A DNA stretch of 64,000 bases from Arthrobacter sp. JZ12 (lineage in GTDB: Bacteria; Actinomycetota; Actinomycetes; Actinomycetales; Micrococcaceae). The position numbers were made by a program, and so were the translations under genes. A model generated the notes under the pieces. The model saw only the letters and a program-made list of their open reading frames with translations. It did not search any database and was not told where the DNA came from. Below, in pieces: positions 1 through 64,000 of the stretch. The stretch lies in contig NZ_CP045246.1 of the NCBI RefSeq assembly GCF_035189165.1, positions 3,162,001 to 3,226,000 on the forward strand, read 5' to 3'. The number at the start of each line of letters is the position of its first letter. Within the stretch, counting starts at the first letter, position 1.

Positions 1-1
1 T

Positions 2-682
2 CGTGGTGAGTACGAGATTAATGAAGCTGGCCGTGCGTGGTATGCGCAGCACCCAAACGGGATGGACTATTCCCAAGCTCATGCGTTCTTTGCTCCATTC
101 TGGCCAAAGACCGCAAAGGCGTCTTCCGGGAGGGAACAGCAGCCCGATGACAGCCTCATCGAGGACCTTGACCCCGTTGAGCAGATCGAAGACAGCGTAG
201 ACAAGATTCATGCGAAGGTCGGTGACGAATTGCTTCAGCGACTGAGGGACAGCCACCCAGCCTTTTTCGAGCAAGCCGTCGTCGATTTGCTCCTCAAGAT
301 GGGTTACGGGGGAGCAGAACAGCGCGGGAAGCGGATCGGCGGTACGGGCGACGGCGGCGTCGACGGCGTCATCGACCAGGACGCTCTCGGGCTGGACCAG
401 ATCTACATTCAAGCGAAGCGGTACAAGGACGGCAACAACGTCGGTCGTGAAACTATCCAGGCATTCGTCGGCGCACTGCACGGCGCGGGTGCGTCTAGAG
501 GGGTGTTCATAACAACGAGCAGCTTCACGGACCACGCGCGAAGCTATGCAGCAGGTATTCCGTCGCGCGTGATCCTGATCGACAGCGTCAGACTGGTGAA
601 CCTGATGATCAAGTACCGGGTAGGCGTCCAGGTGAAGCAGACCTATGACGTCGTCGACCTCGACGAGGACTACTTCGAATAA
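2..682 (+). CDS. mrr: Mrr-type restriction endonuclease, 3' part (5' end outside window)
   Basis: The reading frame is open from base 2, so the start lies before the window. The visible 226 residues begin with what looks like the end of a winged-helix Mrr_N domain, continue through an acidic linker and end in an Mrr_cat nuclease domain. The domain shows the family signature GDGGVDGVI followed by a LGLDQIYIQAKRY segment, giving the D-(Q)xK catalytic triad, and a GVFITTSSF strand. Mrr-family enzymes cut modified DNA, so a role in restriction of foreign methylated DNA is inferred. The gene lies about 0.9 kb upstream of hsdR on the same strand with one inverted gene between. Nothing in the visible part suggests it is broken. 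Confidence 0.85.
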   Translation, partial: RGEYEINEAGRAWYAQHPNGMDYSQAHAFFAPFWPKTAKASSGREQQPDDSLIEDLDPVEQIEDSVDKIHAKVGDELLQRLRDSHPAFFEQAVVDLLLKMGYGGAEQRGKRIGGTGDGGVDGVIDQDALGLDQIYIQAKRYKDGNNVGRETIQAFVGALHGAGASRGVFITTSSFTDHARSYAAGIPSRVILIDSVRLVNLMIKYRVGVQVKQTYDVVDLDEDYFE

Positions 683-685
683 GAG

Positions 686-727
686 GCTTGTGCTCCTGGC
701 TCAGTAGGCAACATCAGGAGCACAAGC
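686..727. terminator. 13-bp perfect inverted repeat between convergent genes
   Basis: GCTTGTGCTCCTG (686-698) is followed 16 nt later by its exact reverse complement (715-727). It starts four bases after the mrr stop codon and lies before the 3' end of the opposing lipoprotein gene, so it is well placed to end transcription from both sides. There is no T-tract, so intrinsic termination is likely but not certain. Confidence 0.6.
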
Positions 728-760
728 TCGGGTCTCCGGCAGTCTCGCAAGCGGCGCCGG

Positions 761-1420
761 TTACCCCCAGGTAACAGTTATTTCTACATCGTCGGTAATG
801 GTCGCGAATTCCTGTGAGGATGCCCCACCGGCTACGAACGTAAGTTCCCCAGCCTCTACCGCTTCCTTGAACGGGGTGTTCTGCAGCGACCAGAAGACTT
901 GGCCGTCTCCATCCACTCCATCCCGCCAATCGTTTCCTGCGATTGAATCGCTTAGGAATAACTCTGCATCAACCTGTTCGCGCAGCAATTGAATGGAACC
1001 CTGTCCAGGGAAGAAGTTGACAACCTGACCGGTGTCGTTCGAAGCGGTCATCTCGAGAACGACAACGGCCTGGGTTTCCTCACCAAGGAGTTCTGACACC
1101 TCTGCTGGCACCTCCGGAGATGTAGCGTCGGTGATTCCGATCCCGGTAACTGAGAGACGCACGCCTCCCTCTTCCCAGACGAACGGCTCCGCAAACTCCT
1201 CCACGAAGCGCCATTCCTCGTCTGAAGCTTCCGCCTCGTCCGCTTCCAACTCCTCCGCTGCTTCTTCCTGCGCCTCTTCGGGCGCTGCAACCGAGGCCGA
1301 CTCCCTCTGCGGAGCCGGATCCCTTTCAGATCCTGGACCGAGGCTCTCGGTATTTCCGCACCCGCCTGTAGCCAGGGCAACGGCGGTCGCAACAGCCAGG
1401 TAGGTTGACGTCTTCTTCAC
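761..1420 (-). CDS. Putative secreted lipoprotein, Ig-like DUF4352-type fold suspected
   Basis: The protein is about 219 residues from a GTG start at 1420, chosen because GGGGGAGAA sits just upstream and the product then begins VKKTSTYLAVATAVALATGGCG, a lipoprotein signal with the acceptor Cys near residue 21. A longer ATG start at 1465 lacks these features. After the signal come about 55 residues very rich in Glu and Ala (a low-complexity spacer), then a beta-rich region containing AVVVLEMTASNDTGQVVNFFPGQGSIQLL that resembles the DUF4352/telokin-like extracellular fold. It is anchored outside the membrane; its function is unknown. It sits inverted between two restriction genes, with no evident functional link. 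Confidence 0.7.
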   Translation of the reverse strand: MKKTSTYLAVATAVALATGGCGNTESLGPGSERDPAPQRESASVAAPEEAQEEAAEELEADEAEASDEEWRFVEEFAEPFVWEEGGVRLSVTGIGITDATSPEVPAEVSELLGEETQAVVVLEMTASNDTGQVVNFFPGQGSIQLLREQVDAELFLSDSIAGNDWRDGVDGDGQVFWSLQNTPFKEAVEAGELTFVAGGASSQEFATITDDVEITVTWG

Positions 1421-1554
1421 TGGTTCTCCCCCAATTGCTATCGTCTTCAAGTGAACCTCGACCATTATCGACCTTTGCTAGCCAGTTTCAGCATCGTGCT
1501 TTGAATGAGTCGGCCGGGTTCGATGCCTACATCTGAGTCACAGAGGATGCGCTA

Positions 1555-4500
1555 GTGGGGGACGCAGCTAAGACGCCGAGCAACTTTGCGTTCCTGCGCG
1601 CCGAATGGCCGGACATCGCCAAGGAAGCACACAGCGCCGAACGGTTCGCCCGCATCGACCCGCGCACCTCTCTCCTCTACTGTCGCCGCACGCTTGAGTT
1701 CACCCTGCAGTGGATCTTCACCGCAGATACCTCCCTCAATCAGCCGTACAAAGACGACCTCAACGGCATGCTCAATGAGCCCTCCTTCAAGCGGCTGGCC
1801 GGCGAGCGACTCCTTGACAAGATGCACACCATCCGGAAAGTCGCGAATAAGGCTGTCCACACCAACGTCCCCATGAGCCCACAGACGGCGGACGCGATCG
1901 TTAGGGAACTCTTCCAAACTTGCTTCTGGCTCGCGCACCGCTACTCCCGGGAAGAACGAAACCGCCCGACGCCGGGGCTCACCTTCGACGGCGCACTCCT
2001 CAGCCCGCAGCGCCGGCCAATGCCGGTCCCACCCAAACCGGGACAAGCGACGGAGAGCCAGCCCACCGACGTCGTACCCAAAACCGCCGAGCAGGTCGCG
2101 AAGCTGGCAAAGGATCTGGAAGAACGCGACCGCAAACTGGCCGAGGCAACCCAGCAGACAGCCAGCCTCGAAGATGAACTCAAGGAGCTGCGCGAGCAGA
2201 TCAAGCTAGTTACCGCGCAGCGACGGCACGAACCGGACACGCACAACTACAACGAAGGCATCACCAGAACGGATCTGATTGATCCGCAGTTGGAATGGGC
2301 CGGGTGGGACCTGACCGCCCCGGACGTACGCGAATTTCCAGTCGACACGATGCCAACTGCAGCCGGAACCCTCACAGGCAAGGGCGCGGCTGACTACGTT
2401 TTGTGGGGGTCCAACGGTCTCCCGCTCGCCGTCGTCGAGGCAAAGCGCACCTCGAAGGACCCGCACAACGGCAGGCAGCAGGCCCGCCTCTACGCCGACT
2501 GCCTGGAACGCCGCTTCGGCCAGCGACCGGTCATCTACTTCACCAACGGCTACCAGACCTACATCTGGGATGACGCCTTCTACGCCGAGCGTAAGGTCCA
2601 GGGCTTCCATACCCGCGACCAGTTGCAGCTCATGATGGACCGCCGAAGCACTCGGAAGCCGCTTGCGCAGGCTGTCATCAACAACTCAATAGTGGAGCGC
2701 GACTACCAGCACGCGGCAATCCGCGCCGTCACGCAGGCCTTCGAGAACGACGCCGAGCGCCTTGCACTGGTGGTGATGGCCACCGGAACCGGTAAGACCC
2801 GTACAGTGATCGCGCTGGCCGACCTGCTGATGAAGTCCAACTGGGTGAAACGAGTACTGTTCCTCGCCGACCGCGTCGCGCTGGTCGATCAGGCGGCCAA
2901 GGCGTTCAAGACTCACTTGCCGGGTTCAGCTCCGGAGGTTCTCGGCCGGGACAAAGTCGCCGACAGCCGCATTCACCTCGCCACTTACCCCACCATGATG
3001 AATCTGATCGATGAGACCGTGGGTGATGGCAAGGTGAACCGCGAACGGTACGGCATCGGACACTACGACCTGATCATTGTCGATGAGGCACACCGCTCCG
3101 TGTACCAGAAGTACAAAGCAATCTTCGACTACTTCGACTCCTTCCTCATCGGCCTCACGGCCACACCCACCGACGACGTCGACCGCAACACCTTCGCCCT
3201 CTTCGGCATCGAGGACAACGTCCCCACCTTCGCCTACGAGTTGAATAAAGCGATCGAAGACCGCTGGCTCGTACCTCCGCGAATCATTGAAGTACCGCTC
3301 AAATTTCCCTATGAGGGGATCCGTTACGAGGATCTGAGCGAGGAGGAAAAGGATGAGTGGGACTCCAAGGAATGGGACGAAGACGGTGAGATACCGGACG
3401 AGGTGGATCGCGCCGTCGTCAACAAGTGGCTTTTCAACCAGGACACGGTAGACAAGGCGCTCCAGGTGCTCATGGAACGCGGTCATCGCGTGGCCGGCGG
3501 AGATCGAATCGGCAAGACGATCATCTTCGCTCGGAACAACGATCACGCCCGCTTCATCGAGCAACGCTTCAATGTGAATTATCCGGGCGAGAAGGGAGAG
3601 CTCGCCCAGGTCATCACGTACGACGTGAACTACGCCTCCACGCTCATCGAGTCCTTCGGGAAGACCGATGGGAAGCCGGACATCGCTATCTCCGTGGACA
3701 TGCTGGACACCGGCATCGACGTGCCGCAGGTAGTGAATTTGGTCTTCTTCAAGCTGGTGCGATCCAAGACCAAGTTTTGGCAGATGGTGGGACGCGGAAC
3801 ACGGCTATCCCCTGATCTGTACGGCCCGGGTGAGCACAAGCAGGATTTCCTGATCTTCGACCTGTGCCGCAACGCCGAATTCTTCAATGCCGGGCTTGAA
3901 CTCTCGGAAGGGCAACTCGCCAAACCGCTCGCGCAGCGCACTTTTGTAACCCGCGTCCGTTTGCTTCAGGCACTGCAGTACAGCGAGTACGACGGCGACT
4001 ATGTCACCTCGTTGCGGGACGCACTCCACGCTGGAGTGCGGGACCTGCCCCGCGAGAATTTTCGGGTGCGGCCCCGGCTGGAGCAGGTGGACCGATTCGC
4101 GCAGAAGGAGACGTGGGAGAGTCTTGATCCGCACGACGTCGAGGTGCTTGAGGGACAGGTCAGTGATCTCGCGGTGATCACTGCACCGGCCGACACCGAG
4201 GAAGCAAAACGGTTCGATCAGCTCCTGTTCAGCGCTCAACTGGCGCTCCTCACCGAACCAGCGAAGCTTCCCTCGCTGCAACGCAAGATCATCGACATCG
4301 CCTCCGCGTTACAGGATCAAACCACCATCCCGGCGATTGCCGCGCAGCTTCCACTGATCGAGGAGGTCCTCAATCCGTTGCACTGGGAGGCTGCGTCCCC
4401 CATCTGGTTGGAGGAGATCCGCCGAAAGCTCCGCCCGTTGGTCCACCTCATTGAGAAGAAGCGGCGCAAGGTGGTTTACACACGCTTTGAGGACGTACTC

Positions 4501-5013
4501 GGCGAAGTGCGTGAGGTCGACCTTCCTGACGTCCAGGGACCCGTGGACATAGCGCGGTACAGCGACAAGGTGCGCGCATATCTGGCCGACAAGATGGACC
4601 ACGCCACCATCCAACGCCTCCGCAGAAACCGTCCGTTGACCGAACTCGATCTTCAGGAGCTTGAACGTCTACTGCTGGAAAGCGGCGCCGGATCCCGGGA
4701 AGACCTGGACCGGGCCGCCTCCGAAGGATTGGGCTACTTCGTACGCTCGCTGGTGGGACTTGAACCCGACGCCGTGAAGGAGGCGATGGCGGACTTCATC
4801 GCCGGAACCACGCTCACGGCGGCACAGCTCGACTTCGTCAACATGATCGTCCAGCATCTCACCCGTAACGGGGTGATGGACGTCGGTCAGTTGTACGAGT
4901 CCCCTTTCAACAGCCTTGCCCCTGCCGGCCCAGAGCAGCTGTTCCGCGAAGAACAGCTCGACGTGCTCGATGGCGTCCTGAGGCAGTTCAGGGAAACGAC
5001 CAAAGCGAGCTGA
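1555..5013 (+). CDS. hsdR: Type I restriction enzyme R subunit (HsdR, EcoEI-like)
   Basis: This 1152-residue protein is the ATP-dependent translocase and nuclease of a type I restriction complex. The GTG start is preceded by AGAGGAT. Domain order: an N-terminal DUF4145-like region (about 1-125), a coiled-coil stretch (about 170-215), an HSDR_N nuclease with D280 and E295-x-K297 as the PD-(D/E)xK residues, a DEAD/H helicase with Walker A ATGTGKT (K414), DEAH at 510-513 and GLTATPT, a helicase C domain containing QMVGRGTRL, and an EcoEI_R_C-like C-terminus. The length is normal for the family. HsdM and HsdS, needed for modification and target recognition, are not in the window and may lie upstream of mrr. 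The gene appears intact. Confidence 0.93.
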   Translation: MGDAAKTPSNFAFLRAEWPDIAKEAHSAERFARIDPRTSLLYCRRTLEFTLQWIFTADTSLNQPYKDDLNGMLNEPSFKRLAGERLLDKMHTIRKVANKAVHTNVPMSPQTADAIVRELFQTCFWLAHRYSREERNRPTPGLTFDGALLSPQRRPMPVPPKPGQATESQPTDVVPKTAEQVAKLAKDLEERDRKLAEATQQTASLEDELKELREQIKLVTAQRRHEPDTHNYNEGITRTDLIDPQLEWAGWDLTAPDVREFPVDTMPTAAGTLTGKGAADYVLWGSNGLPLAVVEAKRTSKDPHNGRQQARLYADCLERRFGQRPVIYFTNGYQTYIWDDAFYAERKVQGFHTRDQLQLMMDRRSTRKPLAQAVINNSIVERDYQHAAIRAVTQAFENDAERLALVVMATGTGKTRTVIALADLLMKSNWVKRVLFLADRVALVDQAAKAFKTHLPGSAPEVLGRDKVADSRIHLATYPTMMNLIDETVGDGKVNRERYGIGHYDLIIVDEAHRSVYQKYKAIFDYFDSFLIGLTATPTDDVDRNTFALFGIEDNVPTFAYELNKAIEDRWLVPPRIIEVPLKFPYEGIRYEDLSEEEKDEWDSKEWDEDGEIPDEVDRAVVNKWLFNQDTVDKALQVLMERGHRVAGGDRIGKTIIFARNNDHARFIEQRFNVNYPGEKGELAQVITYDVNYASTLIESFGKTDGKPDIAISVDMLDTGIDVPQVVNLVFFKLVRSKTKFWQMVGRGTRLSPDLYGPGEHKQDFLIFDLCRNAEFFNAGLELSEGQLAKPLAQRTFVTRVRLLQALQYSEYDGDYVTSLRDALHAGVRDLPRENFRVRPRLEQVDRFAQKETWESLDPHDVEVLEGQVSDLAVITAPADTEEAKRFDQLLFSAQLALLTEPAKLPSLQRKIIDIASALQDQTTIPAIAAQLPLIEEVLNPLHWEAASPIWLEEIRRKLRPLVHLIEKKRRKVVYTRFEDVLGEVREVDLPDVQGPVDIARYSDKVRAYLADKMDHATIQRLRRNRPLTELDLQELERLLLESGAGSREDLDRAASEGLGYFVRSLVGLEPDAVKEAMADFIAGTTLTAAQLDFVNMIVQHLTRNGVMDVGQLYESPFNSLAPAGPEQLFREEQLDVLDGVLRQFRETTKAS

Positions 5014-5023
5014 CTCGCGCGCG

Positions 5024-5527
5024 TCATTCAGGCCGGATCAACGTCTTGCCGTGCTCCCTGCGGAGCCGCTCCGCGCGACGTTCGACGTAGTAGTACCGCC
5101 AACTCCAGGGGAGGAGGATGGAAACCATCACCAGACCGAAAATCAGCTCGCCCCAACTCTCCACATCGTCGCCCGTAACAAAGATCATGACTACGGACAC
5201 GAGCGAGAACAGGGTGAACAAACTCATGAGAAGGCAAATGGCGAGCAGCCCTCCGGCCGAATTGACCGGCTTGACGAGGCTGCCGGATGACCCCTTGTAG
5301 ACTCCGTATTCTTCAACGGTGAGTCCCTGACGGGCGGCGTCCTCCTCGACGGCGCGTCGGTAGTAACCCCTCCGTTTCAGGATCGGCCCGCTGCCTTCAG
5401 CCGCAGCCTGCCTGCGTTGAGCCTTCTCCTGCTCCGCGGAGCGCTTGTAATAGGGCTTTCGGTGTGGCTCTCCCCTACGCCGAGCCCCACCTTTAGTTTC
5501 ACGCTCAGACAAACCTTCGCCCCCCAC
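5024..5527 (-). CDS. Small membrane protein of unknown function
   Basis: The 167-residue product begins with about 85 basic, charged residues that contain two similar YYKR/YYRR-type patches (HRKPYYKRSAEQEKA and KRRGYYRRAVEEDAA). Two hydrophobic segments follow (about 93-117 and 126-144), and the tail is basic. The GTG start at 5527 is uncertain because no strong ribosome-binding site is visible; internal starts are possible. It converges on hsdR with only 10 bp between the stop codons. No family was recognised; an inner-membrane protein with cytoplasmic tails is the most that can be inferred. Confidence 0.55.
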   Translation of the reverse strand: MGGEGLSERETKGGARRRGEPHRKPYYKRSAEQEKAQRRQAAAEGSGPILKRRGYYRRAVEEDAARQGLTVEEYGVYKGSSGSLVKPVNSAGGLLAICLLMSLFTLFSLVSVVMIFVTGDDVESWGELIFGLVMVSILLPWSWRYYYVERRAERLRREHGKTLIRPE

Positions 5528-5715
5528 CGTTCGGCTGTCGCTTCCCCCAGACCTGCCCGCTCAATCTAACCGCTGCGACCAGCGCTTCGCCATCGATAGA
5601 GCTACCCAACGCGCAAGCTGAAATTTCGCTCCGGTCAAAGAAAGAAACAACATTGTAGAACGGTCACATTTCGCGGCACACGCCTTATGCTCGACGGAGC
5701 AACAGCTGTGAGGGT

Positions 5716-5768
5716 CAGCACAAATCGGTCTACGCCGCACGCCTCCAAGGCAGTTGACCAGCACAAAT
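5716..5768. repeat. 10-bp direct repeat CAGCACAAAT upstream of the sugar kinase
   Basis: CAGCACAAAT occurs at 5716-5725 and again at 5759-5768, 43 bp apart (about four helical turns). The second copy ends 32 bp before the kinase start. It could be a pair of regulator sites, but the spacing alone does not prove it. The rest of 5528-5800 holds a weak TATGCT at 5686-5691 as a possible -10 and no other recognisable element. Confidence 0.3.
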
Positions 5769-5800
5769 AGCCGTGACCCCTCGACCAAGGAGACCCTTTC

Positions 5801-7438
5801 ATGACCGATCCCAAGGACGTTATTGCCGACGGCCGTGCCTCCCTCGGAATCGAGCTCGGGTCCACGCGCATCAAGGCCTGCCTGATCGGCGAGGATCCCT
5901 CCGTGGTGCTGGCAGTGGGCAGCCACGACTGGGAGAACAAACTGGTCGACCGACTCTGGACCTACTCCCTCGAGGACGTCTGGACAGGCATTCAGGCCGC
6001 CTATGCGGACCTGACCGCCGACGTCGAACGCCGTTACGGCACCCGGCTGGAGCGCCTTGGCGCGATCGGCGTCTCTGCGATGATGCACGGCTATCTCGCC
6101 TTTGACAAAGCAGATGATCTACTCGTTCCCTTCCGCACCTGGCGCAACACGAACACCGGCCCGGCTGCGGCGGAACTGACGGACCTGTTCGGCGTGAACA
6201 TCCCGCTGCGCTGGTCCATCGCCCACCTGCACCAGGCAATCCTGGACAGCGAGCCGCATGTTCCACAGGTCGGTTCGTTCACCACCCTGGCCGGATATGT
6301 GCATCGGGAACTGACCGGCCGCAAGGTCCTCGGCGTAGGCGATGCCTCCGGCATGTTCCCGATCAACTCGGCCACCAACGACTACGACGCCGAACTGCTA
6401 TCCCGCTACGACGAGCTGGTGGCAGAGCGCGCGCCGGGCCTAAAGCTCAGGGGCCTGCTGCCGGAAGTGCTCGCTGCAGGACAACCGGCCGGGGACCTCA
6501 CCGCTGAGGGAGCGAAACTCCTCGATCCGACCGGCACCCTGCAGCCCGGAGCCCTACTGTGCCCGCCGGAGGGCGACGCCGGCACCGGCATGGTGGCGAC
6601 CTGCTCCGTCGCGCCGCGCACCGGAAACGTCAGCGCCGGCACGAGCATCTTCGCGATGGTGGTGCTGGAGCGTCCGCTGGAACGCGTTCACCACGAACTC
6701 GACCTGGTCACCACCCCGGCCGGCGACCCGGTCGCGATGGTCCACTGCAACAACGGCGCCAGCGAACTTGCTGCCTGGGTAGGCCTGTTCAGCCGCTTCG
6801 CTGCGGCCTCCGGCGCGGTTTCCTCCTCCGGAGCGCCCGTGGACTCCGACACCGTCTTCAGCACCCTCTTCCGTGAAGCGCTCGACGGCGCTCCCGACGC
6901 CGGCGGCCTGCTCGCCTACAACCACCTCGCCGGTGAGCCGATCGCCGAACTGACCGAGGGCAGGCCGCTCTTCCTGCGCACGCCGGACAGCGAATTTACG
7001 CTCGCGAACTTCATGCGCGCACAGCTCTACGGGGTGTTCGGCACTCTGGCCCTGGGCATGCGCGTGCTTGCTGAGGAGGGCGTGGAACTGGACCAGATGT
7101 TCGCCCACGGCGGCATGTTCCGCACCGCCGGCGTGGCCCAGAGGTTCCTCGCCGGCGCCCTAGCCGCACCCGTCTCCGTGGCCGCGACGGCCTCCGAGGG
7201 CGGATCGTGGGGAATCGCTGTGTTGGCGTCCTACGCCTCGGCGAATGCGTCAGGCAACGAACTCGACCTCGACGGTTACCTGCGGAAGCACGTGTTCGGC
7301 GAGGCAGTGTTCGAAACCACGGAACCCGACGCAGCCGACGTCGCCGGCTTCAGCAGCTATCTGGACCGCTACAGCGCCGGCCTCGCAGCCCAGCGCACCG
7401 CCGTCGAAGTGCTTCCCATGGGAACCGGGACCGCCTAG
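5801..7438 (+). CDS. FGGY-family carbohydrate kinase (xylulokinase/ribulokinase-like)
   Basis: The product (545 residues) phosphorylates a pentose, pentulose or polyol, the exact substrate being unknown. Visible features are the N-terminal phosphate loop GIELGSTRIKACLIG, a substrate-side MMHGYLAF segment, the RTWRNTNTG motif, the second-domain loop GNVSAGTSIFAMVV and the C-terminal AHGGMFRTAGVAQRFLAGAL region, which is the FGGY_C ATP-binding segment. CAAGGAGACC precedes the ATG. It stands alone: no isomerase, transporter or regulator for a sugar operon is adjacent, so the substrate cannot be read from context. Its stop overlaps by 4 bp that of the convergent monooxygenase gene. Confidence 0.82.
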   Translation: MTDPKDVIADGRASLGIELGSTRIKACLIGEDPSVVLAVGSHDWENKLVDRLWTYSLEDVWTGIQAAYADLTADVERRYGTRLERLGAIGVSAMMHGYLAFDKADDLLVPFRTWRNTNTGPAAAELTDLFGVNIPLRWSIAHLHQAILDSEPHVPQVGSFTTLAGYVHRELTGRKVLGVGDASGMFPINSATNDYDAELLSRYDELVAERAPGLKLRGLLPEVLAAGQPAGDLTAEGAKLLDPTGTLQPGALLCPPEGDAGTGMVATCSVAPRTGNVSAGTSIFAMVVLERPLERVHHELDLVTTPAGDPVAMVHCNNGASELAAWVGLFSRFAAASGAVSSSGAPVDSDTVFSTLFREALDGAPDAGGLLAYNHLAGEPIAELTEGRPLFLRTPDSEFTLANFMRAQLYGVFGTLALGMRVLAEEGVELDQMFAHGGMFRTAGVAQRFLAGALAAPVSVAATASEGGSWGIAVLASYASANASGNELDLDGYLRKHVFGEAVFETTEPDAADVAGFSSYLDRYSAGLAAQRTAVEVLPMGTGTA

Positions 7439-9339
7439 CTGCTGCCGGCGGTCACGGCTGCGCCGTGTACGCCCGCGAAGAACGCCCCCAGTTCCTTCGT
7501 TGCAGTCAGCGGCAGCACGTTGGCTACGTACTGGTCGGGACGCACGACGACGACGGCCCCTCGGCGGTCGATCCCCCTCAGTTCGAAGATGTCGGCGCTA
7601 GGATCGAGCGCGAACACGTTCTCGTAGTAGGTGAGCCTGAACGGCCCGACGACCGGCTTGAACACTGGAGGCACCGCATTGATATCAATGCTTTGGTGGT
7701 TCTGCTGGTAAATCACCTTCACGTCGAACCAGGCGTCCCGATCGGCACTCTCCGGCGTAAAGGCCAGCGGGGACTCCGGCGACTCCGCCAGCCAGTCTGC
7801 GAGACGGGAGGCGGAAGAATCCCTTCCCGGCAGCGGCTCGTCGGTGAAGACGTAGACGCGCCATCGCCCGTCCGCCGTCGCCTGGTGTCCAAGGTGCAGC
7901 GGATTGGTGTCGCAGACGCGAACCACCGGTGCAGACTTGAAGCGCTTGCCCACCGGGAAACCCGAGGCGTATTCCTGGTGCACGGACTGACCCACGATCA
8001 TCGACGGCGCGTACTCCGTCATGAACCCGGCCGGAAATTCCATGGTGCGGACGTAAAACGTTTCCAGTTCGGTCGGGTCGTCGAACTCCTCGGGCTTCTT
8101 GGCCATCATCGAGGACCACTGCCGGTCGAAGTCGATCAGGTTCCGGGCGACGACCTGCCGCTCAGCCGAGTACGTGGAGAGCAGGCTTTCAGGGCTCCGG
8201 CCCTCCAGGACGTGGCCCAACTTCCAGGCGATGTTGAAGCCGTCCTGCATGGAGACGTTCATTCCCTGCCCAGCCTTGGCGCTGTGCGTATGGCAGGCAT
8301 CCCCGGTGATGAAGACCCGCGGTGTACGCGTTCCGACCTCTTCGGGAAGGAGGTTGTCGAACCGGTCAGTAAGCCGATGCCCCACCTCGTACACGCTGTG
8401 CCAGGCGACGTTCCGGACGTCGAGGGTGTAGGGGTGCAGGATCTTGTTGGCCTTCTCGATGATCTGCCCGATCGTGGTGCTTCGGATGTCGCGGGTGTTG
8501 TGGCCGTGCACTTCGCCAAGGTCCACGTACATGCGGAAGAGATGGCCCCCTTCGCGCGGAATGAGGAGAATGCTGCCTCCGGCGCCGGACTGGATGGCGC
8601 ACTTAAGCCGGATATCGGGAAAGTCCGTAACAGCGAGGGCGTCCATGACCCCCCAGGCGTGATTCGCGGTGTCTCCCGCCAACGTGCAGCCGATGGCCTT
8701 GCGCACCCGGCTGCGCGCGCCGTCGGCCCCGATCACGTATTTCGCGCGGAGTGTACGCTCAGTGCCCTCGCGGGGACCGGTGCTGTGGACCAGGTGCACA
8801 GTGACTGGGTACTCGCCGCCGTCGGCAACAGTCAGGTCCTGGAACTCGAGTCCGTAGTCCGGAGTCATCCGGGTAGGCGCATGCGCCATGAACTCGGCGA
8901 AGTAGTCGAGCACCCGGGCCTGGTTGACGATCAGGTGCGGGAACTCGCTGATCCCGGTGGGGTCATCGACGGGACGGGCGGTGCGGATGATCCGGGACGG
9001 ATCGGCCGGGTCCGGCTTCCAGAACGCCATCTCGGTGATCCGGTATGCCTCCGCTGCGATGCGCTCGGCGAATCCGAACGCCTGAAAGGTCTCCACGCTG
9101 CGGGCCTGGATTCCGTCCGCCTGCCCGATGGCCAGCCGGCCCGAACGCCGCTCCACGATGCGGGTGGTGATGCTCGGGAACTGCGACAACTGCGCCGCCG
9201 CAAGCATTCCTGCCGGGCCGGTGCCGACGATGAGGACGTCCACCTCGGCGGGCAATTCCTCAGGCCGGTCGACGCCGGTGCCCGAGACCGGCTGAATCCG
9301 GGGGTCTCCGGAGACGTATCCGTGATGGTGAAAATGCAC
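7435..9339 (-). CDS. FAD-dependent aromatic monooxygenase (3-hydroxybenzoate 4-monooxygenase/phenol hydroxylase family)
   Basis: The 634-residue flavoprotein belongs to the single-component NAD(P)H aromatic hydroxylases. It has the Rossmann motif VLIVGTGPAGMLAAAQL near residue 34, the second FAD motif GDACHTHSAKAGQGMNVSMQD, and a C-terminal thioredoxin-like dimerisation domain as in phenol 2-monooxygenase and MobA (about the same length, 639). The GTG start is preceded by AGTGAGTGAG. The gene is divergent from the homoprotocatechuate operon, so I infer that it supplies the catechol by ortho-hydroxylating a monohydroxylated phenylacetate. By sequence alone, 3-hydroxybenzoate or a related phenol is equally possible. 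No HpaBC two-component hydroxylase is present in the window. Confidence 0.85.
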   Translation of the reverse strand: MHFHHHGYVSGDPRIQPVSGTGVDRPEELPAEVDVLIVGTGPAGMLAAAQLSQFPSITTRIVERRSGRLAIGQADGIQARSVETFQAFGFAERIAAEAYRITEMAFWKPDPADPSRIIRTARPVDDPTGISEFPHLIVNQARVLDYFAEFMAHAPTRMTPDYGLEFQDLTVADGGEYPVTVHLVHSTGPREGTERTLRAKYVIGADGARSRVRKAIGCTLAGDTANHAWGVMDALAVTDFPDIRLKCAIQSGAGGSILLIPREGGHLFRMYVDLGEVHGHNTRDIRSTTIGQIIEKANKILHPYTLDVRNVAWHSVYEVGHRLTDRFDNLLPEEVGTRTPRVFITGDACHTHSAKAGQGMNVSMQDGFNIAWKLGHVLEGRSPESLLSTYSAERQVVARNLIDFDRQWSSMMAKKPEEFDDPTELETFYVRTMEFPAGFMTEYAPSMIVGQSVHQEYASGFPVGKRFKSAPVVRVCDTNPLHLGHQATADGRWRVYVFTDEPLPGRDSSASRLADWLAESPESPLAFTPESADRDAWFDVKVIYQQNHQSIDINAVPPVFKPVVGPFRLTYYENVFALDPSADIFELRGIDRRGAVVVVRPDQYVANVLPLTATKELGAFFAGVHGAAVTAGSS

Positions 9340-9466
9340 GGTTGCTCACTCACTTCGTTGTGATTCGAACAGCTGACACACGAGCCGTACACGAGAACTG
9401 TAAAACCCGCGTTCCGGAGTGACAACGAGCTTGACGTGGTCCAGCTCACACCCCAGACTCAGCGTA

Positions 9467-9478
9467 TACGATTTCGTA
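9467..9478. promoter_or_regulatory. Palindrome TACGATTTCGTA in the divergent promoter region, candidate GntR operator
   Basis: The arms TACGA and TCGTA flank a 2-nt centre, 43 bp before the start of the FAH-RraA gene and inside the 181-bp gap separating the monooxygenase from the operon. The third gene of the operon region is a FadR-type GntR regulator, whose operators are usually short palindromes of this kind, so autoregulation of the pathway here is inferred. Confidence 0.4.
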
Positions 9479-9520
9479 CATTTCCAGCTCGAACTCCCAA
9501 AGACGCGAGATGAGGAAGCA

Positions 9521-11026
9521 ATGACCGCGATGGGCTCCGCCCCGCCCGTTAGCGCCGAACTGCTCGCACGCACCCGCAAGGTGATCGCCGTTCACGTCAA
9601 TTACCCGAGCCGCGCCGCCCAGCGCGGACGCACGCCCGACCAGCCGTCGTACTTCCTCAAGCCGCCGTCGTCGCTCGCACTGGGATCACCCGACGCGCCA
9701 GGCACGGTAGAACGCCCCGCCGGCTGCGAGCTGCTCGGGTATGAAGGCGAGATAGCGCTCGTCATCGGCGCTCCCGCCCGGCGTGTAAGTCTCCAGGAAG
9801 CCTGGAACCACGTTGAATGGGTGACAGCCGGCAACGACCTCGGCGTCTATGATCTGCGGCATGCCGACAAGGGCTCAAACCTCCGCTCAAAGGGTGGCGA
9901 CGGTTTCACCCCTGTCGGGCCTTCGCTCATTCCCGCTGCCGACGTCGGCCCCTCGGCCATCCGCATCCGCACCTGGCACAACGGCGAACTCACGCAGGAT
10001 GACACAACCGAGGACCTCCTCTTCCCCTTCGCGCAACTGGTCGCCGACCTGTCACAACTTCTCACGCTGGAGACCGGCGACATCATCCTGACCGGCACCC
10101 CGGCCGGTGCGTCCGTGGCGCAGCCGGGCGACGTCATCGAAATCGAAGTCACCGCCGGCAGCTACAGCAGCGGCAGGCTGACCACTCGGGTGATGGAAGG
10201 AACGACGCCGTTCGCCGCCTTCGGTGCCACGCCCAGGACCGATGACACGCAGCGGGAGGAAGCCTACGGCTCCCGGCAGGCGGCCGGACTGCCCCCTCGC
10301 CAACCGGCCCTGGCGCCGGAGCTCAGGAAGAGACTGGGAAGTGTCGCTACCGCCACCCTGTCCTCGCAACTGCGCAAGCGCGGGCTGAACAACGTAACCA
10401 TCGACGGCCTGCAGGCCACCCGATCCGACCGTCGGGTGGTCGGCACGGCGCGCACCCTGCGCTTCGTCCCAAACCGCGAAGACCTTTTCGACTCCCACGG
10501 CGGGGGCTTCAACGCGCAGAAGCGTGCCATAGATTCCGTGAACGACGGCGAGATCCTCGTTCTCGAGGCCCGCGGAGAGAAGGGCGCGGGAACTGTGGGC
10601 GACGTCCTCGCACTGCGCGCACATGTTCGCGGAGCGGCGGCCATAATCACGGACGGCGGCGTCCGGGACCTTTCAGCTGTCGCCGACCTTGATATGCCCG
10701 TCTACTTCGCGAATCCGCACCCGGCTGTGCTCGGTCGCCGGCACATCCCCTGGGAAACCGACGGAACTATCGCCTGCGGGGGCACCACCGTCCAGCCCGG
10801 CGACATCATCGTTGCCGACGCCGATGGCATCGTCGTGATCCCGCCGGCACTCGCGGAAGAGGTAGCAGACGCCGGCATCGAGCAGGAAAAGGAGGAGGAG
10901 TTCATCTACGAGATGGTCCGGCAGGGCAAAAGCGTGGACGGTCTCTTCCCGATGAACGCCGAATGGCGCGCGAAGTACCGGGAGTGGGCGGCAGCTCGAA
11001 ATTCGGAAGGACCGGCAGGTGGCTGA
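9521..11026 (+). CDS. Fusion of a fumarylacetoacetate-hydrolase domain with an RraA-like domain
   Basis: The start at 9521 was chosen because GAGGAAG lies 4 nt upstream; the protein then has 501 residues. Residues up to about 240 form a FAH-family domain (HpaG-like isomerase/decarboxylase) with the metal-site region YEGEIALVIG, DLGVYDLRHADKGSNLRSKGGDGFTPVGP and GDIILTGTPAG. From about residue 270 the sequence is RraA-like, with the conserved GDVLALRAHVRGAAAIITDGGVRD loop carrying the Arg-Asp pair and divalent metal site. FAH domains decarboxylate or isomerise the ring-cleavage product (OPET, HHDD); RraA relatives are aldolases and oxaloacetate decarboxylases. The fusion is the first gene of the operon and probably covers two steps. 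Confidence 0.85.
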   Translation: MTAMGSAPPVSAELLARTRKVIAVHVNYPSRAAQRGRTPDQPSYFLKPPSSLALGSPDAPGTVERPAGCELLGYEGEIALVIGAPARRVSLQEAWNHVEWVTAGNDLGVYDLRHADKGSNLRSKGGDGFTPVGPSLIPAADVGPSAIRIRTWHNGELTQDDTTEDLLFPFAQLVADLSQLLTLETGDIILTGTPAGASVAQPGDVIEIEVTAGSYSSGRLTTRVMEGTTPFAAFGATPRTDDTQREEAYGSRQAAGLPPRQPALAPELRKRLGSVATATLSSQLRKRGLNNVTIDGLQATRSDRRVVGTARTLRFVPNREDLFDSHGGGFNAQKRAIDSVNDGEILVLEARGEKGAGTVGDVLALRAHVRGAAAIITDGGVRDLSAVADLDMPVYFANPHPAVLGRRHIPWETDGTIACGGTTVQPGDIIVADADGIVVIPPALAEEVADAGIEQEKEEEFIYEMVRQGKSVDGLFPMNAEWRAKYREWAAARNSEGPAGG

Positions 11027-11777
11027 CATCGCCGTGGCGGGCTCCGCCATCGTACGGGAAGCGAATGACGCAAAGGCTGCGAGTAAGTCCGAGCAGGCCT
11101 ACACCTCAATCAAGGCGAGGATCCTGGAAGGCACCTTCTCACCGGGATACCGCCTGGTGCTCGCGAAAATCGCCGTAGACCTTGGCTGCAGCGTGGTACC
11201 CGTGCGGGAGGCGATCCGGCGGCTGGAGGCCGAAGGGCTCGTGACGTTCGAGCGGAATATCGGCGCCACCGTATCCGGCATCGATCCCACCGAGTACCTG
11301 CACACCATGCAGACCCTCAGCATCGTGGAGGGAGCGGCAACCGCCCTGGCGGCACCTCATCTGGATGCGGCGGCCATCGACCGGGCGCGTGAGCTGAACG
11401 GAAAGATGCGCGAATGCCTTGAGCATTTCGATCCGGTGCGCTTCACCGTGCTCAACCAGGACTTCCATAGTGTCCTCTTCGAGCACTGCCCGAATCCACA
11501 CATCCTGGACCTCGTGCACCGCGGCTGGAACCGGCTGGCCACGCTGCGGTCGTCGACCTTCCGCTTCGTGCCCGGGCGGGCGCGCGAATCGGTTCGCGAA
11601 CACGACGAACTGCTGCAGTTGATCGAAACTCATGCCGAAGCGGACATCATTGAACGCGCCGCCCGGAGACACCGCGCCGCCACCCTTGACGCCTACCTGA
11701 CGCAGGCGGCTTCGACTGCCCGCCAGGACATTCCGCACGAGAGCCAGGAGGAGAACGATGACGTCCCCAGCACCTGA
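11019..11777 (+). CDS. GntR-family transcriptional regulator (FadR/FCD subgroup)
   Basis: The 252-residue protein starts with GTG after GGAAGGACC and overlaps the upstream fusion gene by 8 bp. An N-terminal winged helix-turn-helix (about 25-95, including AVDLGCSVVPVREAIRRLEAEGLV) is followed by an all-helical FCD ligand domain with the expected metal-binding pattern of Asp/His residues (NQDFHSVLFEHC, REHDELL). It probably senses a pathway acid and represses the catabolic genes in which it lies. Its 3' end overlaps hpaE by 20 bp, so the two are co-transcribed and probably translationally coupled. Confidence 0.9.
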   Translation: MADIAVAGSAIVREANDAKAASKSEQAYTSIKARILEGTFSPGYRLVLAKIAVDLGCSVVPVREAIRRLEAEGLVTFERNIGATVSGIDPTEYLHTMQTLSIVEGAATALAAPHLDAAAIDRARELNGKMRECLEHFDPVRFTVLNQDFHSVLFEHCPNPHILDLVHRGWNRLATLRSSTFRFVPGRARESVREHDELLQLIETHAEADIIERAARRHRAATLDAYLTQAASTARQDIPHESQEENDDVPST

Positions 11778-13308
11778 GAGCACCCGCTTCCTGCCGCATA
11801 GCCTGCCCACCCACCTTCAGCACTACATCAACGGCCAGCTTGTCGACTCCATCAGCGGAGCGACCTTTGACGTGCTGGATCCCGTTTCGAACACCAGTTA
11901 CGCCACTGCGGCGGCGGCCCGGAAGGAAGACATCGACGCCGCCGTCGCAGCCGCGCGCCAGGCATTCCTCCACGGCCCCTGGCCGAGGCTGAAGCCGCGT
12001 GAACGCTCGCGGATACTGAACCGGATCGCCGACGCTGTCGAGGCGCAGGAGGCCCGGCTCGCCGAACTCGAAACCTTCGACACCGGACTGCCGATCACGC
12101 AGGCCCGCGGCCAAGCTCTGCGCGCGGCCGAGAACTTCCGTTTCTTCGCCGACCTGATCGTCGCCCAGTTCGACGACGCCATGAAGGTTCCGGGCTCTCA
12201 GATCAACTACGTCAACCGGAAGCCGATCGGGGTGGCCGGACTCATCACTCCGTGGAACACGCCGTTCATGCTGGAGTCCTGGAAGCTTGCGCCCGCCCTG
12301 GCAACCGGTAACACCGTTGTCCTGAAGCCGGCCGAGTTCACGCCGCTGTCCGCCACCCTCTGGGCCTCGATCTTCGAGGACGCCGGTGTGCCGAAGGGCG
12401 TCTTCAACCTCGTGAACGGCCTCGGGGAGGAAGCCGGCGATGCGCTGGTCCGGCATCCCGACGTCCCATTGATCTCCTTCACCGGCGAAACCACCACCGG
12501 ACAGACGATCTTCCGGAACGCTGCGGCGAACCTGAAGGGTCTGTCGATGGAGCTCGGCGGGAAGTCCCCCTGCGTGGTCTTCGCCGACGCCGACCTGGAC
12601 GCCGCGATCGACTCCGCACTCTTCGGTGTCTTCTCCCTGAACGGCGAGCGCTGCACGGCGGGTTCACGGATCCTGGTGGAGCGTCCCATCTACGACGAGT
12701 TCTGCGAGAAGTACGCAGCGCGCGCGAAGAACATTGTGGTCGGTGACCCGCAGGATCCGAAGACGGAGGTCGGCGCGCTGGTCCACCCCGAGCACTACGA
12801 GAAGGTTGCCTCCTACGTGGAGCTCGGGAAGTCCGAGGGCCGGCTACTGGCCGGCGGCGGGCGCCCGGACAACCTGCCCCTTGGGCTGACCAACAGCAAC
12901 TTCATTGCGCCGACAGTGTTCGCCGACGTGAACCCCGGGGCGCGCATCTTCCAGGAGGAAATTTTCGGTCCAGTCGTGACCATCACTCCCTTTGAGAACG
13001 ACGACGAGGCGCTGGCTCTGGCGAACAACACCCGCTACGGACTCGCCGCCTACATCTGGACCTCCGACCTCACCCGGGCACACAACTTCTCCCAGAGCGT
13101 TGAGGCCGGGATGGTATGGCTCAACAGCCACAACGTGCGCGACCTGCGCACCCCGTTCGGCGGGGTGAAGGCCTCCGGCCTCGGCCACGAGGGAGGTTAC
13201 CGTTCAATCGACTTCTACACGGACCAGCAGGCAGTCCACGTCACGCTTGGGTCCGTCCACACCCCACGGTTCGGCCGGATCGATGACGCCGCCGGCAACG
13301 AAGGCTAG
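11758..13308 (+). CDS. hpaE: 5-carboxymethyl-2-hydroxymuconate semialdehyde dehydrogenase
   Basis: This 516-residue NAD(P)-dependent aldehyde dehydrogenase oxidises the semialdehyde formed by ring cleavage of homoprotocatechuate. The catalytic residues are visible: Cys299 in NGERCTAGSRI and Glu265 in SMELGGKSP, with the cofactor segment TPWNTPFMLESWKLAPALATGN and the closing EEIFGPVVTITPF. AGGAGGA lies 5 nt before the ATG. The family assignment is certain. The substrate is inferred from position directly before the homoprotocatechuate dioxygenase gene (12 bp gap) and from resemblance to HpaE. Confidence 0.88.
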   Translation: MTSPAPESTRFLPHSLPTHLQHYINGQLVDSISGATFDVLDPVSNTSYATAAAARKEDIDAAVAAARQAFLHGPWPRLKPRERSRILNRIADAVEAQEARLAELETFDTGLPITQARGQALRAAENFRFFADLIVAQFDDAMKVPGSQINYVNRKPIGVAGLITPWNTPFMLESWKLAPALATGNTVVLKPAEFTPLSATLWASIFEDAGVPKGVFNLVNGLGEEAGDALVRHPDVPLISFTGETTTGQTIFRNAAANLKGLSMELGGKSPCVVFADADLDAAIDSALFGVFSLNGERCTAGSRILVERPIYDEFCEKYAARAKNIVVGDPQDPKTEVGALVHPEHYEKVASYVELGKSEGRLLAGGGRPDNLPLGLTNSNFIAPTVFADVNPGARIFQEEIFGPVVTITPFENDDEALALANNTRYGLAAYIWTSDLTRAHNFSQSVEAGMVWLNSHNVRDLRTPFGGVKASGLGHEGGYRSIDFYTDQQAVHVTLGSVHTPRFGRIDDAAGNEG

Positions 13309-13320
13309 GAGAGAGGCGCC

Positions 13321-14412
13321 ATGACGGAATATGTACCCACCCCCAACCTTCCGGCTCCTGACATCGTCCGATGTGCATACATGGAGCTGGTGGTCACGGA
13401 CCTGGCCCGCTCCCGGGAGTTCTACGTCGATGTCCTCGGCCTCCACGTGACTGAGGAAGACGACGAGGCGATCTACCTGCGGTCGCTGGAGGAGTTCATC
13501 CACCACAATCTGGTGCTTCGCAAGGGACCGATCGCCGCCGTCGCCGCTCTGGCCTACCGGGTGAGGTCCCCGGAGGGGGTGGACGCCGCCGAGGCCTACT
13601 ACCGCGAGCTGGGCTGCCGTGTTGAACGCCGCCGGGAGGGCTTCACCAAGGGCGTCGGAGACTCCGTTCGCGTCGAGGATCCCCTGGGCTTCCCGTACGA
13701 GTTCTTCTACGAGGTGCAGCACGTGGAGCGACTGACCCAGCGCTACGACCTGTACTCGGCCGGCGAACTCGTTCGGCTGGACCACTTCAACCAGGTCACA
13801 CCGGACGTGCCCCGTGGCCGCAAGTATCTGGAAGACCTGGGCTTCCGGGTGTCGGAGGACATTCAGGATTCCGACGGGGTCACCTACGCCGCGTGGCTGC
13901 ACCGCAAGCAGACGGTTCACGACACTGCCCTGACCGGCGGCAACGGACCGCGCATGCACCACATCGCGTTCGCCACCCACGAGAAGCACAACATCATTCA
14001 GGTCTGCGACAAGATGGGTGCTCTGCGGATCAGCGACCGCATTGAGCGTGGTCCTGGCCGCCACGGTGTGTCGAACGCGTTCTACCTGTACATCCTCGAC
14101 CCGGATGGGCACCGTATCGAGATCTACACGCAGGACTACTACACCGGGGACCCGGATAACCCAACCATCACCTGGGACGTCCACGACAATCAGCGCCGCG
14201 ATTGGTGGGGCAACCCAGTGGTCCCCTCCTGGTACACCGAGGCATCCCTGGTCCTGGACCTCGATGGCAATCCGCAACCGGTCATCGAGCGCGAGGAGAA
14301 AAGCGAGATGGCGGTCACCGTGGGCGCCGACGGGTTCTCCTACACGCGTGAACCCGGCGCGGGTAGCGGGTCCGACGCCGGACAGGGTTTCAAGTTGGGG
14401 GCGCAGCTCTGA
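13321..14412 (+). CDS. hpaD: 3,4-dihydroxyphenylacetate (homoprotocatechuate) 2,3-dioxygenase
   Basis: The 363-residue type I extradiol dioxygenase has two vicinal-oxygen-chelate modules. The residues known from the Brevibacterium fuscum and Arthrobacter globiformis (MndD) enzymes occur here at the same numbers: metal ligands His155, His214 and Glu267, and second-sphere Asn157, Trp192, His200, Arg243 and Tyr257. This makes the substrate call unusually firm. The enzyme opens the catechol ring of homoprotocatechuate beside the hydroxyls. Fe(II) (as in B. fuscum) and Mn(II) (as in MndD) are both possible; sequence does not decide. GGAGAGAGGCGCC precedes the ATG. The hydratase gene follows after 2 bp. 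Confidence 0.95.
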   Translation: MTEYVPTPNLPAPDIVRCAYMELVVTDLARSREFYVDVLGLHVTEEDDEAIYLRSLEEFIHHNLVLRKGPIAAVAALAYRVRSPEGVDAAEAYYRELGCRVERRREGFTKGVGDSVRVEDPLGFPYEFFYEVQHVERLTQRYDLYSAGELVRLDHFNQVTPDVPRGRKYLEDLGFRVSEDIQDSDGVTYAAWLHRKQTVHDTALTGGNGPRMHHIAFATHEKHNIIQVCDKMGALRISDRIERGPGRHGVSNAFYLYILDPDGHRIEIYTQDYYTGDPDNPTITWDVHDNQRRDWWGNPVVPSWYTEASLVLDLDGNPQPVIEREEKSEMAVTVGADGFSYTREPGAGSGSDAGQGFKLGAQL

Positions 14413-14414
14413 CC

Positions 14415-15200
14415 ATGCTGGATGCCCAGACGATTGAAGCCATCGCCGACGAGCTACTCCAGGCCGCGCGCACGCGGACACCGGTTCCCCTGCTGACCGC
14501 CCGCTATCCCGGGATGACGGTGGAGGATTCCTACGCCGTCCAACAGTTGTGGCGGCGTCGTCATGAGGAAGCGGGCCGCACTCTGCTGGGGCGCAAGATC
14601 GGCCTGACCTCGAAAGCAATGCAGGCGGCCACCGGCATCACCGAGCCGGACTACGGCGCGATCTTCGACGACATGGTGTTCCAGACCGGCTGCGACGTCG
14701 AGTGGGACGCCTACACCCACCCGCGCGTCGAGGTCGAGTTGGCGTTCGTGTTGAAGCACAGGCTGAAGGGGCCGGACTGCACGCTGTTCGACGTCCTCAA
14801 CGCCACTGACTATGTGGTGCCGGCCCTTGAGATCCTCGATTCGCGGATCGAGATGGAGGGCCGGACCATCGTGGACACCATCGCCGACAACGCCGCCATG
14901 GGCGCCATGGTGGTGGGCGGTCGGCCGGTGCGGCCCGACGCCGTCGATCTCCGTTGGGTGGCCGCCATCCTCTACCGGAACCAGATCGTGGAAGAGACCG
15001 GCGTTGCCGCCGGGGTGCTGGACCACCCCGCTGCCGGTGTTTTCTGGCTTGCCAACAAGCTCGCCGCGCACGACGACGGCCTGGCCGCCGGGGACATCAT
15101 CCTCGCCGGATCCTTCACGCGCCCGCTCTGGGTGCAGAAGGGCGACACAGTGCACGCCGACTACGGACCGTTGGGAGCAGTGACATGCCACTTCCGCTAG
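14415..15200 (+). CDS. hpaH: 2-oxohept-4-ene-1,7-dioate hydratase (HpaH/MhpD family)
   Basis: The 261-residue protein belongs to the hydratase/decarboxylase family of MhpD, HpaH and DmpE. Features are the GRKIGLTSKAMQAATGITEPDYG loop, the metal-binding HPRVEVELAFVL segment with its paired acidic residues, the ALEILDSRI motif and the C-terminal AGDIILAGSFTRPLWVQKGDTVHADYG. It adds water to the dienoate/enoate intermediate before aldol cleavage. It begins 2 bp after the dioxygenase gene without a strong ribosome-binding site, suggesting coupled translation, and overlaps the aldolase gene by 16 bp. Confidence 0.9.
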   Translation: MLDAQTIEAIADELLQAARTRTPVPLLTARYPGMTVEDSYAVQQLWRRRHEEAGRTLLGRKIGLTSKAMQAATGITEPDYGAIFDDMVFQTGCDVEWDAYTHPRVEVELAFVLKHRLKGPDCTLFDVLNATDYVVPALEILDSRIEMEGRTIVDTIADNAAMGAMVVGGRPVRPDAVDLRWVAAILYRNQIVEETGVAAGVLDHPAAGVFWLANKLAAHDDGLAAGDIILAGSFTRPLWVQKGDTVHADYGPLGAVTCHFR

Positions 15201-15964
15201 AGCCGACCTTCCGCGATGTGCTGGCGTCCTCGGGCCGCCCCCTGGCCGGTATGTGGGTGTGCTCAGGGAGTCCGCTGGTGGCTGAGTTATGTGCCGGTGC
15301 CGGACTGGACTGGCTGCTGGTGGATGCCGAGCACAGTCCCAACGGCCTCGAATCCGTCCTCGCCCAGGTGCAGGCCATTCACGGTTATCCGGTGTCCACG
15401 GTGGTGCGCCCGCCGGTCAACGACACCGTGCTGATCAAGCAGTATCTGGACGTCGGCGTGCAGAACCTGTTGATTCCCATGGTGCATTCGGCTGCAGAAG
15501 CGGAGGCGGCCGTTGCCGCAACCCGTTACCCGCCGGAGGGGGTCCGCGGCGTCGGCTCGGCACTGGCCCGCGCCGCCCGATGGAACCGGGTGCCGGACTA
15601 CCTTGTTACCGCTGCAGACACGATCAGCGTGACAGTGCAGATCGAGTCCGTTGCGGCGGTGGAAGCCGTTTCGGGCATCCTCGCAGTTGATGGGGTGGAC
15701 GCAATCTTCATCGGCCCGGCCGACCTGTCCGCGACCATGGGCCTGCTGGGTCAGCAGGAGCATGAGGAGGTGCGTGCCGCCGTCGAATATTGTCTTGAGG
15801 CCGCGCGGCGGGCCGGGAAGCCGGCCGGCGTCAACGCCTTCAATCCCGATACGGCGCAGCACTACCTTGACCGTGGGGCGTCGTTCATCCTGGTCGGCGC
15901 CGACGTCACGCTGCTTGCCCGCGGTTCAGAGGCCCTGGCTAAGCGGTTCGTCCCGGGAGGCTAG
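15185..15964 (+). CDS. hpaI: 4-hydroxy-2-oxoheptanedioate aldolase (HpaI/HpcH family)
   Basis: The frame stays open upstream, but ATG at 15185 gives a 259-residue protein of the normal family length beginning MPLPLEPTFRDVLASSGRPLAGMWV. The class II metal-dependent aldolase motifs are present: LLVDAEHSPNG with the catalytic His, a VQIESVAAVEAV strand bearing the metal-ligand Glu, and AIFIGPADLSATMG with the ligand Asp. It splits 4-hydroxy-2-oxoheptanedioate into pyruvate and succinate semialdehyde, the last step of the pathway. It is the last gene of the operon, converging on a methyltransferase gene 17 bp away. Confidence 0.92.
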   Translation: MPLPLEPTFRDVLASSGRPLAGMWVCSGSPLVAELCAGAGLDWLLVDAEHSPNGLESVLAQVQAIHGYPVSTVVRPPVNDTVLIKQYLDVGVQNLLIPMVHSAAEAEAAVAATRYPPEGVRGVGSALARAARWNRVPDYLVTAADTISVTVQIESVAAVEAVSGILAVDGVDAIFIGPADLSATMGLLGQQEHEEVRAAVEYCLEAARRAGKPAGVNAFNPDTAQHYLDRGASFILVGADVTLLARGSEALAKRFVPGG

Positions 15965-15981
15965 CATTGTGGCGCTTTCGC

Positions 15982-16626
15982 CTACTCCCGGCTCACTTCC
16001 ACGTAGGCCATGCTCCCCTCACTGGTTATCCGGGCGCTCGACGCCGATGAACGCGAAACTTCCTGCCGCAGTTCTTCCAGTGAGCGCGGTGTGACCACTT
16101 CGCCGGAGCGGTGCAGCAACGACAGATACGCGGCCGAGCGACGGGAACCGCGGAAGAGACTGGAAAGGAACAGTGTTCCGCCGGGCGAGAGCTGATCAAG
16201 CAGCGCGTCGATCAGCCGGGGGACGTCGTCAACCAGGTGAAGCAGGCCAAGGCCGAGAATCGTCTGGTATCTCGTTCCGGACGCGGGTTCAAGCATGTCC
16301 CGGCATTCGAAGTGGATGCGTTCCGGTACCGTTCCGCCGGCCGCAACCGCGATTGCCCGTTCGGCGATCTGAAGCATCGGCGCAGCTGCGTCCACAAGTG
16401 TCGTGGTTCGGCGGCTAGCGACGTGAAGCACCTTCGTTGCCGACGCCGTCCCGGCCGCAACCTCCAGTAACGGGCCGTCAGCGGACCCGAAAGCCCGTGC
16501 AGCGAATTCGACGAACTGCTCAGGCTTCGTTCCCCAGGCGACGCGGTTGTAGAGAGGTGAACCCACCATGCTGTCGTAGACGGCAGCTCTTCTCCTGTAG
16601 AAGTCCGGATTGCCGAAGAAGGTCAT
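15982..16626 (-). CDS. Class I SAM-dependent methyltransferase
   Basis: The 214-residue protein has motif I as PLLEVAAGTASATKVL, an acidic ribose-binding position in TTTLVDAAAPML, and a post-motif SPGGTLFLSSLF. These place it in the Methyltransf_11/25 group acting on small molecules or quinone-like substrates. The N-terminus NPDFYRRRAAVYDSMVGSPLYNRVAWG resembles UbiE-type methyltransferases. GAGAGAG precedes the ATG. No neighbour points to a substrate; it converges on hpaI but is on the other strand and unlikely to belong to that pathway. Confidence 0.8.
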   Translation of the reverse strand: MTFFGNPDFYRRRAAVYDSMVGSPLYNRVAWGTKPEQFVEFAARAFGSADGPLLEVAAGTASATKVLHVASRRTTTLVDAAAPMLQIAERAIAVAAGGTVPERIHFECRDMLEPASGTRYQTILGLGLLHLVDDVPRLIDALLDQLSPGGTLFLSSLFRGSRRSAAYLSLLHRSGEVVTPRSLEELRQEVSRSSASSARITSEGSMAYVEVSRE

Positions 16627-16746
16627 GCAGGAATTCTCTCTCTGTCAGCCCTTTCCCGCGCGCAAACTCCGACCGAATTCTCAGGTTCCGGGTGTACCGT
16701 TGCGCGCAGAACCCATTCCGGCATCACCAGAACGAGGAAGTTCGCG

Positions 16747-17850
16747 ATGACTCGCACAGGGCAGAACCCGTGGCGGCAGTGGATGCCTGCGGCGGTCGCA
16801 GCAGGGGCGATCGGAGCGGCGGCGCTGGTTGTGCCCCTCACGGCCAACGCGGCAGTCGACCTTCCCGACAAGACCGCTGCCGAAGTTCTCGAACTTGTCC
16901 GGGACAAGAGCGTGGACGCCTTCTCCGGCACCGTCGAACAGACCTCAAACCTGGGACTGCCCGACCTGTCCGCACTCGGCGGGAGCGTCGGTGGTGGCGG
17001 CGTCGGCGGCAGCGGCAGCAACAGCGACGGTGACAGCGAAACATCGCCCGCGAGCGCCGCCGTCGAACTTCTTACCGGGTCCCACACGGCGCAGGTCTTC
17101 GTCAGCGGCAAGGACCAGGCCCGCCTGCAGGTCCTCGACCAGCTTGACGAACGCAACGTTATCCGCAACGGCAACGAGCTTTGGTACTACAACTCGGACG
17201 AGAACGAGGCTTTCCACGCCGTCATCGAGGACCACCAGGAGCACGACGCCGGCACCTCCGCACCGAATGACCTCGCCGACCGCCTGCTCGCCAAAATTGA
17301 TCCCACCACCGAAGTCACGGTTGGTTCCGACCGGATGGTGGCCGGCCGCGCGGTCTACGATCTTGTCCTTACTCCCCGATCAGCCGATACCCTCGTGCAG
17401 GCGGTGAGCGTCGCCGTCGACGGCGAAACGGGGCTCCCGCTCGGTGTCACCGTGACCGCGGACGGAAGCAGCGATCCCGCTTTCAGCTCCACTTTCACCG
17501 ACATCAGCTACGCGGAACCGGACGCGGGCCTCTTCACTTTCACCCCGCCGGAGGGAGCGACCGTCACGGAAATCGAGCCCGAGGACCACGGCGAGCACCA
17601 GCGCTCGCACGAGCACCAGAAGCCGGACGGCGAGAAGCCGACCGTGATCGGGGAAGGCTGGGACGCCGTCGTCGTCCTCGCCGCTGGGCAGCAGGAAATC
17701 CCGGACGAGCTCGCGCAGCTCAGCACCCCGGTGGAAAGCGGGCGGCTCGTGTCCACAACGCTGGTGAACGTGCTGATCACCGACGACGGCAGGATCCTCG
17801 CGGGGTCCGTCACCCCTGAACGTCTGCAGGCAGTAGCCGCGCAGCAGTGA
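16747..17850 (+). CDS. Secreted LolA-like/DUF2092-type protein
   Basis: The 367-residue protein starts with a signal peptide or N-terminal anchor (about 12-37, ending LTANAAVDLP). A Gly/Ser-rich loop (about 78-96) interrupts a beta-sheet domain of the LolA/LppX type, with the strands AQVFVSGKDQARLQVLDQ, NELWYYNSDENEAFHAVI and VAGRAVYDLVLTPRSADTLVQAVSVAVDGETGLPLGV. In actinobacteria such proteins are periplasm-like lipid or glycolipid binders, or sensors of regulated proteolysis, not parts of a Lol system. GAGGAAG precedes the ATG. The stop overlaps the GTG of the ABC ATPase gene by 4 bp, so a joint role in moving a lipophilic substrate is inferred. Confidence 0.75.
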   Translation: MTRTGQNPWRQWMPAAVAAGAIGAAALVVPLTANAAVDLPDKTAAEVLELVRDKSVDAFSGTVEQTSNLGLPDLSALGGSVGGGGVGGSGSNSDGDSETSPASAAVELLTGSHTAQVFVSGKDQARLQVLDQLDERNVIRNGNELWYYNSDENEAFHAVIEDHQEHDAGTSAPNDLADRLLAKIDPTTEVTVGSDRMVAGRAVYDLVLTPRSADTLVQAVSVAVDGETGLPLGVTVTADGSSDPAFSSTFTDISYAEPDAGLFTFTPPEGATVTEIEPEDHGEHQRSHEHQKPDGEKPTVIGEGWDAVVVLAAGQQEIPDELAQLSTPVESGRLVSTTLVNVLITDDGRILAGSVTPERLQAVAAQQ

Positions 17851-18797
17851 GCGGGGCGGCAGAGCTCGTCATCGAGACCGCAGGCCTAACCAAGAGGTTG
17901 GGCGGACGGAACGTGGTCAACGGCATCGATTTGGCGGTCCCGCGCGGTTCAGTGTTCGGGTTCCTCGGCCCAAACGGGTCCGGGAAGACCACCACAATCC
18001 GCATCCTCCTCGGTTTGGCCTATCCCACCTCAGGCGACGTCCGCGTCCTGGGTGAGTCCATTCCGAAGGCGAGTCAGCAGGTGCTGCCGAGGGTCGGTGC
18101 CCTGGTCGAGGGCCCCGGCTTCTATCCCTTCCTCTCCGGAACCGCGAACCTTCTCCGGCTCGACGCCGCCGACCGCTTCGTCTCGCCGGCCACGCGACGC
18201 CAGCGGGTGGAGAAAGCGCTCGAACGGGTGGGGCTGTCGCAGGCCGCCGGAAAAAAGGTGGGCCGGTACTCGTTGGGCATGAAACAGCGCCTCGGAATCG
18301 CCAACGCGCTGCTTACCCACCGCGATCTCATTGTCCTCGACGAACCCACCAACGGGCTCGACCCGCAAGGAACGCGCGAGATCCGCCATCTGGTCCGTTC
18401 CCTCACCGAGGAAGGCACCACCGTGTTCGTCTCCAGCCACCTCCTGGCGGAGGTAGAGCAGATGTGTTCGCATGTCGCTGTGCTCAGCGCTGGATCGCTG
18501 GTGGCGCAGGGCAGCCTGGACGAGCTCCGCCGGGCCGGCGAACCTCGCGTCCGCGTGACCACTCCCGACGCGCACAAGGCGCATTCGGTGTTGAGCCGCC
18601 TGGGTATGAACCCCGACGACGACGGCGCGCCGGCCAACACCGTCACCGCTACCCTTCCGGCGTCGTTGGCTCCCAATCAGGTGGTGCGCGAGCTGGTGGA
18701 GTCGGGCGTTCGAGTGGACGGTTTCACCACTGAGCGGGCCGGTCTGGAGGACCTGTTCGTGGCTCTGACCGGGGAGGGATTCGATGTTGTCCAGTGA
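17847..18797 (+). CDS. ABC transporter ATP-binding protein
   Basis: The 316-residue ATPase belongs to the ABC-2 exporter class (DrrA/CcmA-like). Walker A is GPNGSGKTTT, the signature is a variant, YSLGMKQRLGIANALL, and Walker B is LIVLDEPTNGLDPQGT, with the switch His in FVSSHLLAEVEQM. A C-terminal extension of about 80 residues is typical of this class. It starts with GTG overlapping the LolA-like gene, and its last 14 bp overlap the permease gene, so all three are translationally linked. The substrate is unknown. Confidence 0.92.
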   Translation: MSGAAELVIETAGLTKRLGGRNVVNGIDLAVPRGSVFGFLGPNGSGKTTTIRILLGLAYPTSGDVRVLGESIPKASQQVLPRVGALVEGPGFYPFLSGTANLLRLDAADRFVSPATRRQRVEKALERVGLSQAAGKKVGRYSLGMKQRLGIANALLTHRDLIVLDEPTNGLDPQGTREIRHLVRSLTEEGTTVFVSSHLLAEVEQMCSHVAVLSAGSLVAQGSLDELRRAGEPRVRVTTPDAHKAHSVLSRLGMNPDDDGAPANTVTATLPASLAPNQVVRELVESGVRVDGFTTERAGLEDLFVALTGEGFDVVQ

Positions 18798-19671
18798 CAG
18801 CGCTCCCCCAGCCGCTGAATCCTCTCCGGCATCACGAGCGCCTGGTCGCAGCAGAACTACCGGACTCCGGTTCATGCTTTCGGAGCTGTCGGTCCTGTTC
18901 CGCCGTCGTCGTACCTGGGCGATGCTGGCCGCGCTGGCCGCCATTCCCATACTGATCGCGGTGGCCGTGAAGCTGTCCTCCGGGCCTCCGCGCGGGAGGG
19001 GTCCGGCGTTCTTGGACCAGGTAAGCCAGAACGGACTCTTCGTGGCCGTCGTCGCCACCATAGTGGCCATCCCGTTGTTCCTGCCGCTCACAATAGGGGT
19101 GGTTGCGGGAGACACGGTCGCAGGTGAGGCCAGCACGGGGACGTTGCGCTACCTGCTCATGGCTCCGGTGGCGCGGGCGCGACTGCTGCTGGTGAAGTAC
19201 ATCGGCGCTATCGTCTTCTGTCTGGCGGCAACGTTCACCGTGGCTCTCGTGGGCATCATCATGGGGTCCCTGCTGTTCCCGATCGGTCCGGTTACCCTGC
19301 TCTCCGGAACCACGATCGGTGTGCCCGAGGCGATCGGCCGGGTGGCCCTGGTGAGCCTGTACGTGACGCTGTCGCTATTGGGGCTGTGCGCCGTCGGACT
19401 TTTCATCTCCACACTCACCGATGTGCCGGTTGGAGCCATGGCGGCCACGGTTGTGGTGTCCGTGGTCAGTCAAGTCGTGGACCAACTACCGCAGCTTGAG
19501 TGGATTCACCCGTGGTTGCTCAGCCACTACTGGCTCGGGTTCGCCGACCTGTTGCGGGATCCGATCGTGTGGGATTCGTTCCTTGCGAACGGGCTGCTGC
19601 AGGCCGGATACATCGTGGTGTTCGGTGCACTTGCTTATGGGCGATTCAGCACCAAGGACGTGCTGGCGTAG
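18784..19671 (+). CDS. ABC-2 type transporter permease
   Basis: The 295-residue membrane protein has six hydrophobic segments arranged as in ABC2_membrane_2/5 permeases. The cytoplasmic N-terminal stretch (about 1-45, Ser/Ala/Arg-rich) precedes TM1, and the LTIGVVAGDTVAGEASTGTLRYLLMAPVARARLLLVKY loop is the typical coupling region of DrrB/NosY-type permeases (GExxxGTLRxLLxxPvsR). It pairs with the ATPase encoded immediately upstream. No substrate can be assigned. Confidence 0.9.
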   Translation: MLSSDSAPPAAESSPASRAPGRSRTTGLRFMLSELSVLFRRRRTWAMLAALAAIPILIAVAVKLSSGPPRGRGPAFLDQVSQNGLFVAVVATIVAIPLFLPLTIGVVAGDTVAGEASTGTLRYLLMAPVARARLLLVKYIGAIVFCLAATFTVALVGIIMGSLLFPIGPVTLLSGTTIGVPEAIGRVALVSLYVTLSLLGLCAVGLFISTLTDVPVGAMAATVVVSVVSQVVDQLPQLEWIHPWLLSHYWLGFADLLRDPIVWDSFLANGLLQAGYIVVFGALAYGRFSTKDVLA

Positions 19672-19725
19672 GGCCGGACCACCAACCGCGAACCAACAGA
19701 GCTCCCGGTCACGCCCAGTAGCTGA

Positions 19726-20835
19726 TCAGGTCCAGTAAAGGAGCCGGGCGGCCGGCAGGCGCCGTTCCAGCTCCGCGGTAAACCACGCCCGCATTTCGTT
19801 CATGGTCTGCTTCGGGTACACGTACTTCACGCCGCCGAACTTCGAGCGCTTCTGGCTTCGCGAGTCCTCGTCCATCTCGAGCTTGGTCCTGGGATACCAG
19901 CCCAGCAGCACCTCCTTGCTCGCCGGGGTGAAGCGGTGGGTGATGATCTCCGCCGTGAGGTCGAGGTTGCTGATCCCGGCGACGGCCGCGGCGACGTCGT
20001 CAAGCAGTGCGCCGTACTGTTCCTGCCAGCCGGGCACGGGCATGATGGGAGCGATCGTCAGACCCACGCGGTAGCCGGACTCCGCCACCGCGCGGAGAGC
20101 GGCGAGGCGGGCGGGCATGCGTGCCGTGCCGCCCTCGAACCGGTTGGCCACCTCAGCGGCGTTGACCGAGAACCGGATGCGAGTCCTACGGCCGTGATCG
20201 AGCGTCACCAGCTCACCGACGTCGTCGAACTTGGTGGTGAAGCGCAGGGAAACGTCCGGGCCGAACTCACCTGCTCCAACGCGCGAGATCGCGGCGGCGA
20301 GGGATCCCGTCACGCTCTCGATACCGAGTGGGTCGGTGTAGCAGGACAGCTCAAAGGTGGTGCCTTCACCCCCGCGCTCGAGCGTGCCGCGGGTGACGGA
20401 ACCTCGGTCGGCGTGGGTGCGTATGCCCTCCAGCACGTCGTCGATGTTGGCGTACACGCGCGTGACCGGCGGGCCCTGCAGTGATCCCGCAAGGTAGCAG
20501 TACTGGCAGTGCGCGGGACAGCCCTTGGCCAGGTCGATGCGCCAGTCGGCGCTCGGCGGAATCGGCTGCGGCTTGAGGGCGCTCGGTGGGGCAACGACGA
20601 CGGCGAGGGTGTTCTTCGCAGCCGCGTAAGTTTCGCGCTCGGTGGCGCCGCGAAGGCCGGTGAGCGCATTGCCGGGAAGGATCCGGATGTCGTCGACGCC
20701 GGCGTTTTCGCAACGCCGGATGATCTCAGCGGTGTGTGGAAGATCGGCTGCGGCCCGCGTGATCATCACGTGTTTGGGGACCCAGAGACGGGTAGGAGAG
20801 ATGGTGGTCAGGTCGAGTTCCTGGGGCATCGTCAT
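19726..20835 (-). CDS. Radical SAM protein of the spore photoproduct lyase (SPL) family
   Basis: From the ATG at 20835 the protein has 369 residues. The radical SAM cluster is C106-x3-C110-x2-C113 (GCPAHCQYCYLAG), and the SPL-type core shows FELSCYTDPLGIE, LRFTTKFDDV, RIRFSVNA and VGLTIAPIMPVPGWQEQYGALLDDV. Spore photoproduct lyase repairs 5-thyminyl-5,6-dihydrothymine in Bacillus spores, but arthrobacters do not sporulate, so the substrate here is open. No ribosome-binding site is visible; a TATACA element ends about 6 nt before the ATG, so the message is probably leaderless. It is divergent from a cupin gene across about 100 bp. Confidence 0.82.
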   Translation of the reverse strand: MTMPQELDLTTISPTRLWVPKHVMITRAAADLPHTAEIIRRCENAGVDDIRILPGNALTGLRGATERETYAAAKNTLAVVVAPPSALKPQPIPPSADWRIDLAKGCPAHCQYCYLAGSLQGPPVTRVYANIDDVLEGIRTHADRGSVTRGTLERGGEGTTFELSCYTDPLGIESVTGSLAAAISRVGAGEFGPDVSLRFTTKFDDVGELVTLDHGRRTRIRFSVNAAEVANRFEGGTARMPARLAALRAVAESGYRVGLTIAPIMPVPGWQEQYGALLDDVAAAVAGISNLDLTAEIITHRFTPASKEVLLGWYPRTKLEMDEDSRSQKRSKFGGVKYVYPKQTMNEMRAWFTAELERRLPAARLLYWT

Positions 20836-20840
20836 TGCTA

Positions 20841-20846
20841 TGTATA
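20841..20846 (-). promoter_or_regulatory. -10 element TATACA of the SPL gene, leaderless start
   Basis: On the minus strand TATACA is followed by TAGCA and then the ATG at 20835. A transcript starting about 6-7 nt after the hexamer would begin at the start codon itself, and no Shine-Dalgarno sequence is present. Leaderless messages are common in actinobacteria. A less likely start is the next in-frame ATG two codons on. Confidence 0.5.
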
Positions 20847-20910
20847 ACAACGACAGCGCCCGGTATGTTCCTCTGTTTCACTGCAGCGCAACGGCCGTTA
20901 CTGCCCCTCA

Positions 20911-20930
20911 GAACGATCGTTGTATGTTCG
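20911..20930 (+). promoter_or_regulatory. Cupin-gene promoter with a LexA-box-like GAAC-N4-GTTG
   Basis: TATGTT at 20923-20928 lies 7 nt before the cupin ATG, which again suggests a leaderless transcript. Immediately upstream, GAACGATCGTTG (20911-20922) is one base off the actinobacterial SOS-box core GAAC-N4-GTTC, and a GTTCGA half-site follows at 20926-20931. The match is imperfect and is noted because an SPL-family, potentially DNA-repair, gene is transcribed the other way. Confidence 0.35.
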
Positions 20931-20935
20931 ATGTC

Positions 20936-21298
20936 ATGACCACACCTCAAGTAAAAGTCCTCCGGTCCGTCGACAACCTGTCGCTGGCGGATCTGGTGCT
21001 CAAACCAACAGCCATCGACGGCACCGAACCCGCGGACGCCACGGACAACGCCCTGACGGTCAAGGGCAGCAGTGTGGACATCGGGTTCTGGGCGTGCTCG
21101 CCTGGAAGCTTCAAGACTGCGCGGGATGGCGTCAACGAGGTGATCCTGGTCCTGGAAGGCAGGGGAACCCTGGTCTCCGACACCGGCGAACGGGTTGACC
21201 ACATGGCCGGGGACATGGTCCTGATCCCGAATGGCTGGAGCGGCGTCTGGGAAATTCACGAGGACTTCAAGAAGCAGTACATCTCTATCGCCGTCTAG
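20936..21298 (+). CDS. Cupin-domain protein (DUF861-like)
   Basis: The start at 20936 gives 120 residues beginning MTTPQVKVLRSVDNL; the frame is open further upstream, but that part overlaps the opposite gene. The single cupin domain matches the cupin_3/DUF861 pattern: VDIGFWACSPGSFKTARDGVNEVILVLEGRGTLVSDTGERVDHMAGDMVLIPNGWSGVWEIHEDFKKQYI. The usual His ligands of cupin motif 1 are missing, as is common in DUF861. The substrate is unknown; relatives include small-molecule binding and ureidoglycine aminohydrolase-like proteins. It is transcribed divergently from the SPL gene. Confidence 0.78.
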   Translation: MTTPQVKVLRSVDNLSLADLVLKPTAIDGTEPADATDNALTVKGSSVDIGFWACSPGSFKTARDGVNEVILVLEGRGTLVSDTGERVDHMAGDMVLIPNGWSGVWEIHEDFKKQYISIAV

Positions 21299-21454
21299 CC
21301 CAGTAGCCTCTAGGCGTCGTTCGGAGCCGAGAGGGGAAGTCCTATCTCCCTCTCTCCGGGAGCACTGGCGCCGCGCAACTAACCTGCTCGACGACGTCGC
21401 CCTCTGTCTCCAGCCGGGTTTCGCTTGGCGGTCCCATGGTGTGCAATGGAAGGC

Positions 21455-21715
21455 ATGACTGATGGAAACCGCGAGGATAGTGACCTGCAGAACGACGATC
21501 CCCGAGAGGACATTTTGGAGTCAGGCCCGCAGGCAGGTGGAGCTGCGAACATCCGGGAACAGCAGGGAACGCACGCTGCGGGTGCAGTTCCGGCTGCCTA
21601 CGTTGGCGGAAATGATTCCGCTGACAAGCCCGAGGACGCTGCTGACAACTCGGGCCATTGGGATGAACTCGGCCGCGAAAACCCTGTGCGGGAACCCGGG
21701 GACGAGGAGAGCTGA
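21455..21715 (+). CDS. Small acidic, probably disordered protein
   Basis: The predicted product has 86 residues, is very rich in Asp, Glu, Gly, Asn and Ala, and has no hydrophobic core, so it is probably unstructured. ATG at 21455 has GGAAGG directly upstream, although very close (2 nt); ATG at 21446 is the alternative. No domain was recognised. It lies between the cupin gene and the convergent X25-domain gene. Coding status rests on the uninterrupted frame and the ribosome-binding site, so it is a moderate call. Confidence 0.45.
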   Translation: MTDGNREDSDLQNDDPREDILESGPQAGGAANIREQQGTHAAGAVPAAYVGGNDSADKPEDAADNSGHWDELGRENPVREPGDEES

Positions 21716-21739
21716 CGGCTCGCCCCCGGGCAGCGGAAA

Positions 21740-22327
21740 TTAGATGAGGGCGCCGTCCAGGACGGAGACCTCGACGTTCTTCGAGGCGTGATCGTAGCGG
21801 AAGGTCGCTACGCCCCCGGCGTGGTGCAGCTCGTGGTTGGCTCCATTCCGCTCGCCGAATGCGCCGTAGTTTTCTTCCCACGAGCGGTCGATTGCGATCT
21901 TGTACTGGTAGAAGCCGGCAGGAAGCTGAACCGTCAGCTCCCAGCGCTGGGAGACGGGGCTGTAGGCCATTTGAACCTGGTCGGCCGCAGGCTCCCAGTC
22001 CTCGGCGCCGAGGCGGTGCCCGAAGTCGCCGGCGATCGCGACGGCTGCGGGAGCGGCCGCGGCACGCATGCCCTGTTCGGTGAGGCTCCAGCCGGCGCGG
22101 CTCTTGAGGAGCAGTCCGTCCTTGACCAGGGTGGCGGTCGCCGCGGACAGGCGCTTCACGCCGCGGGGCACTCCCGCGCTCAGCGGTTCGCTTTCCCATT
22201 CGCTCAGCGGTACGCGATCGACGGCGGCGGCCAGCACGTCCGCGCCCTTCAGGAACTCGCCCGGCCGCTCGGCCAGAACGGAAAGAATGGCCTTGAGCCG
22301 GCTTGCTGTGTTGTCTAGAGCAGTCAT
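21740..22327 (-). CDS. Protein with a winged-helix-like region and a pullulanase X25 domain
   Basis: ATG at 22327 is preceded by GGGAGGTTCC and gives 195 residues; an upstream extension lacks a ribosome-binding site. The first about 95 residues are helical and resemble a winged-helix DNA-binding or WYL-like region (LKAILSVLAERPGEF, TLVKDGLLLKSRAGWSLTEQG). The C-terminal about 95 residues match the X25 domain of Bacillus pullulanases, including AGDFGHRLGAEDWEPAAD, LPAGFYQYKIAIDRSWEENYG and a final VATFRYDHASKNVEV. X25 is a starch/glycogen-associated beta-sandwich normally fused to amylases. Here it stands apart from any catalytic domain, which is unusual. Confidence 0.75.
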   Translation of the reverse strand: MTALDNTASRLKAILSVLAERPGEFLKGADVLAAAVDRVPLSEWESEPLSAGVPRGVKRLSAATATLVKDGLLLKSRAGWSLTEQGMRAAAAPAAVAIAGDFGHRLGAEDWEPAADQVQMAYSPVSQRWELTVQLPAGFYQYKIAIDRSWEENYGAFGERNGANHELHHAGGVATFRYDHASKNVEVSVLDGALI

Positions 22328-22445
22328 GTGAGGAACCTCCCGCTTGGCTGTGCTTCCAGGGAAAATTTTGACAGCCACCCAGCCGAATGAAGCGTAGGCC
22401 CAAGTGGGAACGGCATGTCGTGCAGAGTACGGCCTGAAAGTTCTT

Positions 22446-22471
22446 CGCTCGAGCGCTTCCTGCCTCGAGCG
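22446..22471 (+). other. Hairpin in the leader of the flavin monooxygenase gene
   Basis: CGCTCGAG (22446-22453) and CTCGAGCG (22464-22471) form a perfect 8-bp stem with a 10-nt loop, about 95 nt before the start of the LLM monooxygenase gene. No T-tract follows. It could be a leader structure or the end of the divergent transcription unit; no known riboswitch class was recognised. Confidence 0.35.
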
Positions 22472-22565
22472 CCGTATCCATTTCTTACCTCACATTGCGC
22501 ATCTTTCTGCGTCTCTCCGACCGGCACCCATACTGGGAAAAAGGCGTCAGCTTCGAAGGAGAACC

Positions 22566-23969
22566 ATGGCAACCACCGACCGACAGGGCCGGCACATCCG
22601 GTTCAATGCGTTCGATATGAACTGCGTGGGACACCAGTCCCCCGGCATGTGGCGCCACCCCGAGGACCAGTCATGGCGGTACAAGGACATCCGCTACTGG
22701 GTTGATTTGGCGCAGACACTGGAGAAGGGTCTGTTCGACGGCCTTTTCATCGCTGACGTACTGGGCACCTACGACACCTACGGATCCTCCAACGCCTCGG
22801 CCCTGCGCGAGGGCACCCAGGTTCCGGTCAATGATCCATTCCTCCTGGTGTCGGCGATGGCCCTGGTCACGGAGAACCTCGGGTTCGGGGTCACGGCAGG
22901 CACAGCCTATGAGCACCCTTACCCGTTCTCCCGCCGTCTTTCGACTCTCGACCACATAACCAACGGCCGCTTCGGCTGGAACGTGGTGACTGGCTACTTG
23001 CCGTCTGCGGCGCGGAACATGGGCAACGAGGACCAGCTCGAGCACGACGAGCGGTACGACCATGCTGACGAGTACCTTGAGGTGGTCTACAAGCTGCTCG
23101 AGGGTTCATGGGAGGACGACGCCGTAATCCGCGACCGAGAGAGCGGCACCTTTACCGACCCAGGAAAAGTTCACGAGATCCGGCACGAGGGAAAGTATTT
23201 TAAAGTCCCCGGGATTCACATCAGCGAACCATCCCTCCAACGCACACCGGTGATATACCAGGCCGGCGCCTCCGCCCGTGAAATCAACTTTGCGGCGGCC
23301 AACGCAGAAGCCATCTTCGTAGCCTCGCCAACCAAGTCCATCCTCAAGGAAACGGTGCAGAAGATCCGGGACGCCGTCGAAGCAGCAGGGCGGGAGCGGG
23401 ACGCAGTGAAGATCTACACCCTGCTGACCGTCATCACCGCTGGAACCAGCGAAGCGGCCCACGCCAAGCACGAGGAGTACAAGCAGTACGCCAGCAACGA
23501 GGGCGCGCTGACCCTGATGTCGGGCTGGATGGGTATCGACTTGTCGGCATACTCCCTCGACGACCCTATTGGGTCAGTGAAGTCGAACGCGATCCAGTCG
23601 ACAGTCGCAAACTTCCAGAAGGCGAACGACGACGGCAGGCCCTGGACTGTGCGTGACATCGCCGAATCCGCGAGCATCGGTGGGCTGGGACCGCGCATGG
23701 TGGGCTCCGGTGCTGAAGTCGCTGAGGAGCTTATCTCCTGGGTCGACGAGACCGACGTCGACGGTTTCAACCTCGCTTACGCCATCACTCCGGGCACCTT
23801 CGAGGACATCGTGGAGTTCGTGGTGCCCGAACTGCAGAAGCGTGGGGCCTACCAGACCGAATATGCACCCGGGACTCTCCGGAACAAGCTGTTCGGCAGA
23901 GGCGATAAGCTTCCCGACGAGCACAAGGGCAGCGGCTACAGGATCGGTGCAGGGGCCCGCCGGTCCTAA
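22566..23969 (+). CDS. LLM-class flavin-dependent monooxygenase (NtaA/SnaA/DszA family)
   Basis: ATG at 22566 follows GAAGGAGAACC, giving 467 residues of the bacterial-luciferase fold. Characteristic segments are HIRFNAFDMNCVGHQSPGMWRHP, the FDGLFIADVLGTYDTYG strand, TLDHITNGRFGWNVVTGYLPSAARNMG (the NtaA family marker) and RTPVIYQAGASAREINFAAANAEAIFVA. Such enzymes use FMNH2 from a separate reductase to oxidise C-S or C-N bonds (dibenzothiophene sulfone, NTA, dimethyl sulfide). No flavin reductase or sulfur transporter is adjacent, so the substrate is not known. Confidence 0.87.
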   Translation: MATTDRQGRHIRFNAFDMNCVGHQSPGMWRHPEDQSWRYKDIRYWVDLAQTLEKGLFDGLFIADVLGTYDTYGSSNASALREGTQVPVNDPFLLVSAMALVTENLGFGVTAGTAYEHPYPFSRRLSTLDHITNGRFGWNVVTGYLPSAARNMGNEDQLEHDERYDHADEYLEVVYKLLEGSWEDDAVIRDRESGTFTDPGKVHEIRHEGKYFKVPGIHISEPSLQRTPVIYQAGASAREINFAAANAEAIFVASPTKSILKETVQKIRDAVEAAGRERDAVKIYTLLTVITAGTSEAAHAKHEEYKQYASNEGALTLMSGWMGIDLSAYSLDDPIGSVKSNAIQSTVANFQKANDDGRPWTVRDIAESASIGGLGPRMVGSGAEVAEELISWVDETDVDGFNLAYAITPGTFEDIVEFVVPELQKRGAYQTEYAPGTLRNKLFGRGDKLPDEHKGSGYRIGAGARRS

Positions 23970-24026
23970 CGGTGCTCAACGGTCCTCGCCGGACCGCGAA
24001 GTAGCAGCGAGGCGTATCATGCGTCC

Positions 24027-24614
24027 ATGACCCTTGAGGTCCATCCCGCAACCGCGGACAGGTTCAAGGACGTCGCTTCCCTCCTGGCACCGAAAACGCC
24101 CGGAGCCGGCGCCTGCTGGTGCCTTTCGGCACGTCTGGCTTCCTCCGAACTCGCCGCGCTCGGAGCAGGGGGCCGCGAGGGCCGCATGCGAGAGCTGTGC
24201 GCCGAAGATCCACCACCCGGGCTCCTTGCCTACCTCGGTGAGGAGGCTGTGGGTTGGTGCGCCGTCGGCCCCCGGAGCGGCATGGGAAGGCTGACCCATT
24301 CCCGCACCATCCAGCAGGTGGATGACCTTCCCGTCTGGAGCGTCATCTGCTTCGTGGTGAAGGCCGGGTACCGCCGTCGTGGGGTTGCCACCCGACTTCT
24401 CGAGGGTGCAGTGGAGTTTGCCGCTTCCTATGGCGCTCCTGCCATCGAGGGATACCCGGTGGACGCTGAAGGCACGCGCGTGAACACCACCCTTGCCTTC
24501 GTCGGTACCACCTCACTCTTCGAGAAAGTTGGTTTCGACAGGGTCGCCGAGACCAAAGCCACGAGTGCCGGCCGCGTGCGCTGGATCATGCGTCGCGAGA
24601 TTACGCCGAAGTAG
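24027..24614 (+). CDS. GNAT-family N-acetyltransferase
   Basis: The 195-residue protein has the GNAT core: strand 4 as WSVICFVVKAGYRRRGVATRLLEGAVEFAASYGAPAIEGYPVD, where RRRGVA is the acetyl-CoA pyrophosphate loop (Q/RxxGxG/A), followed by TTSLFEKVGFDRVAE. The N-terminal half contains ACWCLSARL, seen in a subgroup of actinobacterial GNAT proteins. The acceptor is unknown. The stop lies 9 bp before the DinB-like gene, so the two probably share a transcript. Confidence 0.85.
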   Translation: MTLEVHPATADRFKDVASLLAPKTPGAGACWCLSARLASSELAALGAGGREGRMRELCAEDPPPGLLAYLGEEAVGWCAVGPRSGMGRLTHSRTIQQVDDLPVWSVICFVVKAGYRRRGVATRLLEGAVEFAASYGAPAIEGYPVDAEGTRVNTTLAFVGTTSLFEKVGFDRVAETKATSAGRVRWIMRREITPK

Positions 24615-24623
24615 AGTGCTTGC

Positions 24624-25205
24624 ATGAATGACAAAGAGGTACTGCACCGTTACCTTCGCCTGCGTCGCGAGGATCTGCTGGCCAAGCTCGACGGCGTCGG
24701 GGACTACGACGCGCGGCGCCCCCTCACCCCCACGGGAACCAATCTCCTGGGTCTGGTGAAGCACGTTGCCAGCGTGCAGTTGGGCTACTTTGGCGAGGTT
24801 TTCGGCAGGCCCAGCGGGCGGGACCTTCCCTGGTTCGAAGACGACGCTGCCCCCGAAGCCGACCTCTGGCTCACCGCCGAGGAGAGCCGGGAAGACATTA
24901 TCGAGTTGCATCATTTCTCCGCTGCCCATACCGACGCAACCATCGAAGCGCTGCCGCTTGATGCAGTCGGAGAGGTTCCCTGGTGGAGCCCGGCACGGCG
25001 CCGGGTAACCCTGCAGCAGATCCTGGTCCACATGTGCGTGGAGACTGCGCAGCACCTGGGCCACGCCGATATCCTGCGCGAACTCGTTGACGGCTCCACC
25101 GGCCGTGGCCAGAACGATCCCAATATGCCGCAACGCACCGCCGAAGAGTGGAAGAAGCACTGGGAAGAGGTCGAGACGGCCGCCCGTCATGCACTACACA
25201 CCTGA
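24624..25205 (+). CDS. DinB/DUF664-family protein
   Basis: The 193-residue protein shows the four-helix DinB_2/DUF664 pattern with three metal-type His positions: LLGLVKHVASVQLGYFG near the start, then VTLQQILVHMCVETAQHLGHADILREL, and a closing EWKKHWEEVE. Members are putative mycothiol- or bacillithiol-dependent enzymes; actinobacteria make mycothiol, so a thiol-transferase role is possible but unproven. It follows the GNAT gene by 9 bp with no separate promoter visible. Confidence 0.82.
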   Translation: MNDKEVLHRYLRLRREDLLAKLDGVGDYDARRPLTPTGTNLLGLVKHVASVQLGYFGEVFGRPSGRDLPWFEDDAAPEADLWLTAEESREDIIELHHFSAAHTDATIEALPLDAVGEVPWWSPARRRVTLQQILVHMCVETAQHLGHADILRELVDGSTGRGQNDPNMPQRTAEEWKKHWEEVETAARHALHT

Positions 25206-25279
25206 TTTGATCGCGCGCGATTAGAAGCGGACGTCTCCCAAACATCAAGTAAACGGGGCATGAAATAAAAAGGGCCTGA

Positions 25280-25308
25280 TTGCTGGTGCACCACCGAGTT
25301 GATAAGTA
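25280..25308 (+). promoter_or_regulatory. Promoter of the surface-polymer cluster
   Basis: TTGCTG (25280-25285), a 17-bp spacer and TAAGTA (25303-25308) form a good sigma-A-type promoter 40 bp before the first gene of the cluster. The 142-bp gap around it is noticeably AT-richer than its surroundings. Confidence 0.55.
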
Positions 25309-25347
25309 TCCTTACCTTCTCTAGGTCATCTGGAGGAGGGTGGAACC

Positions 25348-26808
25348 ATGGCAGACGTTGAAGCTCTCTCGAAGGAGCAACCTGGCCGGCCAGTGACTGC
25401 CGTGCGGACTGTGGGAGTCATCCTCGCCGGTGGCATCGGGACCCGCATGGGCCTCGACATTCCCAAACAGTTTGTTCCGATCGCGGGCAAAACCAGCCTC
25501 GAATACACGGCCGGAATCTTCCAGAACTGCGACTTCATCGACGAAGTGATCGTGATGATGGATCCCCACTGGGTCCAACGGGCCAAAGAGCTGCTGCCCA
25601 GCGCCTCATACCTCAAAATCTCCCAAATCCTTGCAGGGGGACACGACCGCAACGAAACGTCATTCCTCGCGCTTCAGCAGATCAGTGACCCGAACACCAA
25701 GGTGGTGTTCCACGACGCCGTCCGCCCGCTCATCGACTCAGACATCATCAAGGCTTGCGTCGATGCCCTGGACACCTACGCCGCCGTCGACACCGCAATT
25801 CCCTCTGCCGACACCATCATCGAAGTGGACGAGCACGACATTGTCCGAGCCATACCACCACGTGCCTCGCTGAGGCGAGGACAGACTCCGCAGGCTTTCA
25901 GGCACGGCACCATCACGCGTGCCTACCACCTGGCGCACCAGGATCCCGGCTTCGCGGCCACGGATGACTGCGGCGTTGTTCTCAAATATCTGCCCGAAGT
26001 CCCGATCTTCGTGGTTCCGGGTCACGAGGCGAACATCAAAATCACTCACCCCATCGACATACACCTGGCGGACAAGCTCTTCCAACTGAAGCACCGAACT
26101 ACGGAAGCCGGGTCGGTGCCGCTGCCCACCTCGAGCCTTGATGGGGCTGTAGTGATGGTGCTGGGCGGCAGCTCGGGCATCGGAGCCGAACTGGCCGATC
26201 AGTTGCAGGCGGAGGGGGCCAACGTCATCTGCCATAGCCGAACCGGAAGCGGAACCTTTGTTGAGGACCGGGCTTCGGTGCGGCGGGCGCTGGCTGCAGC
26301 AGCGGCCCGCTTCGGGAAGATCGACCACGTGGTGCTTACAGCCGGCGTTTTGACCGTGGGCGAACTGGTCACGCTGAGTGATGATCAGCTGCAGCATGAC
26401 GTTGGCGTGAACCTCATGGCGGCGTTCGTGGTAGCTCAAGAGGCTCACCGCTACCTGAGTGAGTCGCACGGCTCACTTCTGCTCTTCTCATCAAGCTCTT
26501 ATACCCGCGGGCGTGCCAAATACACCGTCTACTCCGCCACCAAGGCCGCCCTGGTGAATCTCACCCAGGCGCTGGCCGACGAATGGGGACCAGACCTGAT
26601 CCGGGTCAACTGCATCAGTCCCAGCCGAACGGCGACGCCTATGCGCGAGAAGGCGTTCGGGATTGAGGAGGAGGGCACGTTGGTGCAGGCGGCTACGGTG
26701 GCGCGATCGGCCCTGAAGGTACTGGGCTCCGAGTCAACAGGTCAGGTTTTCGACGTGCGCCTGCCGGCAACGGATCCACTATCGGCCGAACTGGAATCCG
26801 TCCTTTGA
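25348..26808 (+). CDS. Bifunctional cytidylyltransferase (IspD/TarI-like) and short-chain dehydrogenase
   Basis: In this 486-residue fusion, residues about 15-250 are an IspD/TarI cytidylyltransferase (VILAGGIGTRMGLDIPKQF, VVFHDAVRPLID, ATDDCGVVLKYLP, VPGHEANIKIT). From about 265 an SDR follows, with the cofactor loop VLGGSSGIGAELADQLQ, the active-site YSATKAALVNL and a preceding Ser-rich strand. The same pairing occurs in Bcs1/Acs1 of Haemophilus, which reduces ribulose 5-phosphate and activates ribitol 5-phosphate to CDP-ribitol. I infer synthesis of a CDP-alditol for a teichoic-acid-like polymer. GGAGGAGGG precedes the ATG. It overlaps the next gene by 4 bp. Confidence 0.87.
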   Translation: MADVEALSKEQPGRPVTAVRTVGVILAGGIGTRMGLDIPKQFVPIAGKTSLEYTAGIFQNCDFIDEVIVMMDPHWVQRAKELLPSASYLKISQILAGGHDRNETSFLALQQISDPNTKVVFHDAVRPLIDSDIIKACVDALDTYAAVDTAIPSADTIIEVDEHDIVRAIPPRASLRRGQTPQAFRHGTITRAYHLAHQDPGFAATDDCGVVLKYLPEVPIFVVPGHEANIKITHPIDIHLADKLFQLKHRTTEAGSVPLPTSSLDGAVVMVLGGSSGIGAELADQLQAEGANVICHSRTGSGTFVEDRASVRRALAAAAARFGKIDHVVLTAGVLTVGELVTLSDDQLQHDVGVNLMAAFVVAQEAHRYLSESHGSLLLFSSSSYTRGRAKYTVYSATKAALVNLTQALADEWGPDLIRVNCISPSRTATPMREKAFGIEEEGTLVQAATVARSALKVLGSESTGQVFDVRLPATDPLSAELESVL

Positions 26809-28367
26809 ACGGGTCGTTGGCGGCAGATTCGCAGCGGTTGATGATCTCGAATGTGGTGGTTCCCGAAGGGGAACCGCTCTCACTCCTGCTTGCAGGTCGA
26901 CGGATCTGGACATTCAAGGCACCGGATGAAGCAGCGACGGCTCACAGTTGGTCGGTTGAGTGGCCCCCTGCGTTGGCGGAACGGCTCACCGGACGGGCAA
27001 CGCTGGCCGTCGAGCGCAACGGCGTCCCCCTGATCAATGAGCGGCTGGTGAGCTTCGATGACAATCCCGAGGAGCTTTACCTCACTGAACCAGGAACCGG
27101 CCTGCCGCAGGTGGTCAACAAATGGGGCCGGGTTGCCCGTTCCTTCGAGGGCAGGGACGCCGCCTTGGTGGAGGAGGTCCTTGACGAGGTCGAACACCTG
27201 ATCGCTGTCGTTCGCGACACCCTGGGCATTGACCTGTTCGTAACCGGTGGGACGCTGTTGGGCCCGGTTCGCAACGGCAGGATCATGGCGAACGACGACG
27301 ACGCCGATCTCGCCTACCTCAGCAGTCACGAAAACCCGTCCGACGTCGCCCTCGAGAGTTTCAGGATGGAACGGACGCTGCTCTCCCGAGGATATGAGGT
27401 GGTACGGCACTCAAGCGGCCACTTACAGCTGATGTTTCCGGGAGGTGCGATCACCGATCGTTTCTACATTGATATCTTCAGCTACTTCGTCTGCTCGGGA
27501 TGGTTCTACGGCACCTTCCATGCAAGGGAGCGCGCAGATCAGGTTAAGATCCTTCCTGTCAGGCAGCTGTCAGTGAATGGGCGCATGCTTCCCGGTCCCG
27601 CGGAGCCCGAACAACTGCTGCAGGCAATCTACGGACCGGGCTGGCGAATTCCCGATCCCACATTCACCTTTGTCACGCCACCGCCTGCCTTCCGCCGGTT
27701 CTATTGGTGGCTCAACCATTTCGACGTCAACCGGGAGAACTGGGAAGACCGCCACCGCGCAGCCATCGATGCGGGATTGGCCAATCAGGAGTCCGGACTC
27801 AGCCATCGGGCACTCGAGGTCTTCCGGCCAGGATCGGCAGTCCTTGAACTGGGCTGCGGGCTGGGATCTGACGCAAGATTCCTCGCTGCTTCAGGACTGA
27901 ACGTTCTTGCCGTGGATTTCAGCCGCCCGGCCATCCACAATGCCCGGACACACCAGCCTGCTACCGCAGGTTCCCTCAGGTTCGAGCTCGCGAACCTGAA
28001 CATGGCACGTAACGCCCTCAACTTGCGAAAGCAGTGTGCCGCGATCGACGAGGCGGTCAACGTCTATGCGAACTCCCTCTTCGATGCCCTGAGCCCACTG
28101 GGCTGGGATACGACGCTTGATTTGGTCAGCCATCTCCTGCGTAGCAATGAAAGCCGAGGAATCTTCGAGGTAACGACGGGCGATCCAGGAGATCCGTCAG
28201 CTGATTCCCTTTCGGAGACTGTGGACTGGAACCGCTTCGAAGCTCAACTTCACCGTTACGGACTGGCGGTCGAGCACGAGGAAAGGGTTGCCCCCGAGGA
28301 CTCCCGGCACGCGCAGGGAACAGGACAGATACGACAGCGCGTCGTCGTGCGGAAGGAGAAGCAATGA
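26805..28367 (+). CDS. LicD-like phosphotransferase fused to a SAM methyltransferase
   Basis: The 520-residue protein has three parts. Residues 1-95 are beta-rich and unrecognised. A LicD/nucleotidyltransferase-like domain (about 110-290) carries FVTGGTLLGPVRNGRIMANDDDADLAYL, the GG-TLLG and DDD-x-D metal motif. From about 325 a class I methyltransferase shows VLELGCGLGSDARFLAASG and VLAVDFSRPAI. LicD proteins transfer phosphocholine or other phospho-groups to teichoic acids and glycans, so this may add and then methylate a substituent on a surface polymer. The start codon is the ATG overlapping the previous gene by 4 bp; the end also overlaps the following gene by 4 bp. Confidence 0.8.
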   Translation: MNGSLAADSQRLMISNVVVPEGEPLSLLLAGRRIWTFKAPDEAATAHSWSVEWPPALAERLTGRATLAVERNGVPLINERLVSFDDNPEELYLTEPGTGLPQVVNKWGRVARSFEGRDAALVEEVLDEVEHLIAVVRDTLGIDLFVTGGTLLGPVRNGRIMANDDDADLAYLSSHENPSDVALESFRMERTLLSRGYEVVRHSSGHLQLMFPGGAITDRFYIDIFSYFVCSGWFYGTFHARERADQVKILPVRQLSVNGRMLPGPAEPEQLLQAIYGPGWRIPDPTFTFVTPPPAFRRFYWWLNHFDVNRENWEDRHRAAIDAGLANQESGLSHRALEVFRPGSAVLELGCGLGSDARFLAASGLNVLAVDFSRPAIHNARTHQPATAGSLRFELANLNMARNALNLRKQCAAIDEAVNVYANSLFDALSPLGWDTTLDLVSHLLRSNESRGIFEVTTGDPGDPSADSLSETVDWNRFEAQLHRYGLAVEHEERVAPEDSRHAQGTGQIRQRVVVRKEKQ

Positions 28368-28567
28368 AAAAACTGCGGGTCGGGAGGAGCAGAGAACGCG
28401 ACATCGCGAGCCAGGTTTCCGAGTTAAGACAGGAACTGCAGGCACTCAAGACCGAGATGGTGCGCCTAGACGCCGACCTCGACGAATCACGACGGTTGAA
28501 CCTGCGCGCCGCGGAGCTGCTCGACATCGTCTACGAGGAATTGGGGAAGCAAAGTGTCCAAAACTGA
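28364..28567 (+). CDS. Small coiled-coil protein of a glycan cluster (DUF6752-like)
   Basis: The 67-residue product is basic at its N-terminus (KKLRVGRSRERD) and then continuously helical with a leucine-spaced coiled coil (QVSELRQELQALKTEMVRLDADLDESRRLNLRAAELLDIVYEEL). The RRLNLRxAEL segment resembles, from memory, the small DUF6752 proteins encoded among actinobacterial glycosyltransferase genes. GAAGGAGAAGC precedes the ATG. It overlaps both neighbours (4 and 14 bp), a sign that it belongs functionally to the cluster. It may be a membrane-associated scaffold; its function is unknown. Confidence 0.65.
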   Translation: MKKLRVGRSRERDIASQVSELRQELQALKTEMVRLDADLDESRRLNLRAAELLDIVYEELGKQSVQN

Positions 28568-29891
28568 CGAATTCCCGCCGATCGAAATAATCGGTGGCTT
28601 TGAGAGCACCTTCCTCCCTGCCCACAACCGGGACATCTTCGAAACCACGGAGCACGACCTCAGGTGGCGCGAAGACCTTGCTTTGCTCAGCAACTGCGGG
28701 ATCGTTCGCCTGAGGTATCCCATCCGGTGGCACCGGATCGAGGAGACGGAGGGCACTTATGACTGGTCCTCGACAGACGAAGTGCTCCACCACCTCCGGG
28801 AGAAGGGCTTCCGCCCCATCGTCGACCTCGTCCACCACACGAGCTACCCCAGCTGGCTCTCGGAAGGGTTCGCCGATCCCCGGTTCGGAGAGGCGTATCT
28901 TCGGTATGCCGAGGCCTTTGCCCGGCGATATCCGTGGATCGAGGAATACACCCTCTTCAATGAGCCGTTCTCCACGCTTTTCCTCTGCGGGCACGAGGGC
29001 ATCTGGCCGCCCTACCACTCGGGGCTCCAAAGCTTCGTCAACCTCATCGCCAACGTACTGCCGGCGGTAGCCGAAGCGAGCCGGGTGTACCGCACTCTGC
29101 TTCCGCATGCCCGCCATGTCTGGGTGGACACTTGCGAGTTCCATACCGGCTCCGACGCGCCGGGACAGTTCTACGCCACGATGGCGAACCAGCGGCGCTT
29201 CATGGTCCTCGATGCCTTCCTCGGTAGGGATTACGACGACGACAGCCAGCTCGGGCGCGACCTCGAACCTATGGGAGGCGCGGCTCTGAAAGGCATGACG
29301 CCGGGATTCGTCGACGTTCTTGGCCTCGATTACTACGCGCACTGCCAGTGGAACTTCTCTATCGAGGGCGGCTCAACTCCTACTCGCACGCCCGTCGCCC
29401 TGGCCGACCAGATTGAACAGTACTGGGAACGTTATGGGCTTCCCTGCATGATCTCCGAGACGAACGTCAGGGGCCATACCTCCGACCGCGCAACCTGGTT
29501 CAAATACGTCCTTGAACAGTGCGAGACCGCACAGGCGCGCGGGGTGCCACTGGAGGGCCTGTGCTGGTTCCCCGTGATCGATTCCACTGACTGGAACTCC
29601 CTGTTGTTCCGATGCGAGGGACATGTCGATCCCGTGGGGGTCTACTGGCTCGACGACAACCTCGAGCGGCGCGCATCGGTGATGGCCACCTCATATTCGT
29701 TGGCAGCAGGCGGCGCCCGGTCACTGGACCTTCCGGCTTACCGGCTACAGGAACCGGTCGCCACCTGGCTCGAGGGGTATCTTCCCCAAATGGCGCACTG
29801 GGAGTGGCTTGAACCCCCCGCCACCGACATCGGCGCCAGCCTCCCCCGAACAACCACCCGAATGGAACTGAGGATTGTCGATGCAAAGTGA
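28554..29891 (+). CDS. GH1-like (clan GH-A) glycoside hydrolase family protein
   Basis: The 445-residue protein starts with GTG after GGAATTGGGGAAG. It has a (beta/alpha)8 glycosidase fold: the acid/base Glu lies in EEYTLFNEPFSTLF and the nucleophile Glu in PCMISETNVRG, with the substrate-side RWHRIEE and GLCWFPVIDSTDW segments. The family match is to GH1-type proteins found beside glycosyltransferases in actinobacterial polysaccharide loci. There is no signal peptide, so it acts in the cytoplasm, either trimming a precursor or acting as a transglycosidase. It overlaps the next gene by 11 bp. Confidence 0.82.
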   Translation: MSKTDEFPPIEIIGGFESTFLPAHNRDIFETTEHDLRWREDLALLSNCGIVRLRYPIRWHRIEETEGTYDWSSTDEVLHHLREKGFRPIVDLVHHTSYPSWLSEGFADPRFGEAYLRYAEAFARRYPWIEEYTLFNEPFSTLFLCGHEGIWPPYHSGLQSFVNLIANVLPAVAEASRVYRTLLPHARHVWVDTCEFHTGSDAPGQFYATMANQRRFMVLDAFLGRDYDDDSQLGRDLEPMGGAALKGMTPGFVDVLGLDYYAHCQWNFSIEGGSTPTRTPVALADQIEQYWERYGLPCMISETNVRGHTSDRATWFKYVLEQCETAQARGVPLEGLCWFPVIDSTDWNSLLFRCEGHVDPVGVYWLDDNLERRASVMATSYSLAAGGARSLDLPAYRLQEPVATWLEGYLPQMAHWEWLEPPATDIGASLPRTTTRMELRIVDAK

Positions 29892-31014
29892 ACTCATCGT
29901 CTTGTCACACCTTAGGTGGGACTGGGTCTGGCAGCGGCCACAGCAACTCGTGTCACGCCTGGGAGGTACTGCCACCCGGAAAACGTGGTTCATCGAAGAA
30001 CCGCTCACCCCTGCGGGCGGAACCAGTGAGATCCGGTTCAACACCCGTGAGGTTGACGGACTGACCAGGGTCTGGCTGGAGATCCCTGAGCAGGGCAGGC
30101 ATGTGGGATTCTTCGACGAGGTCATGCCCTACTACCTGGAGCAGCTTCCCAGACTTATTGGTGAGCCTGAGGGCGAGCGGGTGGTCTGGATCTATACGCC
30201 GCTTGCGCTGGAAGCAGCACTGGCTCTCCAGCCCACGGTTCTGGTCTATGACGTCATGGACGACCTTGCAGCATTCAAGGACGCAGCCCCTGAACTTCTG
30301 GTGCGCCAGCGCCAGGCCCTGAGAAAGGCCGACGTCGTCTTTGCCGGAGGCAGGTCGCTCCACCGGTCCGTCGTGAAACAAGGGAGGGAAGATGCCCATC
30401 TTGTACCCAGTGGCGTGGCGACTGAGCACTACGCCGTTGCCCGTTCAGGAGCGCAGGCAGGGCGGGGGCGGCCCACGGCGGGGTACGTGGGAGTTCTCGA
30501 TGAGCGGCTCGACCTTGGCCTCGTCGCAGACCTCGCGGCGGAACTGCCCGATTGGGAGATCCGCATGATTGGACCCGTCTGCAAGATCAGCGAGTCGGAC
30601 CTGCCACAGGCACCGAACATAAGCTATCTCGGTCAGCAGCCCTATAGGGAGCTGCCCAACCAGATGTCCCAACTCGATGTTGCCCTCATGCCCTTCGCCC
30701 TCAATGAGTCGACAAAATCCATCAGCCCCACCAAGACCCTTGAGTACCTGGCCGCAGGTCTTCCAGTGGTGTCAACGCGCGTGCCGGATGTCGTGACCGA
30801 TTTCGGTTCCGTGGTCGACCTCAACAATGATGCAAAAGGTTTCGCTGCAGCCTGCAGGAAGTTGCAGGGGCGGGCGGGTCAGCCGGCCTCCGCTGAGCTG
30901 CACCGGCTGATGAAACGCCATCACTGGGACAGGATTGCTGAACTGATGGAGAAGGTGGTTTTCACTGCCTCCGGCGGGCAGTCGGAGGATGATGCGGACG
31001 AGGCGACAGCCTGA
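29881..31014 (+). CDS. GT-B glycosyltransferase
   Basis: ATG at 29881 follows GAGGATTG and gives a 377-residue protein. The N-terminal half has SHLRWDWVWQRPQQLVSRL, a marker of a GT1/GT4-like family in surface-polymer loci, and VLVYDVMDDLAAF. The C-terminal half has the donor-site strand PTAGYVGVLDERLDLGLVADLA and the loop SPTKTLEYLAAGLPVVSTRVPDV, equivalent to the E-x7-E region. The enzyme probably transfers a sugar from a nucleotide donor at the inner face of the membrane. It is the last gene of the cluster. Confidence 0.85.
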   Translation: MQSELIVLSHLRWDWVWQRPQQLVSRLGGTATRKTWFIEEPLTPAGGTSEIRFNTREVDGLTRVWLEIPEQGRHVGFFDEVMPYYLEQLPRLIGEPEGERVVWIYTPLALEAALALQPTVLVYDVMDDLAAFKDAAPELLVRQRQALRKADVVFAGGRSLHRSVVKQGREDAHLVPSGVATEHYAVARSGAQAGRGRPTAGYVGVLDERLDLGLVADLAAELPDWEIRMIGPVCKISESDLPQAPNISYLGQQPYRELPNQMSQLDVALMPFALNESTKSISPTKTLEYLAAGLPVVSTRVPDVVTDFGSVVDLNNDAKGFAAACRKLQGRAGQPASAELHRLMKRHHWDRIAELMEKVVFTASGGQSEDDADEATA

Positions 31015-31083
31015 CGCCGGACCCGTCAGTATCAGGACTGCATGACGGGAGCCCGGACTCCCTGATCGTGGTGAGATAGGCCT

Positions 31084-32097
31084 ATGGATGCCGTAGACGC
31101 ACTCAACGAGATCGCCTTCTGGCTGGAACGGGAACTGGCGCCTACTTTCAAGGTGCAGGCTTTCCGGCGCGCTGCCGCCACCATCGCCGACCTTGACCCG
31201 GATGACCTGGCACAGCGGGCCCGTGACGGCCGCCTGAAGCGCATGAAGGGCATCGGCGCCCGCTCGTTCGAGGTCATCACCGAGGCGTTGGAGGGAGGTG
31301 TTCCCTCCTACCTTGTGAATCTCCGTGAGCGGTCCTCCGGAGAGCTCGCCGGTTCCGGTCTCCGCGCCCTCCTCCGCGGCGACCTTCACAGCCACAGTGA
31401 CTGGTCCGACGGCGGCAGTCCCATTGCCCTGATGGCCGACGCCGCACGCGCCCTCAAGCGCGAGTACCTGGCCCTCACGGACCATTCACCCAATTTGAAG
31501 ATCGCCAACGGCCTCAGCGCGGAGCGCCTGACCGAGCAGCTCACGGTGGTCGAGGAGATCAACAACGACGACGGTTTCCGCCTGCTCAGCGGCATTGAGG
31601 TGGACATCCTGGAGGACGGCACCCTCGACCAGTCCCCCGAGATGCTCGATCGCCTGGACGTCGTGGTGGCCAGCGTCCACTCGAAGCTGCGGTCCGATCG
31701 CCGGACCATGACGAAGCGGATGCTGGGAGGCATCCACGATCCGCACACCAACGTTCTGGGTCACTGCACAGGCCGTCTAGTACAGGGATCCCGTGGCCAG
31801 CGTCCGCCGTCGGAATTTGATGCCAAGCGTGTCTTCGCGGCCTGCGCAGAGAATGATGTTGCGGTTGAAATCAATTCGCGGCCGGAGCGCCAGGATCCGC
31901 CGGATGAATTGATCCAACTCGCCCTCGACGCCGGCTGCCTCTTCAGCATCGACAGCGATGCACATGCGCCCGGACAATTGGACTTCCTGCAGTACGGCGC
32001 GGAACGCGCCGAGCGGAACGGGGTGCCGGCGGAGCGCATCATCACAACCTGGCCGCTGGCCGATTTGTTAGCCTGGACTCGAGCCAAACGGTCTTAA
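31084..32097 (+). CDS. PHP-domain protein with PolX-like helix-hairpin-helix, lacking a polymerase domain
   Basis: The 337-residue protein begins with the 8-kDa-like and helix-hairpin-helix region of family X polymerases (FWLERELAPTFKVQAFRRAA, RDGRLKRMKGIGARSFEVI). It goes straight into a PHP phosphoesterase (LRGDLHSHSDWSDGGSP, LALTDHSPNLKI, LLSGIEVDILEDG, VVASVHSKLRSDR, VLGHCTGRLV, VEINSRPERQDPP, CLFSIDSDAHAPGQL), where all the metal ligands are present. The nucleotidyltransferase palm normally between these parts is absent. A phosphatase or 3'-exonuclease role on DNA ends is plausible. A strong terminator follows. Confidence 0.85.
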   Translation: MDAVDALNEIAFWLERELAPTFKVQAFRRAAATIADLDPDDLAQRARDGRLKRMKGIGARSFEVITEALEGGVPSYLVNLRERSSGELAGSGLRALLRGDLHSHSDWSDGGSPIALMADAARALKREYLALTDHSPNLKIANGLSAERLTEQLTVVEEINNDDGFRLLSGIEVDILEDGTLDQSPEMLDRLDVVVASVHSKLRSDRRTMTKRMLGGIHDPHTNVLGHCTGRLVQGSRGQRPPSEFDAKRVFAACAENDVAVEINSRPERQDPPDELIQLALDAGCLFSIDSDAHAPGQLDFLQYGAERAERNGVPAERIITTWPLADLLAWTRAKRS

Positions 32098-32102
32098 AGC
32101 GG

Positions 32103-32127
32103 AAACCCCCGCGAGTGGCGGGGGTTT
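32103..32127 (+). terminator. Intrinsic terminator after the PHP gene
   Basis: AAACCCCCGC, a GAGTG loop and GCGGGGGTTT form a perfect 10-bp stem ending in a short T-run, starting 6 bp after the stop codon. This is a textbook rho-independent terminator. Confidence 0.9.
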
Positions 32128-32145
32128 TGTTTCGTACTAGCCTGG

Positions 32146-32412
32146 TCAGCTGTACCAGAACCAGTGCGGCGGGCTCCACATCGGAGGAACCTGGTGTCCG
32201 TTGAATGATCCGCAGACCGAGCAGGAGTAGCTGACACTGGCTGGAATCAGGTCACGTCCTTCGGCGGAAACGCGGGCCGGAACAAAGTCCTCGTAGATCA
32301 GGAACTCGTCGGTTCCACACCGTTCACACCACGGCATTGCACTGTCTCGTTCGGCCAACTGGCCGGTTGAAGGCCGCGTGGTACTTCGATGGTCCGGATT
32401 GATAATCGTCAT
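32146..32412 (-). CDS. Small zinc-ribbon-like protein
   Basis: From the ATG at 32412 the protein has 88 residues. Two Cys pairs, CERCG and CSVCG (about 32 residues apart), suggest a zinc ribbon; the tail is aromatic (PPMWSPPHWFWYS). No family was recognised. Without more data the role could be nucleic-acid or protein binding. Its upstream region is shared with the divergent HTH gene and contains a palindrome at 32454-32471. Confidence 0.6.
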   Translation of the reverse strand: MTIINPDHRSTTRPSTGQLAERDSAMPWCERCGTDEFLIYEDFVPARVSAEGRDLIPASVSYSCSVCGSFNGHQVPPMWSPPHWFWYS

Positions 32413-32453
32413 TGTTTGTCCACCGTCCAACCGCGATACTTTTGGTAAGCAGC

Positions 32454-32471
32454 AACTAAGGTGACTTAGTT
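32454..32471. promoter_or_regulatory. Palindrome AACTAAG-GTGA-CTTAGTT between divergent genes
   Basis: Two perfect 7-bp arms flank a 4-bp centre. It lies 42 bp before the zinc-ribbon gene start and 96 bp before the HTH gene, and the surrounding 100 bp are AT-rich, as for a promoter. It is a candidate operator for the neighbouring HTH protein. Confidence 0.45.
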
Positions 32472-32566
32472 AAGGTTCCATAACGATACCGTTGGAATTC
32501 GAATAACGGAAGTTCTCCGTATCGTAAATCGCGCGGATTGGTCCCGATCTCGGCAGAATTAGCGCT

Positions 32567-32950
32567 ATGACCCGATCACGATCCCGCTCCGCTTCCGCCC
32601 TTCCCGAGTCGCAGCGCAGTAGCCTTCTGCGCGCGCTGGGTGAGAGTGACGACGTCACGGTTTTCGTGGACGGCACCGCGGTGAAGCTTCCGGGCGAGGT
32701 GCGCGACGCCGTCGTCGACCTCTTACAGCGAATGGCGGCCGGCGATGCGGTCACCGTCGCGTCCGTCGCGGACACCCTCACCACCTCCCAGGCGGCTGAA
32801 GCCGCTGGAATCTCCCACACCTACCTTCGAAACCTGACGGACGCCGGCGTCATCCCAGTGGAATACCGCGGAACCCACCGCCGCATCCGCCGTGAAGCGA
32901 TCGAGGAGTGGCTCGCCGGCCAGCGACGATCGGGGAGCGAACAGCTGTGA
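32567..32950 (+). CDS. Excisionase/MerR-type helix-turn-helix protein
   Basis: The 127-residue protein has an N-terminal region of about 70 residues (VTVFVDGTAVKLPGEVRDAVVDLLQRMAAGDAVTVA) like that of actinobacterial antitoxins. A helix-turn-helix of the excisionase family follows: LTTSQAAEAAGISHTYLRNLTDAGVIPVEYRGTHRRIRREAIEEWLAGQ. Proteins of this build usually precede a PIN-domain toxin gene, but the next gene is alanine dehydrogenase, so no toxin partner is visible. A stand-alone regulator is therefore more likely. It may bind the palindrome at 32454-32471. Confidence 0.72.
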   Translation: MTRSRSRSASALPESQRSSLLRALGESDDVTVFVDGTAVKLPGEVRDAVVDLLQRMAAGDAVTVASVADTLTTSQAAEAAGISHTYLRNLTDAGVIPVEYRGTHRRIRREAIEEWLAGQRRSGSEQL

Positions 32951-33003
32951 CTTGCGCCACCTGCGATCCTCGTATCCTGTACTTATCAGGCTCCACCTAG
33001 CGC

Positions 33004-33022
33004 AACCGGCCACAAGCCGGTT
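33004..33022 (+). other. Hairpin AACCGGC-CACAA-GCCGGTT in the ald leader
   Basis: A perfect 7-bp stem with a 5-nt loop ends 21 bp before the ald start codon and just upstream of its GAGGGAGAG ribosome-binding site. It may stabilise the message or end transcription coming from the HTH gene; no T-tract follows. Confidence 0.35.
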
Positions 33023-33043
33023 CTGACCGAGGGAGAGAAAACC

Positions 33044-34156
33044 GTGATCATCGGTGTTCCCAAAGAAGTGAAAAACAACGAGTTCCGCGTGGCTATCACG
33101 GCCTCCGGCGTCCATGAGCTCCGTACCCACGGACATACTGTCCTGGTGGAGAAATCTGCCGGTGTCGGTTCCAACATCACCGATGAAGAGTACGTAGAGG
33201 CGGGTGCCGAGATCGTCGGATCCGCCGACGACCTGTGGTCGCGGGCTGAGATGGTGATGAAGGTCAAGGAGCCGATTGCTGAGGAATACCCCCGTTTCCG
33301 TGAGGGCCTGATCCTGTTCACGTACCTCCACCTCGCGGCCGAGCCGAAACTGACACACGCGCTGCTGGAAGCAGGCGTCACCGCCGTCGCCTATGAGACA
33401 GTTCAGGACGGAAGGGCACTGCCCCTCCTGGCGCCGATGTCAGAGGTCGCAGGCCGGCTCTCGGTGCAGGTCGGCGCACAGGTGATGACCGCGCCGTCGG
33501 GCGGTCCCGGCTTGCTCCTGGGAGGCGTGCCTGGCGTACGGCCGGCCAAGGTGGTGGTGCTTGGCGCGGGCGTTGCCGGCACCAATGCCACTGCCATGGC
33601 GGTAGGAACAGGAGCTGATGTCACGGTACTGGACATCAACATTGCGCGTTTGCGTGAACTGGACGCGCTTTATGCGGGCCGGATCAAGACCATCATCTCG
33701 AATGCTTTCGAAATCGAGCGGGCCGTGCTCGATGCGGACCTCGTGATCGGGTCGGTGCTCATCCCCGGAGCGCGGGCGCCGAAGCTGGTCACCAACAGCA
33801 TGGTTGCGCGCATGAAGCCGGGCAGCGTGCTGGTGGACATCGCCGTCGACCAGGGCGGCTGCTTTGAAGATTCCCACGTCACAACGCACGAGGACCCCAC
33901 CTTTACGGTGCACCAGTCGCTCTTCTACTGCGTGGGCAACATGCCCGGTGCCGTTCCGAACACGTCCACCTACGCCCTGACCAACGTCACCCTGCCGTAT
34001 GCGGTGGCCCTCGCCGACCGCGGCGTTCGGGAGGCGTTTGAGACCATGCCCGCACTGGCCCACGGACTGAATATCGCGGGTGGTGCGGTGACGCACCGTT
34101 CGGTTTCAGAAGCACACGGCCTGGAGCTCAATGAGGATTGGCGGCAGCTGGTTTAG
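33044..34156 (+). CDS. ald: Alanine dehydrogenase
   Basis: The 370-residue enzyme catalyses the NAD-dependent reversible deamination of L-alanine to pyruvate and ammonium. It starts with GTG behind GAGGGAGAG. The signature regions are present: IIGVPKEVKNNEFRVAITASGV at the N-terminus, MVMKVKEP with the pyruvate-binding Lys, the Rossmann strand VVVLGAGVAGTNATAMAVGTGADVTVLDIN, and SVLVDIAVDQGGCFE. The length matches the family. Its 3' end overlaps the convergent oxidoreductase gene by 4 bp. No Lrp-type regulator is adjacent. Confidence 0.95.
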   Translation: MIIGVPKEVKNNEFRVAITASGVHELRTHGHTVLVEKSAGVGSNITDEEYVEAGAEIVGSADDLWSRAEMVMKVKEPIAEEYPRFREGLILFTYLHLAAEPKLTHALLEAGVTAVAYETVQDGRALPLLAPMSEVAGRLSVQVGAQVMTAPSGGPGLLLGGVPGVRPAKVVVLGAGVAGTNATAMAVGTGADVTVLDINIARLRELDALYAGRIKTIISNAFEIERAVLDADLVIGSVLIPGARAPKLVTNSMVARMKPGSVLVDIAVDQGGCFEDSHVTTHEDPTFTVHQSLFYCVGNMPGAVPNTSTYALTNVTLPYAVALADRGVREAFETMPALAHGLNIAGGAVTHRSVSEAHGLELNEDWRQLV

Positions 34157-35184
34157 CCTGCCTGGAGCGAGTGCGCCTTCTCGATGATCCGGTGCGCGCG
34201 CAGGCTGTCGACCGGATCCACCGGTACCGGGCCGCCGTCCTGCAGTGCTGATGCCAGCAGGTCATAGAAGGCGGGATAGTTGCCCTTCTCGGTGGGCAAC
34301 TTGGTTGCTTCATGATCGAAGCCGAGCAGGCCCCAGGCCAGCCTGTCCTCCACCCCGTATCCGGGGTCGGTGGGCAGCATCCCGGCGTCGACGGCGGCCT
34401 CCTGCACATCCGTGCCCCATTTCGTGTAGGCGGAAGCGGACCCGGTGACCCGGAAGCGGGGGGCCGCTTGCGGGGCAAGGGTATTCATCCAGAGGTGACT
34501 GATCACCCCTGACGCGTGGCGAAGGGCGAGGAACACGTCGTCGTCCGGCCCCTCCTGCTCCCGGTGCGCTGCCCTTTCGGCGTGCACAAGTTCGGCATCG
34601 CCGAAGAGCTGCAGCGCCTGGTCGATCAGATGCGGCCCGAGGTCAAACAGGATTCCCCCGCCTTCCGCCGGTCCTGCACTTGCCTTCCAGGGCTTGGTGA
34701 CCAGCGGCTTGTAAGTCTCCATACGTGACTCGAACCGTCGAACGGTGCCCAGCCTGCCTTCCTCCAGCAGCTTCCGGACGGTCAGGAAGTCGCCGTCCCA
34801 GCGGCGGTTCTGAAACACGGTCAGCAGCTTGTCCTCTTCGCGCGCCAGGTTGATGAGCCGCTCGCCATCTGCCGCGCTCACCACAAAGGGCTTGTCGACA
34901 ACGACGGCGACCCCCAGCCTCAAGGCCTGCTCTGCCAGTTGCGTGTGGCTGCTCGGAGGAGTGCTGACGATCACCAGGTCGAAGTCGCCTATCTTTCCCC
35001 AAAGGTCATCGACCGTCCGAAAGATCCGCGCATTGGGGTAGCGCTCCTCCACCTGCGCGATGCGGTCGTCATTTGACGTAACGACTCCGTTGAGCACGTA
35101 GCGGGGATTCGAGTTCACGAACGGAGCGTGAAAAACCCGGCCTCCCAAGCCGAACCCGATGAGCGCGGTGCGTATCTCTCCCAT
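34153..35184 (-). CDS. Gfo/Idh/MocA-family oxidoreductase
   Basis: The 343-residue NAD(P)-dependent dehydrogenase has the Rossmann motif ALIGFGLGGRVFHAPFV, the nicotinamide-side VDKPFVVS (the EKP-equivalent is VDKP, as in the YdgJ/scyllo-inositol dehydrogenase subgroup), FQNRRWDGDF, and the catalytic-domain motif GGGILFDLGPHLIDQAL with the active-site Asp and His. Typical substrates are inositols or sugars. No inositol or sugar operon is adjacent, so the substrate remains open. TAGGGTTGGAAC precedes the ATG. Confidence 0.88.
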   Translation of the reverse strand: MGEIRTALIGFGLGGRVFHAPFVNSNPRYVLNGVVTSNDDRIAQVEERYPNARIFRTVDDLWGKIGDFDLVIVSTPPSSHTQLAEQALRLGVAVVVDKPFVVSAADGERLINLAREEDKLLTVFQNRRWDGDFLTVRKLLEEGRLGTVRRFESRMETYKPLVTKPWKASAGPAEGGGILFDLGPHLIDQALQLFGDAELVHAERAAHREQEGPDDDVFLALRHASGVISHLWMNTLAPQAAPRFRVTGSASAYTKWGTDVQEAAVDAGMLPTDPGYGVEDRLAWGLLGFDHEATKLPTEKGNYPAFYDLLASALQDGGPVPVDPVDSLRAHRIIEKAHSLQAG

Positions 35185-35320
35185 GTTCCAACCCTAGGTG
35201 CCCAAGCGATTGTCCTGACAGCCAGCGGTGTTTTCAGCCGAATTTGTAGGGTTGCCGCGCCGTAATATGATCGTGGATCGGTCAAGCAGCGGCCTCTGAA
35301 TCCTCGCACCCAAGGACACC

Positions 35321-35806
35321 ATGGCCAGCCCGTTGGACCCGACCGCCTCCTCCCATTCCGTTTCTGCCGCCCACCTTGTACCTGGCGTCCAGACGCCCGG
35401 CAATGCGCCGGTGGACACCCAGTCAACACGTCTCATGCTTACGACGGCGGCGCACTTCATCCAGCAGCACCTTGAGTCTGAACTCGCTGGCCTCGGCCTC
35501 ACCCCACTCGGCCTCTCCGTGCTCAGTGGTCTGGCCGAACTGCCTGGAGCATCGGCACCGGCGCTGGCCAGCCAGTGCCTGCTGTCAGTTCCAACAACGG
35601 AGGGAACACTCGCGGAGCTCGAGGTCCCCGGCTTTGTAGCAGCGGCTGCGGGTGAGTATTCCCTGACCGGAGCCGGGCGCGCGGTCCTTACCGAAGCCCG
35701 GAAGCTTGAGGACGACCTGTTCGCGGAGAAAAGCACGACCCTGCGTCTGGAGCTGAGTGCCCTGATCAGCAGGTTGCGTGACGGAGGCGTCCTCGACGCG
35801 AAGTAG
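35321..35806 (+). CDS. MarR-like winged-helix protein
   Basis: The 161-residue protein has an unordered N-terminus (about 1-35) followed by a MarR-type winged helix: LMLTTAAHFIQQHLESELAGLGLTPLGLSVLSGLAELPGASAPALASQCLLSVPTTEGTLAELEVPGFV, then a wing and SLTGAGRAVLTEARKLEDDLF. The usual DPRD wing motif is weak or missing, so it is a diverged member. No evident target gene is adjacent on the same strand; it converges on the small HTH-like gene of the peptide locus. Confidence 0.7.
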   Translation: MASPLDPTASSHSVSAAHLVPGVQTPGNAPVDTQSTRLMLTTAAHFIQQHLESELAGLGLTPLGLSVLSGLAELPGASAPALASQCLLSVPTTEGTLAELEVPGFVAAAAGEYSLTGAGRAVLTEARKLEDDLFAEKSTTLRLELSALISRLRDGGVLDAK

Positions 35807-35815
35807 GCGGCAGCG

Positions 35816-36007
35816 TCAGCGCCACAGGTTGTCCGCCCATGCCGCGTCCCGCAGGTAATCACGTGCAGCGCCCACTTCCCACAGTTCACCTTGGGAGGCG
35901 ATCACGCCCATTCCACGTAGGTTTTCGACGGTATCCGGCGAACAGCCGAGGGCTTCGCTGAGGTCCTGCTCGTCAGCGGCGAGAATGACGTCCTTGTTGT
36001 GTGCCAT
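35816..36007 (-). CDS. Small HTH-like protein at the end of the peptide operon
   Basis: ATG at 36007 follows GGAAAGGAAAG and gives 63 residues; a longer frame lacks a start signal. The middle, LSEALGCSPDTVENLRGMGVIASQGELWEVGAARDYLRDA, has the spacing of a short excisionase-type helix-turn-helix with wing, although diverged. It starts 50 bp after the SpaB_C-like gene on the same strand, so it is probably the third gene of the operon headed by the repeat peptide. Its role is unknown; a DNA-binding accessory or a small binding partner is possible. Confidence 0.6.
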   Translation of the reverse strand: MAHNKDVILAADEQDLSEALGCSPDTVENLRGMGVIASQGELWEVGAARDYLRDAAWADNLWR

Positions 36008-36057
36008 GCTGGACTTTCCTTTCCCGTCCTGGTCTGACGACGGTGCGTGTGGGAGGG

Positions 36058-37017
36058 TCAATTCCGGTTGAACAATTCCCGCTCGCGTTCAGCGCTCCAA
36101 GTCCGGGCATAAAGCCCCAGTACTGCTTCCTCGCGGGAAGTAAACCCGAGTCGGTTCAAGGTCATGTGTGCCTGGTGCACCGTCAGATGCTGGGCGCTGC
36201 GGCTCACGCGGGCTTTGTCTGCCCGGTAGAGGTAAGTATCGATTGCACGGAACCAGCGCCTGCGCCAGTTGTGAACCGCGGATTCGGCAGCCGTCGCAGC
36301 CATGAGGCCCTGGAAAGCCGGCGCCTTGGCGCTGACCTGGTTGGCCATCGCCTCCCGGACTGCCTGACCCCTGGTTCCAAGGTCTGGGGTGCAGGTCTTG
36401 AGATGGCTATCCCAGTAATAGTCCCAGGAGATCCGCCGGCGGTCCGGCCAGCTGGCGGAGCGGGGTCCCTTCACCATGCTGCGGGCGGAGTCAAAGAGAA
36501 GGAGTGAGGCAAACGCCGAGCGGTTATGCATTTTCGCGAAGCGTTGGGTGCCCCAGGCAGCAAGTTCGGAGGAAAGCTCAAATACTTCCTCTGCCAACTG
36601 CAGCCCTTCGACGCCACCGTACTTGAAAAGTTCGGCCTCAAGCTGGGGATCAGCTTCCTCTACCCCACGCAGGTAATAGCCGTTCGTTGCCGGGGTTGAT
36701 ACGGACTGTCTGGACTGCAAGGAAGCGAGGGAGCACTCGTTCCGCTTCAGCAATACCCGATGGACTGCCTGCAGGCGATCGATGGTGGCGGGTTCGGCGA
36801 GGATGTGCAGACGCACCTGAACCGCAGTCGGTTCCACACTTCGCGTGTAGAACCATCGGTCGGCTCGCAGTACGCGGGCCTGCGCCACCAGCGGGGTAAC
36901 CAGGTCTCCGATGATGCCGTCCGCTACATCGAAGCCGCCTGCTTGAGTGGAGAGATGCCACCATTGAGTGCCGCTTGCTGTTCGTGAGGCGGTTCGAACT
37001 GCAGCCAGCTGACTCAT
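36058..37017 (-). CDS. Stand-alone SpaB_C/thiopeptide-type bacteriocin biosynthesis protein
   Basis: The 319-residue protein begins QWWHLSTQAGGFDVADGIIGDLVTPLVAQARVLRADRWFYTRSVEPTAVQVRLHILAEPA. This matches the opening of the SpaB_C/TIGR03891 fold: the WWH start, the WFYTR motif and the following beta strand that reads VRLHI. The C-terminal part is helical (LTVHQAHMTLNRLGFTSREEAVLGLYA). Known members are the glutamate-elimination half of class I lanthipeptide dehydratases and the [4+2] pyridine synthases of thiopeptides. The glutamylation half (LanB N-terminal domain) is missing from the window. GGAAGGATCCC precedes the ATG, and the gene lies 100 bp downstream of the repeat-peptide gene. Its reaction is unknown. 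Confidence 0.75.
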   Translation of the reverse strand: MSQLAAVRTASRTASGTQWWHLSTQAGGFDVADGIIGDLVTPLVAQARVLRADRWFYTRSVEPTAVQVRLHILAEPATIDRLQAVHRVLLKRNECSLASLQSRQSVSTPATNGYYLRGVEEADPQLEAELFKYGGVEGLQLAEEVFELSSELAAWGTQRFAKMHNRSAFASLLLFDSARSMVKGPRSASWPDRRRISWDYYWDSHLKTCTPDLGTRGQAVREAMANQVSAKAPAFQGLMAATAAESAVHNWRRRWFRAIDTYLYRADKARVSRSAQHLTVHQAHMTLNRLGFTSREEAVLGLYARTWSAERERELFNRN

Positions 37018-37117
37018 GGGATCCTTCCTTCAGGCTTTGGTTACACCCGCTGGGGCGAGTCTTGGGTTGATTCGCGCTCCACTGCGTCGGGGAACCGAAC
37101 CGTTGAGGGGCTTATGA

Positions 37118-37252
37118 CTACTTGGGCCAGTCCCAGCTAGCGGAGATGGTCTTCGGCCAGTCCCAGCTCGCTGCCCCGACAGCAGGAGTTGCGGGCGCAA
37201 GAGCTGCTGCTGCGACAAGGAGGCCGGCGGCTGCGCCGATGATCTTCTTCAT
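37118..37252 (-). CDS. Secreted 44-residue peptide precursor with duplicated ASWDWPK
   Basis: ATG at 37252 has GGAAGGGA 8 nt upstream and the frame ends with TAG at 37118-37120. The product starts MKKIIGAAAGLLVAAAALAP, a Lys-Lys plus Ala-rich Sec signal peptide, with a likely signal-peptidase site after VGA (residue 27). The predicted mature peptide is ASWDWPKTISASWDWPK: two identical heptapeptides separated by TIS and ending at the stop codon. Two of the seven codons differ synonymously between the copies. There is no Cys. The gene heads a minus-strand operon with the SpaB_C-like gene and is divergent from a TrmB-LuxR regulator. I infer a signalling or antimicrobial peptide; its activity is unknown. 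Confidence 0.75.
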   Translation of the reverse strand: MKKIIGAAAGLLVAAAALAPATPAVGAASWDWPKTISASWDWPK

Positions 37253-37359
37253 TTAGACGTTCCCTTCCGTCAGGTTCAAGAGACGCGGTCCCGCTCTCCG
37301 TCGAGCCGGTGAATCCAGCATCTGTGCCGGAGGCTGAGCTTGTCCAGCTGGGGAGATGC

Positions 37360-37514
37360 CCTATTCAGGACATGGCCTAATGAGGACAGGAGCACAAAAA
37401 GGCACGGCGCGCGGGGGGCTCCCGAGTGGTTACCAAAGCGCGTAGTTCCGCTATTTAACTGCGATGAGTCGCGAGATTCAGTGCTGCCTGGAGGTGTGTG
37501 TCATTAATAGGACA
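37360..37514 (+). repeat. Three AGGACA-type elements, candidate operators
   Basis: CCTATTCAGGACA (37360-37372), CCTAATGAGGACA (37376-37388) and CATTAATAGGACA (37502-37514) share an AT-rich left half and an identical AGGACA. The first two are 16 bp apart, close to one and a half helical turns; the third extends into the palindrome GACATGTC. Their place between peptide gene and regulator makes them candidate binding sites of the LuxR-type domain. Confidence 0.5.
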
Positions 37515-37594
37515 TGTCATGTTTTTACACGGCGGTTTCAGGGGTAGAAATCGCGCAGCCGGACAGCCGGCTGATACGGCGTCTGTTCGCCGGT

Positions 37595-37607
37595 GGGTAG
37601 GCTACCC
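37595..37607. promoter_or_regulatory. Palindrome GGGTAG-G-CTACCC at the regulator promoter
   Basis: A perfect 6-bp inverted repeat around one base lies directly upstream of the TAATAC -10-like element of the regulator gene, 31 bp before its ATG. The position suits autoregulation of the TrmB-LuxR protein. Confidence 0.4.
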
Positions 37608-37638
37608 CTAATACGGCGGATCCCGGGAAGGAAACCCG

Positions 37639-38607
37639 ATGCTCGACGGCTTATCCATTGAGCTATATCGCTACGCAGTGGGCCATCCAGGCTGGAGCAG
37701 GCCTGAAGCCTCGGAGGCGCTTGGGTACACCCTACGGGAGATCGACTCGGCGATGGAAGCGCTGGTTCAACGGAAGCTTCTCAGCGAACAGGGTGACTCC
37801 AGTCAGGGGTTTGTGGCGGTCTCGCCTGACGTTGCCCTCGCCGACCTGGTTGATGCCGACGAGCGGGCCGTGCAGGATCTGAAGGCCCGCATAAGTGCGC
37901 GGAGAAGGGAACTGTCAACTCTCGTTCCCACCTACCTGGAAGCGCGGAAGAACGTCATCACGAGTTCGTCTGTGGAGACCCTTGAGGATCCGCATCTCAT
38001 CCACCGCGTATTGATAGATTACGGGCGGGACGTCACCGAGAAGGTTCTCATCGCCCAACCGGGACAAGGGTCGACGGCGGACGTTCAGGAAGAAAATATC
38101 CGCAAGGATCTGGAGTTGCTTGGCCAGGGCGTTGAGCGCAAGACGCTCTACGACATCAGCACGCGGGACCATGTGCCTACGCGGAAAGCGGTCGCTGCCA
38201 TCACGGCAGGCGGAGGGAAGTTCGGCGCCCTGCCCCGCGTCCCCCTCCGTATGCTGATCTTCGACCGGAAGCTCGCCCTCGTGGCTCGGCAACTGAGGCA
38301 TGATGACAAAGCAGCCCTGGTGGTGCGCGATCCCCATCTCATCCACATCTTCACCCAGCTATTCGAGTTCGCCTGGGAGCTGAGCGAGCCGTTCCTGGTG
38401 GACGACCAAACAGCATCGCCGTTGAACAGCACGCAGAAGGCCATCCTGAAGGGCCTCGCAGCAGGTTATTCCGATGAGGTGATTGCCCGGCGGCTGGATA
38501 TCAACGTCCGCACGTGCAGGCGGCACATTGCCGGGATGCTTGATGCGCTCAACGCTGAAAGCCGGTTCCAGGCCGGTTACAAGGCTCATCAGGCCGGCTG
38601 GATATAG
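37639..38607 (+). CDS. TrmB-LuxR hybrid transcriptional regulator
   Basis: The 322-residue protein starts at ATG behind GGAAGGAAACCCG. Residues 1-60 resemble a TrmB-type winged helix (IELYRYAVGHPGWSRPEASEALGYTLREIDSAMEALVQRKLL), the middle (about 75-250) is a helical plus phospholipase D-like region without a recognised sensor, and residues about 262-322 are a LuxR/GerE HTH (LNSTQKAILKGLAAGYSDEVIARRLDINVRTCRRHIAGMLDALNAESRFQAGYKA). No acyl-homoserine-lactone or receiver domain is present. It is divergent from the repeat-peptide gene, so it may sense the peptide or a derivative. The function is inferred from context only. Confidence 0.78.
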   Translation: MLDGLSIELYRYAVGHPGWSRPEASEALGYTLREIDSAMEALVQRKLLSEQGDSSQGFVAVSPDVALADLVDADERAVQDLKARISARRRELSTLVPTYLEARKNVITSSSVETLEDPHLIHRVLIDYGRDVTEKVLIAQPGQGSTADVQEENIRKDLELLGQGVERKTLYDISTRDHVPTRKAVAAITAGGGKFGALPRVPLRMLIFDRKLALVARQLRHDDKAALVVRDPHLIHIFTQLFEFAWELSEPFLVDDQTASPLNSTQKAILKGLAAGYSDEVIARRLDINVRTCRRHIAGMLDALNAESRFQAGYKAHQAGWI

Positions 38608-38617
38608 ACAACATTCG

Positions 38618-38646
38618 TTGCCCCTTAGACAACCGGCCCCTTAGAC
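38618..38646 (+). promoter_or_regulatory. Promoter with tandem CCCCTTAGAC repeat, leaderless aminotransferase start
   Basis: CCCCTTAGAC occurs at 38621-38630 and 38637-38646, exactly 16 bp apart. The second copy supplies TTAGAC as a -10, with TTGCCC (38618-38623) as the -35 at 17-bp spacing. Transcription would then begin at or next to the GTG at 38654, so the message is probably leaderless. The first copy may be a second -10 or part of an operator. Confidence 0.5.
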
Positions 38647-38653
38647 TCGAGGC

Positions 38654-39955
38654 GTGACTTCTCAGGACGAACTGGAATCGACACAGCTCCCCGCGGAAAC
38701 TGAAGCCGCCCTCGAACGCGCCGTAGAGTCAGCTCACCGGCACGAGCTGCTGTTTTCGGAGCGCGCAGCCAATATCAAGCAGTCGGCAGTGCGGGACGTC
38801 TTCGACATCTCCATTCGTCCGGGGCTCGTCTCGCTCGCAGGTGGCAGCCCCTACTTGAAGTCGCTACCCCTTGATGACCTGGGGCGTACAGCCGAGCGCA
38901 TCATTGCCGAGCACGGCCTCGAGGCCCTGCAATATGGCGGCGGGCAAGGCATGGAGCGGCTGCGCCAGCAGATCTGCGACGTAATGGCCGCCGAAGGGAT
39001 CCTCGACGCCGACCCGGCCGACGTCGTCGTAACCACCGGTTCCCAGTCAGCACAGGACGTTGCGGCGAAAGTGTTCTGCGACCCCGGCGACGTGGTCCTC
39101 TGTGAAGACCCCACCTACGTGGGGGCGCTGAACACCTTCGAGGCCTACCAGGTCGACGTGCAGGCAATCGAGATGGATGAGGAAGGCCTCGATCCGCACC
39201 GCCTGGAGCAACGCATCAAGCAGCTGCTGTCCGAGGGCCGCCGGATCAAACTGCTCTATACGATCCCGAGCTTCAACAACCCCAGCGGAATCACCATGGC
39301 TGCCGAGCGCCGGCAACGGATTGTGGAGATCTGCCGCGAGAACAACATCCTGATCGTCGAGGACAACCCCTACGGCCTCCTGCGGTTCGACGGCAACCCC
39401 CTGCCGCCCATGCGCGCCGGACACCCTGACGACGTCCTCTACCTCGGATCGTTCTCGAAGATCTTCGCTCCAGGCGTCCGCCTCGGATGGGCCCTCGTGC
39501 CGCGCCACCTCCACCGACGGTTCTACCTCGCCTGTGAGGCCGTGGTTCTTTGCCCGTCTCCGCTCACGCAGATGCTGGTCTCCGCCTACCTGGCCGAGTA
39601 CGACTGGCAGGGCCACCTGGTCAAGACCCGTGAACTGTACAGCGAGCGCTGCGCGTCGATGCTCAGCGCCCTGGGACAGCACCTGCCCGACGGCGCGTCA
39701 TGGACCCGCCCGGACGGCGGATTCTTTGTCTGGGTGACACTGCCGCAGGGAGTGGACACCTACCCTCTGCTCTACCAAGCGATCGACGCCGGCGTCGTCT
39801 TCATCCCCGGGGCGGCCTTTACCCCCTCGGATGAACCCTCCAACAAGCTGCGGCTTGCTTTCAGCGCAGTGTCGCCCGAGGAGATCGAGGAAGGCATCCG
39901 CCGGCTGGCCCCCATCCTGCGCGCCGCCATCGAGGAGCGCTCCTCCCGGAACTGA
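38654..39955 (+). CDS. PLP-dependent aminotransferase (2-aminoadipate/LysN-like, class I/II)
   Basis: The 433-residue enzyme starts with GTG. The fold-type I features are LVSLAGGSPYLKSLP, the cofactor strand VVTTGSQSAQDVAAKVFCDPGDVVLCEDPTYVGAL, LLYTIPSFNNPSG, IVEDNPYGLLRFDG and YLGSFSKIFAPGVRLGW, where the Lys of SFSKIF binds PLP. It resembles MocR-type aminotransferase domains but lacks the GntR DNA-binding part. Substrates of this group are 2-aminoadipate, aromatic or branched-chain amino acids. It converges on the branched-chain oxoacid dehydrogenase operon (5 bp between stops); a role feeding 2-oxoacids to that complex is possible but unproven. Confidence 0.88.
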   Translation: MTSQDELESTQLPAETEAALERAVESAHRHELLFSERAANIKQSAVRDVFDISIRPGLVSLAGGSPYLKSLPLDDLGRTAERIIAEHGLEALQYGGGQGMERLRQQICDVMAAEGILDADPADVVVTTGSQSAQDVAAKVFCDPGDVVLCEDPTYVGALNTFEAYQVDVQAIEMDEEGLDPHRLEQRIKQLLSEGRRIKLLYTIPSFNNPSGITMAAERRQRIVEICRENNILIVEDNPYGLLRFDGNPLPPMRAGHPDDVLYLGSFSKIFAPGVRLGWALVPRHLHRRFYLACEAVVLCPSPLTQMLVSAYLAEYDWQGHLVKTRELYSERCASMLSALGQHLPDGASWTRPDGGFFVWVTLPQGVDTYPLLYQAIDAGVVFIPGAAFTPSDEPSNKLRLAFSAVSPEEIEEGIRRLAPILRAAIEERSSRN

Positions 39956-39959
39956 CGCA

Positions 39960-41378
39960 TCAGTCCAGGAGGAGTGCCGGCTCCTCAAGGATCGAGGCGA
40001 CATCAGCCATGAAGCGGGCACTGAGGTCGCCGTCGACCACGCGGTGGTCGAAGGACCCACCAAGGGTGGTGATCCAGCGCGGAATGACCTCGCCGTCGAG
40101 CACCCACGGCTTCTGCTTGATCGTGCCGAACGCCACGATCGCCACTTCGCCCGGATTGATGATGGGCGTTCCGGTATCGATTCCCAATGCACCGATATTG
40201 GTGATGGTCAGGGTGCCGCCCTGCATCTCAGCGGGCTGCGTCTTCCCGGCGCGGGCCCGCGTTGCAAGCTCGTTGAGCGCCAAAGCAAGCTCCCGCAGGG
40301 AAAGGTCCTGGGCATCCTTGATGTTCGGCACCATGAGGCCCCGCGGCGTAGCGGCGGCAATACCCAGGTTCATGAAGTGCTTCACCAGGATCTCCTGGTC
40401 GGTCCACGTGGCATTGACCGACGGGTTGCGAGCCGCCGCCCAGATGACCGCCTTGGCCAGAATCAGGAGTGGCGAAACCCGGATGCCCTCGAAGTCCCGC
40501 GACGTCTTCAGGCGCTTCACGAACTCCATGGTGCGCGAGGCATCCACGTCAACGAAGATGCTGACGTGTGGAGCCGTGAACGCGCTCTCGACCATCGCGC
40601 GGGCGGTAGCCTTGCGCACACCCTTCACCGGGATGCGCTCGATCCGCTCCTCCTGCGGGCGGGCCGGCGAACCCCAGAAACCGGGGGCCTGGTCCTTCTC
40701 CGCGTCACGCTGTGCCTGGTAGCTCAGGAGGTCCTGCTTGGTGACCTCCCCGGAGACGCCGGTGGCCGGAACGTCCGCCAGGTCAATGCCGAGGTCACGG
40801 GCGGCCTTGCGGACCGGGGGCTTCGCCAGGGCGCGTCGTGCCGGCCCGGACGCTGGCGCGGGGGTGCCGGGGGCCGGCACTTCGGCGACTTTCCCAGCCA
40901 ACGGGGCGGGCGCCGTCGTCGTTGGGGTGGCGGCGGAGGGCACGGCGGGGATGCGGAGTCCGCGGTCCTTGCGAGGACGGCGCCGGGCGGCGTCGGCTTT
41001 CGGGCCGGTGCCCACGAGCGGTGCGCTCTCTCCAGCTGACGACGGCGAAGCGTCCGCCGGCGGCGGGGTCACCAGTTCTCCGGGGATGTGATCGTCCGAC
41101 GGCGGATTGTCGACAGTATTTCCGGAGGCATCGGCGGCGTTGTCGGACACCGAAATGATGGGTGTTCCCACCTCCACGGTCTCGCCCTCTTGGACGAGCA
41201 GTTCGGCGACTGTCCCCGCATAGGGCGAGGGCAGTTCCACCAGCGACTTGGCGGTTTCGATCTCCACGATTATGTCGTTGACCTTGACCGTGGCGCCCGG
41301 CTGGACCTGCCACCGAACGATTTCGGCCTCGGTAAGGCCCTCGCCGACGTCGGGAAGGTTGAAGGTGTTCAGCGTCAT
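39960..41378 (-). CDS. bkdC: E2 dihydrolipoamide acyltransferase of a 2-oxoacid dehydrogenase complex
   Basis: In this 472-residue protein an N-terminal lipoyl domain with the lipoylated Lys in [11 protein letters not shown] is followed by a Pro/Ala/Ser-rich linker, a peripheral-subunit-binding domain ([33 protein letters not shown]) and the acyltransferase domain ending [17 protein letters not shown] with the catalytic His-Asp. It carries the acyl group from E1 to CoA. It is the third gene of an E1alpha-E1beta-E2 operon, 10 bp after E1beta. No E3 (lipoamide dehydrogenase) gene is in the window, so E3 is shared from elsewhere. Branched-chain substrates are the likeliest. Confidence 0.9.
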
Positions 41379-41388
41379 GGGAGTCCTT

Positions 41389-42363
41389 CTAGTAGGCCAG
41401 CACCGTATCGAGGGAGTGCAGGATGCGGTCGATGTCCGGAAGGTAATGCTCCTCCGTCCGCGCCGTGGGATAAGGCAGATGGAAACCGCCCACGCGAGCC
41501 ACGGGCGCTTCCAGCGACAGGAAAGCCCGCTCGGTCACGCGGGAGGCGATCTCGCCGCCGATTCCGCCGAACGTCGGAGCCTCGTGCGCCACAATCAGCC
41601 GCCCGGTTTTCACTACCGACCGGGTGACCGTGTCGAAATCGATGGGCGAAATGGACCGCAGGTCGATGACTTCAACGCTTGCGCCGTCGTCGGCCGCTGC
41701 ATTGGCGGCAGCGAGCGCAACCGGAACCAGCGGACCATACGCCACGATGGTGGCGTCGCTTCCCTCACGCAGCACTTCGGCCTGGAAGGGGCTCGACGGA
41801 ACGGCTGCATCGTCAACCTCTCCCTTCAGCCAGTAGCGGCGCTTCGGCTCAAAGACGATGACCGGATCGGCGCACGTGACGGCCTGCTGGATCATCCAGT
41901 AGGCGTCGTGGGGGTTGGACGGCGTGATGATGCGCAGGCCGGCGGTGTGGGCGAAGAGCGCTTCAGGCGACTCCGAATGGTGCTCCACGCTGCCGATTCC
42001 CCCGCCGTAGGGGATGCGAATGACAACAGGCGCTGTGAGGAGTCCGTCGCTGCGTGCATGGATTTTGGCCAACTGGGTGGTGATCTGGTTGAACGCCGGG
42101 AAGACGAACCCGTCGAACTGGATCTCGCAGATGGGGCGGTAGCCGCGCAAGGCCAGGCCGATCGCCGTCCCGATGATCCCCGATTCCGCAAGCGGCGTGT
42201 CAACGACACGGTCCGCCCCGAACTCTGCCTTCAGCCCTTCCGTGACGCGGTAGACACCGCCGAGGTCGCCGATGTCCTCACCCATGAGCAGCGCGGTGGG
42301 GTGGGCATTGAGGGCGGCCCGCAGGCCTTCGTTGATTGCCTTGGCAATGGTCATGACGGCCAT
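41389..42363 (-). CDS. bkdB: E1 beta subunit of a branched-chain 2-oxoacid dehydrogenase
   Basis: ATG at 42363 shares its A with the TAA of the E1alpha gene, which fixes the start; the product has 324 residues, normal for the family. Segments recognised are [89 protein letters not shown] and [13 protein letters not shown]. With E1alpha it forms the thiamin-diphosphate enzyme that decarboxylates 2-oxoisovalerate and related acids. The upstream extension of the frame overlaps E1alpha and is not used. Confidence 0.9.
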
Positions 42364-43535
42364 TAGTGCGCCCCTGCCTGCGTCTCGAAACCTGCCTCGT
42401 AGTCCTTCCAGGCCTGTAGCTCCTCCTGAAGGAGCGGGTGCGCTTCCGCGTACGTGGTCGCGAAGCGGTGCTCGAGCCCTGGCGCTTCCATGGAAAGCAC
42501 GGCGGCGCGAAGACCTGCCGCGAGCTCGACTGCCTCCTGCTCCAGGCTCTCGAAAAAGTCCTCCCCAACGCCTGAATTGCGCAACCGCCGCTCCACGCGC
42601 GTCAACGGATCGCGCGACACCCACTGCTCCTCATCGGCGGCAAGCCGGTACTTGGTGGGGTCATCAGCCGTTGTGTGCGCGCTCATCCTGTAGGTGAAGG
42701 CCTCGATGAGGACCGGCCCGCCACCATTCCGCGCCCGTTCGAGGGCCCACCGCGTGACCGCTTGGACTGCGAGCACGTCATTACCGTCCACGCGGATGCC
42801 GGGGAAGCCGTACCCGTGTGCACGGTGGGCCAGCGGAACCCGCGACTGGACTTCCGTTGGAACCGAAATGGCCCAGTGGTTGTTCTGACAGAAGAACACA
42901 ACGGGCGCATGGAACGACGCCGCGAACACCATGGACTCGTGAACGTCGCCTTCCGAACTGGCACCGTCACCGAAGTACGCCATGGTTGCGGCTTTGGGAA
43001 GGGCCTCCTCGGCGCGCTGGTCCCGCTGCATGCCCATCGCGTACCCAACCGCGTGCAGGCACTGTGCCGCAAGGACAAGCGTGTAGAGGTGGAAGTTGGA
43101 ATCCTTGGGGTTCCATCCTCCGTTCGTGGTGCCCCTGAAAAGCTTCAGGAGATCCGAATGCGCCACACCGCGGGTAACCGCGACGCCGTGCTCCCGGTAG
43201 GTGGGAAACGCATAGTCCTGCGGGAGCATAGCTCTACCGGACCCGATTTGGGCTGCCTCCTGGCCACGCATCGGCACCCAGAGCGCCAACTCCCCCTGCC
43301 GCTGGAGGGCTGTTGCTTCCTGATCGAACCGACGGATCAGGTACATATCGCGGTAGAGCGCGGCAAGCTCATCCTCCGCCGGAGCGAACCCGCCGAAGTC
43401 TGACTGCCGGAGCTCACCGTCCGCCGTGAGCATCTGCACCATCCCGGAAGGATCCCGCGCGAAATCCGGTAGATGGCGCGCATCGGACTGCTCCTCGGCG
43501 TCAAACTCGGCGGCCGGAAGGCGCGGTGTTCCCAT
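42363..43535 (-). CDS. bkdA: E1 alpha subunit of a branched-chain 2-oxoacid dehydrogenase
   Basis: ATG at 43535 (GAGGGA upstream) gives 390 residues beginning MGTPRLPAAEFDAEE. The thiamin-diphosphate motif is GDGASSEGDVHESMVFAASFHAPVVFFCQNNHWAIS, preceded by RGQEAAQIGSGRAML and FPTYREHGVAVTRG; HTTADDPTKYR closes the active-site loop, as in BCKDH E1alpha. The start lies about 14 bp from a TATTAC -10-like sequence, and a palindrome lies upstream at 43588-43605. The operon is E1alpha-E1beta-E2, typical of Bkd or actinobacterial AceE-independent complexes. Confidence 0.9.
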   Translation of the reverse strand: MGTPRLPAAEFDAEEQSDARHLPDFARDPSGMVQMLTADGELRQSDFGGFAPAEDELAALYRDMYLIRRFDQEATALQRQGELALWVPMRGQEAAQIGSGRAMLPQDYAFPTYREHGVAVTRGVAHSDLLKLFRGTTNGGWNPKDSNFHLYTLVLAAQCLHAVGYAMGMQRDQRAEEALPKAATMAYFGDGASSEGDVHESMVFAASFHAPVVFFCQNNHWAISVPTEVQSRVPLAHRAHGYGFPGIRVDGNDVLAVQAVTRWALERARNGGGPVLIEAFTYRMSAHTTADDPTKYRLAADEEQWVSRDPLTRVERRLRNSGVGEDFFESLEQEAVELAAGLRAAVLSMEAPGLEHRFATTYAEAHPLLQEELQAWKDYEAGFETQAGAH

Positions 43536-43587
43536 ACTCTGGTCCCTCACAGGTAATATTCCGAATGAAGCATAAACAGGGCGCCTC

Positions 43588-43605
43588 CATGCACTAAGGT
43601 GCATG
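43588..43605. promoter_or_regulatory. Palindrome CATGCAC-TAAG-GTGCATG upstream of the bkd operon
   Basis: Two perfect 7-bp arms with a 4-bp centre lie 53 bp before the E1alpha start and just beyond the end of the hisC-like gene. The -10-like TATTAC lies between palindrome and gene, so the palindrome would be at about -35 to -50, a usual place for a regulator. Lrp/BkdR-type control is a guess. Confidence 0.5.
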
Positions 43606-43642
43606 CGCCTCGTTAAAGAGTAGCGAGGACGCTGCCCCGCAC

Positions 43643-44821
43643 CTAGTTCTTCGGGGTTCCAGGGGCCCCGTGCTCCTCCACGAACGCCCTGCATAGCGCG
43701 ATAAAGCGTGAGTTCGCCTCTGGTTCTCCGATGCTGACCCGGATGCCCTCCACCCCGAACGCGCGCACCGAAAGCGCCTGCTGATCGGCGAGCGCGGCGA
43801 ATTCAGGAGTGGTGTCGCCGAGTTCCAGCCAGATGAAGTTCCCCTCGGCCTCCGGAACCTCCCAGCCGCATCCGCGGAGCGCTTCGACTACCCGGGTACG
43901 TTCGTCGACGATGGCCTGAACCCGCTCCCGGACCTCCTCGATGTGCCTTAACGAGGTGATGGCCGCGTGTTCGGCGATCTGCGAGACGGCAAAAGGAGTG
44001 GCGCTGACCCTGAGGTGCTGGGTAAGTGCCGGCTGTGAGATTGAATAACCCACCCGAAGGCCGGCAAGTCCGTGCGCCTTCGAAAAGGTCCTCAGCACCA
44101 CGAGGTTGGGGTAGTCCCGATAGAGCTGAATCCCGTCAACCGCCCCGGGCTTCCGGACGAATTCGACATATGCCTCATCAAGCACCACCACCACATGAGA
44201 CGGAACGCGCTCAAGGAAGCCGCGGACCTGATCGTCTGTCAGGGCCGGTCCGGTCGGGTTGTTCGGCGTGCACAGGAGGATTACGCGGGTACGTTCAGTG
44301 ATCGCATCCGCCATTGCGTCAAGATCGTGTGCAGAGTCGGGCAAGAGCGGAATCTGTACGCCCATTGCGCCGGCCAGTCCAACGCAGATGGGGTACGCCT
44401 CGAAGGAGCGCCAAGGGTAGATTACTTCGTCCGGCGCGTCATAGTCGTTCTGCCCCGCGAAGGCAGCGAGGATCTGGTTCAGGGCGCCCAGGCTACCTGC
44501 CCCGGTGACAATGTCCTCGGGAGGAACGCCCAGGAAAGCGCCCAGCTCCCCTCGCAGTGCTGTGGTGAGAGGGTCAGGGTACCGGTTGACCGCAGTCTGG
44601 TTCCCGATTGCTTCAAGCACTGCAGGCAGCGGGGGAAGCGGATTCTCGTTAGAGGAGAGCTTGTAGCTCCTAAGCCCCTCAATCACTACAGGCGGCTTCC
44701 CGGCGGCGTAACGCGGCAGGCGTCCCAGGACACTGCGCGGGTGGATGCCGACGGCTTCGTTGCCTGCAATGTCCCCAGCAGTTTCGTCCGCAATGTTGAT
44801 GGGCTTGTCCGGTGCACTCAT
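43643..44821 (-). CDS. hisC: Histidinol-phosphate/aromatic aminotransferase (HisC-like)
   Basis: ATG at 44821 gives 392 residues; the frame extends upstream but through unlikely sequence. The fold-type I features are YKLSSNENPLPPLPAVLEAI, VTGAGSLGALNQILAAF, VIYPWRSFEAYPICVGLAGA, LLCTPNNPTGPALTDDQV, VVLDEAYVEF and RTFSKAHGLAGLRVGY, with the PLP-Lys in FSKAHG. HisC catalyses the glutamate-dependent step to histidinol phosphate, but stand-alone copies outside his operons often act on phenylalanine/tyrosine (Pat). No his genes are adjacent, so the second copy type is likely. Confidence 0.85.
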   Translation of the reverse strand: MSAPDKPINIADETAGDIAGNEAVGIHPRSVLGRLPRYAAGKPPVVIEGLRSYKLSSNENPLPPLPAVLEAIGNQTAVNRYPDPLTTALRGELGAFLGVPPEDIVTGAGSLGALNQILAAFAGQNDYDAPDEVIYPWRSFEAYPICVGLAGAMGVQIPLLPDSAHDLDAMADAITERTRVILLCTPNNPTGPALTDDQVRGFLERVPSHVVVVLDEAYVEFVRKPGAVDGIQLYRDYPNLVVLRTFSKAHGLAGLRVGYSISQPALTQHLRVSATPFAVSQIAEHAAITSLRHIEEVRERVQAIVDERTRVVEALRGCGWEVPEAEGNFIWLELGDTTPEFAALADQQALSVRAFGVEGIRVSIGEPEANSRFIALCRAFVEEHGAPGTPKN

Positions 44822-44915
44822 GGGCTCAAGCGTACTGGCGAAGCGCCGGCACCGGGCTTCAACGTGATGCTGAACCGCTGGGCTCCTACCGGCGGGATTG
44901 TGCGAGCATGTTGAC

Positions 44916-45320
44916 ATGCTTCGGTTCATTGTGAGGGTTGGAATCAATGCAGTTGCCCTGTGGGTTGCTTCCTGGCTGTTGCCGGGAATTGAGATCGGCT
45001 CGGAGGCCGCGGTGGAGGCTTCCGGCAATGACGCCGTGGGGAACGTGCTTTCCTACAGTTTTGTTGGCCTCATATTCGGCCTTGTCAACGCACTGGTCCG
45101 CCCGATCGTCTCGTTGCTTTCCCTTCCCCTCACCATCCTGACGCTGGGCCTCTTCACGATCATCATCAACGCGGCCATGCTGATGCTGACCTCCTGGCTC
45201 ACGTCCTTCACTCCGATCGGCTTCACCGTGAACGACTTCTTCTGGACCGCGATCCTGGGCGCGATCATCATCAGCCTGGTTTCCATGGTTGTCGGAGCGG
45301 TCACAGGAACGAAGCGTTAG
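44916..45320 (+). CDS. Four-TM phage holin-family membrane protein (DUF-type Phage_holin_4_2)
   Basis: ATG at 44916 gives 134 residues; an upstream GTG is possible but weak. There are four hydrophobic segments, with the pattern MLRFIVRVGINAVALWVASWLLPGI, SFVGLIFGLVNALVRPIVSLLSLPLTILTLGLFTIIINAAMLMLTSW and FWTAILGAIIISLVSMVVG, characteristic of the widespread small chromosomal proteins named after phage holins. They are not prophage markers. Its last 20 bp overlap the 3' end of the convergent hydrolase gene. Confidence 0.85.
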   Translation: MLRFIVRVGINAVALWVASWLLPGIEIGSEAAVEASGNDAVGNVLSYSFVGLIFGLVNALVRPIVSLLSLPLTILTLGLFTIIINAAMLMLTSWLTSFTPIGFTVNDFFWTAILGAIIISLVSMVVGAVTGTKR

Positions 45321-46593
45321 TCTTCGCCCTCGGCGCAGATCTCGGCCCCGGGGCCTGCGGGGAGCCCGGGCCCTGTGGGACTCCGGGGCTCTGCTGCCCG
45401 CCAGGATGTCCTGAGCCGATAAGGGGTGGACGGGTCACCTCGAAGACGTGGCGTTTTGCGGATGCGCCGGCCACAGCGGAACCCAGTGCGGACGTGATAG
45501 GCACCAATGAGGGATGGTCACTGGCATCGACTGCCCGAGCCCCTTCCTGGTAGCTGCCCAAACGGTGGGAAGCACCCAGAAGGGGCTGCTCTCCTACCGG
45601 CGGTTCAACGTTGTGGTCGAGAACAACGGAAACCTGATTTGTGCGGTCCTGAGCAGGTCGAGGATCGAGGTTTGGGATGGCATCTTCCTCATGGGCAAGG
45701 TGGAGGTAGAGCGTTTCCTCCGCGGTTGCTTCAAGGCTTACGGGTGACCCCGCCGTCACGACCATCTCAACGGAGTACTTCTCCTGAAGAGGACCGCTGT
45801 TGGCCAGGTTCATGGCATGCATCCCGCCCTGGCTGTATCCCAGCAGGATGACGTTGGCGCCCTGCTCGGCGCCCACCTGTTCGAGCGCACGAACCGCCGC
45901 GTCGTTGACATGCTCGCTCTGTCCCAGCGCGGCCTCGCCGATTCCCACGGGGCTGAATGGATTCTCCCAACTTGTGTCCTCTGTACCTGGAATCACGACT
46001 ACATAGGACGCCCCCGTTTCCCGGTTCACCTCGATCACCTCCAGTGCTGCTCCCGGTTCAGCACCGGCGTGTGCCGCCTGTTCCAGCAGATTGTCCACCG
46101 TGCCGTCCAGCTCCGTCTCCTCTGTCCTCGTGTGCTGCAAGGAAAGCGGCGGCGAGATGAAGGGCAACGAGAGTTCCTGGCTGCTGCGGGCACGACCCAC
46201 AACCTCAGATACAAGCGCTTCCGTCAGCTCATATCCGAAACGGCTCAGCCGGATCTTGTCCGCGACGCCAACAAGTTCGGAGCTGTCCTGGGCTATGCGC
46301 TGCCGTACTGCACCGAGTCCCTCGAGTGCAGCGACCCCCGAAGATGCCGCGATTCCCGGGAATGCCGGAAACGCCCCATTCAATGTTGTCTGAAGCGAGC
46401 CCAACTGTGCATCTATCAGGGAGACGCTGCCCTCGATTCGCCTCAGTTCCGCAGCAGCTTCATCGACGATGTGCGCTCCCTTGTCCAGCTCCTCCCACTG
46501 GAATCGGATTCCGCCTGCGCCTCCGGTGATGGAGGCGATTCCCGGCACGTCCACCGGAGTGAGAACGGGCGCCAGATCCTGCTGCCAGCCCAT
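45301..46593 (-). CDS. Alpha/beta hydrolase (lipase-like) paired with a WXG-like protein
   Basis: The 430-residue protein has a helical N-terminal third (EELDKGAHIVDEAAAELRRIEGSVSLIDAQLGSLQTTL) and an alpha/beta-hydrolase domain with the nucleophile elbow VILLGYSQGGMHAMNLANSG (about residue 255), the entry strand SYVVVIPGTEDTSWENPF, and a late His candidate in VVLDHNVEPP or SDHPSLVPI. The final about 40 residues are Pro/Gly/Gln-rich and disordered. No signal peptide is visible. Its start shares one base with the stop of the WXG-like gene, so the two are translated together, perhaps as an exported pair. Confidence 0.75.
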   Translation of the reverse strand: MGWQQDLAPVLTPVDVPGIASITGGAGGIRFQWEELDKGAHIVDEAAAELRRIEGSVSLIDAQLGSLQTTLNGAFPAFPGIAASSGVAALEGLGAVRQRIAQDSSELVGVADKIRLSRFGYELTEALVSEVVGRARSSQELSLPFISPPLSLQHTRTEETELDGTVDNLLEQAAHAGAEPGAALEVIEVNRETGASYVVVIPGTEDTSWENPFSPVGIGEAALGQSEHVNDAAVRALEQVGAEQGANVILLGYSQGGMHAMNLANSGPLQEKYSVEMVVTAGSPVSLEATAEETLYLHLAHEEDAIPNLDPRPAQDRTNQVSVVLDHNVEPPVGEQPLLGASHRLGSYQEGARAVDASDHPSLVPITSALGSAVAGASAKRHVFEVTRPPLIGSGHPGGQQSPGVPQGPGSPQAPGPRSAPRAKTNASFL

Positions 46594-46889
46594 CAGCCGA
46601 GCGCCCGCTGATTCTCGGCTTGAGCAAGAGCGCCTCCATAGGCTTCCACCGATAAGGCTGCTTCCCTCAACGCCGCTGCTGTTGCCGCCAGCATCGCCCC
46701 CCGTTCTGCAAGATAGCCGGAGAAGTTGCGCCCAGCGGGGGACTGCCAGTCCAGGTACTCAGCCCCCCGAAGCCTGTTCCGCACCGCGTCGATGGCTTCT
46801 GAGTGCATGTGCAGCTGCCTTGCGAAGCCAGCTACCAAGTCAAGGGATTCCTGCCCTTCAGTCAGGGCCGCCGGCACCCGGGAGTACAT
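46593..46889 (-). CDS. WXG100-like small helical protein
   Basis: ATG at 46889 has GAGGTTGGGA upstream and gives 98 residues. The sequence is two long helices joined at LDWQSPAGRNFSGYL, where W-x-S-x-A-G-x-x-F replaces the classical WXG hairpin turn, followed by LREAALSVEAYGGALAQAENQ. Such proteins are type VII (ESX) substrates or partners of toxins and hydrolases. No ESX secretion genes are in the window. It is co-translated with the hydrolase gene, which also has a helical N-terminus and may form a complex with it. Confidence 0.65.
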   Translation of the reverse strand: MYSRVPAALTEGQESLDLVAGFARQLHMHSEAIDAVRNRLRGAEYLDWQSPAGRNFSGYLAERGAMLAATAAALREAALSVEAYGGALAQAENQRALG

Positions 46890-47054
46890 GTCCCAACCTC
46901 TTCCACTGGTTTTTGTTTCCCTTGAAACGCTAGGTCCCAGCATCCGGTGAGGCGCACGCATCCCTTGCTATGTGCAAAACCCTCTGCGGATCGAGACCCT
47001 GAGCGGAAGGTCATGCAAGTAGGAATGGGTGGCGGCCGTGGAATGATTGGTCCT

Positions 47055-48494
47055 ATGCCACACACACCTTCTTCCCGGGTAAACCTTGCGTCCGTTCTGT
47101 TCCACCAGGGTGAAAACCAGGTCCCCATCGCCCTGGGACCGCTGGACGGAAGGTACCGCCCGGCAGTTGCTCCCCTGGTCGACTACCTGTCGGAGGCGGC
47201 GCTCAACCGTGACCGCGTCCACGTGGAAGTGGAATGGTTCATTCATCTGACGCGCAATAACGTTCTTCCGGGGACGGCACCGCTCACCGCTGAACAGGAA
47301 GCCGCCCTTCGCGAGATCGTCACCTCATTCGACGGAACCGCAGTCAGCGAACTTGCCGAGATCGAGCGGGTCACCGTTCATGACGTCAAAGCCGTGGAGT
47401 ACTTCATCGGTAGCCGCCTCGAGGCAATCGGCATCAGTCACCTGAAGGCGCTCGTACACTTCGGCTGCACGTCCGAAGACATCAACAACCTGTCCTACGC
47501 GCTCGGGGTCAAGGGCGCCGTTGAGAATATCTGGCTCCCGGCAGCATCGGCACTCGTTGACCAGGTGAAGACCATGGCGGAAGAAAGCCGTTCCGTTCCG
47601 ATGCTCTCGAGGACTCACGGCCAGCCGGCAACCCCAACCACCCTTGGGAAGGAACTCGCCGTCGTAGCGCATCGGCTGAGCCGCCAGTTGGAGCGGATCC
47701 GCCGCACGGAGTACCTCGGGAAAATCAACGGCGCCACCGGAACATTCGCCGCCCATGTGGCCTCGGTACCGGGTGCTGACTGGCAAGGAATTGCACGCGA
47801 CTTTGTGGAGGGTCTGGGCCTGACCTGGAATCCCCTGACCACCCAGATCGAGTCACACGACTGGCAGGCGGAACTGTACGCCGATGTAGCCCGTTTCAAC
47901 CGGATCCTGCACAACTTCTGCACGGACGTCTGGAGCTACATCTCGATCGGCTACTTCGCCCAGATTCCGGTGGCGGGGGCCACCGGTTCCTCCACCATGC
48001 CGCACAAGGTGAACCCCATCCGCTTCGAGAATGCCGAAGCAAACCTCGAGATCTCGTGTTCGCTCCTGGATGTCCTCGCCGCCACTCTGGTGACCTCCCG
48101 CTGGCAGCGCGACCTCACCGACTCCTCCTCGCAGCGCAACATCGGTGTGGCCTTCGGGCACTCGCTGCTGGCCATCTCCAATGTGTCGAAAGGCCTGGAG
48201 CGACTTAATGTTGCAGAGTCGGTGCTTGCCGAGGACCTCGACGCGAACTGGGAAGTGCTGGGCGAGGCGATCCAGATGGTCATGCGGGCAGAGGCGATCG
48301 CCGGCACACCCGGCATGGAGGATCCGTACGAAAGGCTGAAGGACCTCACGCGCGGCCACAGGGTAGATGCAGCCCGGATGCGGGAATTCGTGCTCGGATT
48401 GGGGCTGTCAAACGAAGCGCAGGAGCGCCTGCTCGCTTTGACTCCCGCGAGCTACACGGGCATCGCGGACACCCTGGTGGACCACCTCAGCTAA
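47055..48494 (+). CDS. purB: Adenylosuccinate lyase
   Basis: ATG at 47055 gives 479 residues starting MPHTPSSRVNLASVL; earlier starts in the frame are less likely because they run into the upstream gene. The fumarase/aspartase superfamily signature GSSTMPHKVNPIRFENAE (catalytic Ser loop) and RTHGQPATPTTLGKEL are present, and ALGPLDGRYRPAVAPL marks the PurB subgroup of the longer (E. coli) type. It splits fumarate from SAICAR and adenylosuccinate in purine synthesis. No other pur genes are adjacent. Confidence 0.95.
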   Translation: MPHTPSSRVNLASVLFHQGENQVPIALGPLDGRYRPAVAPLVDYLSEAALNRDRVHVEVEWFIHLTRNNVLPGTAPLTAEQEAALREIVTSFDGTAVSELAEIERVTVHDVKAVEYFIGSRLEAIGISHLKALVHFGCTSEDINNLSYALGVKGAVENIWLPAASALVDQVKTMAEESRSVPMLSRTHGQPATPTTLGKELAVVAHRLSRQLERIRRTEYLGKINGATGTFAAHVASVPGADWQGIARDFVEGLGLTWNPLTTQIESHDWQAELYADVARFNRILHNFCTDVWSYISIGYFAQIPVAGATGSSTMPHKVNPIRFENAEANLEISCSLLDVLAATLVTSRWQRDLTDSSSQRNIGVAFGHSLLAISNVSKGLERLNVAESVLAEDLDANWEVLGEAIQMVMRAEAIAGTPGMEDPYERLKDLTRGHRVDAARMREFVLGLGLSNEAQERLLALTPASYTGIADTLVDHLS

Positions 48495-48530
48495 GACAGG
48501 GCGCAGCGCCCGGAAGGACGGGGTCCCTCG

Positions 48531-49451
48531 ATGGCAGGGGTATTGATCGGCTTTGCCATCGTGGGCGCCGTCATCTTTGTGGGGTATCTGGCCGGTCGCT
48601 TTGAACTTGCGGGCCGGGACGCAGGCAGCGTCCTTAGCCGTACGGCGTTCTTCATCACCAACCCGGCCCTGCTGTTCACCATCCTCGCGACGTCGGATTT
48701 GGAGGCGGTTTTCTCCGCCTTCGCACCGATCGCGCTACTGGCCGCGGTGTCCTCCGCCCTCGTCTATGTTTTGCTGAGCCGGATCTGGTTCCGGCGTCGA
48801 GCTGCGGAAACGGCAGTCGGAGCAATGACGAGCTCTTTCGTCAATGCCAACAACATCGGTATCCCGCTAGCCGTTTATGCGCTGGGGGATGCAACACCGG
48901 TGGCGCCCGTTCTCCTGGTGCAGCTGCTCCTCCTCGTTCCCTTCTACCTAGGATTCCTGGACATCGCCTCCGGTGGGAAGGCATCGTTCACGCGTATTGC
49001 CACACAGCCGGTGCGGAACCCAATGATCATCGCTTCCCTGCTAGGTGTGCTCGTAGCGCTGACCGGCGTCGAAATTCCCGAGCCGGTGTACGAGCCGCTG
49101 GTCCTGCTTGGCGGCGCCGCTGTTCCGCTGGTTCTGCTTGCCTTCGGGATGTCCTTGCGGGGCAGTCGTCCCCTGGGGGCCCGGGACGTGCGCACTGAGG
49201 TGATCGTCGCAACGCTGATCAAGACGCTGCTCATGCCCCTGATCACCTATCTGTTGGCCCGATTCGCGTTCGGCTTGGAAGGCGACCAGCTGTTCGGCGC
49301 CGTCGTGATGGCCACGCTCCCAACGGCGCAGAACACCTTCCTGTTCGCGAGCCGTTACAAGCGGGGTATCCCGCTGGCACGCGACGTGGTGGTGCTTACT
49401 TCGGCACTTTCGGTGCCCGCACTGATTGGCGTTACAGCGTTGCTAGCGTGA
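48531..49451 (+). CDS. AEC-family transporter (auxin efflux carrier type)
   Basis: The 306-residue membrane protein shows about ten hydrophobic segments in the AEC pattern, with IGFAIVGAVIFVGYLAGRF at the start, a TAFFITNPALLFTILA repeat-half, SFVNANNIGIPLAVYALGD in the middle and AVVMATLPTAQNTFLFASRYKRG in the second half (the NxxxxP/PxxxN crossing motifs). AEC carriers export auxin or take up malate and other carboxylates; the substrate here is not known. GGAAGGACGGGG precedes the ATG. Its end overlaps the convergent gene by 9 bp. Confidence 0.85.
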   Translation: MAGVLIGFAIVGAVIFVGYLAGRFELAGRDAGSVLSRTAFFITNPALLFTILATSDLEAVFSAFAPIALLAAVSSALVYVLLSRIWFRRRAAETAVGAMTSSFVNANNIGIPLAVYALGDATPVAPVLLVQLLLLVPFYLGFLDIASGGKASFTRIATQPVRNPMIIASLLGVLVALTGVEIPEPVYEPLVLLGGAAVPLVLLAFGMSLRGSRPLGARDVRTEVIVATLIKTLLMPLITYLLARFAFGLEGDQLFGAVVMATLPTAQNTFLFASRYKRGIPLARDVVVLTSALSVPALIGVTALLA

Positions 49452-49961
49452 GGTGAGCGCCGTCGTCGTTCTGTCACGGCTGTTCCACCGCCTCAGTGAA
49501 GTAACCGCCACACGGCCATGTTCCGCCGGCAACAGGTCGAGCGCCCTGCTGATCTGCTCCCCGCTGAGCCCGCGGGCGAGCGTGATGTGCGGTACCCAGC
49601 GATCGGGCAGGCAGTTGGGGGCGATGTGTGGGACGTCACCAAGCGCCTGGTGGACTTCCCGGTGGAAGCGCATCAGCGCCGCACTGACGACGCCGAGGCG
49701 CGCCAGAACGTGCCCCCGTCCCGTCCGGAAGATCACCAGGCCCGCCACGGCCATGGGTAAGGGTAGTGAGTGCGCAATGCCGGCGAGCACCTCGTCCGCA
49801 TCGGCCGGGATTGCCGGCGCTGCCAACAGGGTGATGTGCGGGCGGTTGGATTCAGCAGCATGCCGTGCCTGCGAGGGCAGGTTGGCCTCCAGGAGGGTGG
49901 CCCAGTCTGCGCGGAGACGTTCCTCCACGGAATCCTCAAGAAGAAGCTCCACACTGTCCAT
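49443..49961 (-). CDS. 2'-5' RNA ligase/2H phosphoesterase family protein
   Basis: The 172-residue protein has the two HxTx motifs of the 2H superfamily, RPHITLL (about 41-46) and VPHITLA (about 123-128), symmetrically placed as in LigT/ThpR-type proteins. It may act as a cyclic phosphodiesterase or RNA ligase; the substrate is unknown. It lies 34 bp downstream of the response-regulator gene on the same strand but probably does not belong to that regulon. Confidence 0.82.
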   Translation of the reverse strand: MDSVELLLEDSVEERLRADWATLLEANLPSQARHAAESNRPHITLLAAPAIPADADEVLAGIAHSLPLPMAVAGLVIFRTGRGHVLARLGVVSAALMRFHREVHQALGDVPHIAPNCLPDRWVPHITLARGLSGEQISRALDLLPAEHGRVAVTSLRRWNSRDRTTTALTSR

Positions 49962-49995
49962 GCTGCTGCCGGTTCCCTACCGTTTCCGCATGACG

Positions 49996-50673
49996 TCAAG
50001 CACGGGAGGACCGCCATTGGTATCGTCGCTCAGGACGCCCGACGCCCCCATAGCGCAGCTGTACCACGACCCTTCCTTCCTCACTTAAATACTCGAGGTA
50101 TCGCCTGGCGCTGACTCGCGAGGTACCGAGCGCTTCAGCTGTTTCCGCCGCCGACAGATCCGCGCCAACCCGTTGCAGAAGGCCTTCCACGAGGTGGAGC
50201 GTCTCTGCGCTGCACCCTTTCGGAAGGGGGTGGCCCTGTTGCCTGACCCCGAAGATTCGGTTGACATCAGCCTGTTCGGCCTCCTTCTTCATCTCGTCGA
50301 GGCTCTGATACGTCAGTTGGTAATGTTGCAGCCGCTCAAGCAGCTCATGGTCGGAAAAGGGCTTGATGAGGTAGTGAACAATGCCTCCCCGCAATGCCCT
50401 CCGCACGGTCTCCGCCTCACGCGCTGCACTGATAACTATTACATCCAGCTCCGGATAGGCTGCACGCAACTGCAGAAGCAGGTCAAGGCCGTTGATGTCC
50501 GGCAGATGAATGTCCAGGAGAACCAGGTCCGGAGGCTCCTGCCGTACCTTGATGAGAGCCTGACTCCCCGTATGTGCTACGCCGACCACCTCAAAGCCGG
50601 CGATTCTTTTGATGAAGCCGGCGTGGACCTTCGCTACCAGAAAGTCATCATCGATGATGAGCACTTTGATCAT
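49996..50673 (-). CDS. CitB/DcuR-type response regulator
   Basis: ATG at 50673 gives 225 residues starting MIKVLIIDDDFLVA. The receiver has the phospho-acceptor Asp54 in LVLLDIHLPD, the acidic pocket DDD 8-10 and the switch Lys in LIKPF. The C-terminal domain (EQADVNRIFGVRQQGHPLPKGCSAETLHLVEGLLQ, then an HTH in LSAAETAEALGTSRVSARRYLEYLSEEGRV) is the DpiA/CitB-type effector. It lies 10 bp downstream of its sensor kinase gene. The divergent tctCBA genes are its expected targets. Confidence 0.9.
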   Translation of the reverse strand: MIKVLIIDDDFLVAKVHAGFIKRIAGFEVVGVAHTGSQALIKVRQEPPDLVLLDIHLPDINGLDLLLQLRAAYPELDVIVISAAREAETVRRALRGGIVHYLIKPFSDHELLERLQHYQLTYQSLDEMKKEAEQADVNRIFGVRQQGHPLPKGCSAETLHLVEGLLQRVGADLSAAETAEALGTSRVSARRYLEYLSEEGRVVVQLRYGGVGRPERRYQWRSSRA

Positions 50674-50683
50674 ATGCGGAGGC

Positions 50684-52294
50684 CTACCTTCCCAGGGTCG
50701 CGACGAAGACAGCGCCGCCGTCATTGTAGAGTTGCACGTCCCCGCCGCGTTTCCGACAGACGAGGCGCACCAGCGCCAACCCGAACCCGCGATCTCTCAG
50801 GGGCTCCAGCGACGATGTTTTGGTAGAGAAACCGGGGCTGAAGATGGACTCGCTGAGTTCGGCGGGCACCCCCGGCCCTGAATCCTGTACCGTCACGGAG
50901 ATGTGATCGGCCTCCTCCACCATCAGGACCTCCACAACCGGGCCCTCGAGTGCGCCAGCCGCGTCCATCGCGTTGTCGATGAGATTGCCCATGACCGTAT
51001 TGACGTCCCGAGACAGTTCCTCCTCCATCTTGGACAGGGAGGACTCCTCCGAAAGCTTCAGACTGACGCCTCGCTCTGTGGCAAGACTTGCCTTCGCTAT
51101 GAATAGCGCTGCCACCGCCGGGTCCTTGATGGCGGAAGTGACGTCGTCGTGCAATCGTGTCCGACTGTGGCGGACGCCCTCAACGAAACGGATCACCTCG
51201 TCATACTCACCCAGCTGTATCAGACCGGAAATGGTATGGAGGTTGTTGGCGAATTCGTGGGTCTGCGCCCTCAGCGTATTCGTAATCATGCGCGTCGCCC
51301 CAAGTTCGTCCTCAAGATTCGAGAGCTCAGTACGGTCACGAAGAGTGGTTACAGAACCGATCACACGGGATTGAGTCCTAATAGGGAGCGTATTGCAGGC
51401 AACCATCCTTCCCTCGACCAGAACCAGTTGGTCCGGCCTTGATTGATCCTGAGTGAGCATCACCCGGAGGTCGGGTGGAATGTCAAGCTTGTCCACGTTG
51501 CGGCCGATGCAGTCTGCCGGTAGATGGAGAAGCCTTCTGGCAGCGTCGTTGGCGAGAGTTATCCGGTGATCGCGATCGAGGGCGACGATGCCTTCCTTCA
51601 CTCCGTAGAGGATGGCCTCCCGATGTTCGACCAGCCCTGTTATCTCATCCGGCTCCATACCGAGTGTCTGACGCTTGACGCGCCTGGCTAGCAGCAGCGA
51701 ACCGGCCAGGCCGACGATGCTCGCAACGCCCAGATACGTGATCAGGCCTGGAGTTGCTTGCCCCAACCGGTCCAGAAGGGAAGGGTACCGTCGTCCAATA
51801 ACTGCGATACCCACTATCTCCCCCCTTTCGTCCAGCACCGGTACATGAGCCGCGACGGATGTAGTGCCACCGAGCTTGACCAATCCCGTCCAGGATCTCC
51901 CATCGCGGACATCGCTTTCCCCCAGCTCAAGAGGCGACCCCAACTGCCCTGGATCCTGGGATGTAAGGACTGTTCCGTCGGGCTTGGTCAAGATTGCGTA
52001 CTGGGATTCGGAAATAGAGCGCACCGACTCAGCCGCAGCCGGAAGGGCTGCTCCCATTCGAGGTTCAGCTGCCGGCAACAACGACCGGACAGCTGGAAGG
52101 GCCGCCAGCGTTTCGGCAGCGGCGAGCGCGCGCCTTGCCTCCACCCTTTCAACCGTCTCTGCTGACTGGGCCAGAGAGATCGCCAAGACACCAATAAGCA
52201 CTGCGAAAACAATCGCAAGCTGGAGCACCAAGAACTGGCTGGCAAGAGACGTGCCCCGCCCATTCAGAAGTTTGTTGATGGGTGCCCGCTGCAT
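50684..52294 (-). CDS. CitA/DcuS-type sensor histidine kinase
   Basis: ATG at 52294 follows AAAGGGCG and gives 536 residues. TM1 (about 23-45) and TM2 (about 178-200) flank a periplasmic PAS-like (sCACHE) domain for carboxylate binding. A cytoplasmic PAS (about 215-320) is followed by the Spo0B-type dimerisation helix with His346 in LRAQTHEFANNLHTISGL and an ATPase domain with NLIDNAMDAAG, DSGPGVP and GFGLALV. A longer frame exists but lacks a start signal. It probably senses citrate or another tricarboxylate. The tripartite transporter genes are transcribed divergently. Confidence 0.9.
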   Translation of the reverse strand: MQRAPINKLLNGRGTSLASQFLVLQLAIVFAVLIGVLAISLAQSAETVERVEARRALAAAETLAALPAVRSLLPAAEPRMGAALPAAAESVRSISESQYAILTKPDGTVLTSQDPGQLGSPLELGESDVRDGRSWTGLVKLGGTTSVAAHVPVLDERGEIVGIAVIGRRYPSLLDRLGQATPGLITYLGVASIVGLAGSLLLARRVKRQTLGMEPDEITGLVEHREAILYGVKEGIVALDRDHRITLANDAARRLLHLPADCIGRNVDKLDIPPDLRVMLTQDQSRPDQLVLVEGRMVACNTLPIRTQSRVIGSVTTLRDRTELSNLEDELGATRMITNTLRAQTHEFANNLHTISGLIQLGEYDEVIRFVEGVRHSRTRLHDDVTSAIKDPAVAALFIAKASLATERGVSLKLSEESSLSKMEEELSRDVNTVMGNLIDNAMDAAGALEGPVVEVLMVEEADHISVTVQDSGPGVPAELSESIFSPGFSTKTSSLEPLRDRGFGLALVRLVCRKRGGDVQLYNDGGAVFVATLGR

Positions 52295-52398
52295 GAACGC
52301 CCTTTCGAAAGCTGGAGCCCTCCACCTCTCGCTTCCAGGACCGGAAGCGGAAGGCGTGCTATCTACGGTAACCGCCCGCAGACCCTGAACAGGCATGT

Positions 52399-52415
52399 AC
52401 TCAATGAACTCAATG
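52399..52415 (+). repeat. Tandem ACTCAATG repeat in the tct/sensor divergent region
   Basis: ACTCAATG occurs at 52399-52406 and 52408-52415 (9-bp period), followed by TGTATTCA, so that TGAA and TTCA half-sites also face each other (52405-52421). It lies between the sensor gene start and tctC, where a CitB-type regulator should bind. Confidence 0.45.
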
Positions 52416-52499
52416 TATTCAGCGAACAAAAGAGAGACACGCATCACACTCCTTCCCAAGCTTGTATTCATGCATACCTACTCAACGAAGAGGAACCCC

Positions 52500-53510
52500 G
52501 TGCGTCGATCCTTGAAAGCTCGCCTGCTCGCTTCAGCAGCGGGACTCGCCTTCGTAGCCTCCGGCTGCGGTGTGACCGGAGGCGACCAGAGCGCTGGTAC
52601 TTCGGGTGAGGCGGGCGCCGGCCCGATCACTGACCTGCGCATACTCGTCCCCAACACAGCGGGGGGTGGGTACGACACCACAGCCCGAGTGGCAGCTAAG
52701 GTCATGGAAGAGACCGACATAGCGTCAAGCATCGAGGTATTCAACCTTGCCGGCGCCGGCGGCACGGTGGGACTTGCCCGAACGGTAAACGAGCGGGGCA
52801 ATGGTGACCTAGCGATGCTGATGGGACTTGGCGTTGTCGGCGCGAGCTACGCGAACGAATCCGAAGCCAAGCTCACCGACACGACTCCTCTGGCCAAGCT
52901 CATCGAGGAGCCTGGAGCCATCATGGTCTCGAAGGATTCGCCCTATCAGACCATCGACGATCTGGTCGAAGCATGGAAGAAGGACCCCTCGCAGGTTGCG
53001 GTCGGCGGAGGTTCATCGCCGGGCGGCCCGGATCACCTCCTTCCGATGCAGCTGGCGCAGGCCGTCGGCATCGACCCCAAGGACGTAAACTTCGTGTCTT
53101 ACGACGGCGGCGGTGACCTTCTTCCCGCAATCCTTGGGAACAAGCTCGGTTTCGCAGCTTCCGGCGCCGGCGAGTTCCTGGACCAGATCGCCTCCGGCGA
53201 AGTCCGGGTACTGGCGACGAGCGGTGAGGAACGGCTCGAGGGCGTCGATGCGCCTACCTTGCAGGAGTCCGATATCGACCTTGTCTTCACCAACTGGCGC
53301 GGCATCGTTGCTCCCCCTGAGGTATCCGAGGCAGACCGTGACGAACTCATAGCAGCGCTGGAAGAAATGCACGCTTCGCCCGAGTGGCAGGAAGCTCTCG
53401 AGACGAACGGATGGACCGATGCTTTCCTTACCGGCGAGGAGTTTGATGCCTTCCTGACTGAGCAGGATCAGCGCGTCTCTGACGTCCTGAGCGAACTGGG
53501 CCTGGCGTGA
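52500..53510 (+). CDS. tctC: Tripartite tricarboxylate transporter solute-binding lipoprotein
   Basis: GTG at 52500 with GAAGAGGAACCCC upstream gives 336 residues; ATG at 52470 is possible but lacks a ribosome-binding site. The lipobox is FVASGC. The Bug/TctC fold shows LRILVPNTAGGGYDTTARVAAKVM, FNLAGAGGTVGLARTV, IMVSKDSPYQTIDDLVEAWKKDP, VAVGGGSSPGGPDHLLPMQLAQAVG and NWRGIVAPPEVS. It captures a carboxylate such as citrate outside the membrane for the TctAB permease. It is the first gene of the operon, divergent from the two-component system that probably controls it. Confidence 0.92.
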   Translation: MRRSLKARLLASAAGLAFVASGCGVTGGDQSAGTSGEAGAGPITDLRILVPNTAGGGYDTTARVAAKVMEETDIASSIEVFNLAGAGGTVGLARTVNERGNGDLAMLMGLGVVGASYANESEAKLTDTTPLAKLIEEPGAIMVSKDSPYQTIDDLVEAWKKDPSQVAVGGGSSPGGPDHLLPMQLAQAVGIDPKDVNFVSYDGGGDLLPAILGNKLGFAASGAGEFLDQIASGEVRVLATSGEERLEGVDAPTLQESDIDLVFTNWRGIVAPPEVSEADRDELIAALEEMHASPEWQEALETNGWTDAFLTGEEFDAFLTEQDQRVSDVLSELGLA

Positions 53511-54010
53511 GCTCATTGCACTCACGGACTGTGGACCGCTCCGAGCTGGGCATAGCTGCCCTGCTCGGGGCGGTCGGCATCATTGTTCTTTTTGACGCAG
53601 TGGGCCTCAATGTTCCCGTCTCGCAAACCGATCCGGTCGGCCCCCGGACCCTCCCCTTCATCGTCGGCGGCCTGCTCCTGGTATGCGCAGTCCTGCTCGC
53701 GGTGAACGTTATCCGCGGCGGGCGGGGGGAGGCCGAGGGCGGTGAGGATGTTGACCTCTCACATCCCAGTGACTGGCGCACCATCCTGCTTCTTCTGGCC
53801 TTCTTCATCCTCAATATCGTGCTCATTGACTTTGCGGGGTGGGTCATTTCGGGAACCATCCTGTTTTGGGGAAGCGCGTGGTCACTGGGAAGCCGCCACT
53901 ACATCCGAGATGGAATTGTCAGTCTCCTGCTCGCGCTGGGGACGTTCTACGGCTTCTACGTCGGGCTTGGCATCCGCTTGCCCGCAGGTCTACTGGAAGG
54001 AGTGCTCTAA
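53507..54010 (+). CDS. tctB: Tripartite tricarboxylate transporter small membrane subunit
   Basis: This 167-residue protein begins with GTG overlapping the tctC stop by 4 bp. It has four hydrophobic segments with ELGIAALLGAVGIIVLFDA at the start, TDPVGPRTLPFIVGGLLLVCAVLLAV in the middle and ISLLLALGTFYGFYVGLGIRLP-like sequence at the end, as in TctB/DUF1468 proteins. Translation is coupled on both sides; tctA starts on the base after its stop codon. It assembles with TctA in the membrane. Confidence 0.9.
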   Translation: MSSLHSRTVDRSELGIAALLGAVGIIVLFDAVGLNVPVSQTDPVGPRTLPFIVGGLLLVCAVLLAVNVIRGGRGEAEGGEDVDLSHPSDWRTILLLLAFFILNIVLIDFAGWVISGTILFWGSAWSLGSRHYIRDGIVSLLLALGTFYGFYVGLGIRLPAGLLEGVL

Positions 54011-55642
54011 ATGGACTCCCTCAACCTTCTGATGGAGGGGTTTGCGACCGCTGCGACCCCCATGAATCTGCTGTATGCCTTCATCGGCGTGATTCTTGGA
54101 ACAGCAGTGGGCGTGCTGCCAGGGATCGGTCCGGCTATGGCGGTAGCACTGCTGCTTCCCGTTACCTACGCCCTAGGGCCAACGAGTGCATTCATCATGT
54201 TCGCCGGCATCTATTACGGCGGCATGTATGGCGGTTCCACCACATCGATTCTGCTCAACACCCCCGGTGAATCCTCGACGGTCATCACCGCCATTGAGGG
54301 CCATAAGATGGCAAAAGCCGGTCGAGCTGCCCAAGCGCTAGCTACGGCCGCTATCGGCTCATTTGTGGCTGGAACTATCGGCACTGCGCTCCTGGTCTTC
54401 TTCGCGCCCGTCGTGGTGGATTTCGCAGTCTCCCTGGGCGCCCCCAGCTACCTGGCCATTATGCTGCTCGCCCTGCTGGCTGTCACTGCGGTGCTCGGCA
54501 AGTCCAGACTGCGCGGGTTCGCAGCACTCGGCCTCGGCCTGGCAATCGGTCTCGTCGGTATCGATCCTGTCTCCGGACAGCAGCGGCTGGTTTTCGGCCA
54601 ACCGTTGCTCAGCGACGGGCTGGATATTGTTGTAGTGGCAGTAGCGATCTTCGCCATTGGAGAAGCCCTGTGGATTGCGGCCCACCTTCGGCGCAACCCG
54701 ATGCAGACCATTCCCGTCGGTCGCCCGTGGATGGGTAAGGACGACTTCAAGCGGTCCTGGAAGCCCTGGCTCCGAGGCACCGCCTACGGTTTCCCGTTCG
54801 GTGCTCTGCCCGCCGGTGGAGCCGAAATTCCGACCTTCCTGTCTTATGTGACGGAAAAGCGTCTTTCGAAGCGGCCCGAAGAGTTCGGCCATGGAGCTAT
54901 CGAGGGTGTTGCGGGTCCTGAAGCGGCGAACAATGCATCAGCAGCCGGTACCCTCACCCCCATGCTCGCACTGGGCCTGCCCACCAATGCCACGGCAGCG
55001 GTCATGCTTGCTGCCTTCATTCAGTATGGGATCCAGCCTGGGCCCCTCCTTTTTGATAGTGAACCAGAGCTCGTGTGGGCGCTCATTGCCAGTCTGTTTA
55101 TTGGCAATACGCTCCTCCTCCTGATCAACCTGCCTTTAGCTCCCCTTTGGGCCAAGTTGCTTCAAATTCCGCGCCCGTACCTATACGCAGGCATCCTGTT
55201 CTTTGCCACGCTGGGTGCCTACGCCGTCAATATGCAGGCCTTCGACCTTGTCATCCTGCTGGTACTGGGCCTACTGGGCTTCGCTATGCGTCGCTACGGT
55301 CTTCCCATTCTGCCCCTGGTGCTTGGTCTGATTCTCGGCCCCCGCGTCGAGGAGGAACTACGGAAGTCTCTGCAGCTGAGCGCCGGTGACATTTCCGGCC
55401 TGTGGAGCGAGCCCATCGCCATCGGCACGTACATCATCATCCTCCTCGTGCTCGTCTGGCCCTTCATTGCCCGTCTGTGGAAGCGTGGACGGAGCAATAA
55501 GACTCAAGCTTCAATGGTCACACCGAGAACTTCGGCAGCCCACGAAGCTAGCGTTGGATCTTCCTCTTCTCGCCGCGTTGACAGTGACTCGTCACTGACG
55601 AGGCACTCTTCCACCGGAAAAAAGGATGGAGAATTATCATGA
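54011..55642 (+). CDS. tctA: Tripartite tricarboxylate transporter large membrane subunit
   Basis: The 543-residue protein has about 12 hydrophobic segments with the hallmark [54 protein letters not shown] in the first half and [24 protein letters not shown] and [27 protein letters not shown] in the second. These are the two re-entrant TctA motifs. The C-terminal tail (about 45 residues) is hydrophilic and Ser-rich. The start codon directly follows tctB, and the stop overlaps the universal stress gene by 4 bp. Confidence 0.93.
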
Positions 55643-56046
55643 GCATTCTTGTCGGCTACATTCCCACGGCCGAAGGTGAAGCAGCTTTCGCAAGCGCCAT
55701 TGAAGAGGCATCCCGCCGGGACGAGAAGCTCATTGTCCTAAACTCATCCCGCGGTGAGTCACTTGTCGACAACCGGTATGCACAACCCGAGCAAGTGGCG
55801 GCGCTCGAACAACGCCTTCAGGAAGCCAAGGTCAGGTACGAGCTGGTGCAGCCCCTGCGTGGGCACGATGCCGCCGAGGAGGTTCTGGAAGCAGCCGAGA
55901 ACTATCAAGCGGAGCTTATTGTCATCGGCCTGCGTAAACGGTCACCCGTCGGAAAAATGATCATGGGAAGCACGGCTCAGCGCATTCTGTTACAGGCGAC
56001 ATGCGCAGTGCTGGCCGTCAAGGCGGAGCAGCACCGGGCACTGTGA
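55639..56046 (+). CDS. Universal stress protein (UspA family)
   Basis: The 135-residue protein has the single-domain Usp fold, with the ATP-binding loop [33 protein letters not shown], that is, G-2x-G-9x-G(S/T) in the diverged form R-x-P-V-G-K. The ATG overlaps the tctA stop and GGAGAATT is the ribosome-binding site, so it belongs to the tct operon. It may adjust transporter activity or signal energy state. A strong hairpin follows its stop codon. Confidence 0.88.
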
Positions 56047-56052
56047 GAACGG

Positions 56053-56085
56053 CTACGGCCCCGGTCCCGCGGGACCGGGCCGTAG
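56053..56085 (+). terminator. Terminator hairpin after the tct-usp operon
   Basis: CTACGGCCCCGGTCCCGC (56053-56070) pairs with GGGACCGGGCCGTAG (56071-56085) except for one bulged C, about 15 bp of GC-rich stem beginning 7 bp after the usp stop. It is followed by CGTTTCC, with only a short T-run. It also faces the end of the convergent AHSA1 gene. Confidence 0.7.
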
Positions 56086-56121
56086 CGTTTCCAATACCGC
56101 TGCGCAAGGCACAAAACGGGC

Positions 56122-56622
56122 TCAGACGCTGGCACGCTCCGCGAGGATGCCGTCGATCTGGCCCATCGCCTCCCGCATCCCCTCCTCCATACCCATGTCG
56201 ACCATCTGCTGGAGCTGCTCGGCGCTCTCAAAACGTGAGATCACAGTCATCCGGGTGCGGCTGCCGTCGAGTTCGTCGAGAGTTACGACGGCGTGGGTCT
56301 CACCCATCGACTCGTCGTGCGAACCGTCTTCGTTGGCGAATCCGTCGTCGAACTCCAGACGCCGTGGTGCATCTATCGCGGTGAACTTCCACCAGCCGTG
56401 GGCCTTCTCCCCTTCGGGACCGGTCATGTAGTAGGCGGCCGCACCTCCTGGCCGGAACTCGTGGGTCTCGAAAGTCGCCGGCCAGGTCGGCGGGCCCCAC
56501 CAGCGCTCAAGCTGACGCGGATCTTCCCAGATCTGCCAGACGCGTTCGACGCCAGCGTCGAACTCGGCCACGATCGTCAGGCTCAGCGCCTCAACGTTCT
56601 TTTCGCTGCTTATTACAGCCAT
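56122..56622 (-). CDS. SRPBCC (AHSA1-like) protein
   Basis: The 166-residue protein has the AHSA1/START-like fold: LTIVAEFDAGVERVWQIWEDPRQLERWWGPPTWPATFETHEFRPGG opens the helix-grip cavity and FESAEQLQQMVDMGMEEGMREAMGQIDGIL forms the long C-terminal helix. It is 21 bp downstream of an ArsR regulator; this pair is very common in actinobacteria, the regulator controlling the ligand-binding protein. The ligand is unknown. AAAGGGCACC precedes the ATG. Confidence 0.88.
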   Translation of the reverse strand: MAVISSEKNVEALSLTIVAEFDAGVERVWQIWEDPRQLERWWGPPTWPATFETHEFRPGGAAAYYMTGPEGEKAHGWWKFTAIDAPRRLEFDDGFANEDGSHDESMGETHAVVTLDELDGSRTRMTVISRFESAEQLQQMVDMGMEEGMREAMGQIDGILAERASV

Positions 56623-56643
56623 GATGGTGCCCTTTCCTGTTCG

Positions 56644-56988
56644 TCATTTCTGTTCTTTTTCCTCTGCCAGAATGTCGGTTATGCGGTCGACCCGCTGGCG
56701 CCAGATGTTCTCGTACTCCTCGAGCAGTTGACGCGCCTTCCCCACGGCGTCCCGGTTGGCGCGCACGATCTGCTCCCTTCCCCGCTTCTCCTTGCGGACG
56801 AGTGATGCCCGCTCCAGCACAGCGACATGCTTCTGGACTGCCGCAAAGCTCATGGAGTAATGCGCTGCCAGGGCCGAAACCGAGTGCTCGCCGACAATAG
56901 TCCGAACGACGATGTCCCGGCGGGTGCTGTCGGCCAAGGCATGGAACAGCCGGTCGACTTCGAGGTCTGGAAGCTTACGTACAACCAT
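56644..56988 (-). CDS. ArsR-family winged-helix regulator
   Basis: The 114-residue protein contains the ArsR helix-turn-helix FHALADSTRRDIVVRTIVGEHSVSALAAHYSMSFAAVQKHVAVLERASLVRKEKRGREQIVRA. It lacks the metal-binding Cys motif of ArsR/SmtB sensors and belongs to the common SRPBCC-linked subgroup (SdpR-like). It is co-transcribed with the AHSA1 gene (21 bp gap) and probably represses that operon. Confidence 0.9.
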   Translation of the reverse strand: MVVRKLPDLEVDRLFHALADSTRRDIVVRTIVGEHSVSALAAHYSMSFAAVQKHVAVLERASLVRKEKRGREQIVRANRDAVGKARQLLEEYENIWRQRVDRITDILAEEKEQK

Positions 56989-57032
56989 TTGGTTGTAGGT
57001 TATGCCTGACGGCGCATTACGTCAAGGGTGTT

Positions 57033-57572
57033 TCAGAGAACGCTGTACCGCGTCTGCACCGCCCCGCCGCCAAGGCTCTTGACGCCGTCGAGGCGCAGGC
57101 GGACGTCCCCTGGAAGGGCGCCGAACAGGGGCTTTCCTTCTCCGATGAGGATAGGCAGATGCGTGAGCGTCAGGGTCGAGATCATCCCGGCGGCAAGGAA
57201 GGTCCGCACTGTCCTGCCGCCGTCCACGTACACTTTGCGTGCGCCGTCATTATCCAGGGCGGAGACTGCCTCATCGAGGGAACGGATGATACGGATCCGG
57301 GGATCATCCACCTGCAAGGTGGTGCTGAGGACCATGACCGGTGTGTCGCCGTAGAACCATTCATCCATTGCCCGGACGATGTCGTAGGTGCTCCTGCCCA
57401 TCACCATGTGGTCGACGGACGCCATGAACTCAGTGAAGCCCGACTCGTCCGGGTTCTCGGCGTCCCCCGCCGCATCACCTGTGAGCCAGTCGATGTCGTC
57501 GTTCGCCCTGGCGATCATTCCGTCGACGCTCATGCCGACAAAAACGTGTCCTGCCCATTGGCGCTGAGTCAT
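57033..57572 (-). CDS. Dihydrofolate reductase-family protein (RibD C-terminal domain)
   Basis: The 179-residue protein shows VFVGMSVDGMIARANDDIDWLTG, MGRSTYDIV, VMVLSTTLQ, ARKVYVDGGRTVRTFLAAGMISTLTLTHLPILIGEGKPLFG. This is the DHFR-like RibD_C pattern of the numerous stand-alone reductases (YwjB/YyaP type), not true FolA. The substrate is unknown. It ends at 57033, 45 bp from the ArsR gene, and has the same orientation as its neighbours. Confidence 0.88.
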   Translation of the reverse strand: MTQRQWAGHVFVGMSVDGMIARANDDIDWLTGDAAGDAENPDESGFTEFMASVDHMVMGRSTYDIVRAMDEWFYGDTPVMVLSTTLQVDDPRIRIIRSLDEAVSALDNDGARKVYVDGGRTVRTFLAAGMISTLTLTHLPILIGEGKPLFGALPGDVRLRLDGVKSLGGGAVQTRYSVL

Positions 57573-57604
57573 GGGAGCATCGTAGACCTACAACGCTCCA
57601 GAGG

Positions 57605-58168
57605 TTAGCCCTCCGCCCGCGCTCCCTCCCGAACGATCAGATCCACGATCGCGAGGACCTCCTGGAGCTCCTTGCCGCTCTGCCGCACCGATGCCATCCC
57701 GGCGAAGAAAGCGGCGTCATAGTAGAGGCCATCCCCCAGCAGCTTGACTGCGCGTGCGACGGCGCGGCTTCCCAACTCGGCCTCAAGCGCACCCAACCAC
57801 TGTTCCTGAATGAGTGCGAAAGTGCCCTGCGCCTTGGGGTGCCCCTGCTGGGCCAGTCGTGCCATAGCCACAAGGGCACGATCCAGCGGACTGTTCTCAT
57901 ACATGGAAGTCCGTACGTAGTAGCGTGCTGGACCTTCGGGATCTGCAGCCATCGCTTCCCGGTCCCTGGCAACGAGGGCCTGAAGCCGATCTGCGAGCCC
58001 ATCCACCAGGGCCTCCTTGGAGCGGAAGTGGTAAAGCAGCCCGCCTTTGGACACCTCAGCTGCGGCCGCGACCGATTCCATAGTTGCACTTCGCTCACCC
58101 TCCTCGATCAGGATGTTCTCGAAGCTGTCCAAGATTCGCTCACGGGCACTGGCCATGACGTTCATCAT
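57605..58168 (-). CDS. TetR-family transcriptional repressor
   Basis: The start is uncertain: ATG at 58168 has GGCGGA 8 nt upstream, while ATG at 58156 is also possible; the longer frame is not used. The 187-residue product has the TetR N-terminal HTH (ARERILDSFENILIEEGERSATMESVAAAAEVSKGGLLYHFRSKEALVDGLADRL) and a ligand domain of the TetR_C type used with multidrug pumps. It is divergent from an MFS pump gene, with a palindrome covering both promoters, so it is most likely a local drug-responsive repressor. Confidence 0.9.
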   Translation of the reverse strand: MMNVMASARERILDSFENILIEEGERSATMESVAAAAEVSKGGLLYHFRSKEALVDGLADRLQALVARDREAMAADPEGPARYYVRTSMYENSPLDRALVAMARLAQQGHPKAQGTFALIQEQWLGALEAELGSRAVARAVKLLGDGLYYDAAFFAGMASVRQSGKELQEVLAIVDLIVREGARAEG

Positions 58169-58188
58169 ACGGGCTGTCCGCCGCTTTA

Positions 58189-58210
58189 CTGTACCGGCTG
58201 GACGGTATAG
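58189..58210. promoter_or_regulatory. TetR operator candidate CTGTACCG-N6-CGGTATAG
   Basis: The two arms match at 7 of 8 positions and lie midway between the divergent TetR and MFS genes. TATAGC (58206-58211) is the likely -10 of the MFS gene, and on the other strand TACAGT (58188-58193) is the likely -10 of tetR, so a repressor bound here would block both. Confidence 0.6.
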
Positions 58211-58219
58211 CTTGGGTGA

Positions 58220-59764
58220 GTGACCCAGAAGAACACTGCTCCCATCCTGAACATTCAGGCGCCTTCCCATACCCGGGCGGGACGCCGCGAATGGATAGCG
58301 CTGGCCGCGCTCATGCTGCCGGTACTGCTGGTAGCCGTGGACAACACGGTGCTCAGCTTCGCCATGCCTGAGATCTCGCTTGCCTTCAACACGAGCGGGA
58401 CCACGCTCCTCTGGATCATCGACAGCTACCCCCTCGTGCTGGCTGGACTGCTGGTTGCTATGGGCAGCTTCGGTGACAGGTACGGGCGCCGCCGCCTGCT
58501 CATGATCGGCGCTACGGGATTCGCGGCGTTCTCCGTGGTGGCGGCTTTTGCGCAGAGCGCGGAGATGCTCGTCGCAGCCCGCGTTGGACTGGGCGTCTTC
58601 GGAGCCATGCTGATGCCCTCCACACTCTCCCTGATCCGCAACATCTTCCTGGACCGCCACCAGCGCCGCCTCGCCGTAGCGATCTGGGCAGCCGGTTTTT
58701 CTGCAGGTGCCGCCCTGGGCCCGCTACTGGGAGGCGTCCTGCTGGAGCACTTCTGGTGGGGGTCGGTATTCCTCCTGGCCGTGCCCGTGCTGCTTGTCCT
58801 CCTCGCCGTCACCCCGATGCTCGTGCCGGAATCATCCGACCCGAACCCGGGACGCGTCGACTACGTGAGCATCATCCTCTCGGTCGGCACCATGCTGCCC
58901 ATCGTCTTCGCCATCAAAGCTTTCGCGAAGGGTGAGCCGGCCGCGCTGGTAGCCGCCGCCGTCGTCGTTGGCCTTGCGGCGGGTGCCGCCTTCGTGCGGA
59001 GGCAGCTCGGTCGGTCCAACCCGATGCTGGATGTGCGGCTCTTCGCCGTGCGCCCGTTCACGGGAGCCGTGCTTGTGAACCTGCTGGCGATCTTCTCACT
59101 GGTGGGCTTCCTGTACTTCGTTTCCCAGCACCTCCAGCTGGTGCTGCGCCATAGTCCGCTCGAAGCCGGCGTGGTGCTCGTGCCCGGTCTCCTCGTGACG
59201 ATCGCCGCGGGGCTGGCAGTGGTGCGCATCTCCCGACGGTTTGCGCCCCATGTTGTGGTTCCGGCCGCGCTTCTGCTTTCGGCGGCCGCTTATGCCTTCG
59301 TCGCGGTGACAGCGCAGGGTGCCTCTGCGGGCTCCCTCCTCGCCGCATTCGTCCTGCTGGGAGCGGGGGTTGGCGCGTCCGAGACGGTCTCGAACGACCT
59401 CATCCTGTCCAGCGTCCCCGCGCAAAAGGCCGGTGCCGCTTCGGCGATCTCCGAAACGGCCTACGAGGTGGGATCGGTCTTCGGCACGGCCCTGCTCGGA
59501 AGCATCCTGCTCGCCTCGTACCAGGAACACCTAGCCCTGCCTGCCGGGCTGGGCAGCGAGCAGCGTACGACGGCGGCGGAAACCCTGGGCGGGGCGGTGA
59601 ACGTGGCCGCAGAGCTTCCCGCGCCCGCCGGCACAGCCCTTCTTGAGTCGGCCTTCTCGGCCTTCGACAGCGGAGTGTTGATCACCTCCGGCATCGGATC
59701 GGTACTCATGCTGGCTGCGGCCACGCTGGCCTACTGGAGTCTCCGCCCGGCGTCGTCCAAATAG
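58220..59764 (+). CDS. DHA2-family multidrug MFS transporter (QacA/SmvA-like)
   Basis: The 514-residue protein has 14 predicted TM segments. The conserved elements are LVAVDNTVLSFAMPEIS in TM1, WIIDSYPLVLAGLLVAMGSFGDRYGRRRLLMIG (loop 2-3 motif A), RVGLGVFGAMLMPSTLSLIRNIFLDRHQRRLAVAIWAAGFSAGAALGPLLGGVLLEHFWW (motif C in TM5) and VSNDLILSSVPAQKAGAASAISETAYEVGSVFGTALLGS. It exports lipophilic cations such as quaternary ammonium compounds or methyl viologen, driven by protons. The GTG start lies close to the -10 element, so the message may be leaderless. A divergent TetR gene probably controls it. Confidence 0.9.
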   Translation: MTQKNTAPILNIQAPSHTRAGRREWIALAALMLPVLLVAVDNTVLSFAMPEISLAFNTSGTTLLWIIDSYPLVLAGLLVAMGSFGDRYGRRRLLMIGATGFAAFSVVAAFAQSAEMLVAARVGLGVFGAMLMPSTLSLIRNIFLDRHQRRLAVAIWAAGFSAGAALGPLLGGVLLEHFWWGSVFLLAVPVLLVLLAVTPMLVPESSDPNPGRVDYVSIILSVGTMLPIVFAIKAFAKGEPAALVAAAVVVGLAAGAAFVRRQLGRSNPMLDVRLFAVRPFTGAVLVNLLAIFSLVGFLYFVSQHLQLVLRHSPLEAGVVLVPGLLVTIAAGLAVVRISRRFAPHVVVPAALLLSAAAYAFVAVTAQGASAGSLLAAFVLLGAGVGASETVSNDLILSSVPAQKAGAASAISETAYEVGSVFGTALLGSILLASYQEHLALPAGLGSEQRTTAAETLGGAVNVAAELPAPAGTALLESAFSAFDSGVLITSGIGSVLMLAAATLAYWSLRPASSK

Positions 59765-59767
59765 CAG

Positions 59768-59803
59768 GACACGCCCCTTATCCGCTCGGATAAGGGGCGT
59801 GTC
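59768..59803. terminator. Perfect 17-bp hairpin between convergent genes
   Basis: GACACGCCCCTTATCCG (59768-59784) is followed by two bases and its exact reverse complement (59787-59803). It starts 4 bp after the MFS stop codon and ends 17 bp before the stop of the DUF3105 gene, so it probably terminates both transcripts. No T-run is present. Confidence 0.75.
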
Positions 59804-59819
59804 GAATGAGCGCGGGGTG

Positions 59820-60464
59820 TCAGGCGGTGGGATCCAGGGCACCGCTGCAGGATGCACCTGGCTCGCGGGTCTGCTCACCCTGGATGTACTTGGTCAGGAA
59901 TGCCTCGAGCCGCTCGTCCTCAGCCGAGTCGACGCCGAGCTGCAGGCCCCATGCGCTTGCCATGACCGGGGACTCCTGACCCTCGTACGGACTCAGGAGG
60001 ACGTAGCTGCGGTCTCCCACGAGGTCGGTGAGGGCATCGATCTCAGACTGGGGCAGGTCCGGCTGGTATGTGATCCAGACGGCCCCGTGCTCCAGTGAGT
60101 GCACAGTGTTCTCATTGGGGATTGGCTCCGTGTACACGCCGCAGTTGGTCCAGATGGCGTTATGGTCGCCACCGACCGGCGGCGCCTGCTCATACTCGAC
60201 CGTGCCCGGAACATGCTCGAAGGACGTCACCTCAATGGTCTGGACACCCTCGATGTCCTGTTCGGCGAGCGCGTCAAGGCGGTTGTTCTCCTGGACCTGC
60301 TGCACGATGACGATGGTCACCGCGACGATGATGGCCACGATCACGAGCGCGATGCCACCGAAGATCAGGCTGTTGCGCTTGCGTTCGCTGGACCGCTGCT
60401 GGGCCTGCACTGCAGCCAACCGTGCCCGACGGTCCGCATTTTCCTGGGCTCGCTTCTTGTTCAA
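59820..60464 (-). CDS. DUF3105 membrane protein
   Basis: The 214-residue protein starts with TTG behind AGAAGGAAC. One TM helix (about 32-55) follows a basic N-terminus (KKRAQENADRRARLAAVQAQQRSSERKR), and the rest is extracytoplasmic DUF3105: EVTSFEHVPGTVEYEQAPPVGGDHNAIWTNCGVY, ENTVHSLEHGAVWITYQPD, SYVLLSPYEGQESPVMASAWGLQL. The conserved His and Glu residues (GGDH, SLEHGAVWI) suggest a metal site. DUF3105 genes commonly sit beside DUF305 and copper genes in actinobacteria, so a copper-related role is inferred. Confidence 0.88.
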   Translation of the reverse strand: MNKKRAQENADRRARLAAVQAQQRSSERKRNSLIFGGIALVIVAIIVAVTIVIVQQVQENNRLDALAEQDIEGVQTIEVTSFEHVPGTVEYEQAPPVGGDHNAIWTNCGVYTEPIPNENTVHSLEHGAVWITYQPDLPQSEIDALTDLVGDRSYVLLSPYEGQESPVMASAWGLQLGVDSAEDERLEAFLTKYIQGEQTREPGASCSGALDPTA

Positions 60465-60521
60465 CGCGCTTGTTCCTTCTGTTCTCCGAGGTTTCGGGTC
60501 TAAATCTACCGGGCCGTAAGG

Positions 60522-61163
60522 CTAGAGCCCTTCAAGCATCTTTTCCATCTCGACTATTTCGATGAGCTGTCCGTCCGCCATCTTCTGCGCGAGTGCGCGT
60601 ACCTCCGGATCCTGGGTCAGGTCGACGCCGGCCTGCGCCATGTCGACGCCGGCCCTATGGTGATCGATCATGAGCTCCAGGAACAACCGCTCGGCGTCCT
60701 CCCCCGTCGCCTCGGAAAGCTCCTGCATCTCCTCAGGAGTTGCCATGCCGGGCATCAGTCCGTCCTGCGTCAGCATGTTTTCCGGGCCATTTCCATGTCC
60801 ACCGTGGCTGCCAGCCATCCATGCCATCCGCTCGGCATCGGTGCTTTGCGGCAGCCCCCACTCCTCCAGCCAACCGTACATCTGGCCGATTTGGTGTTGC
60901 TGGGTCATCGCGATGTCATAAGCGATCGTGCGGATGACGACGTCGTCAGTCCGGTCACGGACGATGCGCGACATTTCAATCGCCTGTGCATGGTGAACCT
61001 GCATGTCGCGGGCGAAACCCGCCTCAGCGCTGTTTGTTCCGGGCTGCTGAGGGGTGGCCGCTACTCGTCCCGCAGTGAAGGCGAGCGCGAACAGGCCTGC
61101 GATGGCTACCAGGCAGAGGACGAACAGCACACGCTTCTGCCAGGCCTCGAGGTTGAGAGTCAT
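60522..61163 (-). CDS. DUF305 protein, putative copper-associated
   Basis: The 213-residue protein has a TM/signal anchor (about 11-31, VLFVLCLVAIAGLFALAFTAG) and two ferritin-like DUF305 halves: FARDMQVHHAQAIEMSRIVRDRTDDVVIRTIAYDIAMTQQHQIGQMYGWLEEWGLP and ERLFLELMIDHHRAGVDMAQAGVDL. The MxxHH and DHHRAG motifs with Met-rich loops (MPGMATPEEM) are typical metal-site elements. It lies 57 bp downstream-side of the DUF3105 gene (same strand, upstream in transcription) and is divergent from the csoR operon, which supports a copper role. AAAGGCAC precedes the ATG. Confidence 0.88.
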   Translation of the reverse strand: MTLNLEAWQKRVLFVLCLVAIAGLFALAFTAGRVAATPQQPGTNSAEAGFARDMQVHHAQAIEMSRIVRDRTDDVVIRTIAYDIAMTQQHQIGQMYGWLEEWGLPQSTDAERMAWMAGSHGGHGNGPENMLTQDGLMPGMATPEEMQELSEATGEDAERLFLELMIDHHRAGVDMAQAGVDLTQDPEVRALAQKMADGQLIEIVEMEKMLEGL

Positions 61164-61226
61164 TGATGAAGTGCCTTTCCAGTCGTCCTACCTAACGTAA
61201 GGCATTAACTAGGGCGTTCCCGAAGA

Positions 61227-61270
61227 TACCCCCTAGGGGTACTTGACGGCATACCCCCCATGGGTATATC
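61227..61270 (+). promoter_or_regulatory. Copper-responsive promoter with two CsoR-type operators
   Basis: TTGACG (61243-61248) and TATATC (61265-61270), 16 bp apart, form the promoter of csoR. Two GC-rich inverted repeats overlap it: TACCCCCTAGGGGTA (61227-61241) and ATACCCCCCATGGGTAT (61251-61267). ACCCC/GGGGT palindromes of this form are the known operator type of CsoR, so repression by CsoR without Cu(I) and release on Cu(I) binding is inferred. The first repeat also lies near the promoter of the divergent DUF305 gene. Confidence 0.8.
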
Positions 61271-61297
61271 TTTGTGAGTGTGATCGAGGAGGAACTC

Positions 61298-61609
61298 ATG
61301 ACGCAAACAACCACGGACCACGGGTACACGGCGGACAAGGAAGCTTATCTGCGCCGACTCAAGCGCATTGAGGGACAGGTCCGCGGAATTGCGCGGATGG
61401 TCGAGGAAGACAAGTACTGCATCGACATCCTCACGCAGGTTTCAGCGGTCAACAAGGCTCTCCACGCCGTCAGCATCGGGCTCCTTGAGGAGCACATTGC
61501 ACACTGCGTTGTAGGTGCCGCTAACGAATCACAGGCCACCGGGGACCCCCGGGCGGTCAACGACAAGGTGCAGGAAGCATCGGCCGCCATCAGCCGCCTG
61601 TTGCGCTGA
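61298..61609 (+). CDS. csoR: Copper-sensing repressor CsoR
   Basis: ATG at 61298 follows GAGGAGGAACTC and gives 103 residues. The all-helical fold has KEAYLRRLKRIEGQVRGIARMVEEDKYCIDILTQVSAVNKAL and HIAHCVV. The Cu(I) ligands are Cys41, His66 and Cys70, with the spacing 25 and 4 found in Mycobacterium CsoR (36/61/65). It controls the copZ-copA genes downstream, and a promoter with two CsoR-like operators lies in front of it. Confidence 0.94.
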   Translation: MTQTTTDHGYTADKEAYLRRLKRIEGQVRGIARMVEEDKYCIDILTQVSAVNKALHAVSIGLLEEHIAHCVVGAANESQATGDPRAVNDKVQEASAAISRLLR

Positions 61610-61654
61610 CTGCGCCGCCATCAGCCCAACCCTCACCAATTTGAAGGAGAAACC

Positions 61655-61879
61655 ATGAGCACCACCGTTGTCAGCATCTCCGGTATGACCTGCGGCCACT
61701 GCGTCTCTTCCGTCACTGAAGAAATTTCGGCGATCGAAGGCGTCCAGAACGTCACCGTCGACCTCAACAAGGGCGGCATCTCCACCGCGACCGTCACATC
61801 CGAAACCGAACTCGATCCGGAGCAGATCGGCGAGGCCGTCGCCGAAGCAGGCTACGTCGTCGTCTCCAACGACGCATAG
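61655..61879 (+). CDS. copZ: Copper chaperone CopZ
   Basis: The 74-residue protein is a single HMA domain: VVSISGMTCGHCVSSVTEEISAIEGVQNVTVDL, with the Cu(I)-binding Cys pair in MTCGHC (13 and 16). It ferries Cu(I) to CopA and probably to CsoR. AAGGAGAAACC precedes the ATG. It is the middle gene of csoR-copZ-copA, separated by 45 and 39 bp. Confidence 0.94.
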   Translation: MSTTVVSISGMTCGHCVSSVTEEISAIEGVQNVTVDLNKGGISTATVTSETELDPEQIGEAVAEAGYVVVSNDA

Positions 61880-61918
61880 TGCACGACGCCGGCGCGCAGC
61901 CGGCATGGAAGGACCATC

Positions 61919-64000
61919 ATGACCACTGAACCGCAGCTCGCCGGAATTCAAAACGCTACCCGGACCATCGAACTGGACATCCAGGGAATGACCTGCGCAT
62001 CCTGCGTGGGGCGCGTGGAACGCAAGCTCGGCAAACTGGACGGCGTTGAGGCCAGCGTCAACCTGCCCCTCGAATCGGCGGTCGTGACGGTTCCCGCTCA
62101 CGTCTCGGACGAGGAAATCGTCAACGTGGTCAATGCCACCGGTTACACCGCGCAGCTGAAAAAGCCGCAGCACCAGCCGGGGCCGTCCGTCGATGGCGAG
62201 CCGGCCGCCGACGGCCTCGGACACGACGAGTCCCACGACCACATGTCCCACGGCGGGACGGCCTCCCAATTGCGCCCCCGGCTCATCACGGCGGCAATCC
62301 TGACGGTGCCGGTTTTCCTCATCTCCATGATTCCCGCCCTCCAGTTTCCGCACTGGGGATGGGTTGTGCTCGCGTTGAGCACCCCCGTTGTCACCTGGTC
62401 GGCCTGGTCATTCCATAAGGCTGCAGCCATCAACGCCCGGCACTTCTCCTCCACCATGGACACTCTCGTGTCCATCGGGGTGATTGCGGCGTACCTCTTC
62501 TCACTCGGCCAGTTGCTCGCCGACCCGATGATTACCCAACATGTCGGGATGGACATGGGCGGCCATGCGCTCTACTTTGAGGTCGCCGCCGTCGTCGTAA
62601 CCTTCCTCCTGCTCGGCCGGTACCTGGAAGCGAACGCCAAGCAACGGGCTGGCGATGCGTTGAAGTCCCTCCTGAACCTCGGCGCGAAGGATGCCACCGT
62701 GCTGCGCGAGCGCGATGGTGAGCGGGTCGAGGTGAAGGTGCCGGCGTCGTCCCTGGTACACGGAGACGAGTTCGTTGTCCGCCCCGGGGAGAAGATCGCG
62801 ACCGACGGGTTTGTGGTCGAAGGGCGAAGCGCCGTGGATACCTCGCTGATCACGGGTGAGTCCCTGCCCGTGGAAGTGGGCCCCGACAGCACCGTCACAG
62901 GTGCAACCATCAACACCTCGGGCCGCCTCATCGTCCGCGCAACCCGCGTTGGCAGTGAAACTACCCTCGCGCAGATGGGCCGACTCGTCAGCCAGGCCCA
63001 GACCGGCAAGGCGCCCATAGCGCGCCTCGCAGACCGGATCAGCGCAGTCTTCGTTCCGGCGGTCCTGGTTCTCGCGCTGCTCACGTTTGTTGCCTGGATC
63101 GCCTTCACCGGCGACGTGGAGGCCGCGTTCACCGCTGCCGTCGCGGTCCTGGTGATTGCCTGCCCCTGTGCGCTTGGCCTGGCAACCCCCACCGCCCTGT
63201 TGACCGGTACCGGCCGCGGTGCCCAGATGGGCATTCTCATCCGGGGACCGCAGGTGCTGGAGGACACGCGCACCGTCGACACCATCGTGCTCGACAAGAC
63301 CGGCACCGTGACCAGCGGACGGCTAGCGGTGACCGACGTCGTCGTGCTGGGTTCGCGCAGCCGCAACGAGGTGCTCACACTGGCGGCAGCGGTTGAGTCG
63401 GCCAGCGAGCATCCGATCGCGCACGCGATCGCCGCCGCCGCACCCGGCCACCCTCCCGTGACCGAATTCGTAAGCTCCTCCGGCGGTGGCGTTCGCGGAA
63501 CGGTGCAGGGCGCCACGGTCCTCGCGGGGAGGGCCGGCTGGCTGGAAGAGAACGACGTCGTCATCACCGACGCGCAGCGTGCCGCGCTGGCCGCGGAGCA
63601 GGAAGCGGGTTCAACCGCGATCTGGGTGGCCGTGGACGGGGAGGTGGCCGGGCTGGTCAGCCTGCAGGACACCGTGAAGGAATCCTCGGCCGGCGCGATC
63701 GCCCGGCTCAAGGAGCTCGGCCTGCGGCCCATGCTGCTCACCGGCGATAACGCCGCCGTGGCGCGGAAGATTGCCGCGGAGGTAGGGATCGCTCCCGAGG
63801 ACGTGATGGCCGATGTCCTGCCCGAGGGCAAGGTGGACGCCGTGAAGCGGCTTCAGGCCGAAGGCGCCACGGTCGCCATGGCCGGGGACGGCGTGAACGA
63901 CGCCGCCGCGCTGGCCCAGGCGGACCTCGGCATCGCGATGGGCTCGGGCACCGACGTCGCCATCGAGGCTGCGGATCTCACTGTGATGGGCAACAGCCTG
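61919..64000 (+). CDS. copA: Copper-exporting P1B-type ATPase (3' end outside window)
   Basis: ATG at 61919 follows GGAAGGACCATC, and the frame is open to the last base (694 codons visible). One HMA domain with the Cys pair in GMTCASC (26 and 29) is followed by a His-rich linker (GHDESHDHMSHGG, about 100-112), the actuator motif LITGESLPVEVG, the transport motif CPC (415-417), the phosphorylated Asp459 in DKTGT, an HP motif in ASEHPIA and GDGVNDAAALAQADLGIAMG. The metal is Cu(I), by CPC and by context after csoR and copZ. The last TM helices are missing from the window. Confidence 0.95.
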   Translation, partial: MTTEPQLAGIQNATRTIELDIQGMTCASCVGRVERKLGKLDGVEASVNLPLESAVVTVPAHVSDEEIVNVVNATGYTAQLKKPQHQPGPSVDGEPAADGLGHDESHDHMSHGGTASQLRPRLITAAILTVPVFLISMIPALQFPHWGWVVLALSTPVVTWSAWSFHKAAAINARHFSSTMDTLVSIGVIAAYLFSLGQLLADPMITQHVGMDMGGHALYFEVAAVVVTFLLLGRYLEANAKQRAGDALKSLLNLGAKDATVLRERDGERVEVKVPASSLVHGDEFVVRPGEKIATDGFVVEGRSAVDTSLITGESLPVEVGPDSTVTGATINTSGRLIVRATRVGSETTLAQMGRLVSQAQTGKAPIARLADRISAVFVPAVLVLALLTFVAWIAFTGDVEAAFTAAVAVLVIACPCALGLATPTALLTGTGRGAQMGILIRGPQVLEDTRTVDTIVLDKTGTVTSGRLAVTDVVVLGSRSRNEVLTLAAAVESASEHPIAHAIAAAAPGHPPVTEFVSSSGGGVRGTVQGATVLAGRAGWLEENDVVITDAQRAALAAEQEAGSTAIWVAVDGEVAGLVSLQDTVKESSAGAIARLKELGLRPMLLTGDNAAVARKIAAEVGIAPEDVMADVLPEGKVDAVKRLQAEGATVAMAGDGVNDAAALAQADLGIAMGSGTDVAIEAADLTVMGNSL

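What the first reader, a model, noticed from the sequence alone, without database searches (positions are those of the whole stretch)
37118..37252. Overlooked secreted peptide precursor with two perfect ASWDWPK copies
The 44-codon minus-strand frame has a good ribosome-binding site, a clear Sec signal peptide and a predicted mature sequence of 17 residues made of heptapeptide, TIS, heptapeptide. Repeat-bearing short secreted precursors are typical of pheromones or of modified peptides with several copies of the product. Automated gene finders would probably miss it, and an overlapping out-of-frame shadow hides it. Trp-Asp-Trp-Pro-Lys is not a motif I know from described bacterial signals.
Basis: partly seen in the sequence, partly recalled or inferred. 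Interest (0 to 1): 0.92.

Follow-up and report, generated by a model that had tools for sequence, protein, structure and literature searches.

The report
Likely tryptophan peptide signal in Arthrobacter
A tiny overlooked gene makes a short, probably exported peptide carrying a conserved Trp-Asp-Trp motif; it sits next to its probable sensor gene, and similar peptide and sensor gene pairs occur in Streptomyces, which points to a peptide signalling system that I could not find described.

Summary
The 44-codon frame at 37118-37252(-) encodes a Sec-type precursor with two ASWDWPK copies. It belongs to a conserved Arthrobacter cassette: TrmB-like/LuxR regulator, divergent from peptide - stand-alone Lant_dehydr_C (SpaB_C) protein - 62-63 aa protein. 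49 of 49 named cassette loci encode a W[DEG]W peptide; 0 of 17 SpaB_C paralog loci do. The mature part is under strong purifying selection. One clade lacks the signal peptide (MKSWDWF, 7 codons). Two sites of one operator motif lie between regulator and peptide in 43 of 43 regions fitted; in the own genome exact matches occur only there. Regulator relatives outside the family, without SpaB_C (0 of 80 loci), lie divergent from signal-peptide ORFs with C-terminal, often repeated Trp motifs: repeats 8 of 43 against 0 of 289 controls; 9 of 12 plasmid records opened later. Best reading: a self-regulated Trp-peptide pheromone sensed by a TrmB-LuxR regulator. SpaB_C is not a normal dehydratase here. 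Ligand binding, processing and transport are inferred.

The parts
37118..37252 (-). precursor peptide gene, 44 codons plus stop
37172..37252 (-). Sec-type signal peptide, residues 1-27 (MKKIIGAAAGLLVAAAALAPATPAVGA); cleavage after VGA is inferred
   Evidence: sequence; kept in most relatives, absent in the citreus/koreensis clade
37151..37171 (-). first ASWDWPK copy
37121..37141 (-). second ASWDWPK copy
37262..37268 (-). ribosome-binding site GGAAGGG of the precursor gene
   Evidence: sequence; equivalents in relatives
36058..37017 (-). stand-alone Lant_dehydr_C (SpaB_C) protein, 319 aa
   Evidence: PF14028 E 7.9e-19; fold like TsrL/TbtD/MibB
35816..36007 (-). 63-aa protein, variable N-terminus, conserved Trp-bearing tail (YLRDAAWADNLW here)
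37639..38607 (+). divergent regulator, 322 aa: TrmB-like winged helix and PLD-like sensor region plus LuxR/GerE helix-turn-helix
37497..37523 (-). operator, regulator side (TGACATGTCCTATTAATGACA core 37499-37519)
37364..37390 (+). operator, peptide side (GGACATGGCCTAATGAGGACA core 37368-37388); a weaker overlapping opposite-strand match lies at 37355-37381
38654..39955 (+). class I/II aminotransferase downstream of the regulator; neighbour, membership uncertain
   Evidence: PF00155; on the same side in 46 of 46 named loci with the regulator adjacent, within 200 bp in 42 of them

Best explanation
The cassette is a self-contained peptide-signalling circuit. The precursor is made and, in most members, exported by Sec. 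Signal peptidase and a further protease release one to several W-[D/E]-W peptides (here ASWDWPK or the 17-mer). The peptide re-enters or is kept in the cell and binds the TrmB-like sensor region of the divergent LuxR-type regulator, which sits on two like operators, one in front of its own gene and one in front of the peptide - SpaB_C - small-protein operon, and so drives an autoinduction loop. SpaB_C and the 62-63 aa protein are an accessory module that binds or alters the Trp peptide; they are not part of the Streptomyces-type versions. SHOWN: gene reality, conservation, cassette, conserved operator motif, co-inheritance, association of the same regulator family with Trp peptides elsewhere. 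INFERRED: that the regulator binds the operators, cleavage, export and import, ligand binding, role of SpaB_C and of the small protein, output.
For: 49/49 named cassettes encode a W[DEG]W peptide, 0/17 SpaB_C paralog loci do. Purifying selection. Of 295 family genomes, 62 have the regulator at E<=1e-100 and all 62 have SpaB_C; 58 of these 62 have the small protein. Two operator-like sites in 43/43 fitted intergenic regions, 100-152 bp apart, median 133; in 4 regions not used for fitting both sites score 19.9 or more. The window's sites score 36.7 and 28.3 against a best of 14.9 in 430 shuffles, 5.3 elsewhere in the 64-kb window, and none above 15 in 400 kb of control DNA. In the own genome the only two exact matches lie here. 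Regulator = TrmBL2-like region + LuxR HTH. Relatives of the regulator outside the family sit divergent from signal-peptide ORFs with Trp near the C-terminus (20/43 against 33/289 in controls, p 2.6e-7) and with repeated Trp tetramers (8/43 against 0/289, p 4e-8), e.g. 3x DTGWG, 2x GVIGWD, 2x DLPWT, 3x FDWG. Plasmid records opened after the idea was formed: 9 of 12.
Against: No binding, secretion or response was measured. I saw no transporter or protease in the conserved cassette. One Arthrobacter clade has no signal peptide, so export by Sec cannot be general. In 41 of 68 regulator loci outside the family I recognised no Trp peptide (labels by eye), and 3 of 12 plasmid records had none. On the regulator tree the divergent-Trp label by itself is only weakly clustered (15 changes against a shuffled mean of 18.2; 17 of 500 shuffles as low). 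The Trp criteria were set after a first batch had been partly seen, and some of the 20 of 43 look spurious by eye. In 2 of 43 regions the second operator scores (12.1, 14.5) are no better than the best shuffle. The regulator model has low global confidence (pTM 0.48). No wider regulon is visible. The function of SpaB_C is unexplained.
Confidence: 0.6

Rival explanations
1. RiPP pathway: SpaB_C chemically modifies the WxW peptide or the small protein's RDAAWADxLW tail, and the product is an antibiotic, a cofactor-like molecule or a modified signal; the regulator is only pathway-specific.
For: SpaB_C has the fold of lanthipeptide/thiopeptide enzymes. The small protein has a variable N-terminus and a conserved Trp-bearing tail, and its start overlaps the SpaB_C stop by 4 nt in 11 of 48 loci. 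In an unnamed family f24 a SpaB_C gene lies in a thiopeptide-like cluster that also holds a secreted peptide ending in a Trp motif.
Against: No Lant_dehydr_N match in the own genome nor in 37 of 38 genus genomes, 0 of 9 across genera (a run in which nothing rang anywhere and the tool warned of it). No conserved Ser, Thr or Cys around WxW (23 hand-picked peptides). Regulator-peptide pairs outside the family have no SpaB_C at the locus (0 of 80 loci).
Confidence: 0.25
2. Transcription-attenuation leader peptide that senses charged tRNA-Trp through closely spaced Trp codons and controls SpaB_C.
For: Short ORF with two close Trp codons upstream of a gene; 7-codon forms such as MKSWDWF. Two of the seven folded stretches (L109, L077) fold somewhat better than shuffles (z -1.7 and -1.9).
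Against: No terminator-like site in the spacer of the window; the other five folding z-scores lie between -0.6 and +0.8. Signal peptides, repeat copies, the conserved acidic residue between the Trps and single-Trp forms in regulator relatives do not fit.
Confidence: 0.03
3. The exported peptide is an effector in itself (antimicrobial, surface-active or morphogenetic) made under LuxR control, with SpaB_C and the small protein as immunity or processing factors.
For: Secreted in most members, Trp-rich, often repeated; some Streptomyces pairs lie beside biosynthetic genes (MbtH/NRPS; class III lanthipeptides).
Against: Tightly constrained short unit, operators found only at this place in the own genome, regulator co-inherited in 62 of 62, leaderless 7-residue forms.
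Confidence: 0.1

Closest known systems
RRNPP peptide systems (PlcR-PapR, NprR-NprX, Rgg-SHP, ComR-XIP)
   Same: Short propeptide gene next to the gene of a cytoplasmic DNA-binding regulator, C-terminal short signal, Sec leader in many and leaderless forms in some (features of those systems recalled; the two-gene definition of RRNPP was seen in the search listing of PMC10075063).
   Different: The regulator here matches TrmBL2 plus a LuxR HTH and no TPR protein was among the listed matches; the phylum is Actinomycetota; the precursor often holds several copies; SpaB_C and the small protein have no counterpart that I know.
TrmB/TrmBL2 regulators of archaea
   Same: Winged helix plus PLD-like sensor region (TrmBL2 E 9.8e-15; profile match over positions 18-251, E 2e-4).
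   Different: Fused to a LuxR HTH; the TrmB ligands known to me are sugars (recalled).
Stand-alone SpaB_C enzymes of thiopeptide and split class I lanthipeptide pathways (TsrL, TbtD)
   Same: Same domain and fold.
   Different: No glutamylation partner found, no Ser/Thr/Cys-rich core; a LanC cyclase was not sought.
BldK-imported 655-Da signal of Streptomyces coelicolor
   Same: A presumed peptide signal of Streptomyces (PMC9640686, passages); Trp peptides of the kind found here are candidates.
   Different: No link was tested; the original purification paper was not held.

Membership tests
Class I lanthipeptide / thiopeptide biosynthesis | Lant_dehydr_N (glutamylation) partner in the genome | tested here: not met
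   no match in the own genome nor in 37 of 38 genus genomes; the 38th shows the search can ring; 0 of 9 across genera, with the tool's warning that nothing rang
Class I lanthipeptide / thiopeptide biosynthesis | SpaB_C (Lant_dehydr_C) domain and fold | tested here: met
   PF14028 E 7.9e-19; TIGR03891 44 bits, below its cut-off of 48.45; Foldseek TsrL E 1.7e-7
Class I lanthipeptide / thiopeptide biosynthesis | precursor core rich in conserved Ser/Thr/Cys | tested here: not met
   position before WxW is S, V, N, I or A in 35 units of 23 hand-picked peptides; no Cys in them
Class I lanthipeptide / thiopeptide biosynthesis | LanC cyclase | not tested
   -
RRNPP quorum sensing | TPR-fold receptor | tested here: not met
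   receptor candidate matches TrmBL2 and LuxR HTH proteins in sequence and fold searches
RRNPP quorum sensing | propeptide gene adjacent to the gene of the regulator | tested here: met
   46 of 49 named cassettes; in the other 3 genomes the regulator is elsewhere in the genome, about 9 kb away in the one looked at
RRNPP quorum sensing | peptide imported by an oligopeptide permease and bound by the regulator | not testable with these tools
   -
TrmB-like regulators | TrmB winged helix plus PLD-like sensor domain | tested here: met
   the Pfam TrmB match itself is below its cut-off
LuxR (GerE) HTH regulators | GerE HTH domain | tested here: met
   PF00196 28.8 bits, cut-off 23.5
Attenuation leader peptide | terminator/antiterminator between leader and first gene | tested here: not met
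   no terminator-like site there in the window; weak or no folding signal in 7 stretches of 6 sources

The most novel reading that the evidence does not exclude
A widespread class of actinobacterial peptide pheromones that I found nowhere described: short exported, often repeat-bearing peptides whose activity lies in a Trp motif with a nearby acidic residue (WDW, DTGW, GDMGW, GDLPW, DDQW), each sensed by a private TrmB-LuxR receptor encoded divergently. In Streptomyces some such pairs sit beside antibiotic-type genes; in Arthrobacter the circuit gained a repurposed lanthipeptide-enzyme domain and a second Trp-tailed small protein. Some of these peptides could be among the unidentified oligopeptide signals of Streptomyces (e.g. 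the BldK substrate; a speculation with no test here).
Probability: 0.45. Interest if true: 0.95.

Novelty: new variant of a known kind. Interest (0 to 1): 0.85.

Why it matters
Linear peptide pheromones sensed inside the cell are known to me from Firmicutes; [quoted passage not shown] A second, unrelated receptor fold with a defined peptide, a candidate operator and soil-bacterium hosts would make peptide communication in this phylum directly testable, and would give a handle on silent antibiotic clusters, since some Streptomyces pairs lie beside NRPS, lanthipeptide or AfsA-hotdog genes. It also gives an orphan lanthipeptide-enzyme domain a new context.

Tried and rejected
Rejected: chance ORF (conservation and codon-level selection); attenuation leader; ordinary lanthipeptide or thiopeptide; a known curated family for the peptides (no Pfam or NCBIfam match above cut-off). 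RevU, a LuxR regulator that binds a beta-carboline in Streptomyces, was considered and set aside: it carries Walker motifs, so it is another subfamily (PMC7311520, passages). Led nowhere: the 63-aa protein has no relative with a solved structure (best E 0.76); its weak LT-IIB match in Pfam (E 0.014, below cut-off) is taken as chance; SpaB_C has no match in the plasmid collection; the 17 paralog SpaB_C loci have no WxW peptide, though some have short ORFs ending FWG or SWG. A test of regulator-peptide co-evolution was not done. Literature: nine searches brought up no description; the library holds open-licence PMC papers only, so this is not proof of absence from print.

Full report
OBSERVATION. 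The frame at 37118-37252(-) reads MKKIIGAAAGLLVAAAALAPATPAVGAASWDWPKTISASWDWPK. It has a GGAAGGG ribosome-binding site and two 21-nt copies that differ at two bases. Neither Pfam nor NCBIfam has a match for it. Overlapping frames exist on both strands.

IT IS A GENE. The downstream SpaB_C-like protein was searched in 295 genomes of the family: 65 have a match, in 11 of 32 genera. In a collection with names, 66 loci were found, nearly all Arthrobacter. Of these, 49 carry the regulator and/or the small protein (46 with the regulator adjacent, 48 with the small protein) and 17 are SpaB_C paralogs without them. All 49 have an upstream ORF with W[DEG]W (1 unit in 29, 2 in 17, 3 in 2, 4 in 1); none of the 17 does. 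One of the 49, L102, has one intact SWDWPK and a second copy out of frame (by eye). For the window clade (5 sequences) pN/pS is 0.06, and 0.029 in the mature part; for the agilis clade (11 sequences, one from the mislabelled contig L108) 0.26 and 0.23. Third codon positions hold most substitutions (143 of 167 and 639 of 1148 pairwise differences), and SWDWPK is written in 10 ways.

FORMS OF THE PEPTIDE. Searches show: a signal peptide followed by one to three (S)WDWPK; (A)NWEWPK copies; four (L007, L076) or six (L005) copies of WDWPQ (counted); single AIWDWKN and AIWGWPQKT; single AWDW or IWDW at the very end; and, in the citreus/koreensis clade, forms with no signal peptide: MKSWDWF (7 codons), MKKATAPVSIKSWEWF, MTKVWDWI, MTSKVWDWL. 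L075 also has hardly any signal peptide in front of three copies. Three more distant family members have less regular candidates (IYDWPTVA in L055, IWAWPESWP in L060, none clear in L056). In a hand-picked set of 23 peptides with 35 WxW units the middle residue is D 27, E 7, G 1, and the residue before the first W is S 17, V 7, N 5, I 3, A 3. So the acidic residue between two Trps is what is kept, not the Ser that a lanthipeptide dehydratase would need.

THE CASSETTE. Layout in the window: regulator 37639-38607(+); divergent operon precursor 37118-37252(-), SpaB_C 36058-37017(-), small protein 35816-36007(-). In the family, 62 of 295 genomes have the regulator at E<=1e-100 and all 62 have SpaB_C; 3 genomes have only a SpaB_C match (one 36% identical, two weak at 2.6e-10 and 8e-4); 3 others have only a weak regulator match near 1e-33; the small protein is found in 58 of the 62. 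In three named genomes where the regulator is not adjacent it is present elsewhere, about 9 kb away in the one inspected. The small protein has a variable N-terminus and a tail with R53, D54, A56, W57, A58 and W62 in 24 of 24 aligned sequences, and its start overlaps the SpaB_C stop by 4 nt in 11 of 48 loci. It may itself be a ligand or substrate.

OPERATORS. A 27-position profile (core KGMCATGKCMnnWWnnKGMCA) was fitted to 43 regulator-peptide regions: the window and 42 of the 46 named loci with the regulator adjacent. Each has two sites, 100-152 bp apart (median 133; 34 of 43 within 120-145), one near each gene. The procedure always reports two sites, so controls matter. 430 shuffles of the window's region gave a best score of 14.9 against 36.7 and 28.3 for its real sites; the rest of the 64-kb window gives at most 5.3; 400 kb of control DNA gave none above 15. 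In 41 of 43 regions both sites beat the best shuffle; in two the second site scores 12.1 and 14.5. In the four named regions that were not used for fitting both sites score 19.9 or more. The window itself was part of the fit. Across 37 genomes of the genus, exact pattern matches occur in 33 by my count of the listing; with one mismatch allowed many extra hits are at background level, since the backward control pattern gives similar numbers. In the own genome the only two exact matches are at 3199368 and 3199499, that is 37368 and 37499 of the window. The circuit therefore looks private; no wider regulon is visible at this stringency.

THE REGULATOR. It matches GerE (PF00196) at its C-terminus. 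Its profile matches TrmBL2 over positions 18-251 at E 2e-4. The predicted model (pLDDT 80.8, pTM 0.48) finds TrmBL2 (E 9.8e-15) and PLD-like proteins. A TrmB-type sensor fused to a LuxR HTH is a plausible intracellular ligand receptor; ligand binding is inferred.

SAME REGULATOR FAMILY ELSEWHERE. With the regulator profile, 140 of 394 genomes of the class have a match at 1e-30, while the SpaB_C profile finds 9 of 394 at 1e-15. I examined 68 regulator loci outside the family: 28 given, and 40 chosen by me from its list for spread. None of these 68, nor of the 12 plasmid loci below, has SpaB_C within the fetched stretch (0 of 80). Divergent from the 68, signal-peptide-like ORFs have Trp in the last 7 residues in 20 of 43 cases against 33 of 289 in 20 control stretches of 20 kb from the same kind of genomes (p 2.6e-7), and repeated Trp tetramers in 8 of 43 against 0 of 289 (p 4e-8). 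A few of the 20 look spurious by eye (L143, L145, both of L194). The criterion was made after the first 28 loci had been partly seen. In the 40 later loci alone, with the criterion, 6 of 9 divergent signal-peptide ORFs have Trp in the last 6 residues. Read by eye, 20 of 68 loci have a divergent Trp peptide, 7 more have one nearby, and 41 have none that I recognised (labels used). On the regulator tree the four labels together need 20 changes against a shuffled mean of 38, but that owes much to the Arthrobacter clade; the divergent-Trp label alone needs 15 against 18.2, with 17 of 500 shuffles as low. Trp-peptide loci occur in both halves of the tree.

HOLD-OUT. Of 121 plasmid records with the regulator, 25 were listed and I opened 12, choosing among those with spread and annotation. 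Nine have a divergent short ORF with a Trp near the C-terminus, eight of them annotated only as hypothetical protein: DDEWHVGCP, DDQWGVAHP, DDQWGAACP, DDRWELTCP, DDTSWGG, DTSWGWGG, TAWGTGECP, three DTGWGAP (S. globosus, beside MbtH and NRPS genes), and one unannotated, EDDLGWG. Three have none that I recognised. The DDRW example is annotated from a start that leaves little of a signal peptide. Five of the 12 lie next to an AfsA-related hotdog gene, one of them without a recognised peptide.

SpaB_C. The fold is that of TsrL, TbtD and the C-terminal part of MibB and MadB (model pLDDT 88.1). Yet Lant_dehydr_N has no match in the own genome and in 37 of 38 genus genomes; nine genomes across genera gave none, a run in which the tool warned that nothing rang anywhere. 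The one positive genome, G248, also carries a second, separate and weak SpaB_C match. The canonical glutamate-elimination role is therefore unlikely. What SpaB_C does (binding, cleavage or another modification of a Trp peptide) is open. In family f24 a SpaB_C sits in a thiopeptide-like cluster with Ser/Thr/Cys-rich precursors and, nearby, a secreted peptide ending in DMWG, DKWI or DEWI.

MECHANISM AND RIVALS. I rate an autoregulated Trp-peptide pheromone circuit most likely (0.6), a RiPP product next (0.25), a secreted effector 0.1, attenuation 0.03. Attenuation is poorly supported: there is no terminator-like site in the spacer, and of seven folded stretches five have z-scores between -0.6 and +0.8 and two -1.7 and -1.9.

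LITERATURE. Nine full-text searches brought up no description, in a library of open-licence PMC papers only. The 2016 review of quorum sensing in Actinobacteria (start of abstract and passages) names gamma-butyrolactones and cyclic or modified peptides. The uptake of a 655-Da presumed signal peptide by BldK is described in PMC9640686 (passages); a link to the present peptides is speculation.

Noticed in passing
L108 (WNZI01000025.1): A contig deposited as Vibrio cholerae strain 35D carries the whole Arthrobacter cassette; it looks like contamination of that assembly.
   Followed up: no
L244, L245, L246: Thiopeptide-like clusters in an unnamed family: short precursors ending in SASCPVSSASS-like tails, split LanB, SpaB_C, a secreted peptide ending in a Trp motif, and a large regulator that looks SARP-like to me (names recalled, no family search).
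   Followed up: partly
window 38654-39955: A class I/II aminotransferase lies downstream of the regulator in 46 of 46 named loci with the regulator adjacent, within 200 bp in 42; by position and length it also seems to stay with the regulator in L248, where the rest of the cassette lies about 9 kb away.
   Followed up: partly
L237, L313, L314, L316, L317: An AfsA-related hotdog gene sits next to the TrmB-LuxR regulator on five Streptomyces plasmids, a possible meeting of butyrolactone-type and peptide signalling.
   Followed up: no
L031, L247: The citreus/koreensis group has up to seven SpaB_C matches in one genome, some near each other, without regulator or small protein beside the extra ones; some have upstream short ORFs ending FWG or SWG.
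   Followed up: partly
L183: A secreted peptide with four GNTWPG repeats lies near, but not in the divergent position of, a TrmB-LuxR gene.
   Followed up: no
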